Source of the DNA: Pseudomonas sp. PSKL.D1
Lineage (GTDB): Bacteria > Pseudomonadota > Gammaproteobacteria > Pseudomonadales > Pseudomonadaceae
Direction of reading: 5' to 3'
Length of the DNA: 64,000 bases
Assembly (NCBI RefSeq): GCF_028898945.1
Contig: NZ_CP118607.1
Span: 4,202,001 to 4,266,000 of the forward strand
In this document: in pieces, positions 1 to 64,000 of the stretch
Numbering within the stretch: position 1 is the first letter of the stretch
Layout of the letters: every line of letters starts with the position of its first letter
Made by a program: the position numbers and the translations under genes
Notes under the pieces: model-generated
The model's database searches: none
Seen by the model: the letters and a program-made list of their open reading frames with translations, nothing else
Told to the model about the DNA's origin: nothing

Positions 1-26
1 GGCTCTATCCTCGCTTTTGGACGCTT

Positions 27-500
27 ATGTCACTCAAGATCGAGGTAGCAGCGGCGCTACGCGGGATTCGCCAGCAGCGGCAACTGAGCTATGAAAATTT
101 GGCCGGTGGCTCGCTGCGCACGACGATCGGTGCTCTTGAGCGCGCCAAGGCTGGCGTGACACTCGACAAGCTCCATGAGATTGCCGCAGTACTCGATTTC
201 GACCTGGTGACGCTTATGGCTCTGTGCGTGGGCCTAAAGGACGGCAAGGAGCCTCAGGCTGTATTAGAAGCAGCCATGCAGGAGCTTGAGGCGTTCGAGG
301 CATCAGGTGGCGCCGAACTCGTCCAAGCGCAGCTCAAGGACGGCCAGCTTTCTTCTCGATCGGTCGGCAAGCCGAAGAAGGTGCGTAATCAGGATGCTGT
401 CCTGGCGCTCAAGGCGCAGGGGAAGACGCCTGCTGAGGTTGTGGAGGTTCTGGGGTTGTCTCGTACCACGGTGAGCAGGTACTGGCGTTCTGGCGAGTAG
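27..500 (+). CDS. Two-HTH transcriptional regulator, cargo operon gene 1
   Basis: This is a 157-aa protein with two predicted DNA-binding parts. Residues about 5-65 look like a Cro/CI (XRE) helix-turn-helix: an RGIRQQRQLSYENLAG helix pair, then a region ending in LDKLHEIAAVLDFDL. Residues about 115-155 look like a resolvase/Hin-type HTH (ALKAQGKTPAEVVEVLGLSR). The middle is acidic and helical. It is the first gene of a plus-strand operon, 64 bp before a caspase-like peptidase and upstream of a trypsin-like protease, so it is probably the operon's repressor or switch. The promoter is not visible because only 26 bases precede the ATG. The function is inferred from domains only. Confidence 0.75.
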   Translation: MSLKIEVAAALRGIRQQRQLSYENLAGGSLRTTIGALERAKAGVTLDKLHEIAAVLDFDLVTLMALCVGLKDGKEPQAVLEAAMQELEAFEASGGAELVQAQLKDGQLSSRSVGKPKKVRNQDAVLALKAQGKTPAEVVEVLGLSRTTVSRYWRSGE

Positions 501-564
501 TCGCACGTCTGTCTAATACCAGGAGCGTCAGTATCGTGCAGGATTGGCTTCGGAGGAAATCGCT

Positions 565-1476
565 ATGGAAAGTCGAAACTTCACTCTCAGGCGAAGTGGT
601 AACTCGCCTGCAAACGCAATCCTGACCATCAGTTGTCTGAGCCCAGAAGACCTGCAAACTGGCAGGACGCGCTTGCAGGGGCTTCATGATTTGCTGCTTG
701 AGTTAGACGCAGGTCGGTTTGAATACAACCGAAATTTCGCTCATCTCTTTGAGGCAGAAAGTTCTGGAGCTCTTAGCGCGACCTTCCAAGAAATCTATGA
801 AGTCTGTGACATTGGAATAGATCCAATCTTATTCATAGATGGTCATGGAGATGAGCTTAAGGGCATGCGGATGCCTAATGGAGAATGGGTCAGTTGGAAG
901 TCGCTGCTTGAACACTTCCAACCCATGATTGATCGAACCAGAGGACAATTGACCGTCATCATTGCCGCCTGCCACTCCATGGCAGCAATCAAACATGTTG
1001 ACTCAAACAGAAAACTTCCATTTTCGTTTTATTACGGTTACCCCTCAGAGATATCAGCCGGGGTTGTGCAGGACGAAACTGAAAAAATCTACCGCAGTCT
1101 TTTACTGGATCATGGAAAAATATTAGTAGACGAACATCGCTTAAGAATTGAGTGTTTCTCTGAATACGATCATTTAACACCCGCTCTTGCGCCTGCTCTT
1201 CTACTCTCCAAATCCCCTACGCTGTCTGCTCAAACCCAACCCGAGCTTTCACGCAACGAGATCAATAAGTACATATCAGTTGAGATGGCTCGGGCTGGAA
1301 GGCCGGTAAAAGGTACTAGGCACCGTATAAATGAAATACTGGGATCAGGGGCTTTGGCAGTGCAGATTGCTAGAAACCTTATGCACGATACTGAAAGGTT
1401 GGAACGCGTGATTGAAGATATATATGCATTCATGAAAGGGGGGGCCCTGCCACCGCTTCCCAACGATTCGGACTGA
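565..1476 (+). CDS. Caspase-like (clan CD) cysteine peptidase, cargo gene 2
   Basis: I read this as a caspase/CHAT-like fold. The hydrophobic strand PILFIDGHGDE carries the catalytic-type His94, and LTVIIAACHSMA carries Cys136, the classic HG ... ACHS arrangement with the usual spacing of about 40 residues. The C-terminal 100 residues have no motif I recognise and include an alpha-helical tail. The open frame extends upstream to a TTG at 544, but ATG565 is preferred because GGAGG at 552-556 sits 8 nt before it, giving 303 aa. The gene is more AT-rich than its neighbours, a sign of separate origin. It lies between an HTH regulator and a trypsin-like protease. Prokaryotic caspase-like proteins often act in abortive or regulated-death defence; that role here is inference. 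Confidence 0.72.
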   Translation: MESRNFTLRRSGNSPANAILTISCLSPEDLQTGRTRLQGLHDLLLELDAGRFEYNRNFAHLFEAESSGALSATFQEIYEVCDIGIDPILFIDGHGDELKGMRMPNGEWVSWKSLLEHFQPMIDRTRGQLTVIIAACHSMAAIKHVDSNRKLPFSFYYGYPSEISAGVVQDETEKIYRSLLLDHGKILVDEHRLRIECFSEYDHLTPALAPALLLSKSPTLSAQTQPELSRNEINKYISVEMARAGRPVKGTRHRINEILGSGALAVQIARNLMHDTERLERVIEDIYAFMKGGALPPLPNDSD

Positions 1477-1562
1477 GCCCTACGTCAGCAAGTGGCGACG
1501 CTTAGTTGGACGAAAGGCGTTGGAGAGAAGGAAAGCAGCCAACCTTAGCCAGGAGAATCAAT

Positions 1563-2378
1563 GTGACGGATTCAGAGCAGTACATGTCAGAGAGCGAGTT
1601 TACGGACATGATGCTGGGTCATGTACACCCGGTGATCCTCAGCAGTGAGCATATTGATGGGTATTATTCACATGGAGGCATAGGGACTGCCTTTGTCTTG
1701 GAGTTCTGCGGCGAGCTCTTTGTCGTAACGGCCCTTCACGTTCTCAGGAACCAGTTCGCCACTCATGACGAATTGCGGATCTTGCTGCGCAACGCCCCGC
1801 TCTCCATCCTGTTCGACCTCCGCGCAGTATTCCGGGATGAGTCAGACCCCGACCCGGATTCAGACTTGGTGATTTTACGAATCGTGAAATCTCAGCACGC
1901 CGAGTTGTATGCGGCAGGGCTTGTCAGTCTTGACGCTGCCGAGTGCGCCTTTATCGAGGACTACAGCCGCGCTGAAAGCTTTGACGTTTTTGGCTACCCA
2001 GAGACCGGACGATCGTACGACTACGAAGAGAACATCCTGGGATCCCAGTTACGTTGGCTTAAGGGGGAACTCACAGAGTCCACAGTTCAAGGCCTTTGTA
2101 CCCTAAAAATCAAAGGCCAACGCCCGGGCGATTTCAACGGCATGAGTGGTTCATTGGTCATCGCCGACGTGGATGGCCTAATGAGGTTCGCCGGCCTGGT
2201 GACGCTGGCAAGTAATGAGGGTGGGATATTGAACTTCATTCCTGCAGAGAAAATAGTGCACCATTTGGACGAAATGTTACGCATGGAGTTGGCGGGGGTT
2301 GTGGAAGCTGAGGATTCGGGCTCTGTGGATCGGTCGATGGATGGGGTCTCCGATGGTACCAGAGAGAGCCCGCGATAG
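1563..2378 (+). CDS. Trypsin-like serine peptidase (S1/PA clan), cargo gene 3
   Basis: Residues that fit a catalytic triad are present. Counting from GTG1563, His59 lies in VVTALHVL, Asp101 in DSDLVILRI and Ser195 in GDFNGMSGSLVI, matching the TAxHV ... DxAxL ... GxSGS pattern of the trypsin fold. No signal peptide or transmembrane segment is visible, so a cytosolic location is likely. The frame is open from a TTG at 1506, but GTG1563 has AGGAGA (1551-1556) six nt upstream; ATG1584 is another option. The protein is about 271 aa. It follows the caspase-like gene by about 86 bp, probably in one transcript. One protease may activate the other, or both may act on a common target. Substrate unknown. 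Confidence 0.75.
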   Translation: MTDSEQYMSESEFTDMMLGHVHPVILSSEHIDGYYSHGGIGTAFVLEFCGELFVVTALHVLRNQFATHDELRILLRNAPLSILFDLRAVFRDESDPDPDSDLVILRIVKSQHAELYAAGLVSLDAAECAFIEDYSRAESFDVFGYPETGRSYDYEENILGSQLRWLKGELTESTVQGLCTLKIKGQRPGDFNGMSGSLVIADVDGLMRFAGLVTLASNEGGILNFIPAEKIVHHLDEMLRMELAGVVEAEDSGSVDRSMDGVSDGTRESPR

Positions 2379-2500
2379 AGTTTGCTAAAGTCCTTTAACA
2401 ATTGGCGGGCTCGCTGCTTTCTCGCTGCTTTACAGTGCGAACCTGTCAAGCAGGCTGTGATCCTGGCGTATCTAGGTATCCAACAAATCGATCCAGTAGT

Positions 2501-3814
2501 CTATTCCCCTGGTTCACCCTTTGACTGGTCGTCAAATATCGGCGCCTCCAAAAACTGCTGGACACTCTGATCGGGATTGCTGAACAACTCGTTTACATAG
2601 CCCTCATGGGCGAGCAAAAGCACCCGAGCAAGATCAAGGTAGTGATTGTAAGTAGTAATAATGTGCTTGTGGCCCATCTGCTGCTTCAGGACTTGCATGG
2701 CCGCAGCGTCACGCACTTCACTCAGCTCCCCCAACAAAGCGCTTTTGAATCGCCGGATGAGAAAAATAGTCGGCCACCAATGGCGCGCATCATAAAAGCG
2801 GAGAGACTTTCGAATAGAGGGATCTAGCCTCCTAGCTCGGGTCTTCGCATCATTGGAGCGGCCCGATATCATCTTGCGCGTAACGGGAACACCACGGGAA
2901 TTCAAAAACAATTGTGACGGAGGACAAGGCTTACCGTATTTCTTGGCATATAGTGCAGCACGCTCTGGATATAGGGTCTTGATATAATGGTCGTCCAATG
3001 CCTTTAAATCTAATCGATGTATTTTTATTGTACGACTCTTTTTACCTTTGCTATTAGCAATATGATAATCGACAGTTTCGTCAACAAAGGTCATATTTTC
3101 ATAGGGCATAATATGCTGATTCCTCCCCGCGCCGGCGTAAGGAAAGCGACAGAGATCTACTGGCCGCATAGCTGTGCCTAGAGAGAGTTTGAAGATCGCG
3201 GCATATACAGGATCAGAGTAACCCAAGATCAAACAAGACATTTCATAATTGGTGGGCAAGGTATAGGATTGATCTTGAAGAATCTCGCGATCCAAAGCGC
3301 GGATACCCTTGCCATCCAATACCAACCGCGCCCTCGTTTTAATATGAGCTAAAAGCGCCTCGTCTTTAAAATTGGGCTGCCATGTTTTGTACCTGAACGA
3401 TACGCACGACGTATAACCAACCTTTTTTAGCCACTCAAAAAAACCATAAACAAGCATCCCGTCTTGAATAATGGTCTCAGTACTAGGCCTGGTCGACTGG
3501 GCTGCAACGCGATCAATAGCCCTTTGGATTTGCCAATTTTTTAAATCCTGGTTGTCTACCAGGGCATGGTAGCTGGTCACTGAGACATCTTGGTACTTTT
3601 CCAAAGTCGATAGATAGCGGTAAAATTTTGATAGGACGTTTGAGTATCGATTGGAAGTATCAAGAGATGCACTGAGTTCCTTGAGATAAAGATTTACGTG
3701 ACTCAGCATCACCATCGTTTTTTTCACGTGTGCAATGATGATGTAATGGGTACAGATCTGCCCTGGCGTCAAGGCACAAATATAAGTTAATACTCTTCGT
3801 GTGATCGTAATCAT
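2501..3814 (-). CDS. Tyrosine recombinase, last gene of the recombination module
   Basis: This is a 437-aa integrase-like protein. The C-terminal catalytic part shows Arg217 in LGTAMRPVDL, a YDAR344HW box II in which the usual His is replaced by Tyr, MGH382 and the candidate nucleophile Tyr392 in TTYNHYLD, ten residues after the His rather than the common nine. Residues about 35-135 fit a core-binding (SAM-like) domain. The ATG at 3814 directly follows the TGA of the upstream gene (TGAATG), suggesting translational coupling. Internal methionines at 33 and 35 are possible alternative starts, because the first 30 residues look unconserved. It acts with the three genes upstream in the same operon, presumably in integration and excision. 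Confidence 0.88.
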   Translation of the reverse strand: MITITRRVLTYICALTPGQICTHYIIIAHVKKTMVMLSHVNLYLKELSASLDTSNRYSNVLSKFYRYLSTLEKYQDVSVTSYHALVDNQDLKNWQIQRAIDRVAAQSTRPSTETIIQDGMLVYGFFEWLKKVGYTSCVSFRYKTWQPNFKDEALLAHIKTRARLVLDGKGIRALDREILQDQSYTLPTNYEMSCLILGYSDPVYAAIFKLSLGTAMRPVDLCRFPYAGAGRNQHIMPYENMTFVDETVDYHIANSKGKKSRTIKIHRLDLKALDDHYIKTLYPERAALYAKKYGKPCPPSQLFLNSRGVPVTRKMISGRSNDAKTRARRLDPSIRKSLRFYDARHWWPTIFLIRRFKSALLGELSEVRDAAAMQVLKQQMGHKHIITTYNHYLDLARVLLLAHEGYVNELFSNPDQSVQQFLEAPIFDDQSKGEPGE

Positions 3815-4795
3815 TCAATCACCTTGAGCTATCCTGAATACGGTTACCTTATCGTAGCCGTCGGTTATTGACGGATACGGCTCCTTAATCGCTGCCTTGC
3901 GTTCAAACTCAGGCACCTGCTTGAACATGAAACCGTGCTGAGCCTTGGTGACTGCTTCGCTATCGCAATAAGGGGAGTAAACTTCTAACGGGCTTGCCCC
4001 GTGCAACGAGCGTAGAAACTCTTGTGTCTCGACGCGGGTAAATACTGGCAGGTTGACCACTAGCACAGACGACGAAGAACGCGCAAAAAACCGCTCAACA
4101 AACTTATCAAATGAGCACAGATAGCGTTCCTGGAATACAACAACCCTGATGGTGCCATGCCTCAGGATCTTCAAAATCTTGTTCTGCATCTTATCTAGTG
4201 CCTCATGCTTTAGCTTGAGGTACGCTTCGACATCCTGGGATTCAGAGAAATTTGATATAGCCTCCGACATGTTTGGCTTGAAGACCTGAACACGCTCATT
4301 ATCATCCGGCCCTGGCAAGAGCGGATTGCTAGAAGCTTGAAGATCAAGCGCCTGATCCAGTTCCAACTCGGTGACTTGGCGTTTCAACAATTCTACATGG
4401 AGGGATTTTCTCTTTAGCTCTTTGGTGAGTTCCTTCGCCCGATGCGTTAAAATATCACTTTGCATGAGAGATGTTAGCAAATTGCCTTCGAAGTCCCGAA
4501 ATCTGGCGTCCTCGGTAGACTTAAGCAGTTTGATCTCGGATTCAAGATTACGCACCAGTTTCTGGGTCTGCATAATCACTTTAGATGTATCAATCCCTTC
4601 CCGAATGAGCAGCTCATCAATGGCACGGTGCCCGGTAATGTAGGGTTTCAAATGCAGGTAATTCTTGTGGAATGCCTGGCGGGAGATGCCTACCCGCTCA
4701 GCGACCAGCTGAATGGTGAGCGCTTCCGGGTCGTCATTCAGGAAATGCTCGCAGATCGCTTTTATTATCCGTCCCTCAGTATCTGCGACGCTCAT
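3815..4795 (-). CDS. HTH/coiled-coil DNA-binding accessory protein of recombination module
   Basis: This is a 326-aa protein. Residues about 5-60 form a TetR-like helix-turn-helix (ALTIQLVAERVGISRQAFHKN). Residues about 75-150 are strongly heptad-like and predict a coiled coil (KLVRNLESEIKLLK and following, then LKRKSLHVELLKRQVTELEL). The C-terminal part from about 200 has no motif I know. No tyrosine-recombinase residues are present. It lies between two recombinase genes, 23 bp from the upstream one and touching the downstream one. Multi-recombinase elements commonly encode one small non-integrase DNA-binding partner (TnpC of Tn554, the fourth gin protein of GInts). I infer the same role, organising the recombination complex or controlling directionality. 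Confidence 0.65.
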   Translation of the reverse strand: MSVADTEGRIIKAICEHFLNDDPEALTIQLVAERVGISRQAFHKNYLHLKPYITGHRAIDELLIREGIDTSKVIMQTQKLVRNLESEIKLLKSTEDARFRDFEGNLLTSLMQSDILTHRAKELTKELKRKSLHVELLKRQVTELELDQALDLQASSNPLLPGPDDNERVQVFKPNMSEAISNFSESQDVEAYLKLKHEALDKMQNKILKILRHGTIRVVVFQERYLCSFDKFVERFFARSSSSVLVVNLPVFTRVETQEFLRSLHGASPLEVYSPYCDSEAVTKAQHGFMFKQVPEFERKAAIKEPYPSITDGYDKVTVFRIAQGD

Positions 4796-4818
4796 GGAAA
4801 ATTCTCCCCGAACCAGGA

Positions 4819-6957
4819 CTAGCTGTTTAGATTTTTTGAGGAAGTAGCCTCAGAGCTAACGACACGCCCTGTAAGCTCTCGAAGGAGACGCTCATTGATA
4901 TCGATCTTGTCTTCAATTTGACTCACTGCCTCCAATTTGAGTCTTTCCCGGTTGATCAAGAGAGAACGATAAAACTTCAAGTTATGCTCGATCGCATCTT
5001 TGGAGCCTTGAAGAATTATGTTGTGCTCACATTGAATATGGCAGCTTGAAAAGTCTGGGGCTGTTGGGAAAATGAGGTCGCGCCTGGACTTCAAGCAAGG
5101 GGGCAGATCATCATCGGAATCGTAGCGATGTGATAAGCACATGGTACCAAGCGAAGTGCGTTGAATTCTGAGTACTGATCCGCCTTCGAGCAGATGGCTG
5201 ACGTACTGCATAATCGTCGTTTTCAGCACAGTGCCGCCGAAGTATTCAGGGCGGCTCTCTACCTGGGTTGCAATCCGATGCGCAGCTTCGCCTGCATAGA
5301 CCCCAGTGTGGATGGCCTGCACTACGTTGACGAAGTCTTCTGCGAAATGCTCCCTGAGGGTTTCTACTACGGATGAGACGATGAAGGGGTTACGGGCAAT
5401 GTAGCGGAGTGTCATTACATAGGAGCTGTGCCCGAAGATCATCCTGATGACGTCAATATTGGCTTCAGACTCATGGATCAATAGCTCGGCAATCGTTTTC
5501 CGGAACCGATGAACGTGCAGTTGAGGCAATCCTGTTTCCCTGGCGACATTCCTAGCCACCGTATCAATCATCCTATCGGTGAGGTTCATTTCAACGTTGC
5601 CGAGAGCAGGCTGAAAAATATATCCTTTAAGATAATTATTTCCCACTTTCCGCAGGCTCTCGAACGTTTCAATAGCCTCACCCAAATAATCGGGAATTGT
5701 AATGAAATCCGGATCCCCATGATAATTAGGATCACTACTGGTTTTATACCTAGAAAAATAAACGCGCCAGACACCATCCTTACCTTTGATGACGTCAGAA
5801 AATTTAAGGGGAGCAAGCTCTTTTCTCCGCATGCCCGTCATCAAACAGAACAAAATAAAAACAGCATTACGCACTCGATCGATTGCGTATTTGTACTTCA
5901 ACCGCCAAGTATAAGAAAGCTGGACATATTTGCGACGCTCGCCACTTTTCATTTTATAAAGTTGAAAACGCTTTCCTCGTCCAAATCCTAAGACCTCAAC
6001 CCCTTTGACCTTCTTGCCCAAGACACTTTCGAATTCCGGGTCTGGGCGCGAGGTCAAATAGTGCGCGTCTGTTATTAGAGACCTCAACTCCAAGTAGTTT
6101 TTTGCATCTACTATCAGAGGCATGGCCTCATCGATCCAAAAAAAAGCGTAACCCAGAAGAGTTATTAATTCATCTTCGGAATATGGTTTCCAACCAACGA
6201 ATGCGGAGCTAATCACATCAAGAACATCTTGCCTTCTACTGGCAGTATCAACCAGGGAAGCATCGACCTTGAGCGAGTATTCTGGCGGCAACAAGCCTTG
6301 ACTGGACAGCGTCAACCAAAAGTTAATATAAAAAAACATCATATTGTAAGCATGTGGCGACCCTTCGCGCTTAACGGTATCAAGGGCCTCATTAAGCATG
6401 CTGTCGCCAATGATTGAAATGGACTCCGCCGATCCGTCTAAATGATTAGCTTCAAACACATATGTCTGAATATGCTTGAACGAGTCGGCATAATTCTGAG
6501 AAGACACAAAACTTCTGATTGTACCGAATGGGTTAGTAGCTGGAAGAAGATAGTAGGAAATGGCACGCTTAAGGGGTTGCAGGTCTTCGGGGGAGTTATC
6601 GATGATGATGGAAATTTCGGTGAACTGACCAGCTTCGAGCAGTACCCATCTGCCATTTTTATACAACGAATAGGGAGAAATCGGAAAATCACCATCCGGA
6701 CTAGCAGCCAACTTGACGTTCAAATTACCTTTTCGCTGACGAGAATAGTCTTGTTTCTCATCCTCAGATGAATCACCCTCAAACTCTTGAAGAAATTCAT
6801 CGTAGTCGCCATCCTCCGCAGCGGAGCCACCACGCCCATGGGAGGTTTCATACAGTTCTTCAAAGTAAGCTTTAGCTGACTCCCGAGATTCCTCTTCAAT
6901 TTCCGCCATGAGTTTGACAAAGTCATCGTTTTCTTTTTCTTCATTTGCGGACTTCAT
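4819..6957 (-). CDS. Large tyrosine recombinase with complete catalytic residues
   Basis: This is a 712-aa integrase-like protein and the best-conserved catalyst of the module. It shows Arg377 (LMTGMRRKEL), Lys405 (SRYKTS beta-hairpin), His483 and Arg486 (HVHRFRKT), His510 (IFGHSS) and the nucleophile Tyr519 (MTLRYIARNP), nine residues after the His. The first 80 residues are acidic and probably disordered. A Cys/His-rich tail (Cys607, Cys621, Cys639, His640, Cys643, His645) could bind zinc. The gene starts 2 bp after its upstream partner ends. It is much longer than a phage integrase (about 350-400 aa), as is typical for the middle protein of Tn554- or RIT-type systems. Confidence 0.92.
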   Translation of the reverse strand: MKSANEEKENDDFVKLMAEIEEESRESAKAYFEELYETSHGRGGSAAEDGDYDEFLQEFEGDSSEDEKQDYSRQRKGNLNVKLAASPDGDFPISPYSLYKNGRWVLLEAGQFTEISIIIDNSPEDLQPLKRAISYYLLPATNPFGTIRSFVSSQNYADSFKHIQTYVFEANHLDGSAESISIIGDSMLNEALDTVKREGSPHAYNMMFFYINFWLTLSSQGLLPPEYSLKVDASLVDTASRRQDVLDVISSAFVGWKPYSEDELITLLGYAFFWIDEAMPLIVDAKNYLELRSLITDAHYLTSRPDPEFESVLGKKVKGVEVLGFGRGKRFQLYKMKSGERRKYVQLSYTWRLKYKYAIDRVRNAVFILFCLMTGMRRKELAPLKFSDVIKGKDGVWRVYFSRYKTSSDPNYHGDPDFITIPDYLGEAIETFESLRKVGNNYLKGYIFQPALGNVEMNLTDRMIDTVARNVARETGLPQLHVHRFRKTIAELLIHESEANIDVIRMIFGHSSYVMTLRYIARNPFIVSSVVETLREHFAEDFVNVVQAIHTGVYAGEAAHRIATQVESRPEYFGGTVLKTTIMQYVSHLLEGGSVLRIQRTSLGTMCLSHRYDSDDDLPPCLKSRRDLIFPTAPDFSSCHIQCEHNIILQGSKDAIEHNLKFYRSLLINRERLKLEAVSQIEDKIDINERLLRELTGRVVSSEATSSKNLNS

Positions 6958-6959
6958 GC

Positions 6960-8939
6960 TTAATCCTCTACGTAAGCGATTAATGACTTCAGATCGACAG
7001 GAAGAAGAACCTCGTATTTGCTTCTATATAGGCTTGCAGATTCCAACAATGATCTGTTTTTTAACTTATCAACAAGATATTTGAGTACTTGAATCTCATC
7101 CGCGTGATCATCATGTGCACCTGGATCCCGCTCTACTAAAATTTCAAGTATTGCTTGGCGCTCCATCAAAAACGGAAGAGAGTCTTCCAGCACGCACCAC
7201 TGTTCGCAGCCATTGCATTTATCTAAACGCGTACAGCGAGCGCCGGAAGGCAATTCTTTACTACCAGGGTACGAGGGCTGGGTAGAATCCAAGCACGCCC
7301 AGAGCGGCCTCTCATGGCCGATCAACGTGAATATCCTGAACCTCGGATATATCGACTCCTGAGCGATAGGCTTGCCCATTAATCCCTTGAACAGGCCTTC
7401 TTGACCCTTCTGGATAAATCGCTGCTGGAAATCATGGAAACGCGTCCTACGTCCTGCCATCGCCGATACCGAGCTGTCGTAATGGTTGTCGGTGGTAACA
7501 GAGTCGGCGTGACCGTATAACAGGGCAGTAAGAGCTATGGGCTGACGGCGCTTGTTTTTATTGTTCTGAAGGGACGTAACGCGCAATCGTGTTGAGAGAC
7601 TGTCAACGTTCACAAGGGGCTCTCCGTTTTCCACTAGCTGCGCCCTAGCCAAAAAACGTTGAACGCCAGCCTGCCAGTGGCCCGGAGCATCCAAACTAGA
7701 TAGCCGATCACCTGGAATCCAAGGTTGCACTGGGTCTTGAAAAAATAAAAATGGAGTTTGATGTCGCTTATCATCAACCTCAATACTTGGGTCGAGCTTT
7801 AAGTATCCTCTGCAGCTCTCCGAGAGATCGCAAGCTAGACGAATCAAATTGTAACCAGAATAGGGGTCAGTTCGGCTACTAGAGGTAACCATGGTTTTAG
7901 GACTGATGAATGACTTGCCCTGGCCTTGTGACCGAGTTTTAGTTGATATGACCACCACCACACCCTCTTTCGCTAACTCGGACATAGGGTGGACAAATCT
8001 GTCTTTATCCAGCGCAAGCACAGTCTCTTTATTCCAACCCAACTGGCGCTGGGTAAACAGAGCGAGAGTTGCTTGATCAGTAGCAGTAGGGTACATCAGC
8101 TTAAATAAATCTCGAAAACTAATGCAACCAGGCGCCCGCCTGCGCAAATAGGCACGATCTAAACAACAAGACAACACAAATTCCAAGGGCGTTCTACCAA
8201 TGGGGCTAAGACCACCGACGCTCGCATCGTAATAGAGGCACTTCATCAAAGCCGGACGAATATAAAAAGGAAAACCGTGGTATTGGAGTGTAGCGGCGGC
8301 TTTCAACGGATCAATTGCCCATGTTGATAACTTACCATATCCCAAACTCAGTAAATCGCGGCTTATCTCCCATACTTCCCAGCTGTCATATGGCTTAGTA
8401 ATGTGTACCGCCCGTTGAAACGCAAGTTTTTCTCGCAACAGATCGACTTCTCGGCACATAGCTTTGTACAGATCATCATCTGTTTGGTCTGACAGCGGTT
8501 CAGCTGGATTGAACTTTGGTTCCTCGATCACTGGCAGCTTCAACGCTGGCATACCATCTTCAAATCGGCGTGCCACATGTACAAAAGCTGACTTCAAACG
8601 TATAGCTAAGTAAATTCGAAAATTATTCCGTAGCAAATAATCTTCAAAGCGTTTGTATTCTTCAGCTCCGATATCATTGAGAGATGAAATTTTTAGTGCG
8701 GGAATAATGTTTGAATTATATCCAGTCGCAAAATCGAGAAATTTATTGATGGCCATCCGTAACTCATAGCCCTTGGCATTCGTTGCCATGCCCGCGCCTC
8801 GAACAAAGACGTAGTGCAGACCAGAATGCAAAGGGATTGAGAAATCGAAATCTGGCCGTTCCAGATAGTTGGATGAGATGACGACCTGATCCGTGGAGGT
8901 GGCGCTTGTTTCACTGCGATACATGTGAAGGTATCGCAT
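6960..8939 (-). CDS. Degenerate tyrosine-recombinase-like protein, first gene of the module
   Basis: This is a 659-aa protein whose region 450-490 matches the end of a tyrosine-recombinase catalytic domain: TRLRVTSL with Arg453, LYGH477ADS, and Tyr487 in VTTDNHYDSS, spaced as in the 437-aa partner. The box I arginine is not evident; the corresponding segment near 295-310 reads QRQLGWNKETVLAL. The box II His is also missing. A cysteine cluster follows (Cys569-x5-Cys575-x2-Cys578-x3-Cys582), a likely zinc ribbon. It lies 8 bp downstream of the element's tmk and 2 bp upstream of the 712-aa recombinase, so all are probably co-transcribed. It may be a structural or target-recognition subunit rather than a full catalyst. 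Confidence 0.78.
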   Translation of the reverse strand: MRYLHMYRSETSATSTDQVVISSNYLERPDFDFSIPLHSGLHYVFVRGAGMATNAKGYELRMAINKFLDFATGYNSNIIPALKISSLNDIGAEEYKRFEDYLLRNNFRIYLAIRLKSAFVHVARRFEDGMPALKLPVIEEPKFNPAEPLSDQTDDDLYKAMCREVDLLREKLAFQRAVHITKPYDSWEVWEISRDLLSLGYGKLSTWAIDPLKAAATLQYHGFPFYIRPALMKCLYYDASVGGLSPIGRTPLEFVLSCCLDRAYLRRRAPGCISFRDLFKLMYPTATDQATLALFTQRQLGWNKETVLALDKDRFVHPMSELAKEGVVVVISTKTRSQGQGKSFISPKTMVTSSSRTDPYSGYNLIRLACDLSESCRGYLKLDPSIEVDDKRHQTPFLFFQDPVQPWIPGDRLSSLDAPGHWQAGVQRFLARAQLVENGEPLVNVDSLSTRLRVTSLQNNKNKRRQPIALTALLYGHADSVTTDNHYDSSVSAMAGRRTRFHDFQQRFIQKGQEGLFKGLMGKPIAQESIYPRFRIFTLIGHERPLWACLDSTQPSYPGSKELPSGARCTRLDKCNGCEQWCVLEDSLPFLMERQAILEILVERDPGAHDDHADEIQVLKYLVDKLKNRSLLESASLYRSKYEVLLPVDLKSLIAYVED

Positions 8940-8947
8940 GGCGGCAC

Positions 8948-9583
8948 CTACGCGAGTTTCGCCAGCAGAGCATCCACTTCGGCAAGCACGTTTGCACTCA
9001 CAGCATCGAAGGGCTGAGAAGCGTCAATCACTACGAAAGTGTCTGGTGCCTCTTCTGCTTGCCGCAGGAAGCCTTCACGGGCTCGTGTCAAAAATTCCAG
9101 CTTTTGCATCTCCATACGATCTAGCCCTTCACCACGGGACGCCACTCGCCTCATCCCGATCTCCGGATCTACGTCCAGGATGATATTGAGGTTCGGGGAA
9201 AAGCCCTCAAGCGCAAAACCGTTGATGCTCTGCACCAGGCTTAGGGGAATCCCTCTTCCGTAGTGCTGGAACGCTACCGTCGCGGGAGTGAAGCGATCAC
9301 ACACCACTACCTTACCGGCCTGGATCGCTGGAATGATCTTTTCTTTCAAGTGCTGAGCGCGAGCAGCAGCAAACAGAAGCAGCTCAGTCGTATCGCAAAG
9401 CTCTGGGGTCTCAGGATCGAGCACCACGCTCCGGATCTTTTCACCGATACGGGTTCCGCCAGGCTCGCGAGTCACGAGGTAGGAATGGCCTCGTGAGTGG
9501 AGAAACTCTTCGATGGCACGGATAACCGAAGACTTACCTGCCCCGTTATTTCCGTCACATACGATCAGACAGCCTTGCGCCAT
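8948..9583 (-). CDS. tmk: Element-encoded thymidylate kinase (replacement for host tmk)
   Basis: The product phosphorylates dTMP to dTDP, an essential step of dTTP synthesis in the cytoplasm. The 211-aa protein has all family motifs: P-loop G11NNGAGKSS19, TREPGG at 38-43, CDRF with Asp96-Arg97, and an arginine-rich lid (RR145-146, Arg150, LDR156). It differs strongly from the usual Pseudomonas protein, whose start (SGLFITLEGPEGA) survives at 9807-9848. It therefore looks acquired with the island rather than native. AGGA at 9592-9595 serves as ribosome site for ATG9583. It reads in the same direction as mltG and the host tmk remnant, and 8 bp separate it from the recombinase operon. It presumably keeps the host alive after the element destroys native tmk. 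Confidence 0.93.
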   Translation of the reverse strand: MAQGCLIVCDGNNGAGKSSVIRAIEEFLHSRGHSYLVTREPGGTRIGEKIRSVVLDPETPELCDTTELLLFAAARAQHLKEKIIPAIQAGKVVVCDRFTPATVAFQHYGRGIPLSLVQSINGFALEGFSPNLNIILDVDPEIGMRRVASRGEGLDRMEMQKLEFLTRAREGFLRQAEEAPDTFVVIDASQPFDAVSANVLAEVDALLAKLA

Positions 9584-9625
9584 TCGTTTGTCCTAGTGGC
9601 TTTGGTGGAGGGGGCATTGGTTTAC

Positions 9626-9654
9626 ATCGTGGTAGAAGAGAATGTAATCGTCAA
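9626..9654 (-). promoter_or_regulatory. Possible promoter for the tmk-recombinase operon
   Basis: On the minus strand TTGACG (9649-9654) could be a -35 box and CACGAT (9626-9631) a weak -10 box with 17-bp spacing, 43 bp or so before ATG9583. Repeat copy 9618-9646 overlaps the spacer and the -10, which would allow the repeat-binding protein to repress. The -10 matches poorly, so transcription from the upstream mltG operon is an equal possibility. Confidence 0.3.
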
Positions 9655-9689
9655 GTCCACACCCTCCCTTTCTGACCGCAGCCCCATAC

Positions 9690-9718
9690 CCTCTGATTTT
9701 TGCTTTCGGGCTCAGAGG
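9690..9718. repeat. Short inverted repeat in the element end
   Basis: CCTCTGA (9690-9696) and TCAGAGG (9712-9718) are perfect inverted 7-mers around a 15-nt T-rich loop, lying between two of the composite repeats. It may be a further protein site or a weak hairpin. Role unknown. Confidence 0.4.
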
Positions 9719-9791
9719 ACTTGGTAGGGAAGGATAGCTTTGGTTTACATCGCACAGCTACTGAATATATTTTTTCTGGTTTACATGGAAG

Positions 9792-9848
9792 TCAAAGCGA
9801 ATATAACGCGCCTTCGGGGCCTTCCAGGGTAATAAACAAGCCGCTCAC
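9792..9848 (-). pseudogene. tmk: 5' remnant of host tmk, interrupted in the P-loop
   Basis: Reading from GTG9848, nine bases after the mltG stop, the frame encodes (M)SGLFITLEGPEGA, the canonical start of Pseudomonas thymidylate kinase up to the alanine of the P-loop GPEGAGKST. The next native codons should read G-K-S-T. Instead the frame enters LYSL and stops at TGA 9794-9792. Host sequence ends at 9807 and element sequence starts at 9806. Position behind mltG is exactly where tmk lies in pseudomonads (mltG-tmk-holB). The rest of native tmk and holB should lie past the left end of the island, outside the window. Confidence 0.93.
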
Positions 9849-9857
9849 AGGCAGTCC

Positions 9858-11015
9858 TTAATGTTGTTCGTCTGGCGCTGGCGCTTCAGCCGGCGCTGGA
9901 GATTCGCCTGACGGCAAGGCCTGCTGCGCATCAGGCTCCGGGGCATCAACAGCCGGCGTCTCGACCGAATCGGTCTGGCCCTGGGGCGCAGGGCTCGAGC
10001 GATAGTCTGCCCGCCGCTTGAGCTGGAATTCGCGCACTGCCGAGTTGTGATCGTCCAGGTCATCGGAGAACACATGGCTGCCGTCACCACGCGCAACGAA
10101 GTAAAGGCTGGTGCCGTCGGACGGGTTAAGCGCTGCATGGATAGCCTCGCGCCCGACCATGGCAATCGGCGTCGGCGGCAGGCCGGTGATGGTGTACGTG
10201 TTGTAGGGCGTGGGCTCACGCAGGTCGGCGCGGGTAATCCTGCCGTTATAGCGCTCACCCATGCCATAGATCACGGTAGGGTCGGTCTGCAGCATCATGC
10301 CCAGGCGCAGGCGCCGCACGAACACGCCGGCAATCTGGCCACGTTCCTGGGGGATACCGGTTTCCTTTTCCACCAGAGAGGCCATGATCAACGCCTGATA
10401 AGGGTCGCGATACGGCAGGTCGGTGGTGCGCTCGGCCCACTCCTTGGCCAGCACTTCGTCCAGGCGCATATAGGCTTGCTGCAGCAGCTCCACATCACTC
10501 ATGCCGCGCACGAAACGGTAGGTATCCGGGAAAAAGCGCCCTTCGGGGAACACGCCGGTATGGCCAAGCTTGTCCATCACCTCGGTGTCGGACAAACCAT
10601 CAAGGGTATGCTTGAGCTTTTCATGCTTGGCAATCGCCGAGCGCACCTGGCGGAACGTCCAGCCTTCGACCAGCGTCAGGTTGTACTGCACCACGTCGGC
10701 ACGGCGCCAGGCATCGAACAAGTCTTCCACGGTCATGCCAGGCGTCAGGCGGTACTCACCGGTATGCAGCGGCGTGCCGGCCATGTTGAAGCGCCAGTAC
10801 AAGCGCAGCCAGACGGCATCATCCAGCAGCCCTTCGCTTTGCATGCGGTAGAACATGCGGTTGGGGTTTGTACCGTTGGGCACGTCCAGCAGGCGTTCCT
10901 GCGCCACGTGCAAAGGTTGCTCCAGGACCGAGTTGAGCTTCCAGGCCGACCAGCCCAAGGCCAGGCCGGCAAGGATCAAGCCCATTTCCAGCAACAGCAG
11001 GAGTTTGCGTCTCAC
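9858..11015 (-). CDS. mltG: Endolytic peptidoglycan transglycosylase MltG
   Basis: The protein is a YceG/MltG-family lytic transglycosylase that cleaves nascent glycan strands at the inner membrane and helps set strand length. One N-terminal membrane anchor (residues about 3-25, LLLLLEMGLILAGLALG) precedes the YceG domain. The conserved segment ASLVEKETGIPQERGQIAGVF contains the catalytic-type Glu, and QTDPTVIYGM follows. The last 50 residues are Pro/Ala-rich and look disordered. GTG11015 is chosen because it follows the pabC stop by 4 nt; the frame stays open to a TTG at 11045. The product is 385 aa. It is the last intact gene of the host operon before the island interrupts tmk. Confidence 0.93.
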   Translation of the reverse strand: MRRKLLLLLEMGLILAGLALGWSAWKLNSVLEQPLHVAQERLLDVPNGTNPNRMFYRMQSEGLLDDAVWLRLYWRFNMAGTPLHTGEYRLTPGMTVEDLFDAWRRADVVQYNLTLVEGWTFRQVRSAIAKHEKLKHTLDGLSDTEVMDKLGHTGVFPEGRFFPDTYRFVRGMSDVELLQQAYMRLDEVLAKEWAERTTDLPYRDPYQALIMASLVEKETGIPQERGQIAGVFVRRLRLGMMLQTDPTVIYGMGERYNGRITRADLREPTPYNTYTITGLPPTPIAMVGREAIHAALNPSDGTSLYFVARGDGSHVFSDDLDDHNSAVREFQLKRRADYRSSPAPQGQTDSVETPAVDAPEPDAQQALPSGESPAPAEAPAPDEQH

Positions 11016-11019
11016 GAAT

Positions 11020-11835
11020 TCAGGTATCCAGTAACGTACGGGCAACGGCCTGCAGTTTACGGGTGAGCGGGCCCGGCGACCAGTTTAGCTCGGCGTGGCC
11101 GCGCACCGGCCAAATGCCATAAACACTGTTGCACACAAAAACCTCATCGGCCTGCGCCAGCTCTTCAAGCATCACATCACGCACCTGCGTTGAGATGCCT
11201 AACGCTTTTGCCTGTTCCAGCAATGCGCTGCGCATCACGCCGGCGACACCGCATCGATTGAGGTCAGCCGTTACCAGCACGCCATCGCGCACCAGGAACA
11301 GGTTGCTATAGACACCCTCGATCACCCTGCCCTGCCCGTCCTGCATCAAACCTTCAGCATGTTCACTGCCCTGCCACTCGGCACGGGCCAGCACCTGCTC
11401 AAGGCGGTTGAGATGTTTGAGGCCGGCCAGCAAGGGTTGTTCCCCAAGCCGGGTCTGGCAAGGGTACAGCCGCACACCCTGTTCGGCATGTTCAGCCGGG
11501 TATTCTGGCAGCGGCCCGCCTTGCAGGATGCGCCGTGGCGGCACACCTGCAACCGGGGCATAGCCACGCTGGCTATCGCCGCGAGTCAGGATGAGTTTGG
11601 CAACGCCGTCACCCAACTGGCTGGCAAAACGCAGGACCTCGTCGCGCACCAGCGGCATGTCGGCGTTGATCGCCAACCGCTCGCACCCCAGCGCCAGGCG
11701 AGCCAGATGACCTTCCAGCAAGCTGGGGCGGCCAGCACGCACGGCGATGGTCTCGAAAAGACCATCACCGTAGGCCAGGCCCCGGTTCTGCAGGTTGACC
11801 GCAGTCGCAGGCTGGCCATCGATCCAGCTATGCAT
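11020..11835 (-). CDS. pabC: Aminodeoxychorismate lyase
   Basis: This PLP enzyme of fold type IV converts 4-amino-4-deoxychorismate to p-aminobenzoate and pyruvate in folate synthesis. Family signs are the N-terminal NRGLAYGDGLFETIAV block, the Lys in LKHLNRLEQVLAR that carries PLP, and EGVYSNLFLVRDGVL. The ATG at 11835 overlaps the fabF stop (TGATG), so translation is probably coupled. The 271-aa length is normal for the family. The placement between fabF and mltG is the standard gammaproteobacterial order. Confidence 0.95.
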   Translation of the reverse strand: MHSWIDGQPATAVNLQNRGLAYGDGLFETIAVRAGRPSLLEGHLARLALGCERLAINADMPLVRDEVLRFASQLGDGVAKLILTRGDSQRGYAPVAGVPPRRILQGGPLPEYPAEHAEQGVRLYPCQTRLGEQPLLAGLKHLNRLEQVLARAEWQGSEHAEGLMQDGQGRVIEGVYSNLFLVRDGVLVTADLNRCGVAGVMRSALLEQAKALGISTQVRDVMLEELAQADEVFVCNSVYGIWPVRGHAELNWSPGPLTRKLQAVARTLLDT

Positions 11836-13079
11836 CAACCGGCGAACCGGCGGAACACCAGCGAGCCGTTGGTGCCACCAAAGCCGAACGAGTTGGACAG
11901 CACCACGTCGATCGGCATGCTGCGCGCCTGATGCGGCACGAAGTCAAGGTCGCAACCTTCGTCCGGCTCATCCAGGTTGATGGTCGGTGGCGCCATCTGG
12001 CTGTTGATTGCCAGCACGCTGAAGATGGCTTCGACCGCACCGGCAGCGCCCAGCAGGTGGCCCGTCATCGACTTGGTCGAGCTGACGGCCAGCTTGTAGG
12101 CATGATCACCGAACACACGCTTGATTGCCGCAACCTCGGCAACGTCACCCGCAGGGGTGGAAGTGCCGTGGGCATTGATGTAGCTGACTGCTTCCGGCTG
12201 GATGCCAGCGTCGCGCAGGGCGTTGGCCATGCAGCGGGCAGCCCCTTCGCCGCTATCGGGCGGCGAGGTCATATGGAAGGCATCACCGCTCATGCCAAAG
12301 CCAACCAGTTCGGCATAGATGGTGGCGCCACGGGCCTGGGCATGCTCAAGCTCTTCAAGCACCAACGCACCGGCACCGTCGGACAATACGAAGCCATCAC
12401 GGCCCTTGTCCCATGGACGGCTGGCACGGGTTGGCTCATCGTTGCGCGTTGACAGCGCACGCGAGGCACCAAAACCACCCATACCGAGGCCACATGCAGC
12501 CATTTCCGCGCCACCTGCAATCATCACGTCGGCTTCGCCATAGGCGATGTTGCGCGCGGCCATGCCGATGCAGTGGGTGCCAGTGGTGCAAGCCGTGGCG
12601 ATGGCGTAGTTAGGCCCCTGCAACCCCAGATGGATCGACAGGAAGCCCGAGATCATGTTGATGATCGAACCCGGCACGAAGAATGGCGAAATGCGGCGCG
12701 GCCCCGAATCGTGCAGGGTGCGGCTGGTTTCTTCGATATTGGTCAGGCCGCCGATGCCCGAGCCCATGGCCACGCCGATGCGCTCGCGGTTGGCGTCGGT
12801 CACTTCCAGGCCGGCATTACGCACCGCCTGGAAACCGGCTGCCAAGCCGTACTGGATGAACAGGTCGAGCTTGCGGGCCTCTTTGGCCGACAGGTACTGC
12901 TCGACTTCAAAGCCCTTCACCGAGCCGCCAAAACGGGTGGAGTAGGCAGAAAGGTCCGTGTGTTCGATCGGCCCGATGCCACTGCGGCCAGCCAGAATGC
13001 CCTGCCAGGTGCTCGGTACATCCGTACCCAGTGGCGACAGCATACCCATACCGGTGACCACGACGCGTCTACGCGACAC
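11835..13079 (-). CDS. fabF: 3-oxoacyl-[ACP] synthase II (KAS II)
   Basis: FabF condenses malonyl-ACP with acyl-ACP in fatty-acid elongation, including the C16:1 to C18:1 step. The nucleophile is Cys164 in TACTTGTH, and the two active-site histidines lie in [11 protein letters not shown] and in [12 protein letters not shown]. The chosen start is GTG13079, with AAGGAG placed correctly upstream; it gives [12 protein letters not shown] and 414 aa, the usual length. Longer frames up to 13121 run into the leader. The gene lies 175 bp downstream of acpP, beyond a terminator, so part of its transcription may come from read-through. Confidence 0.97.
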
Positions 13080-13190
13080 AGTACTCTCCTTTTTCGTTAA
13101 CAGAGTTTCTTGCCATTGCATTCAAGGCAACGGAATGAAATGGCAACAAGCTCTCGGCGCTCATCGCACGAAATCGCTGCCTGGCAAAGA

Positions 13191-13225
13191 AAAAACCGCA
13201 CGCCAGCAAAGGCAGTGCGGTTTTT
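13191..13225 (-). terminator. Rho-independent terminator after acpP
   Basis: AAAAACCGCAC (13191-13201) pairs with GTGCGGTTTTT (13215-13225). On the minus strand the GC stem ends in a T-run, about 28 nt after the acpP stop. It probably attenuates rather than blocks transcription into fabF. Confidence 0.85.
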
Positions 13226-13253
13226 CTCGTCAAGAAGCGACGACTACAGCGTC

Positions 13254-13490
13254 TTAGGCCTTGTGGCTGTTGACGTAGTCGATAGCAGCTTGAACGGTAG
13301 TGATCTTCTCGGCTTCTTCGTCAGGGATTTCGGTCTCGAATTCCTCTTCCAGAGCCATCACCAGCTCAACGGTGTCAAGCGAATCGGCACCCAGGTCGTC
13401 GACGAAGGACTTCTCGTTGGTCACTTCTTCTTCCTTGACGCCCAGTTGCTCGGCGACGATTTTCTTGACGCGTTCTTCGATGGTGCTCAT
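13254..13490 (-). CDS. acpP: Acyl carrier protein
   Basis: This is the 78-aa acidic carrier that holds acyl intermediates on a 4'-phosphopantetheine arm. The attachment site is Ser37 in [12 protein letters not shown]. The sequence is nearly the textbook ACP ([18 protein letters not shown] at the start). It stands between fabG and fabF with about 200 bp upstream that probably contain its own strong promoter, and a terminator directly downstream. This arrangement lets acpP be expressed far above its neighbours. Confidence 0.98.
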
Positions 13491-13694
13491 ACCTAGTTTT
13501 CACTCCTAATGGACATATGTCAGGCAGCTGGCCGGTGACCAATTTTATAGAAAGACGTTCGCTTTTCAAGCGGAACGCACCTTCGGGTTGGGCACCGCAC
13601 CCGCTGCCTGGAATCTGGTTGCAGCTTTATAACGGATTTTAGGCTCGGAGTATGACTCTTTTTTTAAGCAATCCGTCACATTGAGTTGCAGGGG

Positions 13695-14435
13695 TTACAT
13701 GTACATCCCGCCGTTCACCGGCACGGTGGCGCCGGTGACATAGGCTGCGCCGTCGGATGCCAGGAACGAAACCACCTTGGCGATTTCGTCAGCCTGGCCC
13801 AGGCGGCCCAGCGGAATCTGGGTTTGCAGGGCTTCGCGCTGCGCTTCTGGCAGTTCGCGAGTCATGTCGGTATCGATAAAGCCCGGGGTCACCGAGTTGA
13901 CGGTGATGCCACGCGAGCCCACTTCACGCGCCAGGGCACGGCTGAAACCTTCCAGGCCCGCCTTGGCGGCCGCATAGTTGGCCTGGCCAGCGTTACCCAT
14001 GGCACCGACGACCGAGCCGATGCTGATGATACGACCCCAACGTGCCTTGGTCATGCCACGCAGCACGCCCTTGGACAAACGGTAGAGGCTGTTCAGGTTG
14101 GTGTCGATCACGTCGAACCACTCGTCGTCCTTCATGCGCAGCATGAGGTTGTCACGGGTGATACCGGCGTTGTTGACCAGGATGGCCGGCGCACCGAACT
14201 GCTCGCCAATGGCGCCCAGCACAGCCTCAACCGATTCGGCGCTGGTCACGTTCAGCTCCATGCCGGTGCCGGTGATGCCGTGCTCTTTGAGGGTGGCAGC
14301 GATGCGCTCGGCACCGGAAGCCGAGGTGGCAGTACCGATCACGGTAGCGCCCTGGCGGCCCAGCTCGAGGGCGATGGCCTGGCCGATACCACGGCTGGCG
14401 CCAGTGACCAGTGCAACTTTACCTTGCAGGCTCAT
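13695..14435 (-). CDS. fabG: 3-oxoacyl-[ACP] reductase
   Basis: FabG reduces 3-oxoacyl-ACP with NADPH in each elongation cycle. It is a short-chain dehydrogenase with the cofactor loop TGASRGIG (11-18), NNAG (88-91) and the catalytic Ser141, Tyr154 and Lys158 (NYAAAK). ATG14435 starts MSLQGKVALVTG with GGAGAAG upstream; the longer frame to 14468 lacks support. The length is 246 aa. It is 16 bp downstream of fabD. Confidence 0.97.
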   Translation of the reverse strand: MSLQGKVALVTGASRGIGQAIALELGRQGATVIGTATSASGAERIAATLKEHGITGTGMELNVTSAESVEAVLGAIGEQFGAPAILVNNAGITRDNLMLRMKDDEWFDVIDTNLNSLYRLSKGVLRGMTKARWGRIISIGSVVGAMGNAGQANYAAAKAGLEGFSRALAREVGSRGITVNSVTPGFIDTDMTRELPEAQREALQTQIPLGRLGQADEIAKVVSFLASDGAAYVTGATVPVNGGMYM

Positions 14436-14451
14436 GCAAGCTTCTCCAGAT

Positions 14452-15390
14452 TCAGGCCAGCGCCGCACGGGTGGCGGCGACGGCGTCAGGGGTATTGAGG
14501 TTGTAGGTGGTTACGCCATCGGCGCAACGCTTGTTCAGGCCAGCCAGCACTTTACCGGGGCCACATTCAACCAGGTTGACGGCGCCGTGGGCCGCCAGGG
14601 CCTGCACGCACTCCACCCAGCGAACGGGCTGGTAGAGCTGAGCCAGCAGGTCGCGCTTGAGTGCATCAAGGTCGGCGGCAATGGCGGCGGTAACGTTCTG
14701 TACCACCGGAATTTGCGGCGCCTTCCACTCGATCGCATTGACTGCTTCGGCGAATCGCTCGGCGGCAGGCTTCATCAGTGCACAGTGCGACGGCACGCTG
14801 ACGGCCAGCGGCAGAGCGCGCTTGGCACCTTTGGCCTTGCACAGCTCGATGGCGCGATCGACAGCGCCTTTGTTACCGGCAATAACTACCTGGCCTGGCG
14901 AGTTGAAGTTGACGGCGCTGACCACTTCGTCTTCGGCCGCTTCGGCACAGATTTCAACGACTACGGCGTCGTCCAGGCCGAGAATGGCCGCCATGGCGCC
15001 ATGACCGGCCGGCACGGCCTCCTGCATCAACTGGCCACGGCGCTCGACCAGGCGAACGGCGTCTTTAAGGCTGATGCTGCCAGCGGCAACCAGCGCGCTG
15101 TATTCGCCCAGGCTATGGCCGGAGACGTAGGCTGGCTTGGCACCGCCCTCCTCCAGCCACAGGCGCCACAAGGCGATGGAGGCAGTCAGGATTGCAGGCT
15201 GAGTCTTGTCGGTTTGATTGAGCTTTTCTTCCGGCCCATTCTGAACCAGAGCCCACAGGTCGTAGCCCAGAGCTTCGGAGGCCTCCTTGAAGGTCTCGAC
15301 GATCACTGGCTTTTCCGCGCCGAGCTCGGCGAGCATGCCCAGCGACTGGGAACCTTGACCAGGGAAGACGAATGCGAGGGATGCAGACAT
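14452..15390 (-). CDS. fabD: Malonyl-CoA:ACP transacylase
   Basis: FabD moves malonyl from CoA to ACP, supplying the elongation units. Its motifs are FPGQGSQ (9-15) and the nucleophile Ser93 in GHSLGEY, with the partner His in VPSHCALMKPA. ATG15390 gives MSASLAFVFPGQG and 312 aa, the family length; upstream codons to 15546 are the fabD-plsX spacer. It follows plsX by 127 bp. Confidence 0.97.
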   Translation of the reverse strand: MSASLAFVFPGQGSQSLGMLAELGAEKPVIVETFKEASEALGYDLWALVQNGPEEKLNQTDKTQPAILTASIALWRLWLEEGGAKPAYVSGHSLGEYSALVAAGSISLKDAVRLVERRGQLMQEAVPAGHGAMAAILGLDDAVVVEICAEAAEDEVVSAVNFNSPGQVVIAGNKGAVDRAIELCKAKGAKRALPLAVSVPSHCALMKPAAERFAEAVNAIEWKAPQIPVVQNVTAAIAADLDALKRDLLAQLYQPVRWVECVQALAAHGAVNLVECGPGKVLAGLNKRCADGVTTYNLNTPDAVAATRAALA

Positions 15391-15517
15391 TGAACAAGCC
15401 CTTATGATCTTGTCATCGGATAGGGTGCGCCGAGCCATTGGCTGGGCACAGAATCTGAATGCTTGGATGAAGACGCAGACCAAGCGGTCACATTTAAGCA
15501 CTTCATGGGCAAAATGC

Positions 15518-16528
15518 CTAAGGCAACAAATCTTCGAGGCGGCCATGCAGCCGCTGGGGCAGGTTTTCCTGAATCTCGATCAGCGCCCGCTGAATCGCAC
15601 TCTGAAAGCCTTGCACCCCCGCCGAACCGTGGCTTTTGATGACGATGCCCTGCAACCCGAGAAAGCTCGCACCATTGTGCCGGGCCGGCGCCAGGTCGGC
15701 CTGCAGGCGCTTGAGCAGCGGCATGGCAACAGCCCCGGCAACACGTGACAAAGCGCCGCCCTTGAACAGTTTCTCAATGCGCGCGCCAATCATGGTCGCC
15801 AGACCTTCACTGGATTTGAGCAGGATATTGCCGACAAAACCGTCGCACACCACCACGTCGGCCTCACCCCGATACAGCCCGTCACCCTCGACGAAACCGA
15901 TGTAATTGAGGCCGCGCGCGTTCTGCAGCAGCGTGGCAGCCAACTTGACCTGCTGGTTACCCTTGATGTCCTCGGTACCGATATTGAGCAGCGCCACACG
16001 CGGCCGCTGGACACCCAACGCCTGAGCCGCTACCGAGCCCATTACAGCAAACTGATAGAGGTTTTCGGCACTGCAATCGACATTGGCGCCCAAATCGAGC
16101 AACTGGCAGTAACCCGCCTGCGTCGGAATAGCCGCCACCATGGCAGGGCGGTCGATACCCGGCAACGTCTTGAGCACAAAACGCGACAACGCCATCAATG
16201 CCCCGGTATTACCGGCACTAACGCAGGCCTGAGCCCTGCCATCACGCACCAGTTCAAGGGCGATGCGCATCGACGAATCCGGCTTGCCCCGCAACGCCTG
16301 CGACGGCCGCTCATCCATCCCGACCACTTCACTGGCAGCCACAATTTGCAGGCGCGCGCGATCCGCAGCTGAAACGCCGCTAATCAGGTCTTCTAGAAGA
16401 GAGGGCTGACCGACGAGGGCCAAATGCAACGAGGGGGTAGCGGAAAGGCAGGCAATGCTAGCCTGAACAATGCTGCGGGGACCGAAGTCCCCGCCCATTG
16501 CGTCGATCGCGATGATCTGAGCGGACAA
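15518..16528 (-). CDS. plsX: Phosphate acyltransferase PlsX
   Basis: PlsX makes acyl-phosphate from acyl-ACP, the acyl donor used by PlsY in phosphatidic-acid synthesis; it is a peripheral membrane enzyme. The protein starts [15 protein letters not shown], the signature of the family, and has [13 protein letters not shown] and [17 protein letters not shown]. The length of 336 aa is typical. It is 3 bp downstream of rpmF, the conserved rpmF-plsX-fab operon that ties ribosome and membrane synthesis. Confidence 0.96.
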
Positions 16529-16531
16529 GGA

Positions 16532-16714
16532 TTACTCGTCAGCGCCCTTGTCGACCACTTTGCGACCACGGTATACGCCTTCTGGCGAAACGTGGTGGCG
16601 CAGGTGTACTTCACCGGTGGTTTTCTCAACCGACAGTGCGTTTTCCGACAGAGCGTCGTGCGAACGACGCATGTCACGGGCAGAGCGGGATTTTTTGTTC
16701 TGCTGAACAGCCAT
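16532..16714 (-). CDS. rpmF: 50S ribosomal protein L32
   Basis: This 60-aa basic protein of the large ribosomal subunit begins [21 protein letters not shown], the conserved L32 start (the residues quoted are from position 2). The zinc-binding cysteines of some L32 proteins are absent, as in other pseudomonads. It is 13 bp after yceD and 3 bp before plsX. Confidence 0.97.
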
Positions 16715-16727
16715 AATTGATTAACTC

Positions 16728-17255
16728 CTAAACGTTTGGGTCACGCTTTAACTGCGCCAAAACACTGAACGGGTTGGACCGCGATACCTCGTCCTTGCTC
16801 GAGTCGGGCTCGTCTGCGCCCGCCGGCTGCTGGCATTCTTCCGGATGATGAGCAGGCACAATGGGCAAGGCGAGCAAAAGCTCCTCCTCGATCAAGGCCT
16901 GCAGATCCAAAGGATCTTCGCCCAGTTCCAGCACGTCATAGCCTTTCGGCAACGACTGGGTATTCGCACCCTCCTTCACCACGGCGTAAGTACATTCGCT
17001 GTGGATCGGCAGGGTGACCAGCTCAAGACAACGCTGGCAAACCATTTTGACTTCAACGTCCAGCTCGCTGTGGATAACCACCACGTGCTGTTCATCTCGT
17101 TCAAAATCGAACTTCGCCTGCACCGTACCGACATTGTCGGAAAGCGGGTCGCAGAGTCTTTCCAAATCAGCGAGTTGCAGCGAACCGTTAAGGGTTACGC
17201 CACGATCGGCTAATTTGCGCGGGTCAACGTGAGGTGGAATCGGGTCATTCAACAT
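16728..17255 (-). CDS. yceD: YceD/DUF177 family protein (23S rRNA accumulation)
   Basis: This 175-aa DUF177 protein is needed for normal 23S rRNA levels in E. coli and plants. It shows the CQRCLE pair (CxxC-type) in MVCQRCLELVTLP and the acidic segment VLELGEDPLDLQALIEEELLLALP, both typical. It is the first gene of the yceD-rpmF-plsX group and is divergent from maf, with 96 bp between the starts. Confidence 0.94.
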   Translation of the reverse strand: MLNDPIPPHVDPRKLADRGVTLNGSLQLADLERLCDPLSDNVGTVQAKFDFERDEQHVVVIHSELDVEVKMVCQRCLELVTLPIHSECTYAVVKEGANTQSLPKGYDVLELGEDPLDLQALIEEELLLALPIVPAHHPEECQQPAGADEPDSSKDEVSRSNPFSVLAQLKRDPNV

Positions 17256-17351
17256 AGGCGCAGCATTCTAGGGATGCCCCCCGCCCCTGTCAAAGGAAAT
17301 TCGGCGGCATCTCGCATGTTAGAATCGGGTTCAACTGATCAGGAGTCTACC

Positions 17352-17930
17352 ATGCTTCCCTTGTTACTGGCTTCGAGCTCTGCTTATCGCCGCGAACTGC
17401 TGGCGCGACTGCGCCTGCCCTTCACCTGGGCAAGCCCCGACTTAGACGAGCGGCGGCTGGGTGACGAGCCGGCAGTGGAGCTCGTGCGCCGGCTGGCCAG
17501 GCAAAAGGCAGAGGCACTCGCAGCAACCCACCCCGAGCACCTGATCATCGGCTCCGACCAGGTTGCGGTGCTGGGCGAACAGATACTCGGCAAGCCACAC
17601 ACATTCGAACGGGCATGCGAGCAATTGCTGGAAGCCAGCGGGCAGCAGGTAACCTTCCTGACCGGGCTGGCACTGCTAAACACCGCCACTGGGCAGTGCC
17701 AGGTCGATTGCGTGCCGTTTACGGTGAATATGCGCGAGCTGAGCCGGGAGCAAGTGGAACGGTATGTGGCGGCCGAGCAGCCGCTGGATTGCGCCGGGAG
17801 CTTCAAGGCAGAGGGACTGGGGGTGAGTTTGTTTCAGAGCACCCACGGGAGTGATGCGACGAGCCTGATCGGGCTACCGCTGATTCGGTTGGTGGATATG
17901 CTGATGAAGGAGGGAGTGAGCATCCCTTAG
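17352..17930 (+). CDS. Maf/YceF family nucleotide pyrophosphatase
   Basis: This 192-aa Maf-like protein hydrolyses non-canonical nucleoside triphosphates. The YceF subfamily, which normally stands next to yceD-rpmF as here, prefers 7-methyl-GTP. Motifs are LLASSSAYRRELL at the start, the ERRLGDEPAVELVRRLARQKAEA stretch, GSDQVAV and the FKAEGLGVSLF/ IGLPLIRL end. ATG17352 is chosen over upstream codons because AGGAG at 17341-17345 is well placed. Confidence 0.92.
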   Translation: MLPLLLASSSAYRRELLARLRLPFTWASPDLDERRLGDEPAVELVRRLARQKAEALAATHPEHLIIGSDQVAVLGEQILGKPHTFERACEQLLEASGQQVTFLTGLALLNTATGQCQVDCVPFTVNMRELSREQVERYVAAEQPLDCAGSFKAEGLGVSLFQSTHGSDATSLIGLPLIRLVDMLMKEGVSIP

Positions 17931-17962
17931 CCAGACTTGAGATTTTTATTGCCCATGAGACC

Positions 17963-18066
17963 GAGCGCCGCCCACGCGGCGCATCGCGGTTAAATCCGCT
18001 CCTACAACGAAACGCGAACCCTGTAGGAGCGGATTTATCCGCGATGCGCCGCGTGGGCGGCGCTCG
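17963..18066. repeat. REP-type long inverted repeat
   Basis: Two arms of about 44 bp (17963-18006 and 18022-18066) pair almost perfectly, with the core GGATTTATCCGCGATGCG and CTCCTACA tips. It lies between the convergent maf and sppA genes and could act as a bidirectional terminator. Pseudomonas putida REP family. Confidence 0.9.
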
Positions 18067-18098
18067 ATCTCACAGACGACAAATACCTCAAGCCAAAC

Positions 18099-19088
18099 TC
18101 AGCGCAACTGCGGCCCCTGGAACCCCATCCACATGGCAAGGTGCTCGGCCACACTCGCACCAATGCGCTTGGAGAACCGGTCAAAAGGCGACTCCTGGAC
18201 GGTGTAGTCCACCAGGTCCTTCTCGCCGACAATCTCACGCGCCACGTAGCTGGCACTGCCCAGACCATCAACCAGGCCAAGCGCCTTGGCCTGCTCGCCC
18301 GACCAGATCAGACCACTGAACAGCTCCGGGTGCTCCTTGTCCTTCAGGCGCTCACCCCGCCCCTGCTTGACCATGGCGATGAACTGCTGATGGGTAGTAT
18401 TCAGCACACCCTGCCAAAAGGCCTTTTCTTCAGGCTTTTCCGGCGAGAACGGGTCAAGGAATGCCTTGTGCTCACCGGCCGTATAGGTACGCCGCTCAAC
18501 ACCCAGCTTCTCCATCGAGCCAACAAAGCCATAGCCTGCCGCCGTCACACCAATGGAGCCGACCAGGCTTGCCTTGTCGGCGTAGATTTCGTCCGCGGCG
18601 CTGGCAATGTAGTAAGCGCCTGACGCCCCCAGGTCGGCAATCACCGCATAGAGCTTCTTGTCCGGGTACTCGCCACGCAGGCGGCGGATTTCGTCATACA
18701 CATAACCCGCCTGCACCGGGCTACCGCCCGGGCTGTTGATGCGCAACACCACCGCCTTGGTTTTCGGGTCCTTGAAGGCTTCGCGCAGGCTCTTGACCAG
18801 ATTGTCGGCACTGGCGGCCTCCTGGTCGGCGATCACCCCACGCACTTCCACCAGCGCGGTATGGCTACCACTGCGCGACGCAGCCTTGTCCATGTCCATC
18901 AACGGCGAGAACAAGGCCAGAACACCGAACAGGTAGACGAAGGTCAGCAGCTTGAAGAAGATCCCCCAACGCCGCGCGCGGCGCTGCTCCTGAACCCCCG
19001 CCAGCAAGGTCTTTTCCAGGAGTTTCCAGCTTTTGCGCTCTTCGCGCTCATCCGGCTCGGATTCTGGTGCTTTCCACTCGTCAGCCAT
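18099..19088 (-). CDS. sppA: S49 signal peptide peptidase SppA
   Basis: This inner-membrane serine protease degrades cleaved signal peptides. A cytoplasmic start of about 40 residues precedes one membrane helix (WGIFFKLLTFVYLFGVLALF), then the periplasmic protease domain. The nucleophile Ser lies in DLGASGAYYIAS and the general-base Lys in YADKASLVGSIGV. The protein is about 329 aa, the short SppA form. ATG19088 is preferred; a GTG lies two codons upstream. It is 23 bp after a HAD phosphatase, the usual Pseudomonas order rne/rluC/HAD/sppA. Confidence 0.93.
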   Translation of the reverse strand: MADEWKAPESEPDEREERKSWKLLEKTLLAGVQEQRRARRWGIFFKLLTFVYLFGVLALFSPLMDMDKAASRSGSHTALVEVRGVIADQEAASADNLVKSLREAFKDPKTKAVVLRINSPGGSPVQAGYVYDEIRRLRGEYPDKKLYAVIADLGASGAYYIASAADEIYADKASLVGSIGVTAAGYGFVGSMEKLGVERRTYTAGEHKAFLDPFSPEKPEEKAFWQGVLNTTHQQFIAMVKQGRGERLKDKEHPELFSGLIWSGEQAKALGLVDGLGSASYVAREIVGEKDLVDYTVQESPFDRFSKRIGASVAEHLAMWMGFQGPQLR

Positions 19089-19111
19089 GCTCACCTACCT
19101 TGGAATTGGAA

Positions 19112-19774
19112 TTACGAATTACCCGCCAACCACTCGCGCAACTGGGAGAAATGATCAATACAAACCTGCGGGCCGAATTCGGCCAACGCCTGCAGCGACA
19201 TGGCACCATAGCCCACCGCCACCGAATGCATGCCGGCATTGCTGGCCATCTGCAAATCGAACGCCGAGTCACCCACCATCAGCGCACGCTCAGGGCCGAC
19301 ACCACAATGCGCGAGGATTTCCTCCAGCATCAGCGGGTGCGGCTTACCCCGCGTTTCGTCGGCGGCACGGGTGATGTCGAAGAACTGCTCCCAGCCATTG
19401 GCTTTGAGCACCCGATCCAGCCCACGCCGCGCCTTGCCAGTCGCCACCGCCAAGCGATAACCCTGGGCGCGGAACGCATCCAGCGACTCAATCACGCCCT
19501 CGAACAAAGGCGAAGGCTGCTGATCAAGCGCCACATACACATCGGCATAGTGCTGACGAAAGGCTACAAGCTGAACAGGGTCAAGGTGCGGGTAGAGGGT
19601 TGAAATGGCCTCATCCAGCGCCAGGCCGATGATGCCCTTGATGGCACCCTCGTCGCTCGGCGCCTCACCCGCACGCGCCGCCGCAGCATTCATCGCCTCG
19701 ACGATACGACCGATGGAATCGGCCAGGGTGCCATCCCAATCGAAGATCAACAGGTCATAGTTACTGTGGCGCAC
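19112..19774 (-). CDS. HAD-superfamily phosphatase (phosphoglycolate-phosphatase-like)
   Basis: This is a haloacid-dehalogenase hydrolase with the Asp nucleophile motif [10 protein letters not shown] (11-20), a motif II Thr in [10 protein letters not shown], Lys in GKPHPLM and the acidic motif MVGDSAFD. The C1-type helical cap lies between motifs I and II, as in Gph/PGMB-like enzymes. The start is GTG19774, which overlaps the end of rluC by 14 bp. The substrate cannot be told from sequence; homologues beside rluC are annotated only as HAD hydrolases. Confidence 0.88.
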
Positions 19775-20720
19775 TCAAACGCTCCACTGTCTTGGCCCAT
19801 ACTTCGTCCACTGGCGCTTCCAGCTTGAGCTCGCCACCATCGGGCAACGGCACTGTCAGGGCGTAGGCGTGCAGGAACAGGCGCTTGCCGCCCAGCTCGC
19901 GAATCTCGCGGCTGAAGTCCTCGTCGCCATATTTGCTGTCACCGGCAATCATGTGCCCGGCATGCAACGCATGCACACGGATCTGGTGAGTGCGGCCGGT
20001 AATCGGACGCGCCTCGACAATGGTGGCGAACTCGCCGAAGCGGCGCAGTACGCGGAACAAGGTCAGCGCCTCCTTGCCCTCGTCATTGACCTCGACCATG
20101 CGCTCGCCGGAGCGCAGGTTACTTTTGAGCAACGGCGCATTGACCTGCTTCTTGGCGGTTGGCCAGTGGCCGCGCACCAGCGCCATGTAGCGCTTGTCCA
20201 CGCCATCGCCGCGCAGGGCCGCATGCAGGTGGCGCAGCATGCTGCGCTTTTTGGCGATCATCAGCAGGCCTGATGTATCACGGTCCAGACGGTGCACCAG
20301 CTCGAGCTCCTTGGCATCCGGGCGCAACTGGCGCAGCGCCTCGATCACACCAAAGCTCAGGCCGCTGCCACCGTGCACGGCAATGCCGGAGGGCTTGTTC
20401 ATCACGATCAGCGCCTTGTCTTCGTAGACGATGGCGGCCTCCAGGCGCTGCAACAGCCCCTGGGCAACAGGCGCAGGCTCGTCGCGCTCAGGCAGGCGCA
20501 CCGGCGGCACCCGCACGATGTCGCCGGCCTGAAGCTTGTACTCGGGCTTGATACGGCCTTTGTTAACCCGCACCTCGCCTTTTCGCAGGATGCGGTACAC
20601 CAGCGTCTTGGGCACGCCCTTGAGCGCCGTGATGAGGAAATTGTCGATGCGTTGGCCGGCAAGCTCCGGCGCGACTTCGATCAGCTGAACGCCGGAAGTC
20701 GGAGGGGTATTGGTCGTCAT
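19761..20720 (-). CDS. rluC: 23S rRNA pseudouridine(955/2504/2580) synthase
   Basis: RluC isomerises three uridines in 23S rRNA. An S4 RNA-binding domain (about 20-80, [20 protein letters not shown]) precedes the RluA-type catalytic domain, with the Asp in [15 protein letters not shown]20720 gives 319 aa, the E. coli-like length; upstream codons fall into the rne promoter region. It is divergent from rne, as in E. coli, which is strong context support. Confidence 0.95.
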
Positions 20721-20748
20721 GGCGGGATCATAACAATTTTTTATGGAA

Positions 20749-20777
20749 TTGAAGCACTTAATCATTGCTGCTATAGT
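20749..20777 (+). promoter_or_regulatory. Sigma-70-type promoter for rne
   Basis: TTGAAG (20749-20754) and TATAGT (20772-20777) are separated by exactly 17 bp. Transcription would start near 20784 and give a leader of about 680 nt before the rne ATG. It sits just upstream of rluC on the other strand. Confidence 0.75.
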
Positions 20778-20783
20778 CGCGAA

Positions 20784-21462
20784 CGCCGCCAAAAGCGGCA
20801 GGCCAGCGGCACCAGGCCCTTAGCCGGTCCCTGACCAACGCAATTCTGCAGGACGCGAGGCCGTCCTACGGGGTTTTCGCCAGTTTACCGAATTGCCTGG
20901 AATCGCCACCAGCGCTGTGTAGAGAAGATCGAAAAAAAACGACAAGTGCGGTGTTTCACCTGCTTACCCGCTTCTTTTTGGCCCTCCTCTGCCCGCCCGT
21001 CGCTTCCACGCAACGCACGGCGAATGCTTCGGAAATACCTGCCTTGGACATGAATGGCGCCAGTGCGGTATCCGCGCTGGCGAAAAATGCAACCCGTTGC
21101 GGATTCAGCGCGCGGCAGCACCCGAATTATCAGGGATACGTGCAGGGTGGAGATGCACAGCCCTCGGTCCGTGTAGCAGATGCCCCAAAGCGTCCACGGC
21201 CGACGGTTGATTCCTCCTCCTGACTGAGTGCACGAGGCCCGCTTGGTTGATTCGGATTCCAATTCGAAACCACCGGGGCCTGGTAGGCACCGCAGCAAAC
21301 AGGACGCGTCGTCGCGACAACGGCAGGCTGGGCAACCGGCTGGTGCCGAACGTTCTTCGACACGGGGGTGGCCCGGCCACCCTTTGCGCACCTTGGCACC
21401 GACCATGAGACGTCGTGTGTGCCGAACGCCGTTTCCGGCAGCCCGGAAACCGACGGTACAAC
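20784..21462 (+). promoter_or_regulatory. Long 5' leader of rne
   Basis: About 680 nt without a convincing gene separate the predicted rne promoter from its ATG. Several GC-rich self-complementary stretches occur, for example GCCGTTTCCGG at 21429-21439 against CCGGAAACCG at 21444-21453 immediately before the start codon. No clear Shine-Dalgarno precedes ATG21463. In E. coli a 361-nt rne leader lets RNase E cleave its own mRNA; the same autoregulation is inferred here. Short open frames in this region lack coding character. Confidence 0.65.
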
Positions 21463-24400
21463 ATGAAAAGAATGCTGATTAACGCAACTCAGCCCGAAGA
21501 GTTGCGTGTAGCCCTGGTGGACGGCCAACGTCTGTACGACCTGGACATCGAGTCCGGCGCGCGTGAGCAGAAAAAGGCCAACATCTACAAAGGCAAGATC
21601 ACCCGGATCGAGCCCAGCCTTGAAGCGGCCTTCGTCGACTTCGGCTCCGAACGTCACGGCTTCCTGCCGCTGAAAGAAATTTCCCGCGAGTACTTCAAGA
21701 AGGCGCCCGAAGGCCGCGTCAACATCAAGGAAGTGCTGAGCGAAGGCCAGGAAGTCATCGTCCAGGTCGAGAAGGAAGAGCGCGGCAACAAAGGCGCCGC
21801 CCTGACCACCTTCATCAGCCTGGCCGGCCGTTACCTGGTGCTGATGCCCAATAACCCGCGTGCCGGCGGCATCTCCCGCCGTATCGAAGGCGAAGAGCGC
21901 AACGAACTGCGCGAAGCCCTGAACGGCCTGACCGTACCGGGCGACATGGGCCTGATCGTGCGCACTGCCGGCCTTGGCCGCAGCAGCGAAGAAATGCAGT
22001 GGGACCTCGACTACCTGCTGCAGCTGTGGACCGCCATCAAGGACGCCTCCCAGGACCGCGCCGCGCCTTTCCTGATCTACCAGGAAAGCAACGTCATCAT
22101 CCGCGCCATCCGCGACTACCTGCGCCAGGACATCGGCGAAGTGCTGATCGACAGCATCGATGCCCAGGAAGAAGCCCTGACCTTCATCCGCCAGGTGATG
22201 CCGCAGTACGCCAGCAAGGTCAAGCTGTACGAAGACAGCGTACCGCTGTTCAACCGCTTCCAGATCGAGAGCCAGATCGAGACCGCCTTCCAGCGCGTCG
22301 TCGACCTGCCATCCGGCGGCTCGATCGTCATCGACCCGACCGAAGCCCTGGTTTCCATCGACATCAACTCGGCGCGCGCCACCAAAGGCAGCGACATCGA
22401 GGAAACCGCCCTGCAGACCAACCTGGAAGCGGCTGAAGAAATCGCCCGCCAGCTGCGCCTGCGCGACATCGGCGGCCTGATCGTCATCGACTTCATCGAC
22501 ATGACCCCGGCCAAGAATCAGCGCGCCGTCGAAGAACGCGTGCGCGAGTGCCTTGAAGCCGACCGCGCCCGCGTTCAGGTTGGCCGCATCTCGCGCTTCG
22601 GCCTGCTGGAGATGTCCCGCCAGCGCCTGCGCCCTTCGCTGGGCGAAAGCAGCGGCATCGTCTGCCCGCGCTGCTCGGGCACCGGCATCATCCGCGACGT
22701 CGAATCGCTGTCGCTGGCCATTCTGCGCCTGATCGAAGAAGAGGCCCTGAAGGACCGCACCGCCGAAGTTCGTGCCCAGGTGCCGATCCCGGTCGCCGCG
22801 TTCCTGCTGAACGAAAAACGCAACTCGATCACCAAGATCGAGCTGCGCACCCGTGCACGCATCATCATCCTGCCGAACGACCACCTGGAAACCCCGCACT
22901 TCGAAGTCCAGCGCCTGCGCGACGACAACCCGGAAGTGCTGAACAACCAGTCCAGCTACGAAATCGCCGCAGCCGAAGCCGAAGAGGCGCCGCAGCCGAC
23001 CGCCACCCGCACCCTGGTACGCCAGGAAGCCGCGGTAAAAACCGCACCGGCCCGCACCAACGCCCCGGCACCGGCCGCAGCCGAAGAGCAGGCACCTGTT
23101 GCCCAGCCGGCACCCGCGCCGAGCGTACCGGAGCCGAGCCTGTTCAAAGGCCTGGTGAAGTCGCTGGTGAGCCTGTTCGCAGGTAAAGAAGAGCCTGTCG
23201 CCGCCCAACCGGTTGCCGCCGAGAAGCCTGCCGCCGAGCGCACCCAGCGCAACGAAGAGCGCCGTAATGGTCGCCAGCAGAGCCGCAACCGCAATGGCCG
23301 CCGCGATGAAGAGCGCAAGCCGCGTGAAGAGCGTGCCGAGCGCGCGCCACGTGAAGAGCGCCAGCCTCGCGAAGAACGTGCTCCGCGTGAAGAACGCGCA
23401 CCACGTGAAGAGCGCGCACCGCGCCAGCCACGCGAAGACCGCCGCGGCAACCGCGACGAGCGCCCTGTACGCGAACTGCGTGACCCACTGGACGCCGCTC
23501 CAGTCGCCCGCGAAGAGCGCCAGCCTCGTGAAGAACGCGCACCACGTGAAGAACGTGCTCCGCGTGAAGAGCGCGCACCTCGCGAAGAACGTGCTCCGCG
23601 TGAAGAGCGCGCACCTCGCGAAGAACGTGCTCCGCGTGAAGAGCGCGCACCTCGCGAAGAACGTGCTCCGCGTGAAGAGCGCGCTCCACGTGAAGAACGT
23701 GCCCCTCGTGAAGAACGTGCTCCACGTGAAGAACGCGCACCTCGTGAAGAGCGTCAACCGCGCCCACCACGCGAAGAGCGCCAGCCTCGCCCAGCCGAGG
23801 AGGCCGCCGAACAAGCTGCCGAGCTGGCCGAAGAGCAACTGCCGAACGAAGAGCTGCTGCAGGACGAGCAGGAAGGTGCCGATGGCGAACGCCCACGCCG
23901 CCGCTCCCGCGGCCAGCGTCGCCGCAGCAACCGTCGCGAGCGTCAGCGCAACGCCAATGGCGAGCTGATCGACGGTGGCGATGAAGACGGCAGCGACGAG
24001 CAACCACAACAGCACCAGGCTTCCGAGCTGGGCGCTGAACTGGCTGCCGGCCTAGCCGTAACCGCCGCTGTTGCCAGCAGCAACATCAGCGCCAATGCCG
24101 AAGCGCAGGCCAACCAGCAAGCCGAACGCGCCAATGCTGAAGCCACTGTTACTGAAACCCCTGAAGCCGCCCCGGCGGTTGAGCGGGTCGAAGTGGCCGA
24201 AGTCATCACCCAAGCCGAGGAAGTGGCCATTGCCCCTGCCGTTGAGCAGCCGGTGAGCGAGCCGGTGGTGGTCGCTGAAGCCACTGCAGAGCCTGTGGTA
24301 GAAATTGCACCACAGCCGGTTGTCGAAGAAGCCCCGGCCGCTGAGCCAGCAGCTGTAGAAACCCCAGTGGTAGCGCCAGCAGTAGAAGCCGCGCCGGTGG

Positions 24401-24696
24401 TTGTAGAAGCTGCGCCAGTCGTTGAGCAACCTGAAGCGGCGGTTGAAGCACAGCCAGAAGTGGTTGCAGCACCCGTGGTCGCCGAACCTGCACCGGTTGA
24501 AGCACCAGCCGTTGTGGAAGAAGCCGCCACCGTAATGCTGCCAAATGGCCGTGCACCTAACGACCCGCGTGAAGTGCGCCGCCGCAAGCGTGAAGCAGAA
24601 GCCGCAGCAGCTGCCAAGGCTGCCCAGGAAGCTGCCGAAGCGGCCAGCGAGCCAGCCCTGGAAACCGCCGATGAGCACAAGCCTCATCACGGTTGA
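21463..24696 (+). CDS. rne: Ribonuclease E
   Basis: RNase E is the endonuclease and scaffold of the RNA degradosome, processing rRNA and tRNA and starting mRNA decay. The N-terminal half is classic: [21 protein letters not shown], the S1 domain ([18 protein letters not shown]), the DNase I-like catalytic block with VIDFIDM and the zinc-link CPRCSGTG. The C-terminal half (from about residue 520) is low-complexity: an Arg/Glu-rich repeat tract, then an Ala/Val/Pro/Glu-rich tail. ATG21463 starts the conserved protein; the frame is open upstream to 21415 but the extra residues are not family-like. The length is 1077 aa. A strong terminator follows. Confidence 0.97.
23320..23762 (+). repeat. Coding minisatellite: tandem REERAP repeats in RNase E
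   Basis: Within rne an 18-nt unit encoding R-E-E-R-A-P is repeated about 20 times in two blocks, 23320-23430 and 23514-23762, many copies alternating in pairs so that a 36-nt super-unit (GAACGTGCTCCGCGTGAA type) is visible. The tract matches the arginine-rich RNA-binding region of RNase E. Copy number is likely to vary between strains. Confidence 0.9.
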
Positions 24697-24712
24697 TCGC
24701 CAAGGCTGAATG

Positions 24713-24748
24713 AAAAAGCCCCGCCAGTTCACACTGGCGGGGCTTTTT
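24713..24748 (+). terminator. Rho-independent terminator after rne
   Basis: AAAAAGCCCCGCCAG (24713-24727) pairs perfectly with CTGGCGGGGCTTTTT (24734-24748), starting 16 nt after the rne stop. The symmetric A/T tails suggest it also serves murB from the other side. Confidence 0.95.
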
Positions 24749-24803
24749 CTTGGCCGGCTTTTTTGCTGATACCCGGATCCGCTCAGACCCAGCAGCGCGG
24801 CAA

Positions 24804-25823
24804 TCAGTACAGGTTAGGCTCCATTTCCAGCTCAACGCCGAACCGCGCCCGGATGTCAGCCTGTATCCGCTGCGCAAGGCCGTGCAACTGCGCCCCGCTC
24901 GCCTGCCCATAATTGACCAGCACAAGCGACTGCAACCGATGCACCCCGGCATCGCCATCCCGATAACCTTTCCAGCCTGCCTGCTCGATCAGCCAGCCCG
25001 CTGCCAGCTTGACCTGGCCATCTGCCTGCGGGTATGCCACCACGTTCGGATAATGCGCGCGAATCTGCTCGGCCAGCGCAGCAGGCACCACCGGATTCTT
25101 GAAAAAGCTCCCGGCATTGCCCAACTCTGCAGGGTCCGGGAGTTTTTCCCGGCGAATGCTGCAGATCGCGTCGCTGATCGCTTGCGCGGTGGGCTGCTCA
25201 ACGCCCTGCTCCAGCAGCCGCTGGCGCACCGGCCCGTAGTCCAGGTGTGCTTGCAAGGTGCGGCTCAAGGCAAAACGAACGCGCAGGATCAACCAGCGGC
25301 CCGGGTTTTGCTTGAACAGGCTGTCGCGGTAGCCGAACGCGCACGCTTGCAGGTCGAATTCACGCAGCTCACCGGTCTGGCGGTCCAACGCGGTCAAACC
25401 GGCGAACACATCCTTTATCTCGACACCGTAGGCGCCGACATTCTGCATGGGCGCTGCCCCGACCGTACCCGGGATCAAGCTGAGGTTTTCCAGGCCGCAC
25501 AAGCCCTGCCCCAACGACCACTGCACAAACGGGTGCCAAGGCTCACCCGCCTCAGCCTCGACCACCACATGGCCATCCACGTCGCTGAGCACCTGGCAGC
25601 CACGGCTGGCCATCTGCAGCACCAGCGCATCGACGTCACGGGTCAGCAGCAGGTTGCTGCCACCGCCAATCACCAGCACCGGCAAATCACGCTCGGCCGC
25701 TTGCGCCAACGCCTCACGCACATCGGCATCCGTGTGCGCCTGGACGAAGTACCGTGCCTTAACATCGATGCCAAACGTGTTGTAGGGCTTGAGCGAGACA
25801 TGCTCCTGCCAACGCACTGTCAT
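24804..25823 (-). CDS. murB: UDP-N-acetylenolpyruvoylglucosamine reductase
   Basis: MurB reduces UDP-GlcNAc-enolpyruvate to UDP-MurNAc with NADPH and FAD, the second committed step of peptidoglycan precursor synthesis. The FAD-binding part has LVIGGGSNLLLT and PGTVGAAPMQNVGAYG; the catalytic Ser lies in NAGSFFKNP and a Glu near the C-terminus (VELEMEPNLY). The 339 aa is the type I (E. coli-like) length. It overlaps the phosphatase gene upstream by 4 bp. Confidence 0.96.
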   Translation of the reverse strand: MTVRWQEHVSLKPYNTFGIDVKARYFVQAHTDADVREALAQAAERDLPVLVIGGGSNLLLTRDVDALVLQMASRGCQVLSDVDGHVVVEAEAGEPWHPFVQWSLGQGLCGLENLSLIPGTVGAAPMQNVGAYGVEIKDVFAGLTALDRQTGELREFDLQACAFGYRDSLFKQNPGRWLILRVRFALSRTLQAHLDYGPVRQRLLEQGVEQPTAQAISDAICSIRREKLPDPAELGNAGSFFKNPVVPAALAEQIRAHYPNVVAYPQADGQVKLAAGWLIEQAGWKGYRDGDAGVHRLQSLVLVNYGQASGAQLHGLAQRIQADIRARFGVELEMEPNLY

Positions 25824-26284
25824 AGCCGCCCCTTGATTTCCACGACCAGGTCACGGCAAGCCGCCTCGATCAGGTCCAATACCTGCTCGAAACCGTCTGC
25901 GCCGCCGTAGTACGGGTCGGGCACTTCATCAAGGGCCGCACCGTAGCGACGCAGGAACAGATCCAGCTCGCCTTTGGCCGCATGCGGGCGCATGGCCCGC
26001 AAGTTGGAAAGATTGCTCTCGTCCATGGCCAGGATCAGGTCGTATTCGGCGAAGTGCGCTGCCTTCACCTGCTGGGCACGCTGCTTCGTCAGGTCATAGC
26101 CGCGCGCCAGTGCCGCCTTGCAGGTGCGGCTGTCCGGCGCCTCGCCGACATGCCAGTCGCCGGTGCCGGCCGACGCTACATGCACGCGATCAGCCAAGCC
26201 CGCAGCCAGCAACTGATGGCGTAACACGCCTTCGGCGGTCGGCGAACGGCAGATGTTGCCCAGGCACACGAACAGAACGCGCAT
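25820..26284 (-). CDS. Low-molecular-weight protein-tyrosine phosphatase
   Basis: This 154-aa cytoplasmic phosphatase has the P-loop Cys7-LGNIC-Arg13-Ser (CX5R) at its start, the expected N-terminal position of the family, and the general-acid Asp in VPDPYYGG. It overlaps murB by 4 bp and kdsB by 1 bp. The pairing kdsB-ptp-murB is conserved in Pseudomonas; the phosphatase may act on tyrosine-phosphorylated envelope enzymes, but its substrate is unknown. Confidence 0.93.
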   Translation of the reverse strand: MRVLFVCLGNICRSPTAEGVLRHQLLAAGLADRVHVASAGTGDWHVGEAPDSRTCKAALARGYDLTKQRAQQVKAAHFAEYDLILAMDESNLSNLRAMRPHAAKGELDLFLRRYGAALDEVPDPYYGGADGFEQVLDLIEAACRDLVVEIKGRL

Positions 26285-27048
26285 CAGGCCTCCAGCAAGC
26301 GCCGAACGCGCTCCAGGTCTTCAGGGGTATCGACGCCTACAGCCGGCGCCTCGATGGCGTCTTCCACATGGATGCGTACGCCGTGCCAAAGGGCCCGCAG
26401 CTGCTCCAGCGCTTCGGTCTGCTCCAGCCAGCAGGGGCCCCAGCTTACGAAGTCCTGCAGGAAGCCGGCGCGGTAAGCGTACATGCCGATATGGCGGCGG
26501 TACGGCACACCCTCAGGCAACTGGCTGCGGTCTTTGGCGAACACGTCGCGCGCCCAGGGCAGCGGTGCACGGCTGAAGCTCAGGGCCAGGCCGTGCTTGT
26601 CGCTGACTACCTTGACGGCGTTCGGGTTGAACACTGTTTCCGGCTCATGGATGGCTTCAGCCAAGGTAGCAATGCCGGCTTCAGGGTGGGCTGCCAGGTT
26701 GGCAGCCACCTGGTCGATGATCACAGGTGGAATAAGCGGCTCGTCACCCTGCACATTGACCACGATGGCATCCGCCGCCAAACCCAGCTTGGCAGCCACT
26801 TCAGCCAGGCGGTCCGTGCCCGACTCGTGGTCGGCACGGGTCATCAGCACTTCAGCGCCAAAGCCCTCACAGGCCTCGACAATGCTGGCATCGTCGGTGG
26901 CAATGACCACGCGGCTGGCGCCGCTCTTGCGCGCCTGCTCCCACACGTGCTGGACCATCGGCTTGCCGGCAATCAGTTGCAACGGTTTGCCCGGCAGACG
27001 CGTGGAGCGCAGCCGGGCGGGAATGACCACGGTGTAGTTCACGCTCAT
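26284..27048 (-). CDS. kdsB: CMP-KDO synthetase (3-deoxy-manno-octulosonate cytidylyltransferase)
   Basis: KdsB activates KDO with CTP for lipopolysaccharide inner-core synthesis. Motifs: [17 protein letters not shown] at the start, [16 protein letters not shown] and [14 protein letters not shown]27048 gives 254 aa, the normal size; the longer open frame to 27261 covers the upstream gene and is a shadow there. It overlaps the Trm112-like gene by 4 bp. Confidence 0.96.
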
Positions 27049-27230
27049 TTGTCCAGGCGCTCGTCGTCGGTCAGGGTGCGCGCTTCGCTTTCCAGCATCA
27101 CCGGGATGCCGTCGCGGATAGGGTACGCCAGGCCCGCGCCCTTGCTGATCAGCTCGGTCTTGTCGGCGCTGAGCTTGAGCGGGCCTTTGGTGATCGGGCA
27201 GGCCAGGATGTCGAGCAGTTTGGTGTCCAT
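27045..27230 (-). CDS. Trm112-family small protein (YcaR-like)
   Basis: This 61-aa protein reads [20 protein letters not shown] and ends in a [14 protein letters not shown] segment, matching the Trm112/UPF0434 family (PF03966), always found between lpxK and kdsB. The family binds and stabilises methyltransferases in eukaryotes; the bacterial role is unclear. Of the zinc cysteines of Trm112, one is seen (ACP). ATG27230 has GGAAGCTCCC upstream. Confidence 0.92.
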
Positions 27231-27273
27231 GGGAGCTTCCTTGAGGCCAGATGGCCGGCAAATGAAAACGGGC

Positions 27274-28284
27274 TCAGGGCGTGCGATGCCCTGGCAGCAA
27301 GCGTTGCAACTGGTTGTCGAACCAATCGCTGAAGGCGGGTGTGGGCTGCGCGTCGACCGCCAGGTACCACCAGTCATCGCCTGCGAAGGCCCGGCATTTC
27401 ACCGCGTCCTTTTCAGTCATGACCAGCGGCAGCGGCGGGCTGAACGCCAGGTTCTCGGCGCTGAACTGCGCATGGTCGGCAAACGGATGCGGCACCGGCT
27501 GCCAGTTTAGCCCTTGCAGGGTATTGAAGAAACGTTGCGGGTTACCGATGCCGGCCACCGCATGCAGGCGCTGGCCGGCCGGGAAGAAATCAAGGCCTTG
27601 GCGCTCACCGCTGCGCAGGTTGACCAATGCCGACGGCTGCAGGCCAAAGGCGAAGCCATCCGCGCGGTCGGCACTGGCGCCATTGAACAGCACCGCGTCC
27701 GCCTCTTGCAGGCGCTGCGCCGGTTCGCGCAACGGGCCGGCAGGCAGGCAACGGCCATTACCCAGGCCGCGGGCAGCGTCGATCAGTACTAGCTCAAGGT
27801 CCCGGGCCAGCCGGTAATGCTGCATGCCGTCGTCGCACAGGATCAGGTCCAGCGGCTCACTGGCCAGCAGTGCCTGCACGGCGCGTGAGCGGTCGGGGTC
27901 GATCATCAGTGGTACGCCGGTGCGCTGGACGATCAGCAAAGGCTCATCACCGGCCTGCCCGGCACTGTGCTGCGCCTCTACCCGCCAAGGCAACTGCGGC
28001 GGCTTGGCGCCATACCCGCGGCTGACCACCCCTACCTTCAGCCCCCGACTGCGACAGTGCTCGATCAACCACAGGATCATCGGCGTCTTGCCGGTGCCAC
28101 CAATGGTGATATTGCCCACCACGATCACCGGCACCGGCGCGCGATAACTGGCGCTCTCACCACTGAGAAAACGCGCACGCTTGCGCAACACCACACGCCG
28201 GTACAAGGCTTCCAGCGGGCGTAACAGGGCCAGGGCCGGGTGGCCGGCATACCAGGCCGCCAGCAGGCGATCGCCCAGGGCCAT
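27274..28284 (-). CDS. lpxK: Tetraacyldisaccharide 4'-kinase
   Basis: LpxK phosphorylates the lipid A precursor at the 4' position at the inner membrane. The Walker A loop is unusual as in the family: [13 protein letters not shown], followed by SRGYGAK and [22 protein letters not shown]. The ATG at 28284 overlaps the exbD stop. It has 336 aa. The order exbB-exbD-lpxK-trm112-kdsB is the standard LPS/envelope cluster of pseudomonads. Confidence 0.95.
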
Positions 28285-28718
28285 CAAGGCGTCCCCTGCG
28301 CGGCCTCGACGGTGGTCATGCGCAGGTGGCTGAAGCCGAGCTTGCCGGCGGCATCCATTGCAGTGATCACCGCCTGGTGCGGGGTCTTGCCGTCTGCACT
28401 AATGGCCAGCGGCAGCGTATTGTCGCCACCGGACTCACGCTCGATGGCCTCGCTCAGGGTCGCCAGATCGCTCTTGGGCAGCAGGTGGTTGTTCACCGAG
28501 TACACGCCATCGGCGCTGATGGTGACTTCCACCAGCTTGTCCTGGTCCGCAGGTGGCTGCTCGGCACTGGCGGCCTCTGGCAGCTCGACGCGCAGCTGGG
28601 TTTCGCGCGTGAAGGTGGTGGTGACCACGAAGAACAGCAGCAGGACGAATACCACGTCGATCAACGACGCCAGGTTGATGTCGACGTTCTCCCGCTGGCG
28701 ATTGCGCCGGAACTTCAC
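28284..28718 (-). CDS. exbD: ExbD/TolR-family energy-transducing protein
   Basis: This is a 144-aa inner-membrane protein with one N-terminal transmembrane helix ([23 protein letters not shown]), holding the proton-channel Asp in SLIDVVF, and a periplasmic domain. It overlaps the exbB-like gene by 4 bp. The pair couples proton flow to envelope work. Because it lies beside lpxK and not with tonB or tolA, it may serve lipid export or another partner; that is inferred from position only. Confidence 0.92.
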
Positions 28719-29350
28719 GCCTTGCCTCCGGCCACTTCCACTTCACGGTCGCCCTGGATCACTTCCACCAGCTTGATGGCTTCCTGCTCCATGCCCACCA
28801 CCAGTTCATCGATGCGGCGCAGCAGGAAACGGTGGAAGAACACCGCCGGAATACCAACCATCAGGCCGGCCGCCGTGGTCACCAGGGCCTTGGAAATACC
28901 GCCGGCCAACACGGCTGCGTTGGCGGTCATTTGCGACCCCATGAAGGCGCTGAAGATGTCGATCATGCCCAACACCGTACCCAGCAGGCCGAGTAGCGGG
29001 GCCATGGCGGCAATGGTGCCCAGGGTGCTGATATAGCGCTCCAGCTCGTGGATCACGCGCGAGGCGGCTTCTTCGATGCACTCTTTCATGATTTCGCGGC
29101 CATGACGCGAGTTGGCAAGGCCGGCGGCGAGGATTTCACCCAGCGGCGAGTCGGCGCGCAGGGCCTTGAGCTTGTCACTGGTGAGTTGCTTGTCCTTGAT
29201 CCACATCCAGACCTGGCCCAGCAGGTGCGGCGGGGTCACGCGGCTGGCGCGCAGGGTCCACAGGCGCTCGACGACGATAGCCATGGCAGCGATGGAGCTC
29301 AGAATGATCGGCAGCATCATCCAACCACCGGACTTGACCAATTCCCACAC
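28715..29350 (-). CDS. exbB: ExbB/TolQ/MotA-family proton channel protein
   Basis: The 211-aa protein has three membrane segments: an N-terminal helix (MMLPIILSSIAAMAIVV) and the characteristic pair in LGTIAAMAPLLGLLGTVLGMIDIF and AGGISKALVTTAAGLMVGIPAVFF, the latter with the conserved Thr-Thr. The start is GTG29350 (VWELVKSGGWMM) with AGAGGGG upstream; the frame is open to 29389 without support. It partners the ExbD-like protein downstream. Confidence 0.92.
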   Translation of the reverse strand: MWELVKSGGWMMLPIILSSIAAMAIVVERLWTLRASRVTPPHLLGQVWMWIKDKQLTSDKLKALRADSPLGEILAAGLANSRHGREIMKECIEEAASRVIHELERYISTLGTIAAMAPLLGLLGTVLGMIDIFSAFMGSQMTANAAVLAGGISKALVTTAAGLMVGIPAVFFHRFLLRRIDELVVGMEQEAIKLVEVIQGDREVEVAGGKA

Positions 29351-29426
29351 AGTAAGCGCCCCTCTGAAAAATGGCCGCCACTCTACCATAGGCGCGCGGA
29401 GGGCTCATCTGCCGGAGGTCAGGGAA

Positions 29427-31634
29427 TTACCGCTCGCGCCAGAAGCGTGCTTTGCCGCGCATGCCTTCCACACCCCCCTGGGCACCGAGCACCAAGCGCA
29501 ACGCCCCCTGCTGCGCCGTGTCGTGAACCATCAGCCCATGGCGGCGGTAGCGCTCGATAACCTGTGCATGCGGGTGCCCGAAACCGTTGTTGCGCCCTCG
29601 CGAGATCATCACGCCACGCGGGGCAAGGGCGCCGATGAACGCCTCGGTGGAAGAGCTGCGGCTGCCATGGTGTGGGGCCTGCAACCAGTCGGCCGTCAAC
29701 CCCGCGTTGGCAGCCAGCCAGGCACGCTCTGCACCCGCTTCCATGTCGCCCGCCAGCAACAGTCGCTCGCCCCGGGCCTCGACCATCAGCACGCAGGAGC
29801 GGTCATTGCTGCCCTGCCCCGCTGGCCACTGCCACAGCGAAAAAGACACCCCGTCCCATTCCCAACGTTGCCCACTCAGGCAAGGCTCGGCCAACGGCAG
29901 CGCCTGCGGCTCCCCCGCCAGCACCTGACGCACAGGCAACCCTTGGCGGATAGCCTCGGCACCACCCGCATGATCAGCGTGGGCATGACTGATCAACAGC
30001 ACATCCAGCGCACCTACGCCAAGTTTGCGCAGGGTCGGCAGCACCACCCGCTCCCCCAGATCGTTACCACCGCGTGCGGGGCCTGCGTCGTAGAGCATGG
30101 CGTGATGGCGCGTACGCAGCAGGACCGCCAGCCCTTGGCCGACATCCAGGTGCCAGACCTCCACCTGCCCTTGCCCCACCGGCGCTTTGGGCACCCACAA
30201 GGCCAGCAGCATGACCCCACCCAGCCAGCGTAACGGTACGCCGGCAGGCAACAACAGCAACAGCGCGCCGAGACACACCAGCAGCCAGGCGCCCAACGGC
30301 AGAACCGGCGGCACCCAGGCAGGCTGCCATTGCGCCAAGACGGCCAGCACCCGAAACAGCACATCCAGCAGGCCACCCGCCACCCACAGCAGGCTGTCGC
30401 CAACCGGCGCCAGCGGCAACAACACCGTCCCCAGCAATGCCAAAGGCAACACCGCCAGGCTGACCCACGGCACCGCCAACAGGTTCGCAAAGGGAGCACT
30501 CAGGCTAACCGGCAACCCGGTCGCCAGCAGCACGGGCAGCAGGCCCACCGCGATTACCCACTGGGCACGCGTCCACACCTGCCAGGGCCGCCAGCCACCC
30601 AGCCGCGCACTGAAGCTGTAGAGCAGAATCGCCACTGCCGCGAACGACAGCCAAAACCCCGGCAGCAGCGCAGCCAGCGGTTCGGCGATCAATACGGCAT
30701 TGAGCGCGAGCAACAACGGGACAACCGCCCCCACATGCCGAAACCGCAATCGCCAGGCCAGTACCACGGCCAGCATCAGGCAGGCGCGCTGCACCGGCAC
30801 ACCGCCACCGGCCAGCCAACCGTAAGCCAATGCCGCACTCATCGCCAAAGCGCAGGCACAAGGCAGCCACGGCAAGCCACGCGGCCACAGCCCCCAACGC
30901 GCCAAACCGGCAACCAGGCCATAAAGCAGGCCGGCGACAAGGCCGATGTGCTGCCCGGAAATCACCAGCAAATGCACCGTGCCGGTGGCCTGCAGCACTT
31001 GCCAGTCCTCCCGTGGTAACCCCGCACCGTCCCCCAGCACCAGCGCCGCGAGCGCCGCCTCACGCCCATGGGCATCAACCTGCGACAGGCGCTGGCGCAG
31101 GGCATCGCGTACGCCCGGTGACGCGGCGTCCAGCACCTGCCCGGCCTTCACCGTGCCGGTTGCGCCTGTGCGGCGAGCCAGCAATTGGGCCTCACGGTCC
31201 GGCCCATGCGGGTTAAGCAAACCTGCCGGGCGATGCAGCGTCACGGCCAGGCTCCAACGCTCGCCCGTGCGCACAGGCGGGCCGTCAAACCAGTTCAACA
31301 GCAGGCGTTGCGGCAGTGCGGCACGGCGCGAACTCGGGCCTTCCAGCTCAAAACGCATACCCTGCCCCGTTTGCGTCGGCAGGCCTGCCACCCGCCCCTC
31401 CAGCCACAGCGTTCGGCCATCCAGCTCGGCTGACAAGCGGTCGCTCAGCGCCTGCTGCGCCGACCAGCAGGCCCAGCAAAGGCCCAATACGAACAAACCG
31501 ATCAGCCGCAGCCGCGTGAACAGGCAAAGCAGCCCGCCAGCCAGCAGCAAAGTCAGCCATCCGACCGATGGCAACGACGGCAAAAGCCCCAGGCTCAACA
31601 GCCCGAGTGCCAGCGCAAGCATCCCTGTGCGCAT
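29427..31634 (-). CDS. comEC: DNA-uptake channel ComEC/Rec2
   Basis: ComEC forms the inner-membrane channel that takes up single-stranded DNA. The 735-aa protein has an N-terminal soluble part after two helices, a ComEC competence domain with many membrane helices (about 225-490, including LLVISGQHIGLVAGL), and a C-terminal metallo-beta-lactamase domain with the metal motif ISHAHADHAGG. All three parts are present, so it looks intact. It stands upstream of exbB with a 76-bp gap, as in other pseudomonads. Confidence 0.94.
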   Translation of the reverse strand: MRTGMLALALGLLSLGLLPSLPSVGWLTLLLAGGLLCLFTRLRLIGLFVLGLCWACWSAQQALSDRLSAELDGRTLWLEGRVAGLPTQTGQGMRFELEGPSSRRAALPQRLLLNWFDGPPVRTGERWSLAVTLHRPAGLLNPHGPDREAQLLARRTGATGTVKAGQVLDAASPGVRDALRQRLSQVDAHGREAALAALVLGDGAGLPREDWQVLQATGTVHLLVISGQHIGLVAGLLYGLVAGLARWGLWPRGLPWLPCACALAMSAALAYGWLAGGGVPVQRACLMLAVVLAWRLRFRHVGAVVPLLLALNAVLIAEPLAALLPGFWLSFAAVAILLYSFSARLGGWRPWQVWTRAQWVIAVGLLPVLLATGLPVSLSAPFANLLAVPWVSLAVLPLALLGTVLLPLAPVGDSLLWVAGGLLDVLFRVLAVLAQWQPAWVPPVLPLGAWLLVCLGALLLLLPAGVPLRWLGGVMLLALWVPKAPVGQGQVEVWHLDVGQGLAVLLRTRHHAMLYDAGPARGGNDLGERVVLPTLRKLGVGALDVLLISHAHADHAGGAEAIRQGLPVRQVLAGEPQALPLAEPCLSGQRWEWDGVSFSLWQWPAGQGSNDRSCVLMVEARGERLLLAGDMEAGAERAWLAANAGLTADWLQAPHHGSRSSSTEAFIGALAPRGVMISRGRNNGFGHPHAQVIERYRRHGLMVHDTAQQGALRLVLGAQGGVEGMRGKARFWRER

Positions 31635-31776
31635 GAGATAGAGCTCCAGAAGCAGGATCGCTTACTGAGGCTTAGCGCAAATGGCGCCCAGGCTTGCTCA
31701 ACAATTGTCACAAACTCTGAACGAGCCTGAGATGGAATCAAGGCATACTGCCCTGATCACTGCTCCGGGAGCCTAC

Positions 31777-32403
31777 ATGCCGCGCCGAATTTTCAAACGC
31801 TACATGCCGGACCCGACCAGCATTCGGGAACATAAGTCCTTACGCTTTTTCGGCAAGTTGCTACACGACCCCAATCTCTGGCACCTGAACCGCCATTCGG
31901 TGGCGCGGGCCATGGGCGTGGGCCTGTTCGCGGCGTTGATCCCCATCCCCATGCAGATGCTGCTGGCGGCGGCGCTGGCGATCCCGGTGCGGGGCAACCT
32001 GCCGATCGCCGTCAGCCTGGTGTGGCTGACCAACCCGCTGACCATGCCGCCGGTGTTTTTCGTCACTTACATGACCGGTGCCTGGCTGATGCAAATCCCG
32101 CCGCGCACACTGCCCGACGAATTGACCTTCGAATGGATCACCGACCAGCTCGCCACAGTGTGGCAGCCGTTTTTGCTTGGGTCGGTGGTGTGCGGGGTGG
32201 TGCTGGGCGTCGCGGCCTACTTCACCACCCTGTTGTACTGGCGCTGGTGGATTGGCCGGCAATGGCGCCGGCGCAAGCAAAGGGTTTCAGGCGCGCATGC
32301 CGCGGCCGCTGACCAGCAGGCGAACGCACACCAGGTAGAGCACCGCGGTGGCCACCAGCATGAAAGTGATCGCCGTACCAATGCTGATATCCGACACCCC
32401 TAG
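31777..32403 (+). CDS. DUF2062 membrane protein
   Basis: The 208-aa protein starts MPRRIFKRYMPDPTSIREHKSL, the usual DUF2062 start, and has two or three membrane segments (GVGLFAALIPIPMQMLLAAALAIP region, then FLLGSVVCGVVLGVAAYFTTLLY). Function unknown; the family is conserved in Proteobacteria. ATG31777 has GGGAG upstream. The last 39 codons overlap the 3' end of the convergent ABC permease gene by 117 bp, and that tail (His/Ala/Arg-rich) looks non-conserved, so the ancestral stop may have been lost. Confidence 0.88.
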   Translation: MPRRIFKRYMPDPTSIREHKSLRFFGKLLHDPNLWHLNRHSVARAMGVGLFAALIPIPMQMLLAAALAIPVRGNLPIAVSLVWLTNPLTMPPVFFVTYMTGAWLMQIPPRTLPDELTFEWITDQLATVWQPFLLGSVVCGVVLGVAAYFTTLLYWRWWIGRQWRRRKQRVSGAHAAAADQQANAHQVEHRGGHQHESDRRTNADIRHP

Positions 32404-33062
32404 GATGCCGTAGCGGAACGAGTTGACCATGTGCAGCACCGGGTTGGCCAACGACACGGTCTGCCAGAACGGCGGCAACAGGTTGATCGAGTAGAACACC
32501 CCGCCCAGGTAGGTCAGCGGGGTGAGCACGAACGTCGGTATGATGGAAATATCATCGAAGTTGCGCGCGAACACCGCATTGACGAAGCCCAGCAGCGAGA
32601 AGATGGTCGCGGTCAGCAGCACCACCACAACGGTCACGCCCAGGTGATGCACCTGCAAATGGGTGAAGAACAGCGACAGCAAGGTCACGATCACCCCCAC
32701 CGCCAAACCGCGCAGCACACCGCCCAGCACATAACCGACCAGGATGATATGTGGCGAAACGGGCGACACCATCAACTCTTCGATCGAGCGCTGGAACTTG
32801 CTGCCGAAGAAGCTCGACACCACGTTGCCGTACGAGTTGGTGATTACCGACATCATGATCAGGCCGGGGACGATGTACTCCATGTAGGTGAAGCCGCCCA
32901 TGTCGCCGATCTGCCGGCCGATCAGGTTACCGAAGATGACGAAGTACAGGACCATGGTGATGGCCGGCGGCAGCAGCGTCTGCGGCCAGATCCGCAAGAA
33001 GCGCCGCACTTCGCGGTAGACGATTGTATTCAGGGCGACCCAGTTGGTGCGCAGTTCCACAC

Positions 33063-33066
<4 letters not shown>
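32287..33066 (-). CDS. ABC-2 type transporter permease (YadH-like)
   Basis: The 259-aa protein has six predicted membrane helices and the ABC-2 signature (LTPLTYLGGVFYSINLLPPFWQ). It pairs with the ATPase gene that ends 4 bp inside its start. The E. coli homologue YadH works with YadG; the substrate is unknown. It contains the conserved SIEELMVSPVSPHIILVGYVLGG segment. Confidence 0.92.
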
Positions 33067-33995
<929 letters not shown>

Positions 33996-34104
33996 AGCGG
34001 GTCACGTACCGATTGGAAATGGTTCAGGACACGCCAGGCAAAGTCACTGGCGCAGTGAGTGCGGCCATGGTGCAAGGCCAGGCCGCACAAGTACAGTCAC
34101 ATCT

Positions 34105-34123
34105 ATTGATAATGACTATCGAA
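34105..34123. promoter_or_regulatory. Possible Fur-like box upstream of the ABC exporter
   Basis: ATTGATAATGACTATCGAA resembles the GATAAT-based Fur consensus, with GATAATGACTATC at 34108-34120. It is about 110 bp upstream of the ATPase start and next to the gst stop. Short motif; could be chance. Confidence 0.3.
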
Positions 34124-34129
34124 GCAGGG

Positions 34130-34753
34130 TCAGGTGAGCGCGGTCATCACCGCCGCCTGGTAGGCAGGGCGCGCTTTCAGGCGCTCGTACCAGGCTTGTA
34201 GATGGTACATGGCCGGGCGCTCGATGGGCATTTCGTACCAGGCGTAGATGAAACTTCCCAGTGGGATGTCACCCATGCCGATCTGGTCACCGGAAAGGTA
34301 CGGCTGCTTTGCCAGGCTTGCGTCGGCCATGGCCAGCAATTCGGCGCATTGCTTGTGTGCGGCGTTGATTGCCACCCAGTCTCGCTGGTCTTCGGGTGTA
34401 CGCAGAAGGCCCCAGAACAGTGGGCGGAACGGGGCGGCAAACGATGAGGTGGTCCAGTCCATCCACTTGTCGGCCTGGGCACGCTGGCGCGGGTCGTCGA
34501 TGTACCAGCCTTGCTCCTGGCCATACGCGGCGCACAGGTAGCGGACAATGGCATTGGATTCCCACAAGGTCAGGTCGCCATCTTCGATCATGGGCACCAG
34601 GCCGTTGGGGTTGCGGGCACGGTATTCGGGGTCGTTGACCACGCCGAACGCGCCGCCGGCGTCGATCGACTTGAAGTCCAGGCCCAGCTCGTGGGCGACC
34701 CACAGCGCCTTGCGCACATTGCTTGAATTCTTGCGGCCCCAGATCGTCAGCAT
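34130..34753 (-). CDS. Glutathione S-transferase family protein
   Basis: The 207-aa protein has a thioredoxin-fold N-terminal domain (MLTIWGRKNSSNVRKALWVA, with Ser residues where the glutathione-activating residue sits) and the LVPMIEDGDLTLWESNAI block that binds the gamma-glutamyl part, then an all-helical C-terminal domain. It is theta/beta-like. The P. aeruginosa equivalent is the GST near PA2821. Substrate unknown. Confidence 0.92.
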   Translation of the reverse strand: MLTIWGRKNSSNVRKALWVAHELGLDFKSIDAGGAFGVVNDPEYRARNPNGLVPMIEDGDLTLWESNAIVRYLCAAYGQEQGWYIDDPRQRAQADKWMDWTTSSFAAPFRPLFWGLLRTPEDQRDWVAINAAHKQCAELLAMADASLAKQPYLSGDQIGMGDIPLGSFIYAWYEMPIERPAMYHLQAWYERLKARPAYQAAVMTALT

Positions 34754-34810
34754 GGCAATATCCTTATGAATGCGGAGGGGGTGAGTCTACTCCAGAGCTG
34801 TGTTGCCTGT

Positions 34811-34892
34811 ACTGGCCTCATCGCGGCTAAAGCCGCTCCTACGGGCCTGAGCGGGTTCTGTAGGAGCGGCTTTAGCCGCGATGAGGCCGGTA
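34811..34892. repeat. REP inverted repeat
   Basis: Arms at 34811-34841 and 34860-34892 (core GCGGCTAAAGCCGCTCCTAC) form a hairpin between gst and fadE. Confidence 0.88.
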
Positions 34893-35021
34893 CTGCCAAT
34901 ACAAAAACATGCCCTGACAAATCCGCGCGAACTCCAACCACCCCAGCCTGTCACTGAAAAAGATGCCGTCTAAGCTCTGTGGGTCGGCTGTTCAAGCCCT
35001 TGGTTCCAAGGAGGACCGATT

Positions 35022-37469
35022 ATGTTGCTGTTGTGGTTGGTGGTGCTGGTGATCGGCGCGGCGTACCTCACGCACCGGCGCCTGGCGCCGTTGCAGATAC
35101 TGGGCATCATGGCGGCCTATGTGCTGCTGATGGGCATTTTCAGTAGCGCGCCGGGCTGGCTGCTGACGTTGATCTGGCTTGTGCTGGGGGTGAAGATCGC
35201 CCTGGTGGCGTTGCCGGAATGGCGGCGCAAGGTATTCACCGGGCGGGTGTTCCACTGGTTCCAGCGCACCCTGCCGCCCATGTCGCAGACCGAGCGTGAA
35301 GCCATTGAGGCCGGCACTGTGTGGTGGGACGGCGAACTGTTCAGCGGGCGCCCGGACTGGCGCACCCTGCTCGATTACCCCGCCCCCAAGCTGACCGATG
35401 AGGAACAGGCCTTCATCGATGGCCCGACCGAACAACTGTGCGCCATGGTCAGCGATTGGCAGATTGGCCAGGACCTGGACCTGCCACCGCAGGCCTGGGC
35501 GTTCATCAAAGAGCACGGCTTTTTTGCCCTGATCATTCCCAAAGAATATGGCGGTAAGGGCTTCTCGGCCTACGCCCACTCCCAGGTGGCGATGAAGCTG
35601 GCCACCCGCAGCGGTGACTTGGCCTCCACGGTGATGGTGCCCAACTCCCTCGGCCCCGCCGAGCTGCTGCTGCATTACGGCACCGACGAGCAGCGCAATC
35701 ATTACCTGCCGCGCCTGGCCCGTGGCGAGGATATCCCCTGCTTCGCCCTGACCGGCCCGCTGGCGGGGTCGGATGCGGGCGCCATGCCGGATACCGGTAT
35801 CATCTGCAAAGGCCAATGGCAGGGCGAAGAAGTCATCGGCCTGCGCCTGAACTGGGAAAAACGCTATATCACACTCGGCCCGGTCGCCACCTTGCTGGGC
35901 CTGGCGTTCAAGGCCTACGACCCCGACCATCTACTGGGCGATGAAGAAGAGCTGGGCGTCAGCCTGGCGCTGATCCCCACCAACACACCCGGCGTCGAGA
36001 TCGGCAAGCGCCACCTCCCACTGGGCGCTGCGTTCATGAACGGCCCCAACAGCGGCAAAGACGTGTTCGTACCGCTGAGCTTCCTCATCGGTGGCCAGGC
36101 CATGCTCGGCAAGGGCTGGATGATGCTGATGAACTGCCTGTCGGTGGGCCGTTCGATATCCCTGCCTGCAGTGGGTACCGGCGCTGCCAAGTACACCAGC
36201 CTGGTGACCGGCCAGTATGCGAACATTCGCGAGCAGTTCAACGTGCCGTTGGCAGCTTTCGAAGGCATTCAGGAATCCCTGGCCCGCATTGGCGGTAACG
36301 CATGGCTGATGGACAGTGCCCGCCTGCTGACCGCAAAAGCCGTGGACCTGGGCGAAAAACCCTCGGTGCTGTCGGCGATTCTCAAGTACCACCTCACCGA
36401 ACGCGGCCGCGAGTGCATTCAGCATGCCATGGACGTGCACGGCGGCAAGGGCATCATCATGGGCCCGAACAATTACCTGGGCCGCAACTGGCAGGGGGCG
36501 CCGATCTTCATCACGGTCGAGGGCGCCAACATTCTCTCGCGTAACCTGATGATCTTCGGCCAGGGCGCTATCCGCTGCCACCCGTTCGTGCTCAAGGAAA
36601 TGGCCTTGGCCGGGCGCGAGGACCATCAGCAAGCGCTCACTGAATTCGACGACCTGCTGATGCGGCACATCATGTTCGCTGCCGGCAACGCGGCCAGTAC
36701 GCTGATTTACAACCTGGGGCTTGGCCGCTTCGAGAAAGAGCCCGGTGATGCCTTGAGCCAGGGCTACTTCCGCGCCCTCAACCGCCAGGCTTCGGCCTTT
36801 GCCCTGCTGGCCGACCTGTCGATGATGCTGCTGGGCGGTGCCCTCAAGCGCCGAGAGCGGTTGAGCGCAAGGCTTGGCGATGTGCTCAGCTACTTGTACC
36901 TGAGTTCTGCCGCACTCAAGCGCTACCACGACCTGGGCTCACCCGAGCACATGCGCCCCCTGCTGCGCTGGGCGCTGGAAGAAAGCCTCGGCCAGGCAGA
37001 AAAAGCCCTCGACCGCCTGCTCGACAACTTCCCCAACCGTTTCGTCGGCTGTGCGCTGCGCGTGCTGGTGTTCCCGTTTGGCCGGCGCCATACCGGCCCC
37101 AGCGATGAACTGGACGCCGAAGTGGCCGCATTGATCGGCCGCAGCAAGGGCGACCCGGCGCTGGAAGAGTTGCTGGCCGGCTGCTTCAGGCCGCAGGCGG
37201 AAGGCGACCCGGTGGCCGCATTGCAACGGGCCAGCGACCTGCTGGATGAAGCCGTGCCGTTGCACAAGGCAGTGCATCAGGCGGCCAAGGAAGGCCGTTT
37301 GCAACCGGCACCGGGGCAATCTGTGATTGAGGCGGCAGTTGAAGTCGGCGTTCTGCAACCGGGCGAGGGACAACGGCTGCATGACGCGGAAAAAGCCCGG
37401 CGGGCAGTCATCGATGTGGATGCATTCGACAAGGCGCAACTGCTGCCTGAGCAGGGCAAAGTACGCTGA
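35022..37469 (+). CDS. fadE: Acyl-CoA dehydrogenase FadE
   Basis: This 815-aa protein is of the E. coli FadE type, which starts beta-oxidation by oxidising acyl-CoA to trans-2-enoyl-CoA. Two or three N-terminal membrane segments (LLLWLVVLVIGAAY, LQILGIMAAYVLLMG, LLTLIWLVLGVKIALVAL) precede the acyl-CoA dehydrogenase core with KEYGGKGFSAYAHS, CFALTGPLAGSDAG and VHGGKGIIMGP. AAGGAGG at 35009-35015 is the ribosome site. The C-terminal 250 residues are the long-chain-specific extension. Equivalent to PA2815. Confidence 0.94.
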   Translation: MLLLWLVVLVIGAAYLTHRRLAPLQILGIMAAYVLLMGIFSSAPGWLLTLIWLVLGVKIALVALPEWRRKVFTGRVFHWFQRTLPPMSQTEREAIEAGTVWWDGELFSGRPDWRTLLDYPAPKLTDEEQAFIDGPTEQLCAMVSDWQIGQDLDLPPQAWAFIKEHGFFALIIPKEYGGKGFSAYAHSQVAMKLATRSGDLASTVMVPNSLGPAELLLHYGTDEQRNHYLPRLARGEDIPCFALTGPLAGSDAGAMPDTGIICKGQWQGEEVIGLRLNWEKRYITLGPVATLLGLAFKAYDPDHLLGDEEELGVSLALIPTNTPGVEIGKRHLPLGAAFMNGPNSGKDVFVPLSFLIGGQAMLGKGWMMLMNCLSVGRSISLPAVGTGAAKYTSLVTGQYANIREQFNVPLAAFEGIQESLARIGGNAWLMDSARLLTAKAVDLGEKPSVLSAILKYHLTERGRECIQHAMDVHGGKGIIMGPNNYLGRNWQGAPIFITVEGANILSRNLMIFGQGAIRCHPFVLKEMALAGREDHQQALTEFDDLLMRHIMFAAGNAASTLIYNLGLGRFEKEPGDALSQGYFRALNRQASAFALLADLSMMLLGGALKRRERLSARLGDVLSYLYLSSAALKRYHDLGSPEHMRPLLRWALEESLGQAEKALDRLLDNFPNRFVGCALRVLVFPFGRRHTGPSDELDAEVAALIGRSKGDPALEELLAGCFRPQAEGDPVAALQRASDLLDEAVPLHKAVHQAAKEGRLQPAPGQSVIEAAVEVGVLQPGEGQRLHDAEKARRAVIDVDAFDKAQLLPEQGKVR

Positions 37470-37554
37470 GTGAGGGCCTGGGTGGGGGCATGCCCCTCAC
37501 CCCCTAACCGGCGTATACTCCGCCCCCGTTTCAACCACCTCGAGGACCGCCACC

Positions 37555-37965
37555 ATGGCCAACCCCCATCTGGAATACCACCTGCAACTGCTCCACCACC
37601 TGCGCACCATTCTGGCAGCGCTGGGGGAAGCCGAGCAGGTACCGGAGGAAAGCCACGCCCTGTTCCTCGAACGCTTCGACGAACTGCTGACCCTGCTGCC
37701 GCAAGACCCACTGCAAAGCCAGTACCTGGGCCAGGACCTGATCTGCCAGGTGATTCAGCGCTACCCGCAAATCGCTCACCTGGTGCCCCGCGACCTGTTG
37801 TGGTTCTTTGGTGGCGATTGCCTGCACTTCATGCCCGACGATGAGCTGGACATGTACCAGCAGCTGGAAGAACGCCGCTATGAAGCCGAGCAAAATGGCG
37901 AGCCGTTCGACTGGAACATGGAGAAGCGTTTGCTGAGCGCGCAAGGCCCGGAAAGCACGCACTGA
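37555..37965 (+). CDS. PA2817-family conserved protein
   Basis: The 136-aa helical cytoplasmic protein (FGGDCLHFMPDDELDMYQQL near the C-terminus) is the usual neighbour of fadE in Pseudomonas and resembles PA2817. Function unknown. It begins 85 bp after fadE; the ATG is preceded by a GAGGAC ribosome site. Confidence 0.88.
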   Translation: MANPHLEYHLQLLHHLRTILAALGEAEQVPEESHALFLERFDELLTLLPQDPLQSQYLGQDLICQVIQRYPQIAHLVPRDLLWFFGGDCLHFMPDDELDMYQQLEERRYEAEQNGEPFDWNMEKRLLSAQGPESTH

Positions 37966-38360
37966 CGGGCAGCAGTGAGAGAAAGTTGCGAGGAAGCAAT
38001 CGCAACTTTCTCACCGCCGCCAGATAATTAACTGTTATTTGCAAACTCCCAAATCCCTACACAACAAAAAGAAACTTCCTACAAATACGCACTACACCTC
38101 TACAGGCGCAAAGCCTGACCAAATAAAAATCCAACACGCCAACACCCAAACCTACCCGCGAATAAAAAACATCCCCTTACATATCCGCACTCGACGCGCG
38201 ACTGATTTTGCGCGCATGGTTTTTATCGGATGGCACCGAGCAAAACCTAAAAAACTAACATGTAGGACCGATCCTACAAAACAAACCCCCTCATTAAACA
38301 CGCAATAAACATCACACTTACAAAGGACCACTAAAAACAACAACAAGGAGGCCAACACTC
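37966..38360. other. AT-rich intergenic region before the T6SS remnant
   Basis: These 395 bp are far richer in A+T than both sides, and mark the left edge of the inserted type VI island. The only open frame of note (38039-38308) has Lys/Thr-rich, non-protein-like composition and no ribosome site. AAGGAGG at 38345-38351 belongs to the next gene. Its promoter is probably here. Confidence 0.6.
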
Positions 38361-38960
38361 ATGTCAAAAAGCACACACGACACTGAGCCCATGAGCACGT
38401 TATCGCTGAGAATCGTCAACCCCGACCAATTGCAACATGGCAGCCGTGCACGGCACCGCTTCGATCAAAGGGGCGGCACCATCGGCAGCGACAAAGCCTG
38501 CTGGCGCCTCATTGATCACGACAGGCAAATTGCCCCCATCCATTGCGAGATCCGCTGGATAGAGGGCCGGTTCTGTGTCATCGACCACAGTAACCAGACC
38601 TACCTCAATGATGAACGTCAAAGCCTTGGCCCGAGAAATCCAAGGAGCCTGCGCAATGGTGACCGGTTGCAACTCGGCAGTTGTTGCGTACAGGTACGTT
38701 TCGAACAAGGCCCGCCTCCAGAGCTGGCATTGAGGGCACTTCTAAACGCGCAGCCCAACGCGCTCGATGCCCTGTTGGCCGAGCCTGCTGCCGGCACTTG
38801 GCAACCAGACGCCTCCGACGCGCAACCCATCGCCGATATCTGCAGCGTATTCACTTCGCAAACCGAGCGCGACCCTCTGAAAGCGCTGGACGCAGCAACC
38901 GCTGGAGAGGCTTCGCAACAAGATCCGCTGCAATGCCTGATTACAGGAAAGCAGCCATGA
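38361..38960 (+). CDS. FHA-domain protein, type VI secretion-associated (TagH/Fha-like, short)
   Basis: The 199-aa protein has one forkhead-associated domain at about 13-105 with GGTIGSD, PIHCEIRW, HSNQTYLND and LRNGDRLQLGSCCVQV. The rest is Ala/Gln-rich. Full-length T6SS FHA proteins carry a long C-terminal TagH domain, which is absent, so this is a short or truncated form. It stands upstream of a vgrG remnant and a VasX-like effector. ATG38361 has AAGGAGG nine nt upstream. Phosphothreonine binding is the family role. Confidence 0.75.
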   Translation: MSKSTHDTEPMSTLSLRIVNPDQLQHGSRARHRFDQRGGTIGSDKACWRLIDHDRQIAPIHCEIRWIEGRFCVIDHSNQTYLNDERQSLGPRNPRSLRNGDRLQLGSCCVQVRFEQGPPPELALRALLNAQPNALDALLAEPAAGTWQPDASDAQPIADICSVFTSQTERDPLKALDAATAGEASQQDPLQCLITGKQP

Positions 38961-39071
38961 GTCCCCTTACCTGATCAACGCCGAAGTTTCGCCCCCCCAA
39001 GATGCGTCCTCCAGCAATAGTTTGACGTCCGCATATTTATGCAGACTTTCGATGATGCACAAGGAACACCT

Positions 39072-39254
39072 ATGCCTAACCAGTCTGATTTGCGATATAG
39101 CCTTCAACCCTTGGTGGGCAAGGCTGACTTCGAAGTCGTGTCGTTCAAGCTCGAAGAAACCTTGAGCCAGCCCTTTGTACTGGACCTGGTGCTGATCAGT
39201 TACACACACGAGGTGGACTTCGGCCACCTGCCCCGAGCCGAGGAGCACGCATGA
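39072..39254 (+). pseudogene. vgrG remnant with internal deletion
   Basis: From ATG39072 (AAGGA upstream) the 60 codons read PNQSDLRYSLQPLVGKADFE through LVLISYTHEVDFGHL, the start of a VgrG spike protein. At about residue 54 the homology stops and the frame ends with PRAEEHA and a TGA overlapping the next ATG (39251). A complete VgrG is 600-1000 aa, so nearly all has been deleted, yet the ribosome site (AGGAG at 39241-39245) and start of the next gene are kept. The product can hardly be functional. Confidence 0.8.
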
Positions 39255-42200
39255 GCATCAGCCAACTGATCGCCACCACCGTGGCCGAAGTCGCCCTGCC
39301 CCTCGACCAGTGCAATGCCTGTGAACGCCAGGGCTTGCCGATTCTGCCGCTGCGCAAGGCCCTGGTACCGTTCGCCAACCCGGCCGACAACGCCCGCATC
39401 GACACCCGCCTGGGCCTGCGCACCCTGCGCATGGGCTACCTCTACGTGTTGCTCGACCAAAGCATCTGGCAGGCCTACGAAGTCACCGAACACGGCCACC
39501 TGCGCCGCTTCAACCCCTACCAACCGCCGCCCGGCCCGCCACCCGCCCTGCCCGAACGGTGCGTGAATCAGGACCATGACGTACCGTCCTGCTTCCTCAA
39601 CATCGACACCGCCACCTACGGCTCGGCCTGGGTCGCCTTCTCCAGCGATGCCTGGCCCGTCAGCGTGCTGGACGCCTACAAGAACGGCGCAGCCCCCGCT
39701 CACCGCTTCGAAGGGCTGGACCTGATTCAGGCCCGTAACAACCCTGAACTGCTGGGCATGGCCATGACCCCGGACAACCTGCAGGTTGACCGGCAGGTGT
39801 TCGAATACGCCCAGCAATTACCCGGCCCGTTCGACAGCGCGCACGGCTTCCACAGCCGGCTGCTGCGCAAGACCGCCTTGCGTGGTTTCGTGGTCAACGC
39901 CATGGCCGCGCACCAACTGGAGAACGGTGTGCTGGCCATCGTGCTCGACGACACCGTGGGCCTGGCACAGGAATACAACCATCAGCGCCTGCACGAGGTG
40001 GTCCAACGCCAGACCTGGCGCGAAGACCCCATGCGCGCCTACCAACTGCAAACGTCGCAGATCCTGCAGATCATCCGTGCAACCCACCGCGAGTGGGCGG
40101 CGCAGAAAATTATTCCCAGGCACGAGCCGCACACCGGCGATGGCCCACCCATGTTCAAAGGCGCGAGCGAAGAGTACCAACGCATGGTCGATGCCGCCCA
40201 GCAGGACAGCGACGACAGGCTGGAAGAGCGCTATGACGAACCCCGCCGCGCTGCCTTTCAGGCCGAGTACGAGCAGCAGGAGGCGGTATTCCAACAACGT
40301 ATCGATCAGCAGGCACGGGCCTATGTGGCCCTCTGCGAAAGCCCCGCCTTCAGGCTGATCGAACAATACGACTATGACGGTACGAACCGTGATTCAGGCA
40401 TCGCCTACAGCAAGACTATGGCCACCTGCCTGGCGGGGGGTGTCACTGAAGCACCGAGCGCGGAGCCCCGCCCGCCTGCACCGGGCACCACCGAAGCGCT
40501 CTGGCTGAAGTGGTTGCAGGATCCGGACAGCCCAGCCTACCGCGCCGTACTGATGCGCGATCGCCCCCTGCTGGAGGCGTTCCTGCCCAGCTTCTCCAGC
40601 ACCGAACCCGTCAACTGGAATGACAGCGAAAAACTGTACACGGCGGTGAGCAAAATCATCACCAGTGATGACGTCGGCGTGCAGTTTCGCAACCAGCTCA
40701 GGCAGGCAGTTGCCGAAACCCTGGGGGCACTCAACGGTGCCAGTCAACGCCTGCAAGCCCAACTTGCCCCCGGCATTCAACAGGCCGTACGGCGCCTGAA
40801 CAGTGCCACCCAGTTGCTCTACAACGGCGTGCACCTGGTAGAGCTGCAGGTGCAGATGAAAGTCAGCGAATACTACGCCCTGCAAAGCGCGTACCTACGC
40901 AAGATGCAGAACCAGGCCAGCCAGGCCATGGCCAAGGCCCGGGAACGGCTGATGCCCAGCCTGGATGACCTGAATGACGACCTGCTGCGTAGCGCGCGCA
41001 AGGTGACCCCGATCATTCAGACCGGGTTACTGAGCCTGGCCGTGCTCGATCCAAAGGTGGCGCACACCGTGATCAATGTCAGCCTCTGGGTCGAGGGCAA
41101 GGCCGTGGACCTGCATGAGCGGCTGACCAGGGAAGTGAAGCTCAACGTCAATCAGATGAGCCATGCGGCGCAATTGACTCTTGTCGATCTGAGTGTGGCT
41201 GCCGGTACATTGGAACCCGGCGCACGGCGGATGCTGGAGGGCATGAAGATCAGCGCTCAGCAGGCCTCACAATTGGTGCAGGAGAGTTTCACCGGGTTGC
41301 GCGGGGCGGCGGGGAGTTGGCAGTTCTTGCTGACGTTGGGAGGGATGTACCTGCTCAGTGACAGTCTTGGGAAGAACATGAAGAAGGCTGAGGAGGAGAT
41401 CGGTCAGAAATCGCTTGAGGCAGTGATGGCGCTCTTTGGTTCGAGCCTGGGGATATTGGGCGGCGGGGTAGAGGTGGCTGGATTAATTATAAGAAACACC
41501 AAACCGAGCCTTTTCACGCGAGGCGAAAAAATAGTTAGGCTAGGTGCTGTAATTAGCGCTGCAGTTGGCGCCATTGACGTAATTCAGTCACTGATCGCTG
41601 CCAATCGCACACGTGCATCAGGAGATAAAACAGCATCCGAGTATTACATCTACGCTGCGATTGCGTCTTTATCAAGCACAGTCGCCGCATTAGTTGCAGT
41701 ATCCGGAGCGGTAGTTCTAGGTTCATTGGGCTTTGCGATAGGCTTTGGGCTTGTGGCGTTCGGCTTTATCAAACTTGCTGAGCACAGCGAATCCAAACCG
41801 CTTGAGCGTTGGGCAATCCGTTGTCACTTTGGCAACGCCAATGAGACGCCTCGCATCCACTGGCCGTCGCCAGAATTTGCTGACATTGCAATTGCAGAAT
41901 TGAATGCGGCAACGCTCGGTGTTTCAGGAGTTCTTGGTTTTCACGCCACCAGGCTGGATGCAAAGTCTATGATAGGCGGCATTGCCACCCAGGAGACGAC
42001 ACAATGGTTGGAATTTAGGTTCATACTTCCAAGCTTTAGTGAAGCGACCTCCAGCTACCACTGGACGTTAGTCGTTCACCGGCAGGGCGACGGAGAATTA
42101 CCAGATCCCATCGGAGGCGAAATTGTCATAGATGAACGTATGCGCCCCCCGCCTACTGCAACGAGAACGTACAGCTCGACAGCGTTTACAACATCCCGCC

Positions 42201-42433
42201 CATCTCACCACAGTGATTACAGACCAGAAAGCCTGACTATCAACGTCGCCAACCAAACGGACAAAACTAGCAAAGAAAAAATAATCCACAAGGTTTTCAC
42301 CGGAAAAATCGAGCTCGTACCGGACCCAGGAAAGCACAACATTTTAGCTGCTTCGCTGTACGTTTCATACTGGCCAAATCGAGACTTACCAGAATCTCAT
42401 GCCGAGCTCGTTATTCAGGAATACAACAAATGA
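39251..42433 (+). CDS. VasX-like type VI effector with C-terminal pore-forming-type region
   Basis: This 1060-aa protein is interpreted as a T6SS effector. The N-terminal 300 residues resemble the VasX N-terminal region (CNACERQGLPILPLRKALVP at 18-37, LGLRTLRMGYLYVLLDQ). Residues 300-680 are helical and amphipathic. Residues about 685-850 hold four hydrophobic segments (GSWQFLLTLGGMYLL, LGILGGGVEVAGLII, LGAVISAAVGAIDVI, SGAVVLGSLGFAIGFGLVAF), as in colicin-like pore formers. The start overlaps the vgrG stop and has AGGAG. Base use changes near 41470: GC-rich before, AT-rich after, the sign of a swapped toxin end. Its immunity gene starts before its stop. Confidence 0.82.
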   Translation: MSISQLIATTVAEVALPLDQCNACERQGLPILPLRKALVPFANPADNARIDTRLGLRTLRMGYLYVLLDQSIWQAYEVTEHGHLRRFNPYQPPPGPPPALPERCVNQDHDVPSCFLNIDTATYGSAWVAFSSDAWPVSVLDAYKNGAAPAHRFEGLDLIQARNNPELLGMAMTPDNLQVDRQVFEYAQQLPGPFDSAHGFHSRLLRKTALRGFVVNAMAAHQLENGVLAIVLDDTVGLAQEYNHQRLHEVVQRQTWREDPMRAYQLQTSQILQIIRATHREWAAQKIIPRHEPHTGDGPPMFKGASEEYQRMVDAAQQDSDDRLEERYDEPRRAAFQAEYEQQEAVFQQRIDQQARAYVALCESPAFRLIEQYDYDGTNRDSGIAYSKTMATCLAGGVTEAPSAEPRPPAPGTTEALWLKWLQDPDSPAYRAVLMRDRPLLEAFLPSFSSTEPVNWNDSEKLYTAVSKIITSDDVGVQFRNQLRQAVAETLGALNGASQRLQAQLAPGIQQAVRRLNSATQLLYNGVHLVELQVQMKVSEYYALQSAYLRKMQNQASQAMAKARERLMPSLDDLNDDLLRSARKVTPIIQTGLLSLAVLDPKVAHTVINVSLWVEGKAVDLHERLTREVKLNVNQMSHAAQLTLVDLSVAAGTLEPGARRMLEGMKISAQQASQLVQESFTGLRGAAGSWQFLLTLGGMYLLSDSLGKNMKKAEEEIGQKSLEAVMALFGSSLGILGGGVEVAGLIIRNTKPSLFTRGEKIVRLGAVISAAVGAIDVIQSLIAANRTRASGDKTASEYYIYAAIASLSSTVAALVAVSGAVVLGSLGFAIGFGLVAFGFIKLAEHSESKPLERWAIRCHFGNANETPRIHWPSPEFADIAIAELNAATLGVSGVLGFHATRLDAKSMIGGIATQETTQWLEFRFILPSFSEATSSYHWTLVVHRQGDGELPDPIGGEIVIDERMRPPPTATRTYSSTAFTTSRPSHHSDYRPESLTINVANQTDKTSKEKIIHKVFTGKIELVPDPGKHNILAASLYVSYWPNRDLPESHAELVIQEYNK

Positions 42434-43212
42434 CATCCCAACAGAAAGAGATCGGCTGGAAACATGACTTACCAAAGCTTGATAAAGCTTCCGAGCCCAG
42501 CAAATATATCAACCAAGCTTATCCACCACCCGACCATATCGACACAGTCTACATTGAATTTCCTCGCTCAACACTCAAGATAAGAGGACTTGCAATCATT
42601 GGATTTGGCATTGCATTATTACTTCTTTCTGCCAACCTAATACGCACGCTCACCGATGACTGGTTCTGGCGCGACTTAGAGCGCGCCTTTTTCATTACAG
42701 CCTTCTCCTTATTAGCCTATTTCTTGATCACCCCATACATTCGCATCGATATCGAACTACCCCGCAACGAACCGATACGATTCAACAGAGCCCGCAAGAA
42801 AGTCTATTTTTACCAATATCGATATGATCGCCTCAACCCATTAGGTCGCAAAAACTGGGGTATAAAGCCTGTAGCCTATAACTGGGACAACATCACTGCC
42901 GAAGTCTACCGCTTGGGCTATGGAGGAGACCGACATGAATCGATACGGCTGTCGATTCACGACCCCATAACGGACAAAATAATCGACCGCGTCTATTTCT
43001 CCGGCAACATAGAAGAAGGTAAAAAATGCTGGGAAGTCGTCCAGCTTTTCATGCAAAAAGGCCCCGAAGCTCTTCCAGAATTCATCTACGCCGCCAACGA
43101 CTGGAGCAAGGAACCCTCCAACCCCTTCGAACGCATTGCTCCAAAAGTCCAATGGCCCATCGAAATGGACCTCGAATCCCGCACCGCCCCCTCCCCCGGA
43201 GAACACCCATGA
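42430..43212 (+). CDS. Putative immunity protein for the VasX-like effector
   Basis: The 260-aa AT-rich gene overlaps the effector stop by 4 bp, as toxin-immunity pairs do. The protein has two membrane helices (RGLAIIGFGIALLLLSANLI and AFFITAFSLLAYFLITPYI) and a cytoplasmic domain with EPIRFNRARKKVYFYQYRYD, which resembles DUF6708 proteins found beside T6SS effectors; that name is from memory. A membrane immunity protein fits a pore-forming toxin. It ends by overlapping the PAAR start by 4 bp. Confidence 0.75.
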   Translation: MTSQQKEIGWKHDLPKLDKASEPSKYINQAYPPPDHIDTVYIEFPRSTLKIRGLAIIGFGIALLLLSANLIRTLTDDWFWRDLERAFFITAFSLLAYFLITPYIRIDIELPRNEPIRFNRARKKVYFYQYRYDRLNPLGRKNWGIKPVAYNWDNITAEVYRLGYGGDRHESIRLSIHDPITDKIIDRVYFSGNIEEGKKCWEVVQLFMQKGPEALPEFIYAANDWSKEPSNPFERIAPKVQWPIEMDLESRTAPSPGEHP

Positions 43213-43494
43213 GACCCGTCATCCTCGTAGGCCACACCCACGATTGCCCGATCCATGGTCAAAACTTCGTAGAAACCGGCAGCCCCCATTACACATTCAA
43301 TGGCAAAGCCGTCGCCAGAGTCGGCGACCGCACCCGTTGCGATGCAGTCATTATCAGTGGATCCCCGGCGTTTCACATTAAGGGGGAAAGCTGTCGCCAG
43401 GCAAGGCGACCACACTGACCACGGTGGCACATTGAGCGAAGGGGAAGAGAGTTGGCTGCTGGAATGCCCCTGGCTAACCACAAGGATTTTTTAG
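43209..43494 (+). pseudogene. PAAR-repeat protein gene, frameshifted in a G run
   Basis: The frame from ATG43209 reads RPVILVGHTHDCPIHGQNF through AVARVGDRTRC ... SPAFHIKG and then turns into ESCRQARRPH and stops at 43418. If one G of the GGGGG at 43382-43386 is removed, it continues GKAVARQGDHTDHGGTLSEG and ends at 43494, as a normal PAAR tip protein of about 85-95 aa should. The gene is thus broken by a single-base insertion, unless this is a sequencing error or phase variation. PAAR proteins cap VgrG in T6SS. Confidence 0.85.
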
Positions 43495-43805
43495 TGGCCA
43501 GTTCCGATGCTCCACTCAATACCCGTTACGACGTAACCGAGCACAATGCCCATGGGTTGCCGGAAAACGGTGAAAAGATCTTCAAACTGCTAACGCGCCT
43601 CGAGCAGGAGCCAAAGCGGTTTCAGGATTCGTTGGAGTTCATCTACATCTGCCTATGCATGGGGCTGAGGGGCAAATATGCACTGAAAGCCAAAGGTGAC
43701 GAACATCTGCAAGCAATGACTGAGGAACTGAGCGTCATCATCAGCGAACTACGCGGCCCTCCCCCCCGACCTGTTCCCCGACACGCTGCACAGTGTAATG
43801 TCTGA
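43464..43805 (+). pseudogene. Fragment of tssL/dotU (T6SS membrane component)
   Basis: Starting near ATG43464 the frame reads NTRYDVTEHNAHGLPENGE ... LLTRLEQEPKRFQDSLEFIY and CMGLRGKYALKAKGDEHLQ, with IISELRGPPPRPVP. This resembles the cytoplasmic part of DotU/TssL (the P...ELLELMYLCLALGFRGRYR region). Full TssL has about 220-450 aa and a C-terminal helix; here only about 110 codons remain and no membrane helix. It overlaps the PAAR end. It is a leftover, probably not expressed. Confidence 0.65.
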
Positions 43806-43897
43806 CAAACCCCACTCACGCCGCATCTGGCCATGGTGGAGTCCACTAATGGTTGCAGCAGGGTTCATCAACTTAAATGCATTTCCGATGGACGAAA

Positions 43898-43929
43898 AAA
43901 AACGCCACCTCGTTAGAGATGGCGTTTTT
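43898..43929 (-). terminator. Terminator of the tRNA-Gly/Glu operon
   Basis: AAAAACGCCA (43898-43907) and TGGCGTTTTT (43920-43929) pair; transcribed on minus it ends in a T-run just 6 nt after the last tRNA. Confidence 0.9.
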
Positions 43930-43934
43930 CGATT

Positions 43935-44010
<76 letters not shown>

Positions 44011-44096
44011 AATTTGAAGCTTTACCGCTAATCGGCGTGAAGCGCCTTTACGACCTTCACCACCACTGCACCGTGCGAACGCCACAGTATTTAAAC

Positions 44097-44172
<76 letters not shown>

Positions 44173-44175
44173 AAA

Positions 44176-44251
44176 TGGCGTCCCCTAGGGGACTCGAACC
44201 CCTGTTACCGCCGTGAAAGGGCGGTGTCCTAGGCCACTAGACGAAGGGGAC
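44176..44251 (-). tRNA. tRNA-Glu (TTC), copy 1
   Basis: A 76-nt cloverleaf starting GTCCCCTTCGTCTAGTGG, anticodon loop CTTTCAC with TTC, ending GGGGACGCCA. It is 3 nt from tRNA-Gly copy 2. Confidence 0.97.
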
Positions 44252-44343
44252 ACACAACACTTTTCAGTGCACCAGCACATGAACCTCACGATTCAGACTG
44301 GATTTTCTTTTCCTGCCCCGCCGTTAAGCGCTGCCGGAGAAAC

Positions 44344-44419
<76 letters not shown>

Positions 44420-44421
44420 AT

Positions 44422-44497
44422 TGGCGTCCCCTAGGGGACTCGAACCCCTGTTACCGCCGTGAAAGGGCGGTGTCCTAGGCCACTAGACGAAGGGGAC
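44422..44497 (-). tRNA. tRNA-Glu (TTC), copy 2
   Basis: Second identical tRNA-Glu, 2 nt from tRNA-Gly copy 3. The Glu-Gly pair is therefore duplicated as a unit, with one more Gly at the end. It is the promoter-proximal gene of the operon. Confidence 0.97.
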
Positions 44498-44571
44498 ACG
44501 CTACAAGCATTACTGCCTGCTTTCACTCCCTGCCGCGTTTCGCTGTGTGCTTTACGCTGCAAGTGGCGCGC

Positions 44572-44600
44572 ATTCTATGGATGGTTAGGGGAGGCGTCAA
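44572..44600 (-). promoter_or_regulatory. Promoter of the tRNA operon
   Basis: On the minus strand TTGACG (44595-44600) and TAGAAT (44572-44577) stand 17 bp apart, followed by a GCGCGCC discriminator typical of stringently controlled stable-RNA promoters. It lies about 75 bp before the first tRNA. The remaining part of the 44498-44818 gap holds nothing I can identify. Confidence 0.85.
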
Positions 44601-44818
44601 CCCCTTTGTAGAAATTTATTTAAATCAATGACTTCGGCCCGTCTGCTTACCTTGCGAAAGCAGCGCCCAAGGTTTGGCGTTGCTTTTCTGACACACCCAA
44701 CGCAAAGTGCCATCACTGGAGAAAATCCCCGCCGCGCCGACACAGTGCAACAAGGCGGGCCGGCGAGCCCTCTCCTACTACACTCTTCTATGTAAACCAT
44801 TCTGATGAGGCGTTAACG

Positions 44819-45586
44819 GTGACACCACTTCTGATCACACTGCTCATCGTGGCGGGTATCGCGTTGCTGATCGTGATCGGCTACCTCAACAACGTGGTCG
44901 AGAACGGCAAGCTGGAACGCGCTCGGCTAAAGATAGAGCTGGCCGACCGCGTGCGCCGCTGTGGCGAAATCACCGAAACCTTCCCCGGGCAGTTCATGAC
45001 CCCGGCGCTCAAGCTGCTGCTGGCGCGCCTGGAGCTGAACCTCAACCAGCGCCAGCTGGCGCTGGACAAGAACAATGCCGACCTTAAGGCGCGCATCGCC
45101 GAGCTGGAAGGCCAGATCGCCCAGGGCGACAAGATCCCGGTGAACAACCCGCCATCCCCCATACAGACCGAGGCCAAAGCCAAGGATGTGCGCTTCCTGC
45201 TGGAGGCGCTGCACGCACAGATCGTCAAAGGCACCCAGGAGAATGTCCTGCAAACGGCCGAAGGCAAGCACTGGGTGAAGGAAATCCGCCATATCCTGGT
45301 GCTGCTGCATATCGAGTTCTTCAACAACCTTGGCCAACAGGCCCTGCAACAGGAGCAGCCCGGCCAGGCGCGGCTGGCGTTCGAGCGCGGCGTGCAGTAT
45401 CTGCGCAAACAGCCAGAGCCAAAAGTGTATGAAGAGCAGCTGACCTACCTGGAAAAACTGCTGGCGCGGGCGAATGCCCAAGTGCTGGACCAGATGGAAC
45501 CGGCCGAGAATGAAGAGAACGAACTGACCCAAGGCCTCAAAACCGATGAGGACGAGACCTGGAAGAAACGCGTGATTTACGATTGA
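44819..45586 (+). CDS. Membrane-anchored coiled-coil protein, unknown function
   Basis: The 255-aa protein starts with a membrane helix (LLITLLIVAGIALLIVIGYL), then a coiled coil (about 30-105, LARLELNLNQRQLALDKNNADLK part) and a helical domain with ARLAFERGVQYLRKQPEPKVY that looks like a TPR hairpin. The tail is acidic. I do not recognise a named family. The start is GTG44819. It stands alone between the tRNAs and msrC; the pseudomonad position corresponds to the PA2822-PA2823 area. Confidence 0.8.
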   Translation: MTPLLITLLIVAGIALLIVIGYLNNVVENGKLERARLKIELADRVRRCGEITETFPGQFMTPALKLLLARLELNLNQRQLALDKNNADLKARIAELEGQIAQGDKIPVNNPPSPIQTEAKAKDVRFLLEALHAQIVKGTQENVLQTAEGKHWVKEIRHILVLLHIEFFNNLGQQALQQEQPGQARLAFERGVQYLRKQPEPKVYEEQLTYLEKLLARANAQVLDQMEPAENEENELTQGLKTDEDETWKKRVIYD

Positions 45587-45595
45587 CTCAGACCG

Positions 45596-45652
45596 GCCTC
45601 ATCGCGGATGAATCCGCTCGTGCGTGAGCGAACCCATCCGCGATGACAGCAA
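45596..45652. repeat. Degenerate REP inverted repeat
   Basis: GGCCTCATCGCGGATGAATCC and a partner with CCATCCGCGATGA form an imperfect hairpin between two convergent genes (the first arm starts at 45596). Confidence 0.6.
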
Positions 45653-46135
45653 TCAGCAGTCAGTCAATTCCAGAAACACCGCCGCCAACCGCTCCAGCCC
45701 CACCTGATCCGCCTCGCTGAAGCGCGCCAGCTTCGGGCTGTCCAGGTCGAGCACGCCAATCAGCCTGCCCTCCTTCACCAGCGGGATCACCAGCTCACTG
45801 TTGGACGCGCTGTCACAGGCAATGTGCCCCGGGAACGCATGCACATCCTCAACCCGCTGGGTTTGTCGGGTAGCCGCCGCCGCGCCGCACACGCCCCTGC
45901 TGAAGGGGATGCGCACACACGCCACCTGGCCCTGGAACGGGCCCAGCACCAGCTCTTCGTTGCGGTTGAGGTAGAATCCCGCCCAGTTCAGGTCGTCCAC
46001 CTGGTTGTACAAAAACGCCGAAAACTGCGCGGCATTGGCGATGAAGTCACGCTCGTCGGCAAACAGCGCCTGTACTTGCGCGGCCAGCAGGTCATAGCCG
46101 TCGAGGCCGGCGCCACTGGCATTAAGGTCGATCAT
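45653..46135 (-). CDS. msrC: Free methionine-(R)-sulfoxide reductase (GAF domain)
   Basis: The 160-aa GAF protein reduces free Met-R-O. The active-site cysteines are visible in SRGVCGAAA and GHIACDSASNSE, matching fRMsr (E. coli YebR), with WAGFYL for substrate binding. It touches the ATPase gene upstream (46136). It fits the redox-repair theme with msrB and gpx further along. Confidence 0.93.
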   Translation of the reverse strand: MIDLNASGAGLDGYDLLAAQVQALFADERDFIANAAQFSAFLYNQVDDLNWAGFYLNRNEELVLGPFQGQVACVRIPFSRGVCGAAAATRQTQRVEDVHAFPGHIACDSASNSELVIPLVKEGRLIGVLDLDSPKLARFSEADQVGLERLAAVFLELTDC

Positions 46136-47023
46136 TTATTTCTGCTCCAGCAATTGCAGCCCGACCCAGTAGCGGGCGAACTGATAGGCACAACGGCCAT
46201 TACGGTTACCGCGGCCGGTGGCCCAGCGCACGGCAAGGATGTCGAGCTGTTCGTCACGTTGCCAGTTCAGGCCGGCAGGCCGGGCAAGCTGGCTGATCCA
46301 GTGCTCGACCACGTTCAGATAATGCTCTTGGTTGAAGGGGTAGAACGACAGCCACAGGCCAAAACGGTCAGACAAGGCAATTTTGTCTTCCACCGCTTCG
46401 TTGGGGTGCAGTTCGCCGTCGACCATCTTCCAGTTTTCATTGTCGCTCTGTTTTTCCGGCACCAGGTGGCGGCGGTTGGAGGTGGCATACAGCAACACGT
46501 TATCCGGCGCCTGCTCCAGCGAGCCGTCAAGCACGCTCTTCAGCACCCGGTAGTCGCCCTCCCCGGCTTCGAACGACAGATCATCACAGAACAGGATGAA
46601 GCGCTGGGGCAGCTTCTGCAGCTGCTCCACGACGCGCGGCAGGTCGGCCAGGTGGTCGCGCTCGATTTCAATCAGGCGCAGGCCGGCGGCGGCGTGTTCG
46701 GCCAGCAAGGCACGCACCAGCGACGATTTGCCGGTGCCGCGCGAGCCCCACAGCAACGCATGGTTGGCCGGCAGCCCATTGATGAACTGGTGGGTGTTGC
46801 GGCCCAGCTGATCGCGCTGCTGATCCACGCCTATCAGGTCGGACAGGCGAATGTCCAGGCTGACCTCCAGCGGCATCAGGTAACCGCTGCGGCCATCGCG
46901 CTGCCAGCGGGCGGCCAGGGTGGTGGCCCAATCGATCTGCGGACGGGGCGCCGGCAACAGGGGTTCGAGACGCGCCAGCACGGATTCGGCGCGTTCCAGG
47001 AAAGCATTCAAGCGAGCGTCCAT
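46136..47023 (-). CDS. DUF815 family P-loop ATPase
   Basis: The 295-aa protein is an AAA-like ATPase of DUF815, with Walker A WGSRGTGKSS, Walker B RFILFCDDLSF and a sensor-type LYATSNRRHL. The tail has WATGRGNRNGRCAYQFARYW. Function is unknown in bacteria. It is the upstream partner of msrC with no gap, so they are likely co-transcribed. Confidence 0.9.
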   Translation of the reverse strand: MDARLNAFLERAESVLARLEPLLPAPRPQIDWATTLAARWQRDGRSGYLMPLEVSLDIRLSDLIGVDQQRDQLGRNTHQFINGLPANHALLWGSRGTGKSSLVRALLAEHAAAGLRLIEIERDHLADLPRVVEQLQKLPQRFILFCDDLSFEAGEGDYRVLKSVLDGSLEQAPDNVLLYATSNRRHLVPEKQSDNENWKMVDGELHPNEAVEDKIALSDRFGLWLSFYPFNQEHYLNVVEHWISQLARPAGLNWQRDEQLDILAVRWATGRGNRNGRCAYQFARYWVGLQLLEQK

Positions 47024-47055
47024 GACGACTCCTACACATCAGATTCCAGGTGGCT

Positions 47056-47140
47056 GTGCCGGCCTCTTCGCGGCTAAAGCCGCTCCTACAGGGACTGCGC
47101 AATCCTGTAGGAGCGGCTTTAGCCGCGAAGAGGCCGGCAC
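47056..47140. repeat. REP inverted repeat, perfect 36-bp arms
   Basis: Arms 47056-47091 and 47105-47140 are exact reverse complements (GTGCCGGCCTCTTCGCGG start). It lies between divergent genes, the DUF815 gene and sagS. Confidence 0.95.
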
Positions 47141-47245
47141 TGGCAATTGAGCATTCAAGGCTGAATGTTTGACAGACCCGCCAGCAGCCGAGATTGATCG
47201 GCTATGCTTGCGCAGCGCAAGGAACATGAAACCGGCTTGGGACTC

Positions 47246-49561
47246 ATGGATATCAAGTTCACCAATCGCCTGTCATACAAGCAAGCCCGGTTGACAGTCC
47301 TGGTCGGCTTCATACTGGGAACATTGCTCAGTCTCATCCAGATCGGCATCGATTATGCCAGCGAAGACGCGTCCATCAACCGCGAAGTGCAGGCGTTGCT
47401 GCAAATCAGCCACAACCCGGCCTCGCGCATCGCCTACAACATCGATTCGGAGCTGGCGCTGGAGCTGACCCGGGGCCTGCTGCAATCACCGGCCATCTTC
47501 CGCGCGCGGCTGATCGACAACAATGAAACCGTGCTCGCCGACGTAGAGCGCGCCCGCGTGCAGGACCGCTACCGGCCACTGAGCGACTTTCTGTTCGGCG
47601 AGCACCGCCAGTTTCACGAACGCCTGCACCTGACGCACATGCCCGAGGAATACCTCGGCACCCTGTACCTGGACGTTGATACCTACGCCTTCGGCAGCCG
47701 CTTTCTGGACCGCGCCGGCGTCACGCTGCTCAATGGCTTTGCCCGCAGCCTGGTGCTCACGGGCATTCTGCTGGCACTGTTCTACATGATGCTGACCAAG
47801 CCTCTGGTCACCGTGATCGGCGCACTGAGCGGGCGCGACCCGCGTCAGCCCGGGCTGACCCGCCTGGACTGCCCCCATGGCCACGAACTGGATGAAATCG
47901 GCGTGCTGGTCAAGGTTGCCAACCAGCAGTTCGTCAGCATGGCCACCGAAATTCAGCAGCGGCGCAGTGCCGAAAACCGCCTTACGCACTACCTTAACGA
48001 GCTCGAAGACATCGTTTCGGCCCGTACCGACGAGCTAAAAGCCAGCAACAGCCGCCTCAGCCAGTCCAACCAGGAGCTGGACGAAGCCCGCCAGCGCGCC
48101 CTGGACATGGCCCAGGCACGTGCCGCCTTCCTGGCCAACATGAGCCACGAAATCCGCACCCCGCTTAATGGCATGCTGGGCATGATCGCCCTGGCGCTGG
48201 ACAGCCCGCTGGCCAGCGAACAGCGCCAGCAGCTGTCTATCGCCCATGACTCGGGCAAGGTGCTGGTGGAATTGCTCAACGATATTCTCGACCTGTCCAA
48301 ATTCGATGCCGGCCAGCTAGAGCTGGAACGCATTGCCTTCGACATGGGCGCCATGGTCGAGGACACCGCCAACCTGCTGTCACAGAACGCCGCGCAAAGC
48401 GTCGAACTGACCTGCCTGATCGCCGACAACTTCCCAAGCTCCGTACTGGGCGACCCCACTCGCGTGCGCCAGGTGGTGAGCAACTTGCTGTCCAACGCAT
48501 TGAAATTCACCCGCTTCGGCCGCGTGGACGTATGCCTGGTCAGCATTGTCGGCGGTGTACGGCTGGAGGTGCGCGACACTGGCATTGGCATCCCCGAAGA
48601 AGCACAGACGCGGATTTTCCAGCCCTTTACCCAGGCCGGCGCTGGCATTACCCGCCAGTACGGCGGCACCGGCCTGGGCCTGGCCCTCACGCGTAACCTG
48701 TGCAAGGCGATGCGGGGCCACCTGCGTATTCACTCCGAGCCTGGCTTCGGCAGCCGCTTCACCGCCGAACTGCCCTTGCCCCCGCACACCGAAGCGATCG
48801 CGCCGCTACCCCTGCAGGGCCAGGTGGTGGCCTTGAGCAACGCCGGCAGTGGCCTGCACGAACTGCTGCAAGGCCTGCTGCCCGGTTGGGGGCTTGGTTA
48901 CCAGCGCCATGACGACATCGGCACACTCGATGCCAATGCCATCGATTTGCTGATTACCGACGACCTGGATCACCTGTTCCAGATACGCCCATCACTGCAA
49001 GTCCCGATCCTGCTGGTAACCGCCTATGGCAATTTCCTGCCCGCGGAGCAATCCGCGCAACTGGCGCCGTTGCACCAGCTGGCTCGCCCGCTGGCACGCA
49101 ACGCTTTGTACCAGACGCTACGCCGCACCTTGCAGGGCCACGCGCCCGAGCACCCGCTGGCCACCCCGCCCCTCAGCGCTGCCGAAAACCGGGCCCGTAT
49201 CCTGTTGGTGGAAGACAACCCGGTGAACCAGATGGTGGCCAAAGGCATGCTGGCCAAGCTCGGCTGCCAGGTGCAACTGGCCACCCAGGGTGTGGAAGCG
49301 CTGGACTGGCTGGAGCAGGAAGACTTCGACATGGTGCTGATGGACTGCAACATGCCGGTGATGGACGGCTACGAAACCAGCCGGCGGATTCGCCAAAGCG
49401 GCCGCTGGCCAGAGCTGCCAATCGTGGCACTGACCGCCAACGCCATGCCCGAAGAGCGCGAACGCTGCCGGGCAGCTGGCATGAACGACTACCTGGCCAA
49501 GCCGTTTCGCCGTGAAGAGTTGCTGGCGCTGATCGACCACTGGGTGCCGCTTAGCGGCTGA
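47246..49561 (+). CDS. sagS: Hybrid sensor histidine kinase SagS-like
   Basis: The 771-aa membrane kinase has two helices flanking a periplasmic sensor domain (about 15-180), a HAMP-like linker, a HisKA domain with His301 (MSHEIRTPLNG), an HATPase domain (DTGIGIP, YGGTGLGL), and a C-terminal receiver with Asp700 (MDCNMPVMDG) and Lys in LAKPFRRE. Layout, start sequence and position beside gpx-msrB match P. aeruginosa SagS (PA2824), which governs the motile-sessile switch and biofilm tolerance by talking to HptB and BfiSR. ATG47246 is chosen to start MDIKFTNRLSYKQ; an upstream ATG at 47204 is open. Confidence 0.85.
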   Translation: MDIKFTNRLSYKQARLTVLVGFILGTLLSLIQIGIDYASEDASINREVQALLQISHNPASRIAYNIDSELALELTRGLLQSPAIFRARLIDNNETVLADVERARVQDRYRPLSDFLFGEHRQFHERLHLTHMPEEYLGTLYLDVDTYAFGSRFLDRAGVTLLNGFARSLVLTGILLALFYMMLTKPLVTVIGALSGRDPRQPGLTRLDCPHGHELDEIGVLVKVANQQFVSMATEIQQRRSAENRLTHYLNELEDIVSARTDELKASNSRLSQSNQELDEARQRALDMAQARAAFLANMSHEIRTPLNGMLGMIALALDSPLASEQRQQLSIAHDSGKVLVELLNDILDLSKFDAGQLELERIAFDMGAMVEDTANLLSQNAAQSVELTCLIADNFPSSVLGDPTRVRQVVSNLLSNALKFTRFGRVDVCLVSIVGGVRLEVRDTGIGIPEEAQTRIFQPFTQAGAGITRQYGGTGLGLALTRNLCKAMRGHLRIHSEPGFGSRFTAELPLPPHTEAIAPLPLQGQVVALSNAGSGLHELLQGLLPGWGLGYQRHDDIGTLDANAIDLLITDDLDHLFQIRPSLQVPILLVTAYGNFLPAEQSAQLAPLHQLARPLARNALYQTLRRTLQGHAPEHPLATPPLSAAENRARILLVEDNPVNQMVAKGMLAKLGCQVQLATQGVEALDWLEQEDFDMVLMDCNMPVMDGYETSRRIRQSGRWPELPIVALTANAMPEERERCRAAGMNDYLAKPFRREELLALIDHWVPLSG

Positions 49562-50039
49562 GCAAGCGCTCGATATCGCCTTCCAGCGCCTGGGGCTTGG
49601 TGGTGGGCGCATAGCGCTTGACCGTGCCACTGGCCGGGTCGAGCAGAAACTTGGTGAAGTTCCACTTGATCTTCTGCGAGCCCAGCAGGCCCGGCGCACG
49701 CTGTTTGAGCTCGACAAACAGCGGGTGGGCGCCCGGGCCATTGACCTCGACCTTGCGGAACAGCGGGAAGGTCACGCCAAAATTGCGCTCGCAGAACTGC
49801 GCGATTTCGCGGGCCTCACCGGGCTCCTGCTTGCCGAACTGATTGCAAGGGAACCCCAGCACCACCAGCCCTCGTGCCTGATAGGCCTGCCACAGTTGCT
49901 CCAGCCCCTTGTACTGCGGGGTAAAACCGCACTGGCTGGCGGTATTGACCACCAGCACGGCCTTGCCGGCGAAATCGCCGAGCTTCTTGTGCTCGCCCGC
50001 CAGGGTGACGCACGGGATATCCAGCATCGATCCGGCCAT
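49551..50039 (-). CDS. Glutathione peroxidase-family thiol peroxidase
   Basis: The 162-aa protein has the Gpx motifs: NTASQC37GFT (Cys instead of selenocysteine), LGFPCNQFG and KWNFTKFLL with the Gln and Trp of the catalytic tetrad. It removes hydroperoxides, probably with thioredoxin. ATG50039 follows the msrB stop by 1 nt, so the two are coupled; the longer frame up to 50156 overlaps msrB. It overlaps the sagS end by 11 bp, convergent. Confidence 0.93.
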   Translation of the reverse strand: MAGSMLDIPCVTLAGEHKKLGDFAGKAVLVVNTASQCGFTPQYKGLEQLWQAYQARGLVVLGFPCNQFGKQEPGEAREIAQFCERNFGVTFPLFRKVEVNGPGAHPLFVELKQRAPGLLGSQKIKWNFTKFLLDPASGTVKRYAPTTKPQALEGDIERLLSR

Positions 50040-50040
50040 C

Positions 50041-50442
50041 TCAGGCTCCGTCAGCGGGTTTGAAATCAAGGCACACCGAATTGATGCAGTAACGCAGGCC
50101 GGTGGGCGGCGGGCCATCAGGGAACACATGCCCCAGGTGGGCATCGCATTGTGCACAGGTGACTTCGGTGCGGATCATGCCGTGGGAGGTGTCGCGGATC
50201 TCGATCATCGCGCTTTCATCGATCGGTGCGTAGAAGCTTGGCCAGCCGCAACCGGAATCAAACTTGGTGCGCGCATCGAACAGCGGCAGGTCGCAGCAGA
50301 TGCAATGGAAGATACCCGCGCGCTTTTCGCTGTTGTATTTGCCGCTGAACGGCCGCTCGGTGCCCTTGAGGCGGCACACCTGGTACTGCTCGGGGTCGAG
50401 CATTGCGCGCCATTCATCAAGTGTCTTGTCGATCTTTTGCAT
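50041..50442 (-). CDS. msrB: Peptide-methionine (R)-S-oxide reductase
   Basis: MsrB repairs Met-R-sulfoxide in proteins. The 133-aa protein has the two zinc pairs Cys47/Cys50 and Cys96/Cys99, GCGWPSF, and the catalytic Cys119 in RYCINS. It is followed by gpx, forming a small oxidative repair operon. Confidence 0.97.
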
Positions 50443-50610
50443 GGGTGGACCTCGGCAGGCTGAATTTCACCTCGCGCCGTCTTTTTTATAGCGCGGGTGG
50501 CACGTATATTAGTTGGCTTCGTGTGCAAGGCAGCAAGTCTGGCACCCGCGCCCCGCCCTTTCAAACCTTTCGACGGTGGCGCACCGCGTATTCTCAATCG
50601 GGATCACATC

Positions 50611-51822
50611 ATGCAGTTCAGCAAATCGAACAAGCTCGCCAATGTCTGCTACGACATTCGCGGCCCGGTGCTCAAGCACGCCAAACGCCTGGAAGAGGAA
50701 GGCCACCGCATCCTCAAGCTGAACATCGGCAACCCGGCGCCGTTTGGCTTCGAGGCGCCGGATGAAATCCTTCAGGATGTGATCCGCAACCTGCCCACCG
50801 CCCAGGGGTACAGCGACTCCAAAGGCCTGTTCAGCGCGCGCAAGGCAGTGATGCAGTACTGCCAGCAAAAAGAAATCGAAGGCGTCACCATCGAGGACAT
50901 CTACCTGGGCAACGGTGTGTCCGAGCTGATCGTCATGTCGATGCAGGCGCTGCTCAACAATGGCGACGAAGTGCTGATCCCCGCGCCGGACTACCCGCTG
51001 TGGACCGCTGCCGTGAGCCTGGCCGGCGGCAAGCCGGTGCACTACCTGTGCGACGAGCAGGCCGACTGGTTCCCCGACCTTGAAGACATCAAGGCCAAGA
51101 TCACCCCGAACACCAAGGCCCTGGTGATCATCAACCCGAACAACCCCACCGGCGCCGTGTACTCCAAAGAGCTGCTGCTGGGCATGCTGGAGCTGGCGCG
51201 CCAGCACAACCTGGTGGTGTTTTCCGACGAGATCTACGACAAGATCCTCTACGACGAAGCCGTGCACATCAGCACCGCTTCGCTGGCCCCCGACCTGCTA
51301 TGCCTGACCTTCAACGGCCTGTCCAAGTCCTACCGCGTGGCGGGCTTCCGTTCCGGCTGGCTGATCATCTCCGGGCCGAAGCACCACGCCCAGAGCTACA
51401 TCGAAGGCATCGACATGCTGGCCAACATGCGCCTGTGCGCCAACGTACCGGCCCAGCACGCCATCCAGACCGCCTTGGGCGGCTACCAGAGCATCAACGA
51501 CCTGGTGCTGCCACCCGGCCGCCTGCTGGAGCAGCGCAACCGCACGTATGAGTTGCTGAATGCAATCCCGGGCGTAAGCTGCGTGAAGCCGATGGGTGCG
51601 CTGTATGCCTTCCCGCGCATCGACCCGAAGGTGTGCCCGATTCTGAACGACGAGAAGTTCGCACTCGACCTGTTGCTGTCGGAAAAGCTGCTGATCGTTC
51701 AGGGTACGGCGTTCAACTGGCCATGGCCGGACCACTTCCGCGTGGTTACCTTGCCGCGGGTGGATGACCTGGAGGCGGCGATCGGGCGGATCGGGAACTT
51801 CCTGCGCACCTATACGCAGTGA
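50611..51822 (+). CDS. alaA: Pyridoxal-phosphate aminotransferase (alanine aminotransferase AlaA)
   Basis: The 403-aa fold-type I enzyme makes alanine from pyruvate and glutamate. It shows KLNIGNPAPFGFEAP, NPNNPTGAVYS, VVFSDEIYDKI and the PLP Lys in NGLSKSYRVAGFRSGW. ATG50611 starts the AlaA-like MQFSKSNKLANVCYDIRGP; the frame extends to 50497 without family similarity. Divergent from msrB by 168 bp. Confidence 0.93.
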   Translation: MQFSKSNKLANVCYDIRGPVLKHAKRLEEEGHRILKLNIGNPAPFGFEAPDEILQDVIRNLPTAQGYSDSKGLFSARKAVMQYCQQKEIEGVTIEDIYLGNGVSELIVMSMQALLNNGDEVLIPAPDYPLWTAAVSLAGGKPVHYLCDEQADWFPDLEDIKAKITPNTKALVIINPNNPTGAVYSKELLLGMLELARQHNLVVFSDEIYDKILYDEAVHISTASLAPDLLCLTFNGLSKSYRVAGFRSGWLIISGPKHHAQSYIEGIDMLANMRLCANVPAQHAIQTALGGYQSINDLVLPPGRLLEQRNRTYELLNAIPGVSCVKPMGALYAFPRIDPKVCPILNDEKFALDLLLSEKLLIVQGTAFNWPWPDHFRVVTLPRVDDLEAAIGRIGNFLRTYTQ

Positions 51823-51830
51823 CTCTGGTC

Positions 51831-51910
51831 TGAGCGCCGCTCGCGCGGCGCATCGCGGATGAATCCGCTCCTACAGGCTTTTGTAGGAGCGGCTTCAGCC
51901 GTGATGGGCT
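51831..51910. repeat. REP inverted repeat
   Basis: TGAGCGCCGCTCGCGCGGCG with GGATGAATCCGCTCCTACA is followed by TGTAGGAGCGGCTTCAGCCG; imperfect arms, between alaA and htpX. Confidence 0.8.
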
Positions 51911-52012
51911 GCACAGCAGCCCCGCTCACTTACATCCTGCAACGCTCTACCGCACAGCCCCCGCCAAATCCTCTGCCATACTCCGCCGTACACAGTTTGA
52001 AATAGTCGCCCG

Positions 52013-52042
52013 ATTGAATCGGCACGCCAAGCCCCTTATATA
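52013..52042 (+). promoter_or_regulatory. htpX promoter, both heat-shock and sigma-70 readings possible
   Basis: ATTGAA (52013-52018), 13 nt, then CCCCTTAT (52032-52039) fits a sigma-32 promoter. The same DNA holds TTGAAT (52014-52019), 17 nt and TATATA (52037-52042), a good sigma-70 promoter. A heat-shock signal suits a membrane-stress protease. About 46 nt precede the ATG, with AGGAG near 52071. Confidence 0.65.
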
Positions 52043-52087
52043 CCCCGCATACGCAACAAACCCATCCGTCAGGAGAACGTAACAACC

Positions 52088-52975
52088 ATGATGCGCATTC
52101 TGTTGTTTGTAGCCACCAACCTTGCGGTGGTGCTGGTTGCAAGCATTACCCTGAGCCTGTTCGGCTTCAACGGGTTCATGGCCGCCAACGGGGTTGACCT
52201 CAACCTCAGCAGCCTGCTGGTCTTCTGCGCCGTGTTCGGCTTCGCAGGGTCCCTGGTTTCGCTGTTCATCTCCAAGTGGATGGCGAAGATGAGCACCGGC
52301 ACCCAGATCATCACCCAGCCGCGTACTCGCCATGAGCAGTGGCTGCTGCAAACGGTCGAGGAGCTGTCCCGCGAGGCTGGCATCAAAATGCCCGAAGTGG
52401 GTATTTTCCCGGCTTACGAGGCCAACGCCTTCGCCACCGGCTGGAACCGCAACGACGCCCTGGTGGCTGTTTCCCAAGGCCTGCTGGAGCGTTTCTCGCC
52501 CGATGAAGTGCGCGCCGTACTGGCCCACGAAATCGGCCATGTGGCCAACGGTGACATGGTCACACTGGCACTGGTGCAGGGCGTTGTGAACACCTTCGTG
52601 ATGTTCTTCGCCCGCATCATCGGCAACTTTGTCGACAAGGTAATCTTCAAGAACGAAGAAGGCCAGGGCATTGCCTATTACGTGGCGACCATCGTTGCCG
52701 AACTGATCCTGGGCATTCTGGCCAGCATGATCGTCATGTGGTTCTCGCGCCGCCGCGAGTACCGTGCCGACGAGGCCGGTGCACGGCTGGCCGGCACCCA
52801 GGCAATGATCGGCGCCCTGCAGCGCCTGCGCGTGGAGCAAGGCCTGCCGGTGCACATGCCGGACACCATGAAGGCCTTTGGCATCAACGGCGGCCTCAAG
52901 CACGGCCTGGCTGGCCTGCTGATGAGCCACCCGCCGCTGGAAGAGCGCATCGAGGCGTTGCAGCGCCGCGGTTGA
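52088..52975 (+). CDS. htpX: Membrane zinc protease HtpX
   Basis: HtpX degrades misfolded membrane proteins. The 295-aa protein has two N-terminal helices, the HEIGH zinc motif (His147, Glu148, His151) in [12 protein letters not shown], two more helices, and the third ligand in [13 protein letters not shown]. Its end [15 protein letters not shown] is family-typical. A terminator follows. Equivalent to PA2830. Confidence 0.97.
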
Positions 52976-52990
52976 TAGCTGAACAGCAAG

Positions 52991-53015
52991 AAGGGCGACG
53001 TAAGTCGCCCTTTTT
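52991..53015 (+). terminator. Terminator after htpX
   Basis: AAGGGCGAC (52991-52999) pairs with GTCGCCCTT (53004-53012) and runs into TTTTT. Confidence 0.92.
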
Positions 53016-53026
53016 GTTTGCCTGTA

Positions 53027-53088
53027 TCGGCCTCTTCGCGGGTATCGCAGTGCCTGTGGGAGCGGGTTTACCCGCGAAGAGGCCGGCA
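53027..53088. repeat. REP-like inverted repeat
   Basis: TCGGCCTCTTCGCGGGTA and TTTACCCGCGAAGAGGCCGG arms pair around a short loop between htpX and tpm. Confidence 0.8.
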
Positions 53089-53103
53089 AAGGCTGTACAG
53101 CAA

Positions 53104-53751
53104 TCAGAACTGCACGCGATATACCCGTTCAACCAGGCTGTTTACGCCCGCCTCAACAAATTTCGGACTCTCTGCGACAATCTCCTTCTCTTGTAATACA
53201 TGCACCTCCCAGCCGGAAAAGTCTCGTACCTCTCCATCCCCCACGGAGAACGGCGGGCCAGCCATCATCGCCTGGTCATAGTCCAGGGTCACCAACAACC
53301 CTTGAACCCCGCCCGGCAGCACCTGCCCCAGTAACTTCATGTACTGCGCCCGCATCTGCGGTGGCAAGGCAATCAGCGCAGCACGGTCATAAACTCCCGT
53401 GCAATCGGCCAAATCCTCTGCCCGCAAGGCAAAAAAATCGCCACACCACAGTTCGATGTCACCACTGCGCCAGGCTTCGAATGCTCCCCGCTGCGTGACC
53501 TGCGCCTTCAGCCCCTGCTCACGGAAAAAGGCCTCCACCGCCCGCCGCGACAGTTCCACCCCCAACACCCGGTGCCCCTGCCCCGCCAACCACACCATGT
53601 CCAGGCTTTTGCCGCACAACGGCACCAGAACGCGGCTGCCCGCCGGCAAACCCAAGGCCGGCCAGTGCTGTTGCAGGTAAGGGTTGGCATTGGCCTGATG
53701 AAACCCGATCTGGTTATCCGCCCACTTGCGGTGCCAAAACGCCGCGTCCAT
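53104..53751 (-). CDS. tpm: Thiopurine S-methyltransferase
   Basis: The 215-aa SAM-dependent methyltransferase has WHRKWADNQIGFHQ at the start, the SAM loop VPLCGKSLDMVWLAGQGH, and DRAALIALP. Bacterial Tpm methylates tellurite and selenium compounds as well as thiopurines. ATG53751 is preferred with AGGAG close upstream; a GTG lies two codons earlier. It is divergent from a LigB-type gene. Confidence 0.95.
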   Translation of the reverse strand: MDAAFWHRKWADNQIGFHQANANPYLQQHWPALGLPAGSRVLVPLCGKSLDMVWLAGQGHRVLGVELSRRAVEAFFREQGLKAQVTQRGAFEAWRSGDIELWCGDFFALRAEDLADCTGVYDRAALIALPPQMRAQYMKLLGQVLPGGVQGLLVTLDYDQAMMAGPPFSVGDGEVRDFSGWEVHVLQEKEIVAESPKFVEAGVNSLVERVYRVQF

Positions 53752-53852
53752 GTTCACTCCTGATTTTTCGATAATTCGGGTATAAAACTTATATTGGATA
53801 TCGATCGTTAACTGATCGAAGATGACTGCATCTTAACCCTCAGGACGCCACC

Positions 53853-54620
53853 ATGCTGCCCAGCCTGTTCATTTCCCACGGTTCCCCCATGCTCGCCCTG
53901 CAGCCCGGCGCCAGCGGGCCAGCATTGGCCGCATTGGCCAATGCGCTGCCGCGCCCCAAGGCAATCGTTGTGGTATCGGCGCACTGGGAAAGCCGTGAGC
54001 TGCTGGTGACCGCAGGGGAGCACCCTGAAACCTGGCATGACTTTTACGGCTTTCCGGCTGCGCTGTATGCGGTGAAGTATCCGGCGCCGGGTGAACCGCA
54101 ACTGGCTGCACAGGTTGGCGCGTTGTTGACGGCAGCAGGCCTGCCCGCGCGCCTGGACGCCCAGCGGCCCTTCGACCACGGCGCTTGGGTACCGCTCTCA
54201 TTGATGTACCCGGACGCGGGCATTCCGGTGATTCAGGTTTCGCTGCCCAGTCAGGCCGGCCCTGCACTGCAGATCAAGGTGGGCGAGGCACTGGCGGCGT
54301 TGCGTGAGGAAGGCATCTTGCTGGTTGGGTCCGGCAGCATCACGCATAACCTGGGTGAGCTGGACTGGCACGCCGGGCCGGATGTGATTGAGCCTTGGGC
54401 GTTGGCGTTTCGGGATTGGGTGGTAGAGCGGCTGGGCGAGGATGATCGGGTGGCGTTGCTGGATTATCGGCAGTTGGCGCCGTTTGCGGTGCGTAACCAT
54501 CCCAGTGATGAGCATTTGTTGCCGTTGTTTTTTGCCTTGGGAGCCGGAGGTAAATTTGGGGTGGTGCACCAGGGGTTCACCTTAGGGGCACTGGGGATGG
54601 ATATTTACCGGTTCGACTGA
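53853..54620 (+). CDS. LigB/DODA-type extradiol dioxygenase family protein
   Basis: The 255-aa protein has the metal-binding histidines of the class III ring-cleaving (YgiD/DODA) family: FISHGSPML near the start, VVSAHWESR, FDHGAWVPL, and SITHNLGEL. E. coli YgiD opens DOPA at 4,5; the substrate here is unknown. It ends in VVHQGFTLGALGMDIYRF. About 100 bp separate it from tpm. Confidence 0.9.
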   Translation: MLPSLFISHGSPMLALQPGASGPALAALANALPRPKAIVVVSAHWESRELLVTAGEHPETWHDFYGFPAALYAVKYPAPGEPQLAAQVGALLTAAGLPARLDAQRPFDHGAWVPLSLMYPDAGIPVIQVSLPSQAGPALQIKVGEALAALREEGILLVGSGSITHNLGELDWHAGPDVIEPWALAFRDWVVERLGEDDRVALLDYRQLAPFAVRNHPSDEHLLPLFFALGAGGKFGVVHQGFTLGALGMDIYRFD

Positions 54621-54718
54621 AGATTGCCGGGGGCGCTTCGCGCCCCTTTCCGACCGGTCCGGCGTCCCGGCAAGGCCGCTCCCACAAGAGATCGCGCAGC
54701 TACAACTTCGCACAGGCA

Positions 54719-54750
54719 AAAAAATCCCCGACCTAAGCCGGGGATTTTTT
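54719..54750. terminator. Bidirectional terminator between dioxygenase and helicase genes
   Basis: AAAAAATCCCCG (54719-54730) and CGGGGATTTTTT (54739-54750) are exact complements between two convergent genes. Confidence 0.95.
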
Positions 54751-54762
54751 ATTGCAGCAAGA

Positions 54763-56445
54763 TCAATCTTCGCGGTAGCGACGCAGCTTCAGCTGCTTGC
54801 CAGCAACGCGAGTGTCCTTGAGCTTGGTCAGCAGACGCTCCAGGCCATCTTCCGGCAGCTCGATCAGGCTGAAGCTGTCGCGCACCTGGATGCGGCCGAT
54901 GGCATCACGCGCCAGGCCACCTTCGTTCAGGATCGCGCCCAGCAGGTTCTTGGCAGCGATACCGTCACGGGCACCCAAGGCAGTGCGGCAACGCACACGG
55001 CCTTCAGCCAGCGGCATCGGGGCACGGCGCTCGCGGTCACCACCACGGTCACCACGGTCGCTGCGCTCACCACGCTCAGGGCGCTCGCCACGCGGGGCAA
55101 AGCTCGGTACCAGCGGTTGCTCGCGCTCAACGGTCGCCAGGTCCAGCGCCTGGCCATTGGTGGCCTTGCGCAGCAGAGCGGCAGACAGGGCACGAGCGCT
55201 GCAGCCCAGGTCGGCAGTCAGGCGGTCGAACAGGTCGCCATGGGTGGCTTCCGCTTCGGCTACCAGCGGCGCCAGGCTGGTGGTCAGCTTCTTGATGCGG
55301 GCATCCAGCACAGCCTGGGCGTTAGGCAGACGCGCTTCGGCAACTTTCTGACCGGTAACGCGCTCGATCACTTGCAGCATGCGGCGCTCACGCGGGGTGA
55401 CCAGCAGCAGCGCACGGCCATCGCGACCGGCACGGCCGGTACGGCCGATACGGTGCACGTAGGACTCCGGGTCGTACGGCATGTCGACGTTGAACACGTG
55501 GGTGATACGCGGTACGTCCAGGCCACGGGCAGCGACGTCGGTAGCGACGACGATGTCCAGGCGGCCATCCTTGAGCGAGTCGATCACGCGCTCACGCTGG
55601 TTCTGGGCGATGTCACCGTTCAGCGCGGCAGCCTTGTAACCTTTGGCTTCCAGTGCGGCGGCCAGGTCCAGGGTGGCTTGCTTGGTACGCACGAAGGCGA
55701 TCAGCGCGTCGAACTCTTCCACTTCCAGCAAACGCAGAACAGCCGGGATCTTCTGGTCGGCGTGGACCATCAGGTGGGCCTGCTCGATCGCGGTAACGGT
55801 CTGGGTTTTGCTCTGGATCTTGACGTGCTTCGGCTCGCGCAGGTGACGCTCGGCGATGGAACGGATCGAAGACGGCAGGGTGGCCGAGAACAGCACGGTC
55901 TGGCGGGTGGCAGGGATGGCGTCGAAGATCACTTCGAGGTCGTCCATGAAGCCCAGCTTGAGCATTTCGTCGGCTTCGTCCAGTACCAGGTACTGCACGG
56001 TGGACAGGACTTTTTCGTCACGACGCAGGTGGTCGCACAGGCGGCCCGGCGTAGCGACGACGATTTGCGCGCCGTTGCGAATGGCACGCAGTTGTGGGCC
56101 CATCGGGGCACCACCGTAAACGGCCACCACGTTAACGCCCGGCATTTGCTTGGCGTAGGTTTCGAAAGCGGTGGCTACTTGCAGCGCCAACTCACGGGTT
56201 GGCGCCAGGATCAGGGCTTGCGGTTCGCGCTTGCTCACATCGATCTTGTTGAGGATCGGCAGGGCGAAGGCAGCGGTCTTGCCGGTGCCAGTCTGCGCCT
56301 GGCCGATCATGTCGTGACCGGCGAGGATGATCGGGATCGATTGTTGCTGGATGGCCGACGGCTCTTCGTAGCCGGTAGCCAGCACGGCAGCAACAATGTT
56401 CGGATTAAGATCGAGAGCGGCGAAGCCGCCGGTTTCCTGGGTCAT
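54763..56445 (-). CDS. DEAD-box RNA helicase (DeaD/CsdA-like)
   Basis: The 560-aa helicase has AQTGTGKT, PTRELALQ, TPGRL, DEADEML, SAT and HRIGRTGRAGR motifs, an Arg/Gly-rich linker (ERPERGERSDRGDRGGD), and a C-terminal DbpA-type RNA-binding domain (about 475-550). DeaD-type proteins help ribosome assembly and mRNA turnover in the cold. ATG56445 gives the family start MTQETGGFAALDLNP; the frame extends to 56496. A leader of about 200 nt precedes it. Confidence 0.95.
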   Translation of the reverse strand: MTQETGGFAALDLNPNIVAAVLATGYEEPSAIQQQSIPIILAGHDMIGQAQTGTGKTAAFALPILNKIDVSKREPQALILAPTRELALQVATAFETYAKQMPGVNVVAVYGGAPMGPQLRAIRNGAQIVVATPGRLCDHLRRDEKVLSTVQYLVLDEADEMLKLGFMDDLEVIFDAIPATRQTVLFSATLPSSIRSIAERHLREPKHVKIQSKTQTVTAIEQAHLMVHADQKIPAVLRLLEVEEFDALIAFVRTKQATLDLAAALEAKGYKAAALNGDIAQNQRERVIDSLKDGRLDIVVATDVAARGLDVPRITHVFNVDMPYDPESYVHRIGRTGRAGRDGRALLLVTPRERRMLQVIERVTGQKVAEARLPNAQAVLDARIKKLTTSLAPLVAEAEATHGDLFDRLTADLGCSARALSAALLRKATNGQALDLATVEREQPLVPSFAPRGERPERGERSDRGDRGGDRERRAPMPLAEGRVRCRTALGARDGIAAKNLLGAILNEGGLARDAIGRIQVRDSFSLIELPEDGLERLLTKLKDTRVAGKQLKLRRYRED

Positions 56446-56774
56446 GGGTCTGCCTCTAGGTGCATCCGCAAAGACCCATGCTCCAAAGCTGCACATGCCT
56501 TGAAAGACCGGAAGGTCACCCAGGCAGCTTTGGCGGCGGGGATTTGCGAAAACGATTGAATAAAGAAAACGTGGGAATGTCCGCCTAGCGGACCTGCAGC
56601 CGAAGCTGGACTCGGAGGATTTGCACCACCTGATTTTGCGGCCCGCTAAAAGACCGGCGCGTACTATACCCGAATTAACGGCGGGGAGTGAGTAATATTT
56701 TCTGATCCGACAGCCAGTATTCGGCCATCAAGCGGCGCCGGCTGAATCGTTTTTCCACCGACGCCCTGCCATGA
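56446..56774 (-). promoter_or_regulatory. Leader and promoter region of the DEAD-box helicase gene
   Basis: This 329-bp gap has no gene. A TATAGT -10 box occurs on the minus strand at 56663-56668, with no strong -35. It would give a leader of about 210 nt, long as in cold-shock helicase mRNAs of E. coli, so post-transcriptional control is plausible. Confidence 0.45.
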
Positions 56775-57530
56775 TCAAGTCGCTGGCCGAATCTGCCCGA
56801 TCAACCCTTCAAGGCTGTAACCCAAACGCGGCGCCAACGCCTCGGCCCGTGCCCGCAAGCCATCCACGTCCAGCACCTGATCCAGGTCCGCCGGCACCAG
56901 CAGGATCACATTGCCCTCCTTCACCGGCAACTCCCAGTAATGCCGGTGGTACAACCCGCGCAACAGCGCCGCCCCCAGCGGTTTGCCGTCATCGGTGGCC
57001 CACTGGTTGATCACCAGCCAGCCACCAGGGTTGAGCTGCTTCTGGCAGTTGTCCAGGAAGTTCCACGCCAGGTGCGCCACCCCGGGCCCATGGTCGGTGT
57101 ACAGGTCAACAAACAGCAAGTCGGCCCTTTCAGCGGTGGGCAACAGTTCAATGGCATCACCTACACGCACATAAAGCCGCGGGTCGTCGTCCAGCCCCAG
57201 GTATTGCATGGCCAGGCGCGGCACGTCCGGGCGCAACTCGATGGCTTCGATGTCATCCAGCGGCAAGAACTTCATGCACGCCTGGGTCAGTGTGCCGGCC
57301 CCCAGCCCCAGGAACAGCGCACTTTCAGGCTGCGCATGGCACAGCGCGCCCACCAGCATGGCGCGCGTGTAGTCGTATTCCAGCCAGCTGGGGTCTGCGG
57401 TGAACACGCAGCTCTGCTCGATGGCATCACCGAACTCGAGGAAGCGGTAATCCTCCACCTCGTACACGCTGATCACGCCAAAGGCGTCCTCGACCCGGGC
57501 CAACAGCCGCTCTTCCCGCTCCGTCGCCAT
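56775..57530 (-). CDS. Spermidine-synthase-like methyltransferase-fold protein
   Basis: The 251-aa protein has the Rossmann SAM-type fold: [26 protein letters not shown] and [13 protein letters not shown]. It resembles spermidine synthase (SpeE) but lacks the complete aminopropyl-transfer set at the expected positions (GGGDG is replaced by GLGAG), so it may not make polyamines. ATG57530 is chosen; upstream codons to 57626 overlap the DAHP synthase leader on the other strand. Confidence 0.8.
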
Positions 57531-57649
57531 GTACCTGCCACCTGCCCGCGCAAAAACGCGCATTGTCCGCCAACACCCCCGATGCAACAAGCGCGGCGCC
57601 ACCTGATACCATGACAGGCAGCCCAAACCCCAACAATACCGAGCCTGTG

Positions 57650-58996
57650 ATGAACCGACCGTGGAGCCCTGACAGCTGGCGTGCCCTGCCGATCCAGCAG
57701 CAACCGACCTACCCCGACGCCGCGCACCTGCTGAAGGTCGAGCAGACCCTGGCCAGCTACCCGCCGCTGGTGTTCGCCGGGGAAGCGCGCGAGTTGCGCC
57801 GGCAGTTTGCCGAGGTCACCGAGGGCCGCGCCTTTTTGCTGCAGGGTGGCGACTGCGCCGAAAGCTTTGCCGAGTTCTCCGCCGCGAAAATCCGCGACAC
57901 CTTCAAGGTGCTGCTGCAAATGGCCATCGTCATGACCTTTGCCGCCGGCTGCCCGGTGGTCAAGGTCGGGCGCATGGCCGGGCAGTTCGCCAAGCCGCGC
58001 TCTTCAGGCGACGAAACCATCGGCAACGTCACCCTGCCCGCCTACCGGGGCGATATCGTCAACGGCATCGGCTTTGACGAAAAAAGCCGCATACCCGACC
58101 CGGACCGCCTGCTGCAGGCCTACCACCAGGCCACCGCCAGCCTCAACTTGCTGCGCGCCTTTGCCCAAGGCGGCTTTGCCGACCTGCATCAGGTGCACAA
58201 ATGGAACCTGGACTTCATCGCCAACTCCGCGCTGGCCGACAAGTACCACCAGTTGGCCAACCGCATCGACGAGACCCTGGCGTTCATGCGTGCCTGCGGC
58301 CTGGACAGCGCCCCGCAACTGCGCGAAACAAGCTTCTTTACCGCTCACGAAGCCCTGCTGCTCAACTATGAAGAAGCCTTCGTGCGCCAGGACAGCCTGA
58401 CCGGCGATTACTACGACTGCTCGGCGCACATGCTGTGGATCGGCGACCGCACCCGCCAGCTCGACGGTGCCCACGTCGAGTTCCTGCGCGGTGTGCACAA
58501 CCCGATCGGCGTCAAGGTCGGCCCAAGCATGAACCCCGAAGAGTTGATCCGCCTGATCGACACCCTCAACCCCGCCAACGACCCGGGCCGCCTGAACCTG
58601 ATCGTGCGCATGGGTGCCGGCAAGGTCGGTGCCCATCTGCCGGGGCTGATCCGTACCGTGGAGCGCGAGGGGCGCAAGGTGCTGTGGAGCTCCGACCCGA
58701 TGCACGGCAACACCATCAAGGCCAGCAGCGGCTACAAGACCCGCGACTTCGCGCAAATCCTTGATGAGGTAAAGCAGTTCTTCCAGGTGCACCAGGCCGA
58801 AGGCAGCCACGCCGGCGGCATCCACATCGAAATGACCGGGCAGAATGTCACCGAATGCATCGGCGGCGCCCGGCCGATTACCGAGGACGCCCTGTCCGAC
58901 CGCTACCACACCCATTGCGACCCCCGCATGAACGCTGATCAGTCGCTGGAGCTGGCCTTCCTGATCGCCGAAACCCTCAAACAAGTGCGGCGCTGA
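57650..58996 (+). CDS. Class II 3-deoxy-7-phosphoheptulonate (DAHP) synthase
   Basis: This enzyme condenses phosphoenolpyruvate and erythrose-4-phosphate, the first shikimate-pathway step. The 448-aa protein is of the plant-like type [41 protein letters not shown], and [13 protein letters not shown]57650 starts the conserved sequence. It overlaps the 3' end of the YcaQ-family gene by 20 bp. Equivalent to PA2843. Confidence 0.95.
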
Positions 58997-60191
58997 GCAA
59001 TGCCCGGCGCAGCTGGCTGCCCTCTTCGCGGGGGCAGTTCAGTTGCACCCGTTCAAGCCCCAGCCACCCGGCCAGGCGCAGCAGGTTGACGGCCAGGGCG
59101 TGATAGCCCGCTTCATCCAGTGGCTGCGCTTCGGCATGCACCGCATGAACCGCCAATTGCCCTTGGGCGCGCTCAGCGCGCAGGTCCAGCCGGGCAGCGA
59201 TGCGTTCGTTGTAGAGAAATGGCAGCACGTAGTAGCCATACACCCGCTTGTGGGCGGGGGTGTAGATTTCCAGGCGGTAGTGAAAGTCGAACAGCCGCTC
59301 GGTTCGATCGCGCTCCCACACCAGTGAGTCGAACGGCGACAACAGCGCACTGGCCTCGATACGCCGAGGGATGCGCGGCGTGCCAACGCAGTAGGCGGGC
59401 TGCTTCCAGCCTTGCACCTGTGCCACCTGCACACGGCCATCTGCCACCAGCTCGGCCAGCGCCGCCCTGCCCTGCGCCGGCTCCAGGCGAAAGTAGTCGC
59501 GCAGGTCACGTTCCGTAGCCACGCCCAAGGCGGTAGCGGCATGCAGCATCAGCCCCTGTTGGGCTTCAGCTTCGCTTGGCCGGGGCTGATCAAGGATGGC
59601 GCGTGGCAACACCTTTTCCGGCACGTCGTAAAGGCGCTCAAAGCCGCGCCGCCCGGCCACCGTGACCTCCCCGGCGGCAAACAGCCATTCCAGGGCGTGC
59701 TTTTCCTCGCTCCAGTCCCACCAGGGGCCGGCCCGCTCCTGGCGCGTGGACAAGCTACCAGCGCCCAATGCGCCTTGCTCGCGCACGGCCGCCAGCACGC
59801 GGGCGATGACATCCGGGCGCTCGCGGCCAAACTGTGCGAGCTGGCGGTAGATGCCACGGCCGTCGGCGGCGTGGGCCATGCGCCAGCGCAGCAGTGGGTA
59901 GAGGTTAAGTGGCAGCAGCGAAGCTTCGTGGCCCCAGTACTCGAACAGCTGGCGCCGTCGCCCCCATGCCAGCTGGTCGAGGGTGGCAGGGTCGTAATGG
60001 CCCAGGCGGGAGAACAGCGGCAGGTAGTGGGAGCGCACCACGGCGTTGACCGAATCGATCTGTACCACCCCCAGGCGTTGCAGCGTGCGTTTGACTGCGG
60101 ACAGGGTCGGGTGAGATTGGGTTTGCTTGCCAAATCCTTGAGCGGACAAGGCCAGGCGACGGGCCTGGGTGATGGATAACTTGAGGGGCAA
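58977..60191 (-). CDS. YcaQ/AlkX-family winged-helix DNA glycosylase-like protein
   Basis: The 404-aa protein belongs to the winged-helix family (PF06224) whose E. coli member YcaQ unhooks DNA interstrand crosslinks. It shows [25 protein letters not shown], with the QIDSVN motif region, [11 protein letters not shown], and the [12 protein letters not shown] segment. TTG60191 is chosen with GGAGA about 7 nt upstream; the frame runs open through the adjacent REP to 60305, which only reads as REP translation. Confidence 0.88.
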
Positions 60192-60213
60192 GCCTGGTCT
60201 CCTTGTATGGGTT

Positions 60214-60302
60214 GATCTGGCCTCATCGCGGCTGAAGCCGCTCCTACAGGGGTACACGATCACCTGTAGGAGCGGCTTCAGCCGCGATGGGGCCGGCAGA
60301 TC
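60214..60302. repeat. REP inverted repeat
   Basis: Arms 60214-60250 and 60263-60302 (GATCTGGCCTCATCGCGGC type) pair almost perfectly between the YcaQ-like gene and the DUF1127 gene. Confidence 0.92.
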
Positions 60303-60318
60303 CACACACTAACCTAGC

Positions 60319-60537
60319 TCATTTACGCAACGGATCATCCCAAAAATGCCGCTCGGCCTCTTGCTGGATATCCGCCCTACTCAACCCCAGGTCGTGCAAT
60401 GTCGCATCACTAAGGCGGGCCAGTTCCTGGCGCTGGCGGTACAGTTCGTACCAGCGCACTGGCCGTTCGATGGCAGCGTGCCACAGCTGGTTCAGTGAAA
60501 TGGCAGGTTGCTGGATGCTGCTGATATGACCTTTCAT
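60319..60537 (-). CDS. DUF1127 small protein
   Basis: The 72-aa protein has the DUF1127 signature ELARLSDATLHDLGLSRADI at its C-terminal half. Such short Arg-rich proteins bind RNA or regulate phosphate and metabolism in alphaproteobacteria; the role here is unknown. It is divergent from a LysR gene by 96 bp, a standard arrangement in which the LysR regulates the small gene. Confidence 0.9.
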   Translation of the reverse strand: MKGHISSIQQPAISLNQLWHAAIERPVRWYELYRQRQELARLSDATLHDLGLSRADIQQEAERHFWDDPLRK

Positions 60538-60633
60538 CGTGAAGCCCTCCGTGTTGATGGCTCCAGTGTCCCGCCAGGCTTAAGATCAATCCAACGAATG
60601 TTTCTGATGCCATGCATCTCGGAGATTGATGCA

Positions 60634-61485
60634 ATGTCCCAGTACCAGAGCCTTGATGCCGACGTGCTGCGCACCTTCGTCGCCATTGCCGAACAGGGCG
60701 GTTTCACCCGCGCCGGGGAAGTAGTGAATCGCACCCAATCGGCGGTGAGCATGCAGATGAAACGGCTGGAGGAAGACATCCTGCAGCGTCAGCTGTTCGA
60801 GCGCGACGGGCGCCAGGTGCGCCTGACCGCCGAGGGCCAGGTGTTGCTCGGTTACGCCCGGCGCATCCTCAAGCTGCATGGCGAGGTGTTCAATACGTTG
60901 CGCATGCCGCATATGGTCGGCATGGTGCGCATCGGCACGCCAGACGACTACGCCATGCGCTACCTGCCGACCATTCTGTCGAGCTTTGCCCAGGCCTACC
61001 CGTTGGTGCAGGTGGAGGTGCATTGTGACTCGTCCAAACAACTGATGATGCGCACGGACCTGGACCTGACCATCGTCACCCGTGAGCCGGGCAACGAGGT
61101 CGGCCAGTTGCTGCGCCAGGAGCGGCTGGTGTGGGCCGCTGCAGAGGGGTTCTGCCCCCAGGAGCAACGGCCTGTGCCGCTGGCGTTGTTCAATACGGAG
61201 TGCTTCTGCCGCGCCTGGGCCTGCAATGCCCTTGAAGCACAGGGCATCGACTACCGCATTGCCTACACCAGCCCAAGCCTGGCGGCGATCTTTGCCATCG
61301 TCAGCGCGGGGCTGGCGGTGACGGCGCAGTTGCAGAGCGTGCTGACCAGCAACCTGCGTATCGTCAGCAAGAACGAAGGGCTGCCGCAGCTGCCAGTGGC
61401 CAATGTGATGCTATTGCGCAATGACCAGCAGCAATCGCCGATTACCGACTGCATGGCGGGCTACATCGTGGAGGGGTTCAAGTGA
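60634..61485 (+). CDS. LysR-family transcriptional regulator
   Basis: The 283-aa protein has an N-terminal winged HTH (LRTFVAIAEQGGFTRAGEVV, RTQSAVSMQMKRLEE) and a periplasmic-binding-like effector domain. ATG60634 has GGAG (60620 area) upstream; the frame to 60508 covers the DUF1127 promoter. It is likely to control the divergent DUF1127 gene. The inducer is unknown. Confidence 0.93.
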   Translation: MSQYQSLDADVLRTFVAIAEQGGFTRAGEVVNRTQSAVSMQMKRLEEDILQRQLFERDGRQVRLTAEGQVLLGYARRILKLHGEVFNTLRMPHMVGMVRIGTPDDYAMRYLPTILSSFAQAYPLVQVEVHCDSSKQLMMRTDLDLTIVTREPGNEVGQLLRQERLVWAAAEGFCPQEQRPVPLALFNTECFCRAWACNALEAQGIDYRIAYTSPSLAAIFAIVSAGLAVTAQLQSVLTSNLRIVSKNEGLPQLPVANVMLLRNDQQQSPITDCMAGYIVEGFK

Positions 61486-61533
61486 GCTGAGAGCGCTGTC
61501 CGCCCTTTTCCGACCGGTCCGGCGCCCCGGCAA

Positions 61534-61607
61534 GGCCGCTCCCACAGTGATCGCGCCAGCTTTGAGGTTTTATGCAAGACAGTTGCTCCACCACTGTGGG
61601 AGCGGCC
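61534..61607. repeat. Interspersed inverted repeat (GGCCGCTCCCACAGTG type)
   Basis: GGCCGCTCCCACAGTG (61534-61549) pairs with CACTGTGGGAGCGGCC (61592-61607). The flanking CCGACCGGTCCGGCG motif also occurs near 54650 after the dioxygenase gene, so this is a second dispersed repeat family. Confidence 0.8.
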
Positions 61608-61644
61608 TCGTGTCGCGAAAGGGCCGCAGCGCGGCCCCAGGTTT

Positions 61645-62394
61645 CTAAAGCTCAAACCCCAGCATCACCGCACACACCACCAGAAACACACAGAACATCG
61701 CCCGCAGTACTTTTTCCGGCAGGGCATGGGCCAATTTCACACCCCAGCTGATGCTCAGCAGGCCACCTACGGCCAGAGGTATGCCCACGCTCCAGTCAAC
61801 ACTGTGGTGCACGCCATAGGTGAGCAACGTCACCGCCGTACTCGGCGCCGCCAAGGCCAGCGACAGCCCCTGCGCCACCACCTGCGTGGTGCCGAACACG
61901 CTGGTCAGAATCGGCGTGGCCACTACCGCCCCGCCAACTCCGAACAACCCGCCCATGGTGCCGGCAAACCCGCCCAGCACACCCAACCATGGCCACGGAT
62001 AACGCAGTTCGGCGCTAGGCGGTGACACCTTGAGGAACATGCGCGCCACGTTCCAGATGGCCAGCGCCACCAGAAACCCGACAAACCCCAGGCGCATGGA
62101 CTGCGCATCGATGCCCACCGCCCAGATCGACCCCAGCCAGGCAAACAGCAGGCTGCACAGCGACAGCGGCAACGCGTGGCGCAGTTCGATGCGGTTGCGC
62201 TGGTGATAGCGCCACAGCGCCAGCAGCACGTTCGGCACCACCATCACCAAGGCCGTGCCTTGTGCCAACTGCTGATCCAGCCCGAACAACACACCCAGTG
62301 CCGGGATCGCAATCAACCCGCCACCGATGCCAAACAGCCCTCCCATGGTGCCCAACGCGGCGCCCAGCACGATATACAACAACCACTCGATCAT
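61645..62394 (-). CDS. TauE/SafE-family permease
   Basis: The 249-aa protein has about seven to eight membrane helices with the repeated LGTMGGLFGIGGGLIAIPAL and GTMGGLFGVGGAVVATPIL motifs, one in each half, typical of TSUP permeases that move sulfonates, sulfite or organic acids. ATG62394 is chosen; the frame to 62472 overlaps the divergent LysR promoter. Substrate unknown. Confidence 0.92.
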   Translation of the reverse strand: MIEWLLYIVLGAALGTMGGLFGIGGGLIAIPALGVLFGLDQQLAQGTALVMVVPNVLLALWRYHQRNRIELRHALPLSLCSLLFAWLGSIWAVGIDAQSMRLGFVGFLVALAIWNVARMFLKVSPPSAELRYPWPWLGVLGGFAGTMGGLFGVGGAVVATPILTSVFGTTQVVAQGLSLALAAPSTAVTLLTYGVHHSVDWSVGIPLAVGGLLSISWGVKLAHALPEKVLRAMFCVFLVVCAVMLGFEL

Positions 62395-62507
62395 CAGGGC
62401 CTCATCCGCCTGCGTTAACAATCCGAGCATGCTAACGATTGAAGGCTGGCGGGGAAACGCACAGCAACGCACAATGGCTGTGCGTTTTCCGCAAAAGCAA
62501 AGCCGCC

Positions 62508-63464
62508 ATGAGCCCCGACATTCTTACTGATCAACTCAGCCTGTTTCTCGATGTGCTGGAAACCGGCAGTTTCTCCGCCGCCGCCCGCCGCCACCCACTG
62601 ACGCCGTCCGCTGTGGCACGGCGCATCGACAACCTCGAAAGCGCCGTGGGTAGCCGCCTCTTCACCCGCAGCACTCATGCCGTGCGCGCCACGCCCGCAG
62701 GCAACGCCTTTGCCGAGCGCGCACGGCGCATCATCGAAGAACTGCGCCTGGCACGGGCCGAGGCGGTGTCGCTGAGCAGCGCGCCTGAAGGGCTGATTCG
62801 CATCGATGCGCCCGCTGCCTTCGGCCGCCGCCACCTGGCACCGGCCATCGCCGATTTTTTGGTGGCCTACCCTGGGCTGGACGTGCACTTGCGGCTGATC
62901 GACAGCTTTGTCGACCTGCACGGTAGCCACCTGGGCGAGGTCGACCTGGTGCTGCGCGCCGGCCCCCTGGCCGACACCCGCCTGGTCGCAACGCCGCTGG
63001 CGTACATGGTTCGCATCGCCTGCGCCAGCCCCGCGTACCTGGCCAGCCGCGGCATGCCCACGTGCCCGAGCGAGCTGCCCGGCCACGACGGCCTGGACTG
63101 GGACGGCCTCGCCCCGCCTTTCGCCTGGCGCTTCGAAGTGGCCGGCCAACCCCGCCTGTACCGCCCGTCACGCATGCGCATGGCCGCCAACAACGCCGAA
63201 ACGCTGCTGTTCGGTGCCTTGGCCGGCCTGGGGATCGCCCACCTGCCTACCTGGCTGATCAGCGACTACCTGCTGCGCGGCGAACTGGTACCGCTGTTTT
63301 GCGACCACGGCCTGCCGCAGCCAGAAAGCAGTGGTATTTATGCACTGCGCCTGTCACATGAAACGAACTCTCGCAGCCGCTTGCTGCTCGAATTCCTCAA
63401 GAGCCGCTTCAGCCCCATCCCACCTTGGGACCTGGCGCTGCGCAGCGAGCTGCGCTGGCAATGA
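62508..63464 (+). CDS. LysR-family transcriptional regulator
   Basis: The 318-aa protein has an N-terminal HTH (SLFLDVLETGSFSAAARRH) and a LysR substrate domain of the aminoethylphosphonate/CrgA-like kind (PEGLIRIDAPAAFGRRHLAP). It is divergent from the TauE/SafE permease (113 bp between starts) and probably regulates it. Confidence 0.93.
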   Translation: MSPDILTDQLSLFLDVLETGSFSAAARRHPLTPSAVARRIDNLESAVGSRLFTRSTHAVRATPAGNAFAERARRIIEELRLARAEAVSLSSAPEGLIRIDAPAAFGRRHLAPAIADFLVAYPGLDVHLRLIDSFVDLHGSHLGEVDLVLRAGPLADTRLVATPLAYMVRIACASPAYLASRGMPTCPSELPGHDGLDWDGLAPPFAWRFEVAGQPRLYRPSRMRMAANNAETLLFGALAGLGIAHLPTWLISDYLLRGELVPLFCDHGLPQPESSGIYALRLSHETNSRSRLLLEFLKSRFSPIPPWDLALRSELRWQ

Positions 63465-63519
63465 GCGCGCCAACCATCAGCGTGCTAAATTTCTTCATCA
63501 CCGATATTCAAGGACCTGC

Positions 63520-63975
63520 ATGAACGCCAACACCCAAGCCTCCTGCGACGAGCTGCTGCTGGACAACCAGGTCTGCTTTGCCCTGCACTCGACCTCGTTG
63601 CTGATGACCAAGGTCTACAAACCCCTGCTGCAGGCCCTCGGCCTGACCTACCCGCAATACCTGGCCATGCTCGTGCTGTGGGAGCGTGACGGCCTGACCG
63701 TGGGCGAAATCAGTCAGCACCTGCTCACCGACCCCGGCTCGCTCACCCCGCTGCTCAAGCGCCTGGAAAGCGAAGGCCTGCTCAAGCGCAACCGCAGCCG
63801 CGAAGACGAACGGGTGGTGCTCGTGCAGCTGACCGAAAAGGGTCGCACCCTGCAGCAACAGGCCAGAGAGGTGCCGCAATGCATCCTCAAGGCCAGTGGC
63901 ATGGACCTGTCGCAACTGCAAAAACTGCAAACCGACCTGCTGAACCTGCGCGACAACCTGCAAAAAAACCTCTGA
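63520..63975 (+). CDS. MarR-family regulator, OhrR-like
   Basis: The 151-aa winged-helix protein has the OhrR-type N-terminal redox cysteine in LDNQVCFALHSTSLL and the wing SREDERVVLVQLTEKG. OhrR represses ohr until Cys is oxidised by organic peroxide. ATG63520 has AAGGA upstream. The expected ohr gene could lie beyond the window end. OspR is a close relative, so the exact name stays open. Confidence 0.88.
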   Translation: MNANTQASCDELLLDNQVCFALHSTSLLMTKVYKPLLQALGLTYPQYLAMLVLWERDGLTVGEISQHLLTDPGSLTPLLKRLESEGLLKRNRSREDERVVLVQLTEKGRTLQQQAREVPQCILKASGMDLSQLQKLQTDLLNLRDNLQKNL

Positions 63976-64000
63976 TGGCTACGCTGTGAGATGCCCGTTC

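Follow-up and report, generated by a model that had tools for sequence, protein, structure and literature searches.

A presumably site-specific element that splits tmk and likely rescues its host with its own thymidylate kinase

How does a cell live on when tmk, its essential thymidylate kinase gene, is cut within the codons of the P-loop? We met this question in a 64,000-nucleotide stretch of Pseudomonas sp. PSKL.D1 (hereafter the window, to whose numbering plain coordinates refer), from a genome that is complete in a single contig of 5.88 Mb (G000). Next to mltG (9858..11045, minus strand), the chromosomal flank upstream of tmk, the native gene starts with a GTG at 9848 and continues for 14 codons (VSGLFITLEGPEGA, 9807..9848, minus strand) to the P-loop (GPEGA), after which its frame reads LYSL and then a stop. 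An earlier interpretation made from the letters of the window alone (the sequence-only reading) had placed the interruption by element DNA in the P-loop codons at 9807, beside mltG, and we confirmed this. It had also predicted the other junction, which is indeed present 46.5 kb leftward: the tmk 3´ part restarts at GGCAAAAGC (GKST; GKSTNRD) at G000:C1:4165340, minus strand, and is followed by holB. The two 6-bp spacers at the junctions are separated by 46,460 bp, and the window holds just the final 9.8 kb of the element.

We think it very probable that this is a site-specific, tmk-splitting element that rescues its host by its own thymidylate kinase. In this view, an integrative element whose recombinase module comprises four genes would have entered tmk at the P-loop codons, a site presumably chosen by the recombinases, and destroyed the native kinase; the element's kinase, the first gene inside the end behind mltG and in the same direction, would supply dTMP kinase activity and let the cell survive. 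The island kinase would thus be active and essential, and the cell would now depend on it. The split gene, both of its junctions, the intact second kinase, the occurrence in four genomes, the co-inheritance of recombinase and kinase and the matching pattern in related elements all support this explanation.

The intact second kinase (8948..9583, minus strand) is, as had been described, a complete and divergent tmk in the same direction. It encodes a full-length dTMP kinase of 211 aa, and the gap between it and the tmk fragment, given earlier as 209 bp, measures 223 bp. The protein scores 160.2 bits with PF02223 and 171.8 bits with the dTMP-kinase equivalog TIGR00041 (cut-off 83.25), and its Walker A motif is GNNGAGKS. 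A comparison with solved structures returned 35 matches, every one named thymidylate kinase. Transcription may reach the gene as read-through out of the mltG operon; a search of 9500-9950 gave no terminator-like site.

The sequence-only reading knew of no precedent for this strategy, but Wirth et al., 2023 (PMC10653934) already report a tmk-splitting island with an essential dNMPK in Pseudomonas putida KT2440. According to that article, the island kinase PP_1964 is essential, unlike either half of tmk. The kinase gene resisted deletion and the upstream half of tmk did not; PP_3363 is dispensable; and an attempt to rejoin tmk failed as well. It also reports tmk-splitting islands from other Pseudomonas, Acinetobacter, Psychrobacter and Halomonas, terms the tmk locus a landing site and mentions stand-alone kinases in other bacteria similar to a case described below. 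The KT2440 island resembles the window element in that tmk is split between mltG and holB and the kinase gene adjoins the junction, and its four other genes (a TetR-type regulator, two tyrosine recombinases and one unknown) match the window module by their description. The two differ in site (codon 14, in the P-loop, in the window versus about codon 98, a 294/339 bp split, in KT2440), in the side on which the module end lies (mltG versus holB) and in the kinase, a PF02223 thymidylate kinase in the window and a PF21448 dNMPK in KT2440. The available part of Wirth et al., 2023 describes dNMPK cases only, with no PF02223 kinase and no P-loop site, and does not contain the word addiction. We found no other description of a tmk-splitting island in the literature searched. 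Target-gene replacement is therefore known, and the variant with a P-loop site and a PF02223 kinase was not found in print. The essentiality of the island kinase, experimental for the KT2440 relative, would apply here by analogy.

A second intact native tmk elsewhere, which the sequence-only reading had named as the case that would overturn it, was sought in the complete genome and not found. The PF02223 proteins of G000 comprise two strong matches, the island kinase and the tmk 3´ remnant, and one weak paralogue at G000:C1:2329771. The premise of the sequence-only reading that tmk is single-copy also held: a strong PF02223 match turned up in 36 of the 37 other relatives searched, always a single one save in G776, which has two in an assembly that is 81% complete and 4% contaminated, and the remaining genome, G003, has the weak paralogue only. 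The presence of the weak paralogue in G000 counts against the proposed explanation, but it is most improbable that this protein provides the kinase activity. It scores above the PF02223 cut-off (31 bits), and a genome without strong tmk (G003) has a similar one, but it falls far under the dTMP-kinase equivalog cut-off (34.1 bits against 83.25 for TIGR00041), such matches are common in genomes with an intact tmk, G003 carries a dNMPK besides its weak paralogue, and PP_3363 of KT2440, dispensable according to Wirth et al., 2023 (PMC10653934), is probably the counterpart of this protein.

Could the native tmk instead still function, either as two separate parts or by starting anew at the far junction, with the island kinase as mere cargo? 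The 3´ piece keeps an open frame and is undecayed, with 84% identity to a full-length relative over 195 aa, and the 3´ pieces of the window genome, Pseudomonas sp. NFR16 and the more distant host G1087 all stay open, joined to element DNA in frames of 268, 302 and 254 codons. However, the Walker A motif GxxxxGK[ST] is absent from all three fused frames, the 5´ piece is just 14 codons long, and in KT2440 the upstream tmk half can be deleted and the island kinase cannot (Wirth et al., 2023, PMC10653934); the open 3´ frame may reflect a recent insertion or coupling to holB. We regard this alternative as very unlikely. The element's own DNA now precedes GKST, and on this evidence the insertion appears to have destroyed the native kinase.

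The distribution of the module was surveyed by searching with protein C, a tyrosine recombinase of the element, or with its profile. Matches were obtained in 15 of 398 genus, 1 of 369 class (its own), 4 of 390 order and 12 of 353 family genomes; these sets overlap, and 27 distinct genomes carry the module at E <= 1e-20. One scan of genome contigs gave NFR16 as the sole match. The module lies inside tmk in 16 of the 27 genomes. Four of these insertions, from two families, share the break in the P-loop: the window, G152 (NFR16, same genus), G1087 (other family) and G1385. The other twelve lie near codon 98, after CDRFT (G323, G096, G262, G252, G325, G172, G287, G386, G382, G1248, G1377 and G1401), and these sister elements share the site region and the PF21448 kinase of the KT2440 island. 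The reading covered both junctions for three P-loop insertions (the mltG side only in the fourth, G1385) and for nine of the twelve near codon 98 (the holB side only in G1248, G1377 and G1401). The module end faces mltG in the P-loop type and holB in the codon-98 type.

Three close modules lie outside tmk (G214, G228 and G246), with tmk intact in each. The remaining eight modules (G101, G784, G1081, G1190, G1227, G1247, G1264 and G1280) are distant and were excluded from the site comparison; the contexts of six (all except G1190 and G1280) contained no match to tmk or kinases, and tmk, checked among these genomes in G101 alone, is intact there. No tRNA target was found in seven loci with modules outside tmk. 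By eye, the module in G246 seems to stop directly at the 3´ terminus of a gene, which we take to be BI-1/YccA-like; no target emerged for the G214 and G228 modules.

All 16 tmk insertions have a kinase gene just inside the module end, PF02223 in the four P-loop elements and a T4-type dNMPK in the twelve at codon 98 (PF21448, found in nine by whole-genome search and in three by tblastn in the locus; G1385, G1248, G1377 and G1401 were outside the whole-genome kinase search). No PF21448 protein was detected in the P-loop genomes G000, G152 and G1087 or in the tmk-intact genomes G214, G228, G246 and G101. The gene order, kinase and then four mobility genes, is the same in the window and the 12 dNMPK elements. 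Since a cell hit by an element that lacks a kinase would die and so escape observation, the 16/16 pattern shows need and not design or intent.

In phylogenetic trees, the four P-loop recombinases form one clade (support 96/99), as do the four P-loop island kinases (100/100), apart from native kinases; identity is 57-84% within the clade of island kinases and 39-44% with native kinases. These observations together indicate that the kinase travels with the element. G1087 joins the P-loop elements in both trees despite its host of another family, and its native tmk remnant falls outside the island-kinase clade. In the recombinase tree the codon-98 modules do not form a single clade, and two modules from elsewhere group with G1401, though without strong support (83/90).

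These relationships bear on whether the element is now immobile, an old insertion with a fixed, captured kinase and relic recombinases. No close copy of the module was found in plasmid or phage records (protein C had no match among 50,697 phage records, and its plasmid matches reach at most 29% identity over 43% of the protein), and the NFR16 counterpart of one module protein (437 aa in the window) aligns in two frames (L024:2600-3921), possibly from a frameshift. All four module genes are open in the window, however, and diverged elements, with protein C 61% (NFR16) and 39% (G1087) identical to that of the window and with sizes of about 46.5, 104 and 20-21 kb for three elements, have hit the same codon in different hosts, with both trees uniting G1087 with the other P-loop elements across host families. 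We therefore consider immobility unlikely, if less so than the two alternatives discussed above.

The module itself begins behind the island kinase with protein B (6960..8939, minus strand; 659 aa), which matches no Pfam or NCBIfam family. Its R-L-R...G-H...Y boxes are like those of an atypical tyrosine recombinase, and we would guess from them at a recombinase fold; a profile comparison of B with C gave E 0.13 and a probability of 0.5%. Protein C (4819..6957, minus strand; 712 aa) is a PF00589 tyrosine recombinase in which R377, H483, R486, H510 and Y519 are invariant across six sequences. A 326-aa protein (3815..4795, minus strand) has a weak TetR_N match (18.9 bits, cut-off 24) and co-located homologues at 18 other loci of close modules. 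The 437-aa protein (2501..3814, minus strand) has a borderline Phage_integrase match (26.2 bits, cut-off 27.1) and likewise co-located homologues in close modules. Cargo occupies 1..2500 and continues left of the window to the far spacer, the tmk 3´ piece and holB.

The element ends were read by eye. The terminus at 9774..9806 (minus strand) carries a core repeat, TTATATTC, followed 20 bp inward by an arm-like motif, ATGTAAACC, and the far end mirrors it from G000:C1:4165347 onward (TAATATTC ... ATGTCAACC). The ends are imperfectly inverted with one 6-bp spacer per junction, as checked for the window ends: GGCGCG at the module end (9807..9812, minus strand), equal to the tmk codons Gly-Ala, and GGCACC at the far end (G000:C1:4165341-4165346). 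GC content at the far end is 41% over 161 bp and 45% over 361 bp, against about 60% in the flanking chromosome. The module-end spacers of the four P-loop elements (GGCGCG, GGCGCG, GGCGCA and GGCGCC) always encode Gly-Ala and vary in the third base, and the same six bases read GGCGCC in 18 and GGCGCG in 3 of 33 intact kinases. The far-end spacers of three P-loop elements are GGCACC, GGCACC and GGCGCA. Should the far spacer be a record of where an element sat before, the P-loop elements passed from one tmk to another. Nine codon-98 elements have six bases at the module end that fit tmk codons and six at the far end that do not; a simple tmk-to-tmk history predicts otherwise, and this counts against the proposed explanation. 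Visual inspection of the module ends in L025, L026, L027, L030 and L035 also turned up, in several codon-98 elements, promoter-like boxes (GTTTAC - about 17 bp - TATA(A/G)T) directed toward the tmk remnant and holB.

Two described groups of elements share features with this organization. Strand-biased circularizing integrative elements (SEs; Idola et al., 2023, PMC10214605) likewise cluster several genes of recombinase type at one end and have imperfectly inverted repeats at their termini and 6-bp spacers, for which the reported rule is that the six bases are native at the gene end and foreign at the far end. A strand-biased circle and the absence of a remaining empty site are further SE traits. 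By gene map, the SE order is intA-tfp-intB-srap, whereas the window has B-C-TetR-like-437 aa with the kinase in front and the TetR-like gene in place of srap; the article does not mention tmk. The second group, the GInt islands (Bardaji et al., 2017, PMC5385486), is similar in its variable cargo, imperfect direct repeats, 6-nt staggered exchange and outward promoter driving the split gene, and perhaps also in its three putative integrases with a small DNA-binding-type protein. A short AT-rich far end is another GInt trait, to be set beside the GC values given above. Their gene order and sizes differ from those of the window module by description, and beside ginABCD (three recombinases and a small HLH protein) the window has C with PF00589, the 437-aa protein as a borderline match and B with no family. 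Target-gene replacement is not reported for GInts, and the words tmk and kinase are absent from Bardaji et al., 2017.

How firmly would replacement bind the element to its host? The sequence-only reading took the P-loop target to be invariant in all hosts. The stretch is well conserved at the DNA level, but not to an extreme degree: its 21 bp rank 28th of 607 windows across 22 genus rows and 87th of 607 across all 33 rows, and the corresponding ranks of the codon-98 site are 288/607 and 107/607. Because the module-end spacer equals two tmk codons, Gly-Ala in all four elements, precise excision would restore a plausible P-loop: with GGCGCG or GGCACC remaining between the flanks, the loop would read GPEGAGKS or GPEGTGKS, and the cell might survive a clean loss. 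Death of the cell would then be expected only if the element lost its kinase end, and dependence on the island kinase may in this way help to retain the element, a form of addiction. By analogy, KT2440 would speak both ways on this point: the kinase there is undeletable, yet rejoining tmk failed too.

One genome, G003, has no strong tmk and no module at E <= 1e-20, and carries between mltG and holB a stand-alone dNMPK in reverse orientation to its neighbours (L130, G003:C1:4539769-4552521). This fits the end stage of lasting dependence on a replacement kinase; it could alternatively be an independent replacement. We offer more tentatively, as an idea that may well not hold, that one element family twice made essential tmk its landing site, with recombinase specificity and replacement kinase inherited as a unit (P-loop with TMPK, codon 98 with dNMPK). 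The host enzyme would be swapped and any loss except precise excision would be lethal, a toxin-free stabilisation that would end in kinase-only cells like G003. Replacing the essential gene that was destroyed is in any case no single accident of P. putida KT2440, as related modules do so at two tmk sites, with two unrelated kinase families and in at least two bacterial families. A testable question arising is whether target-gene replacement serves as retention without a toxin-antitoxin pair. A further caution concerns the status of tmk as a target for antibacterial drugs and a supposedly invariant core gene: it can be mobile and come from another source.

The P-loop-type kinase is rare, occurring in 2 of 398 genus genomes, and no free-standing copy was found in these genomes beyond the two element carriers (E <= 1e-55). 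Among the proteins listed in a broader comparison, 52 of 120 are at least 80% identical over nearly the whole query, several of them named dTMP kinase and from Pseudomonas species, suggesting from sequence similarity that the lineage extends beyond the genomes sampled here. We also considered a phage source, but the matches of the island kinase in 304 phage records are all below 60% identity and do not show one. Extra TMPK genes occur also without an element, which counts against the proposed explanation: G246, with tmk intact, has a second strong PF02223 protein (135.6 bits) on another contig (L077, G246:C181:28384-44953), with no module of this kind in the surrounding 16.6 kb.

Several further features of the cargo and the window were recorded. 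Near the far end (G000:C1:4165929-4169773; L004:5929-9773), a protein with Cap4 nuclease and HamA domains is followed by a DEAD-box helicase, a pair that we take to resemble the Hachiman defence pair. A UmuC/ImpB-like frame at G000:C1:4191193-4192161 (L005:11193-12161) matches IMS from profile position 96 of 148 and is perhaps truncated. Elsewhere, the window contains a cluster of five tRNA genes at 43935-44497, in which Gly (gcc) and Glu (ttc) alternate.
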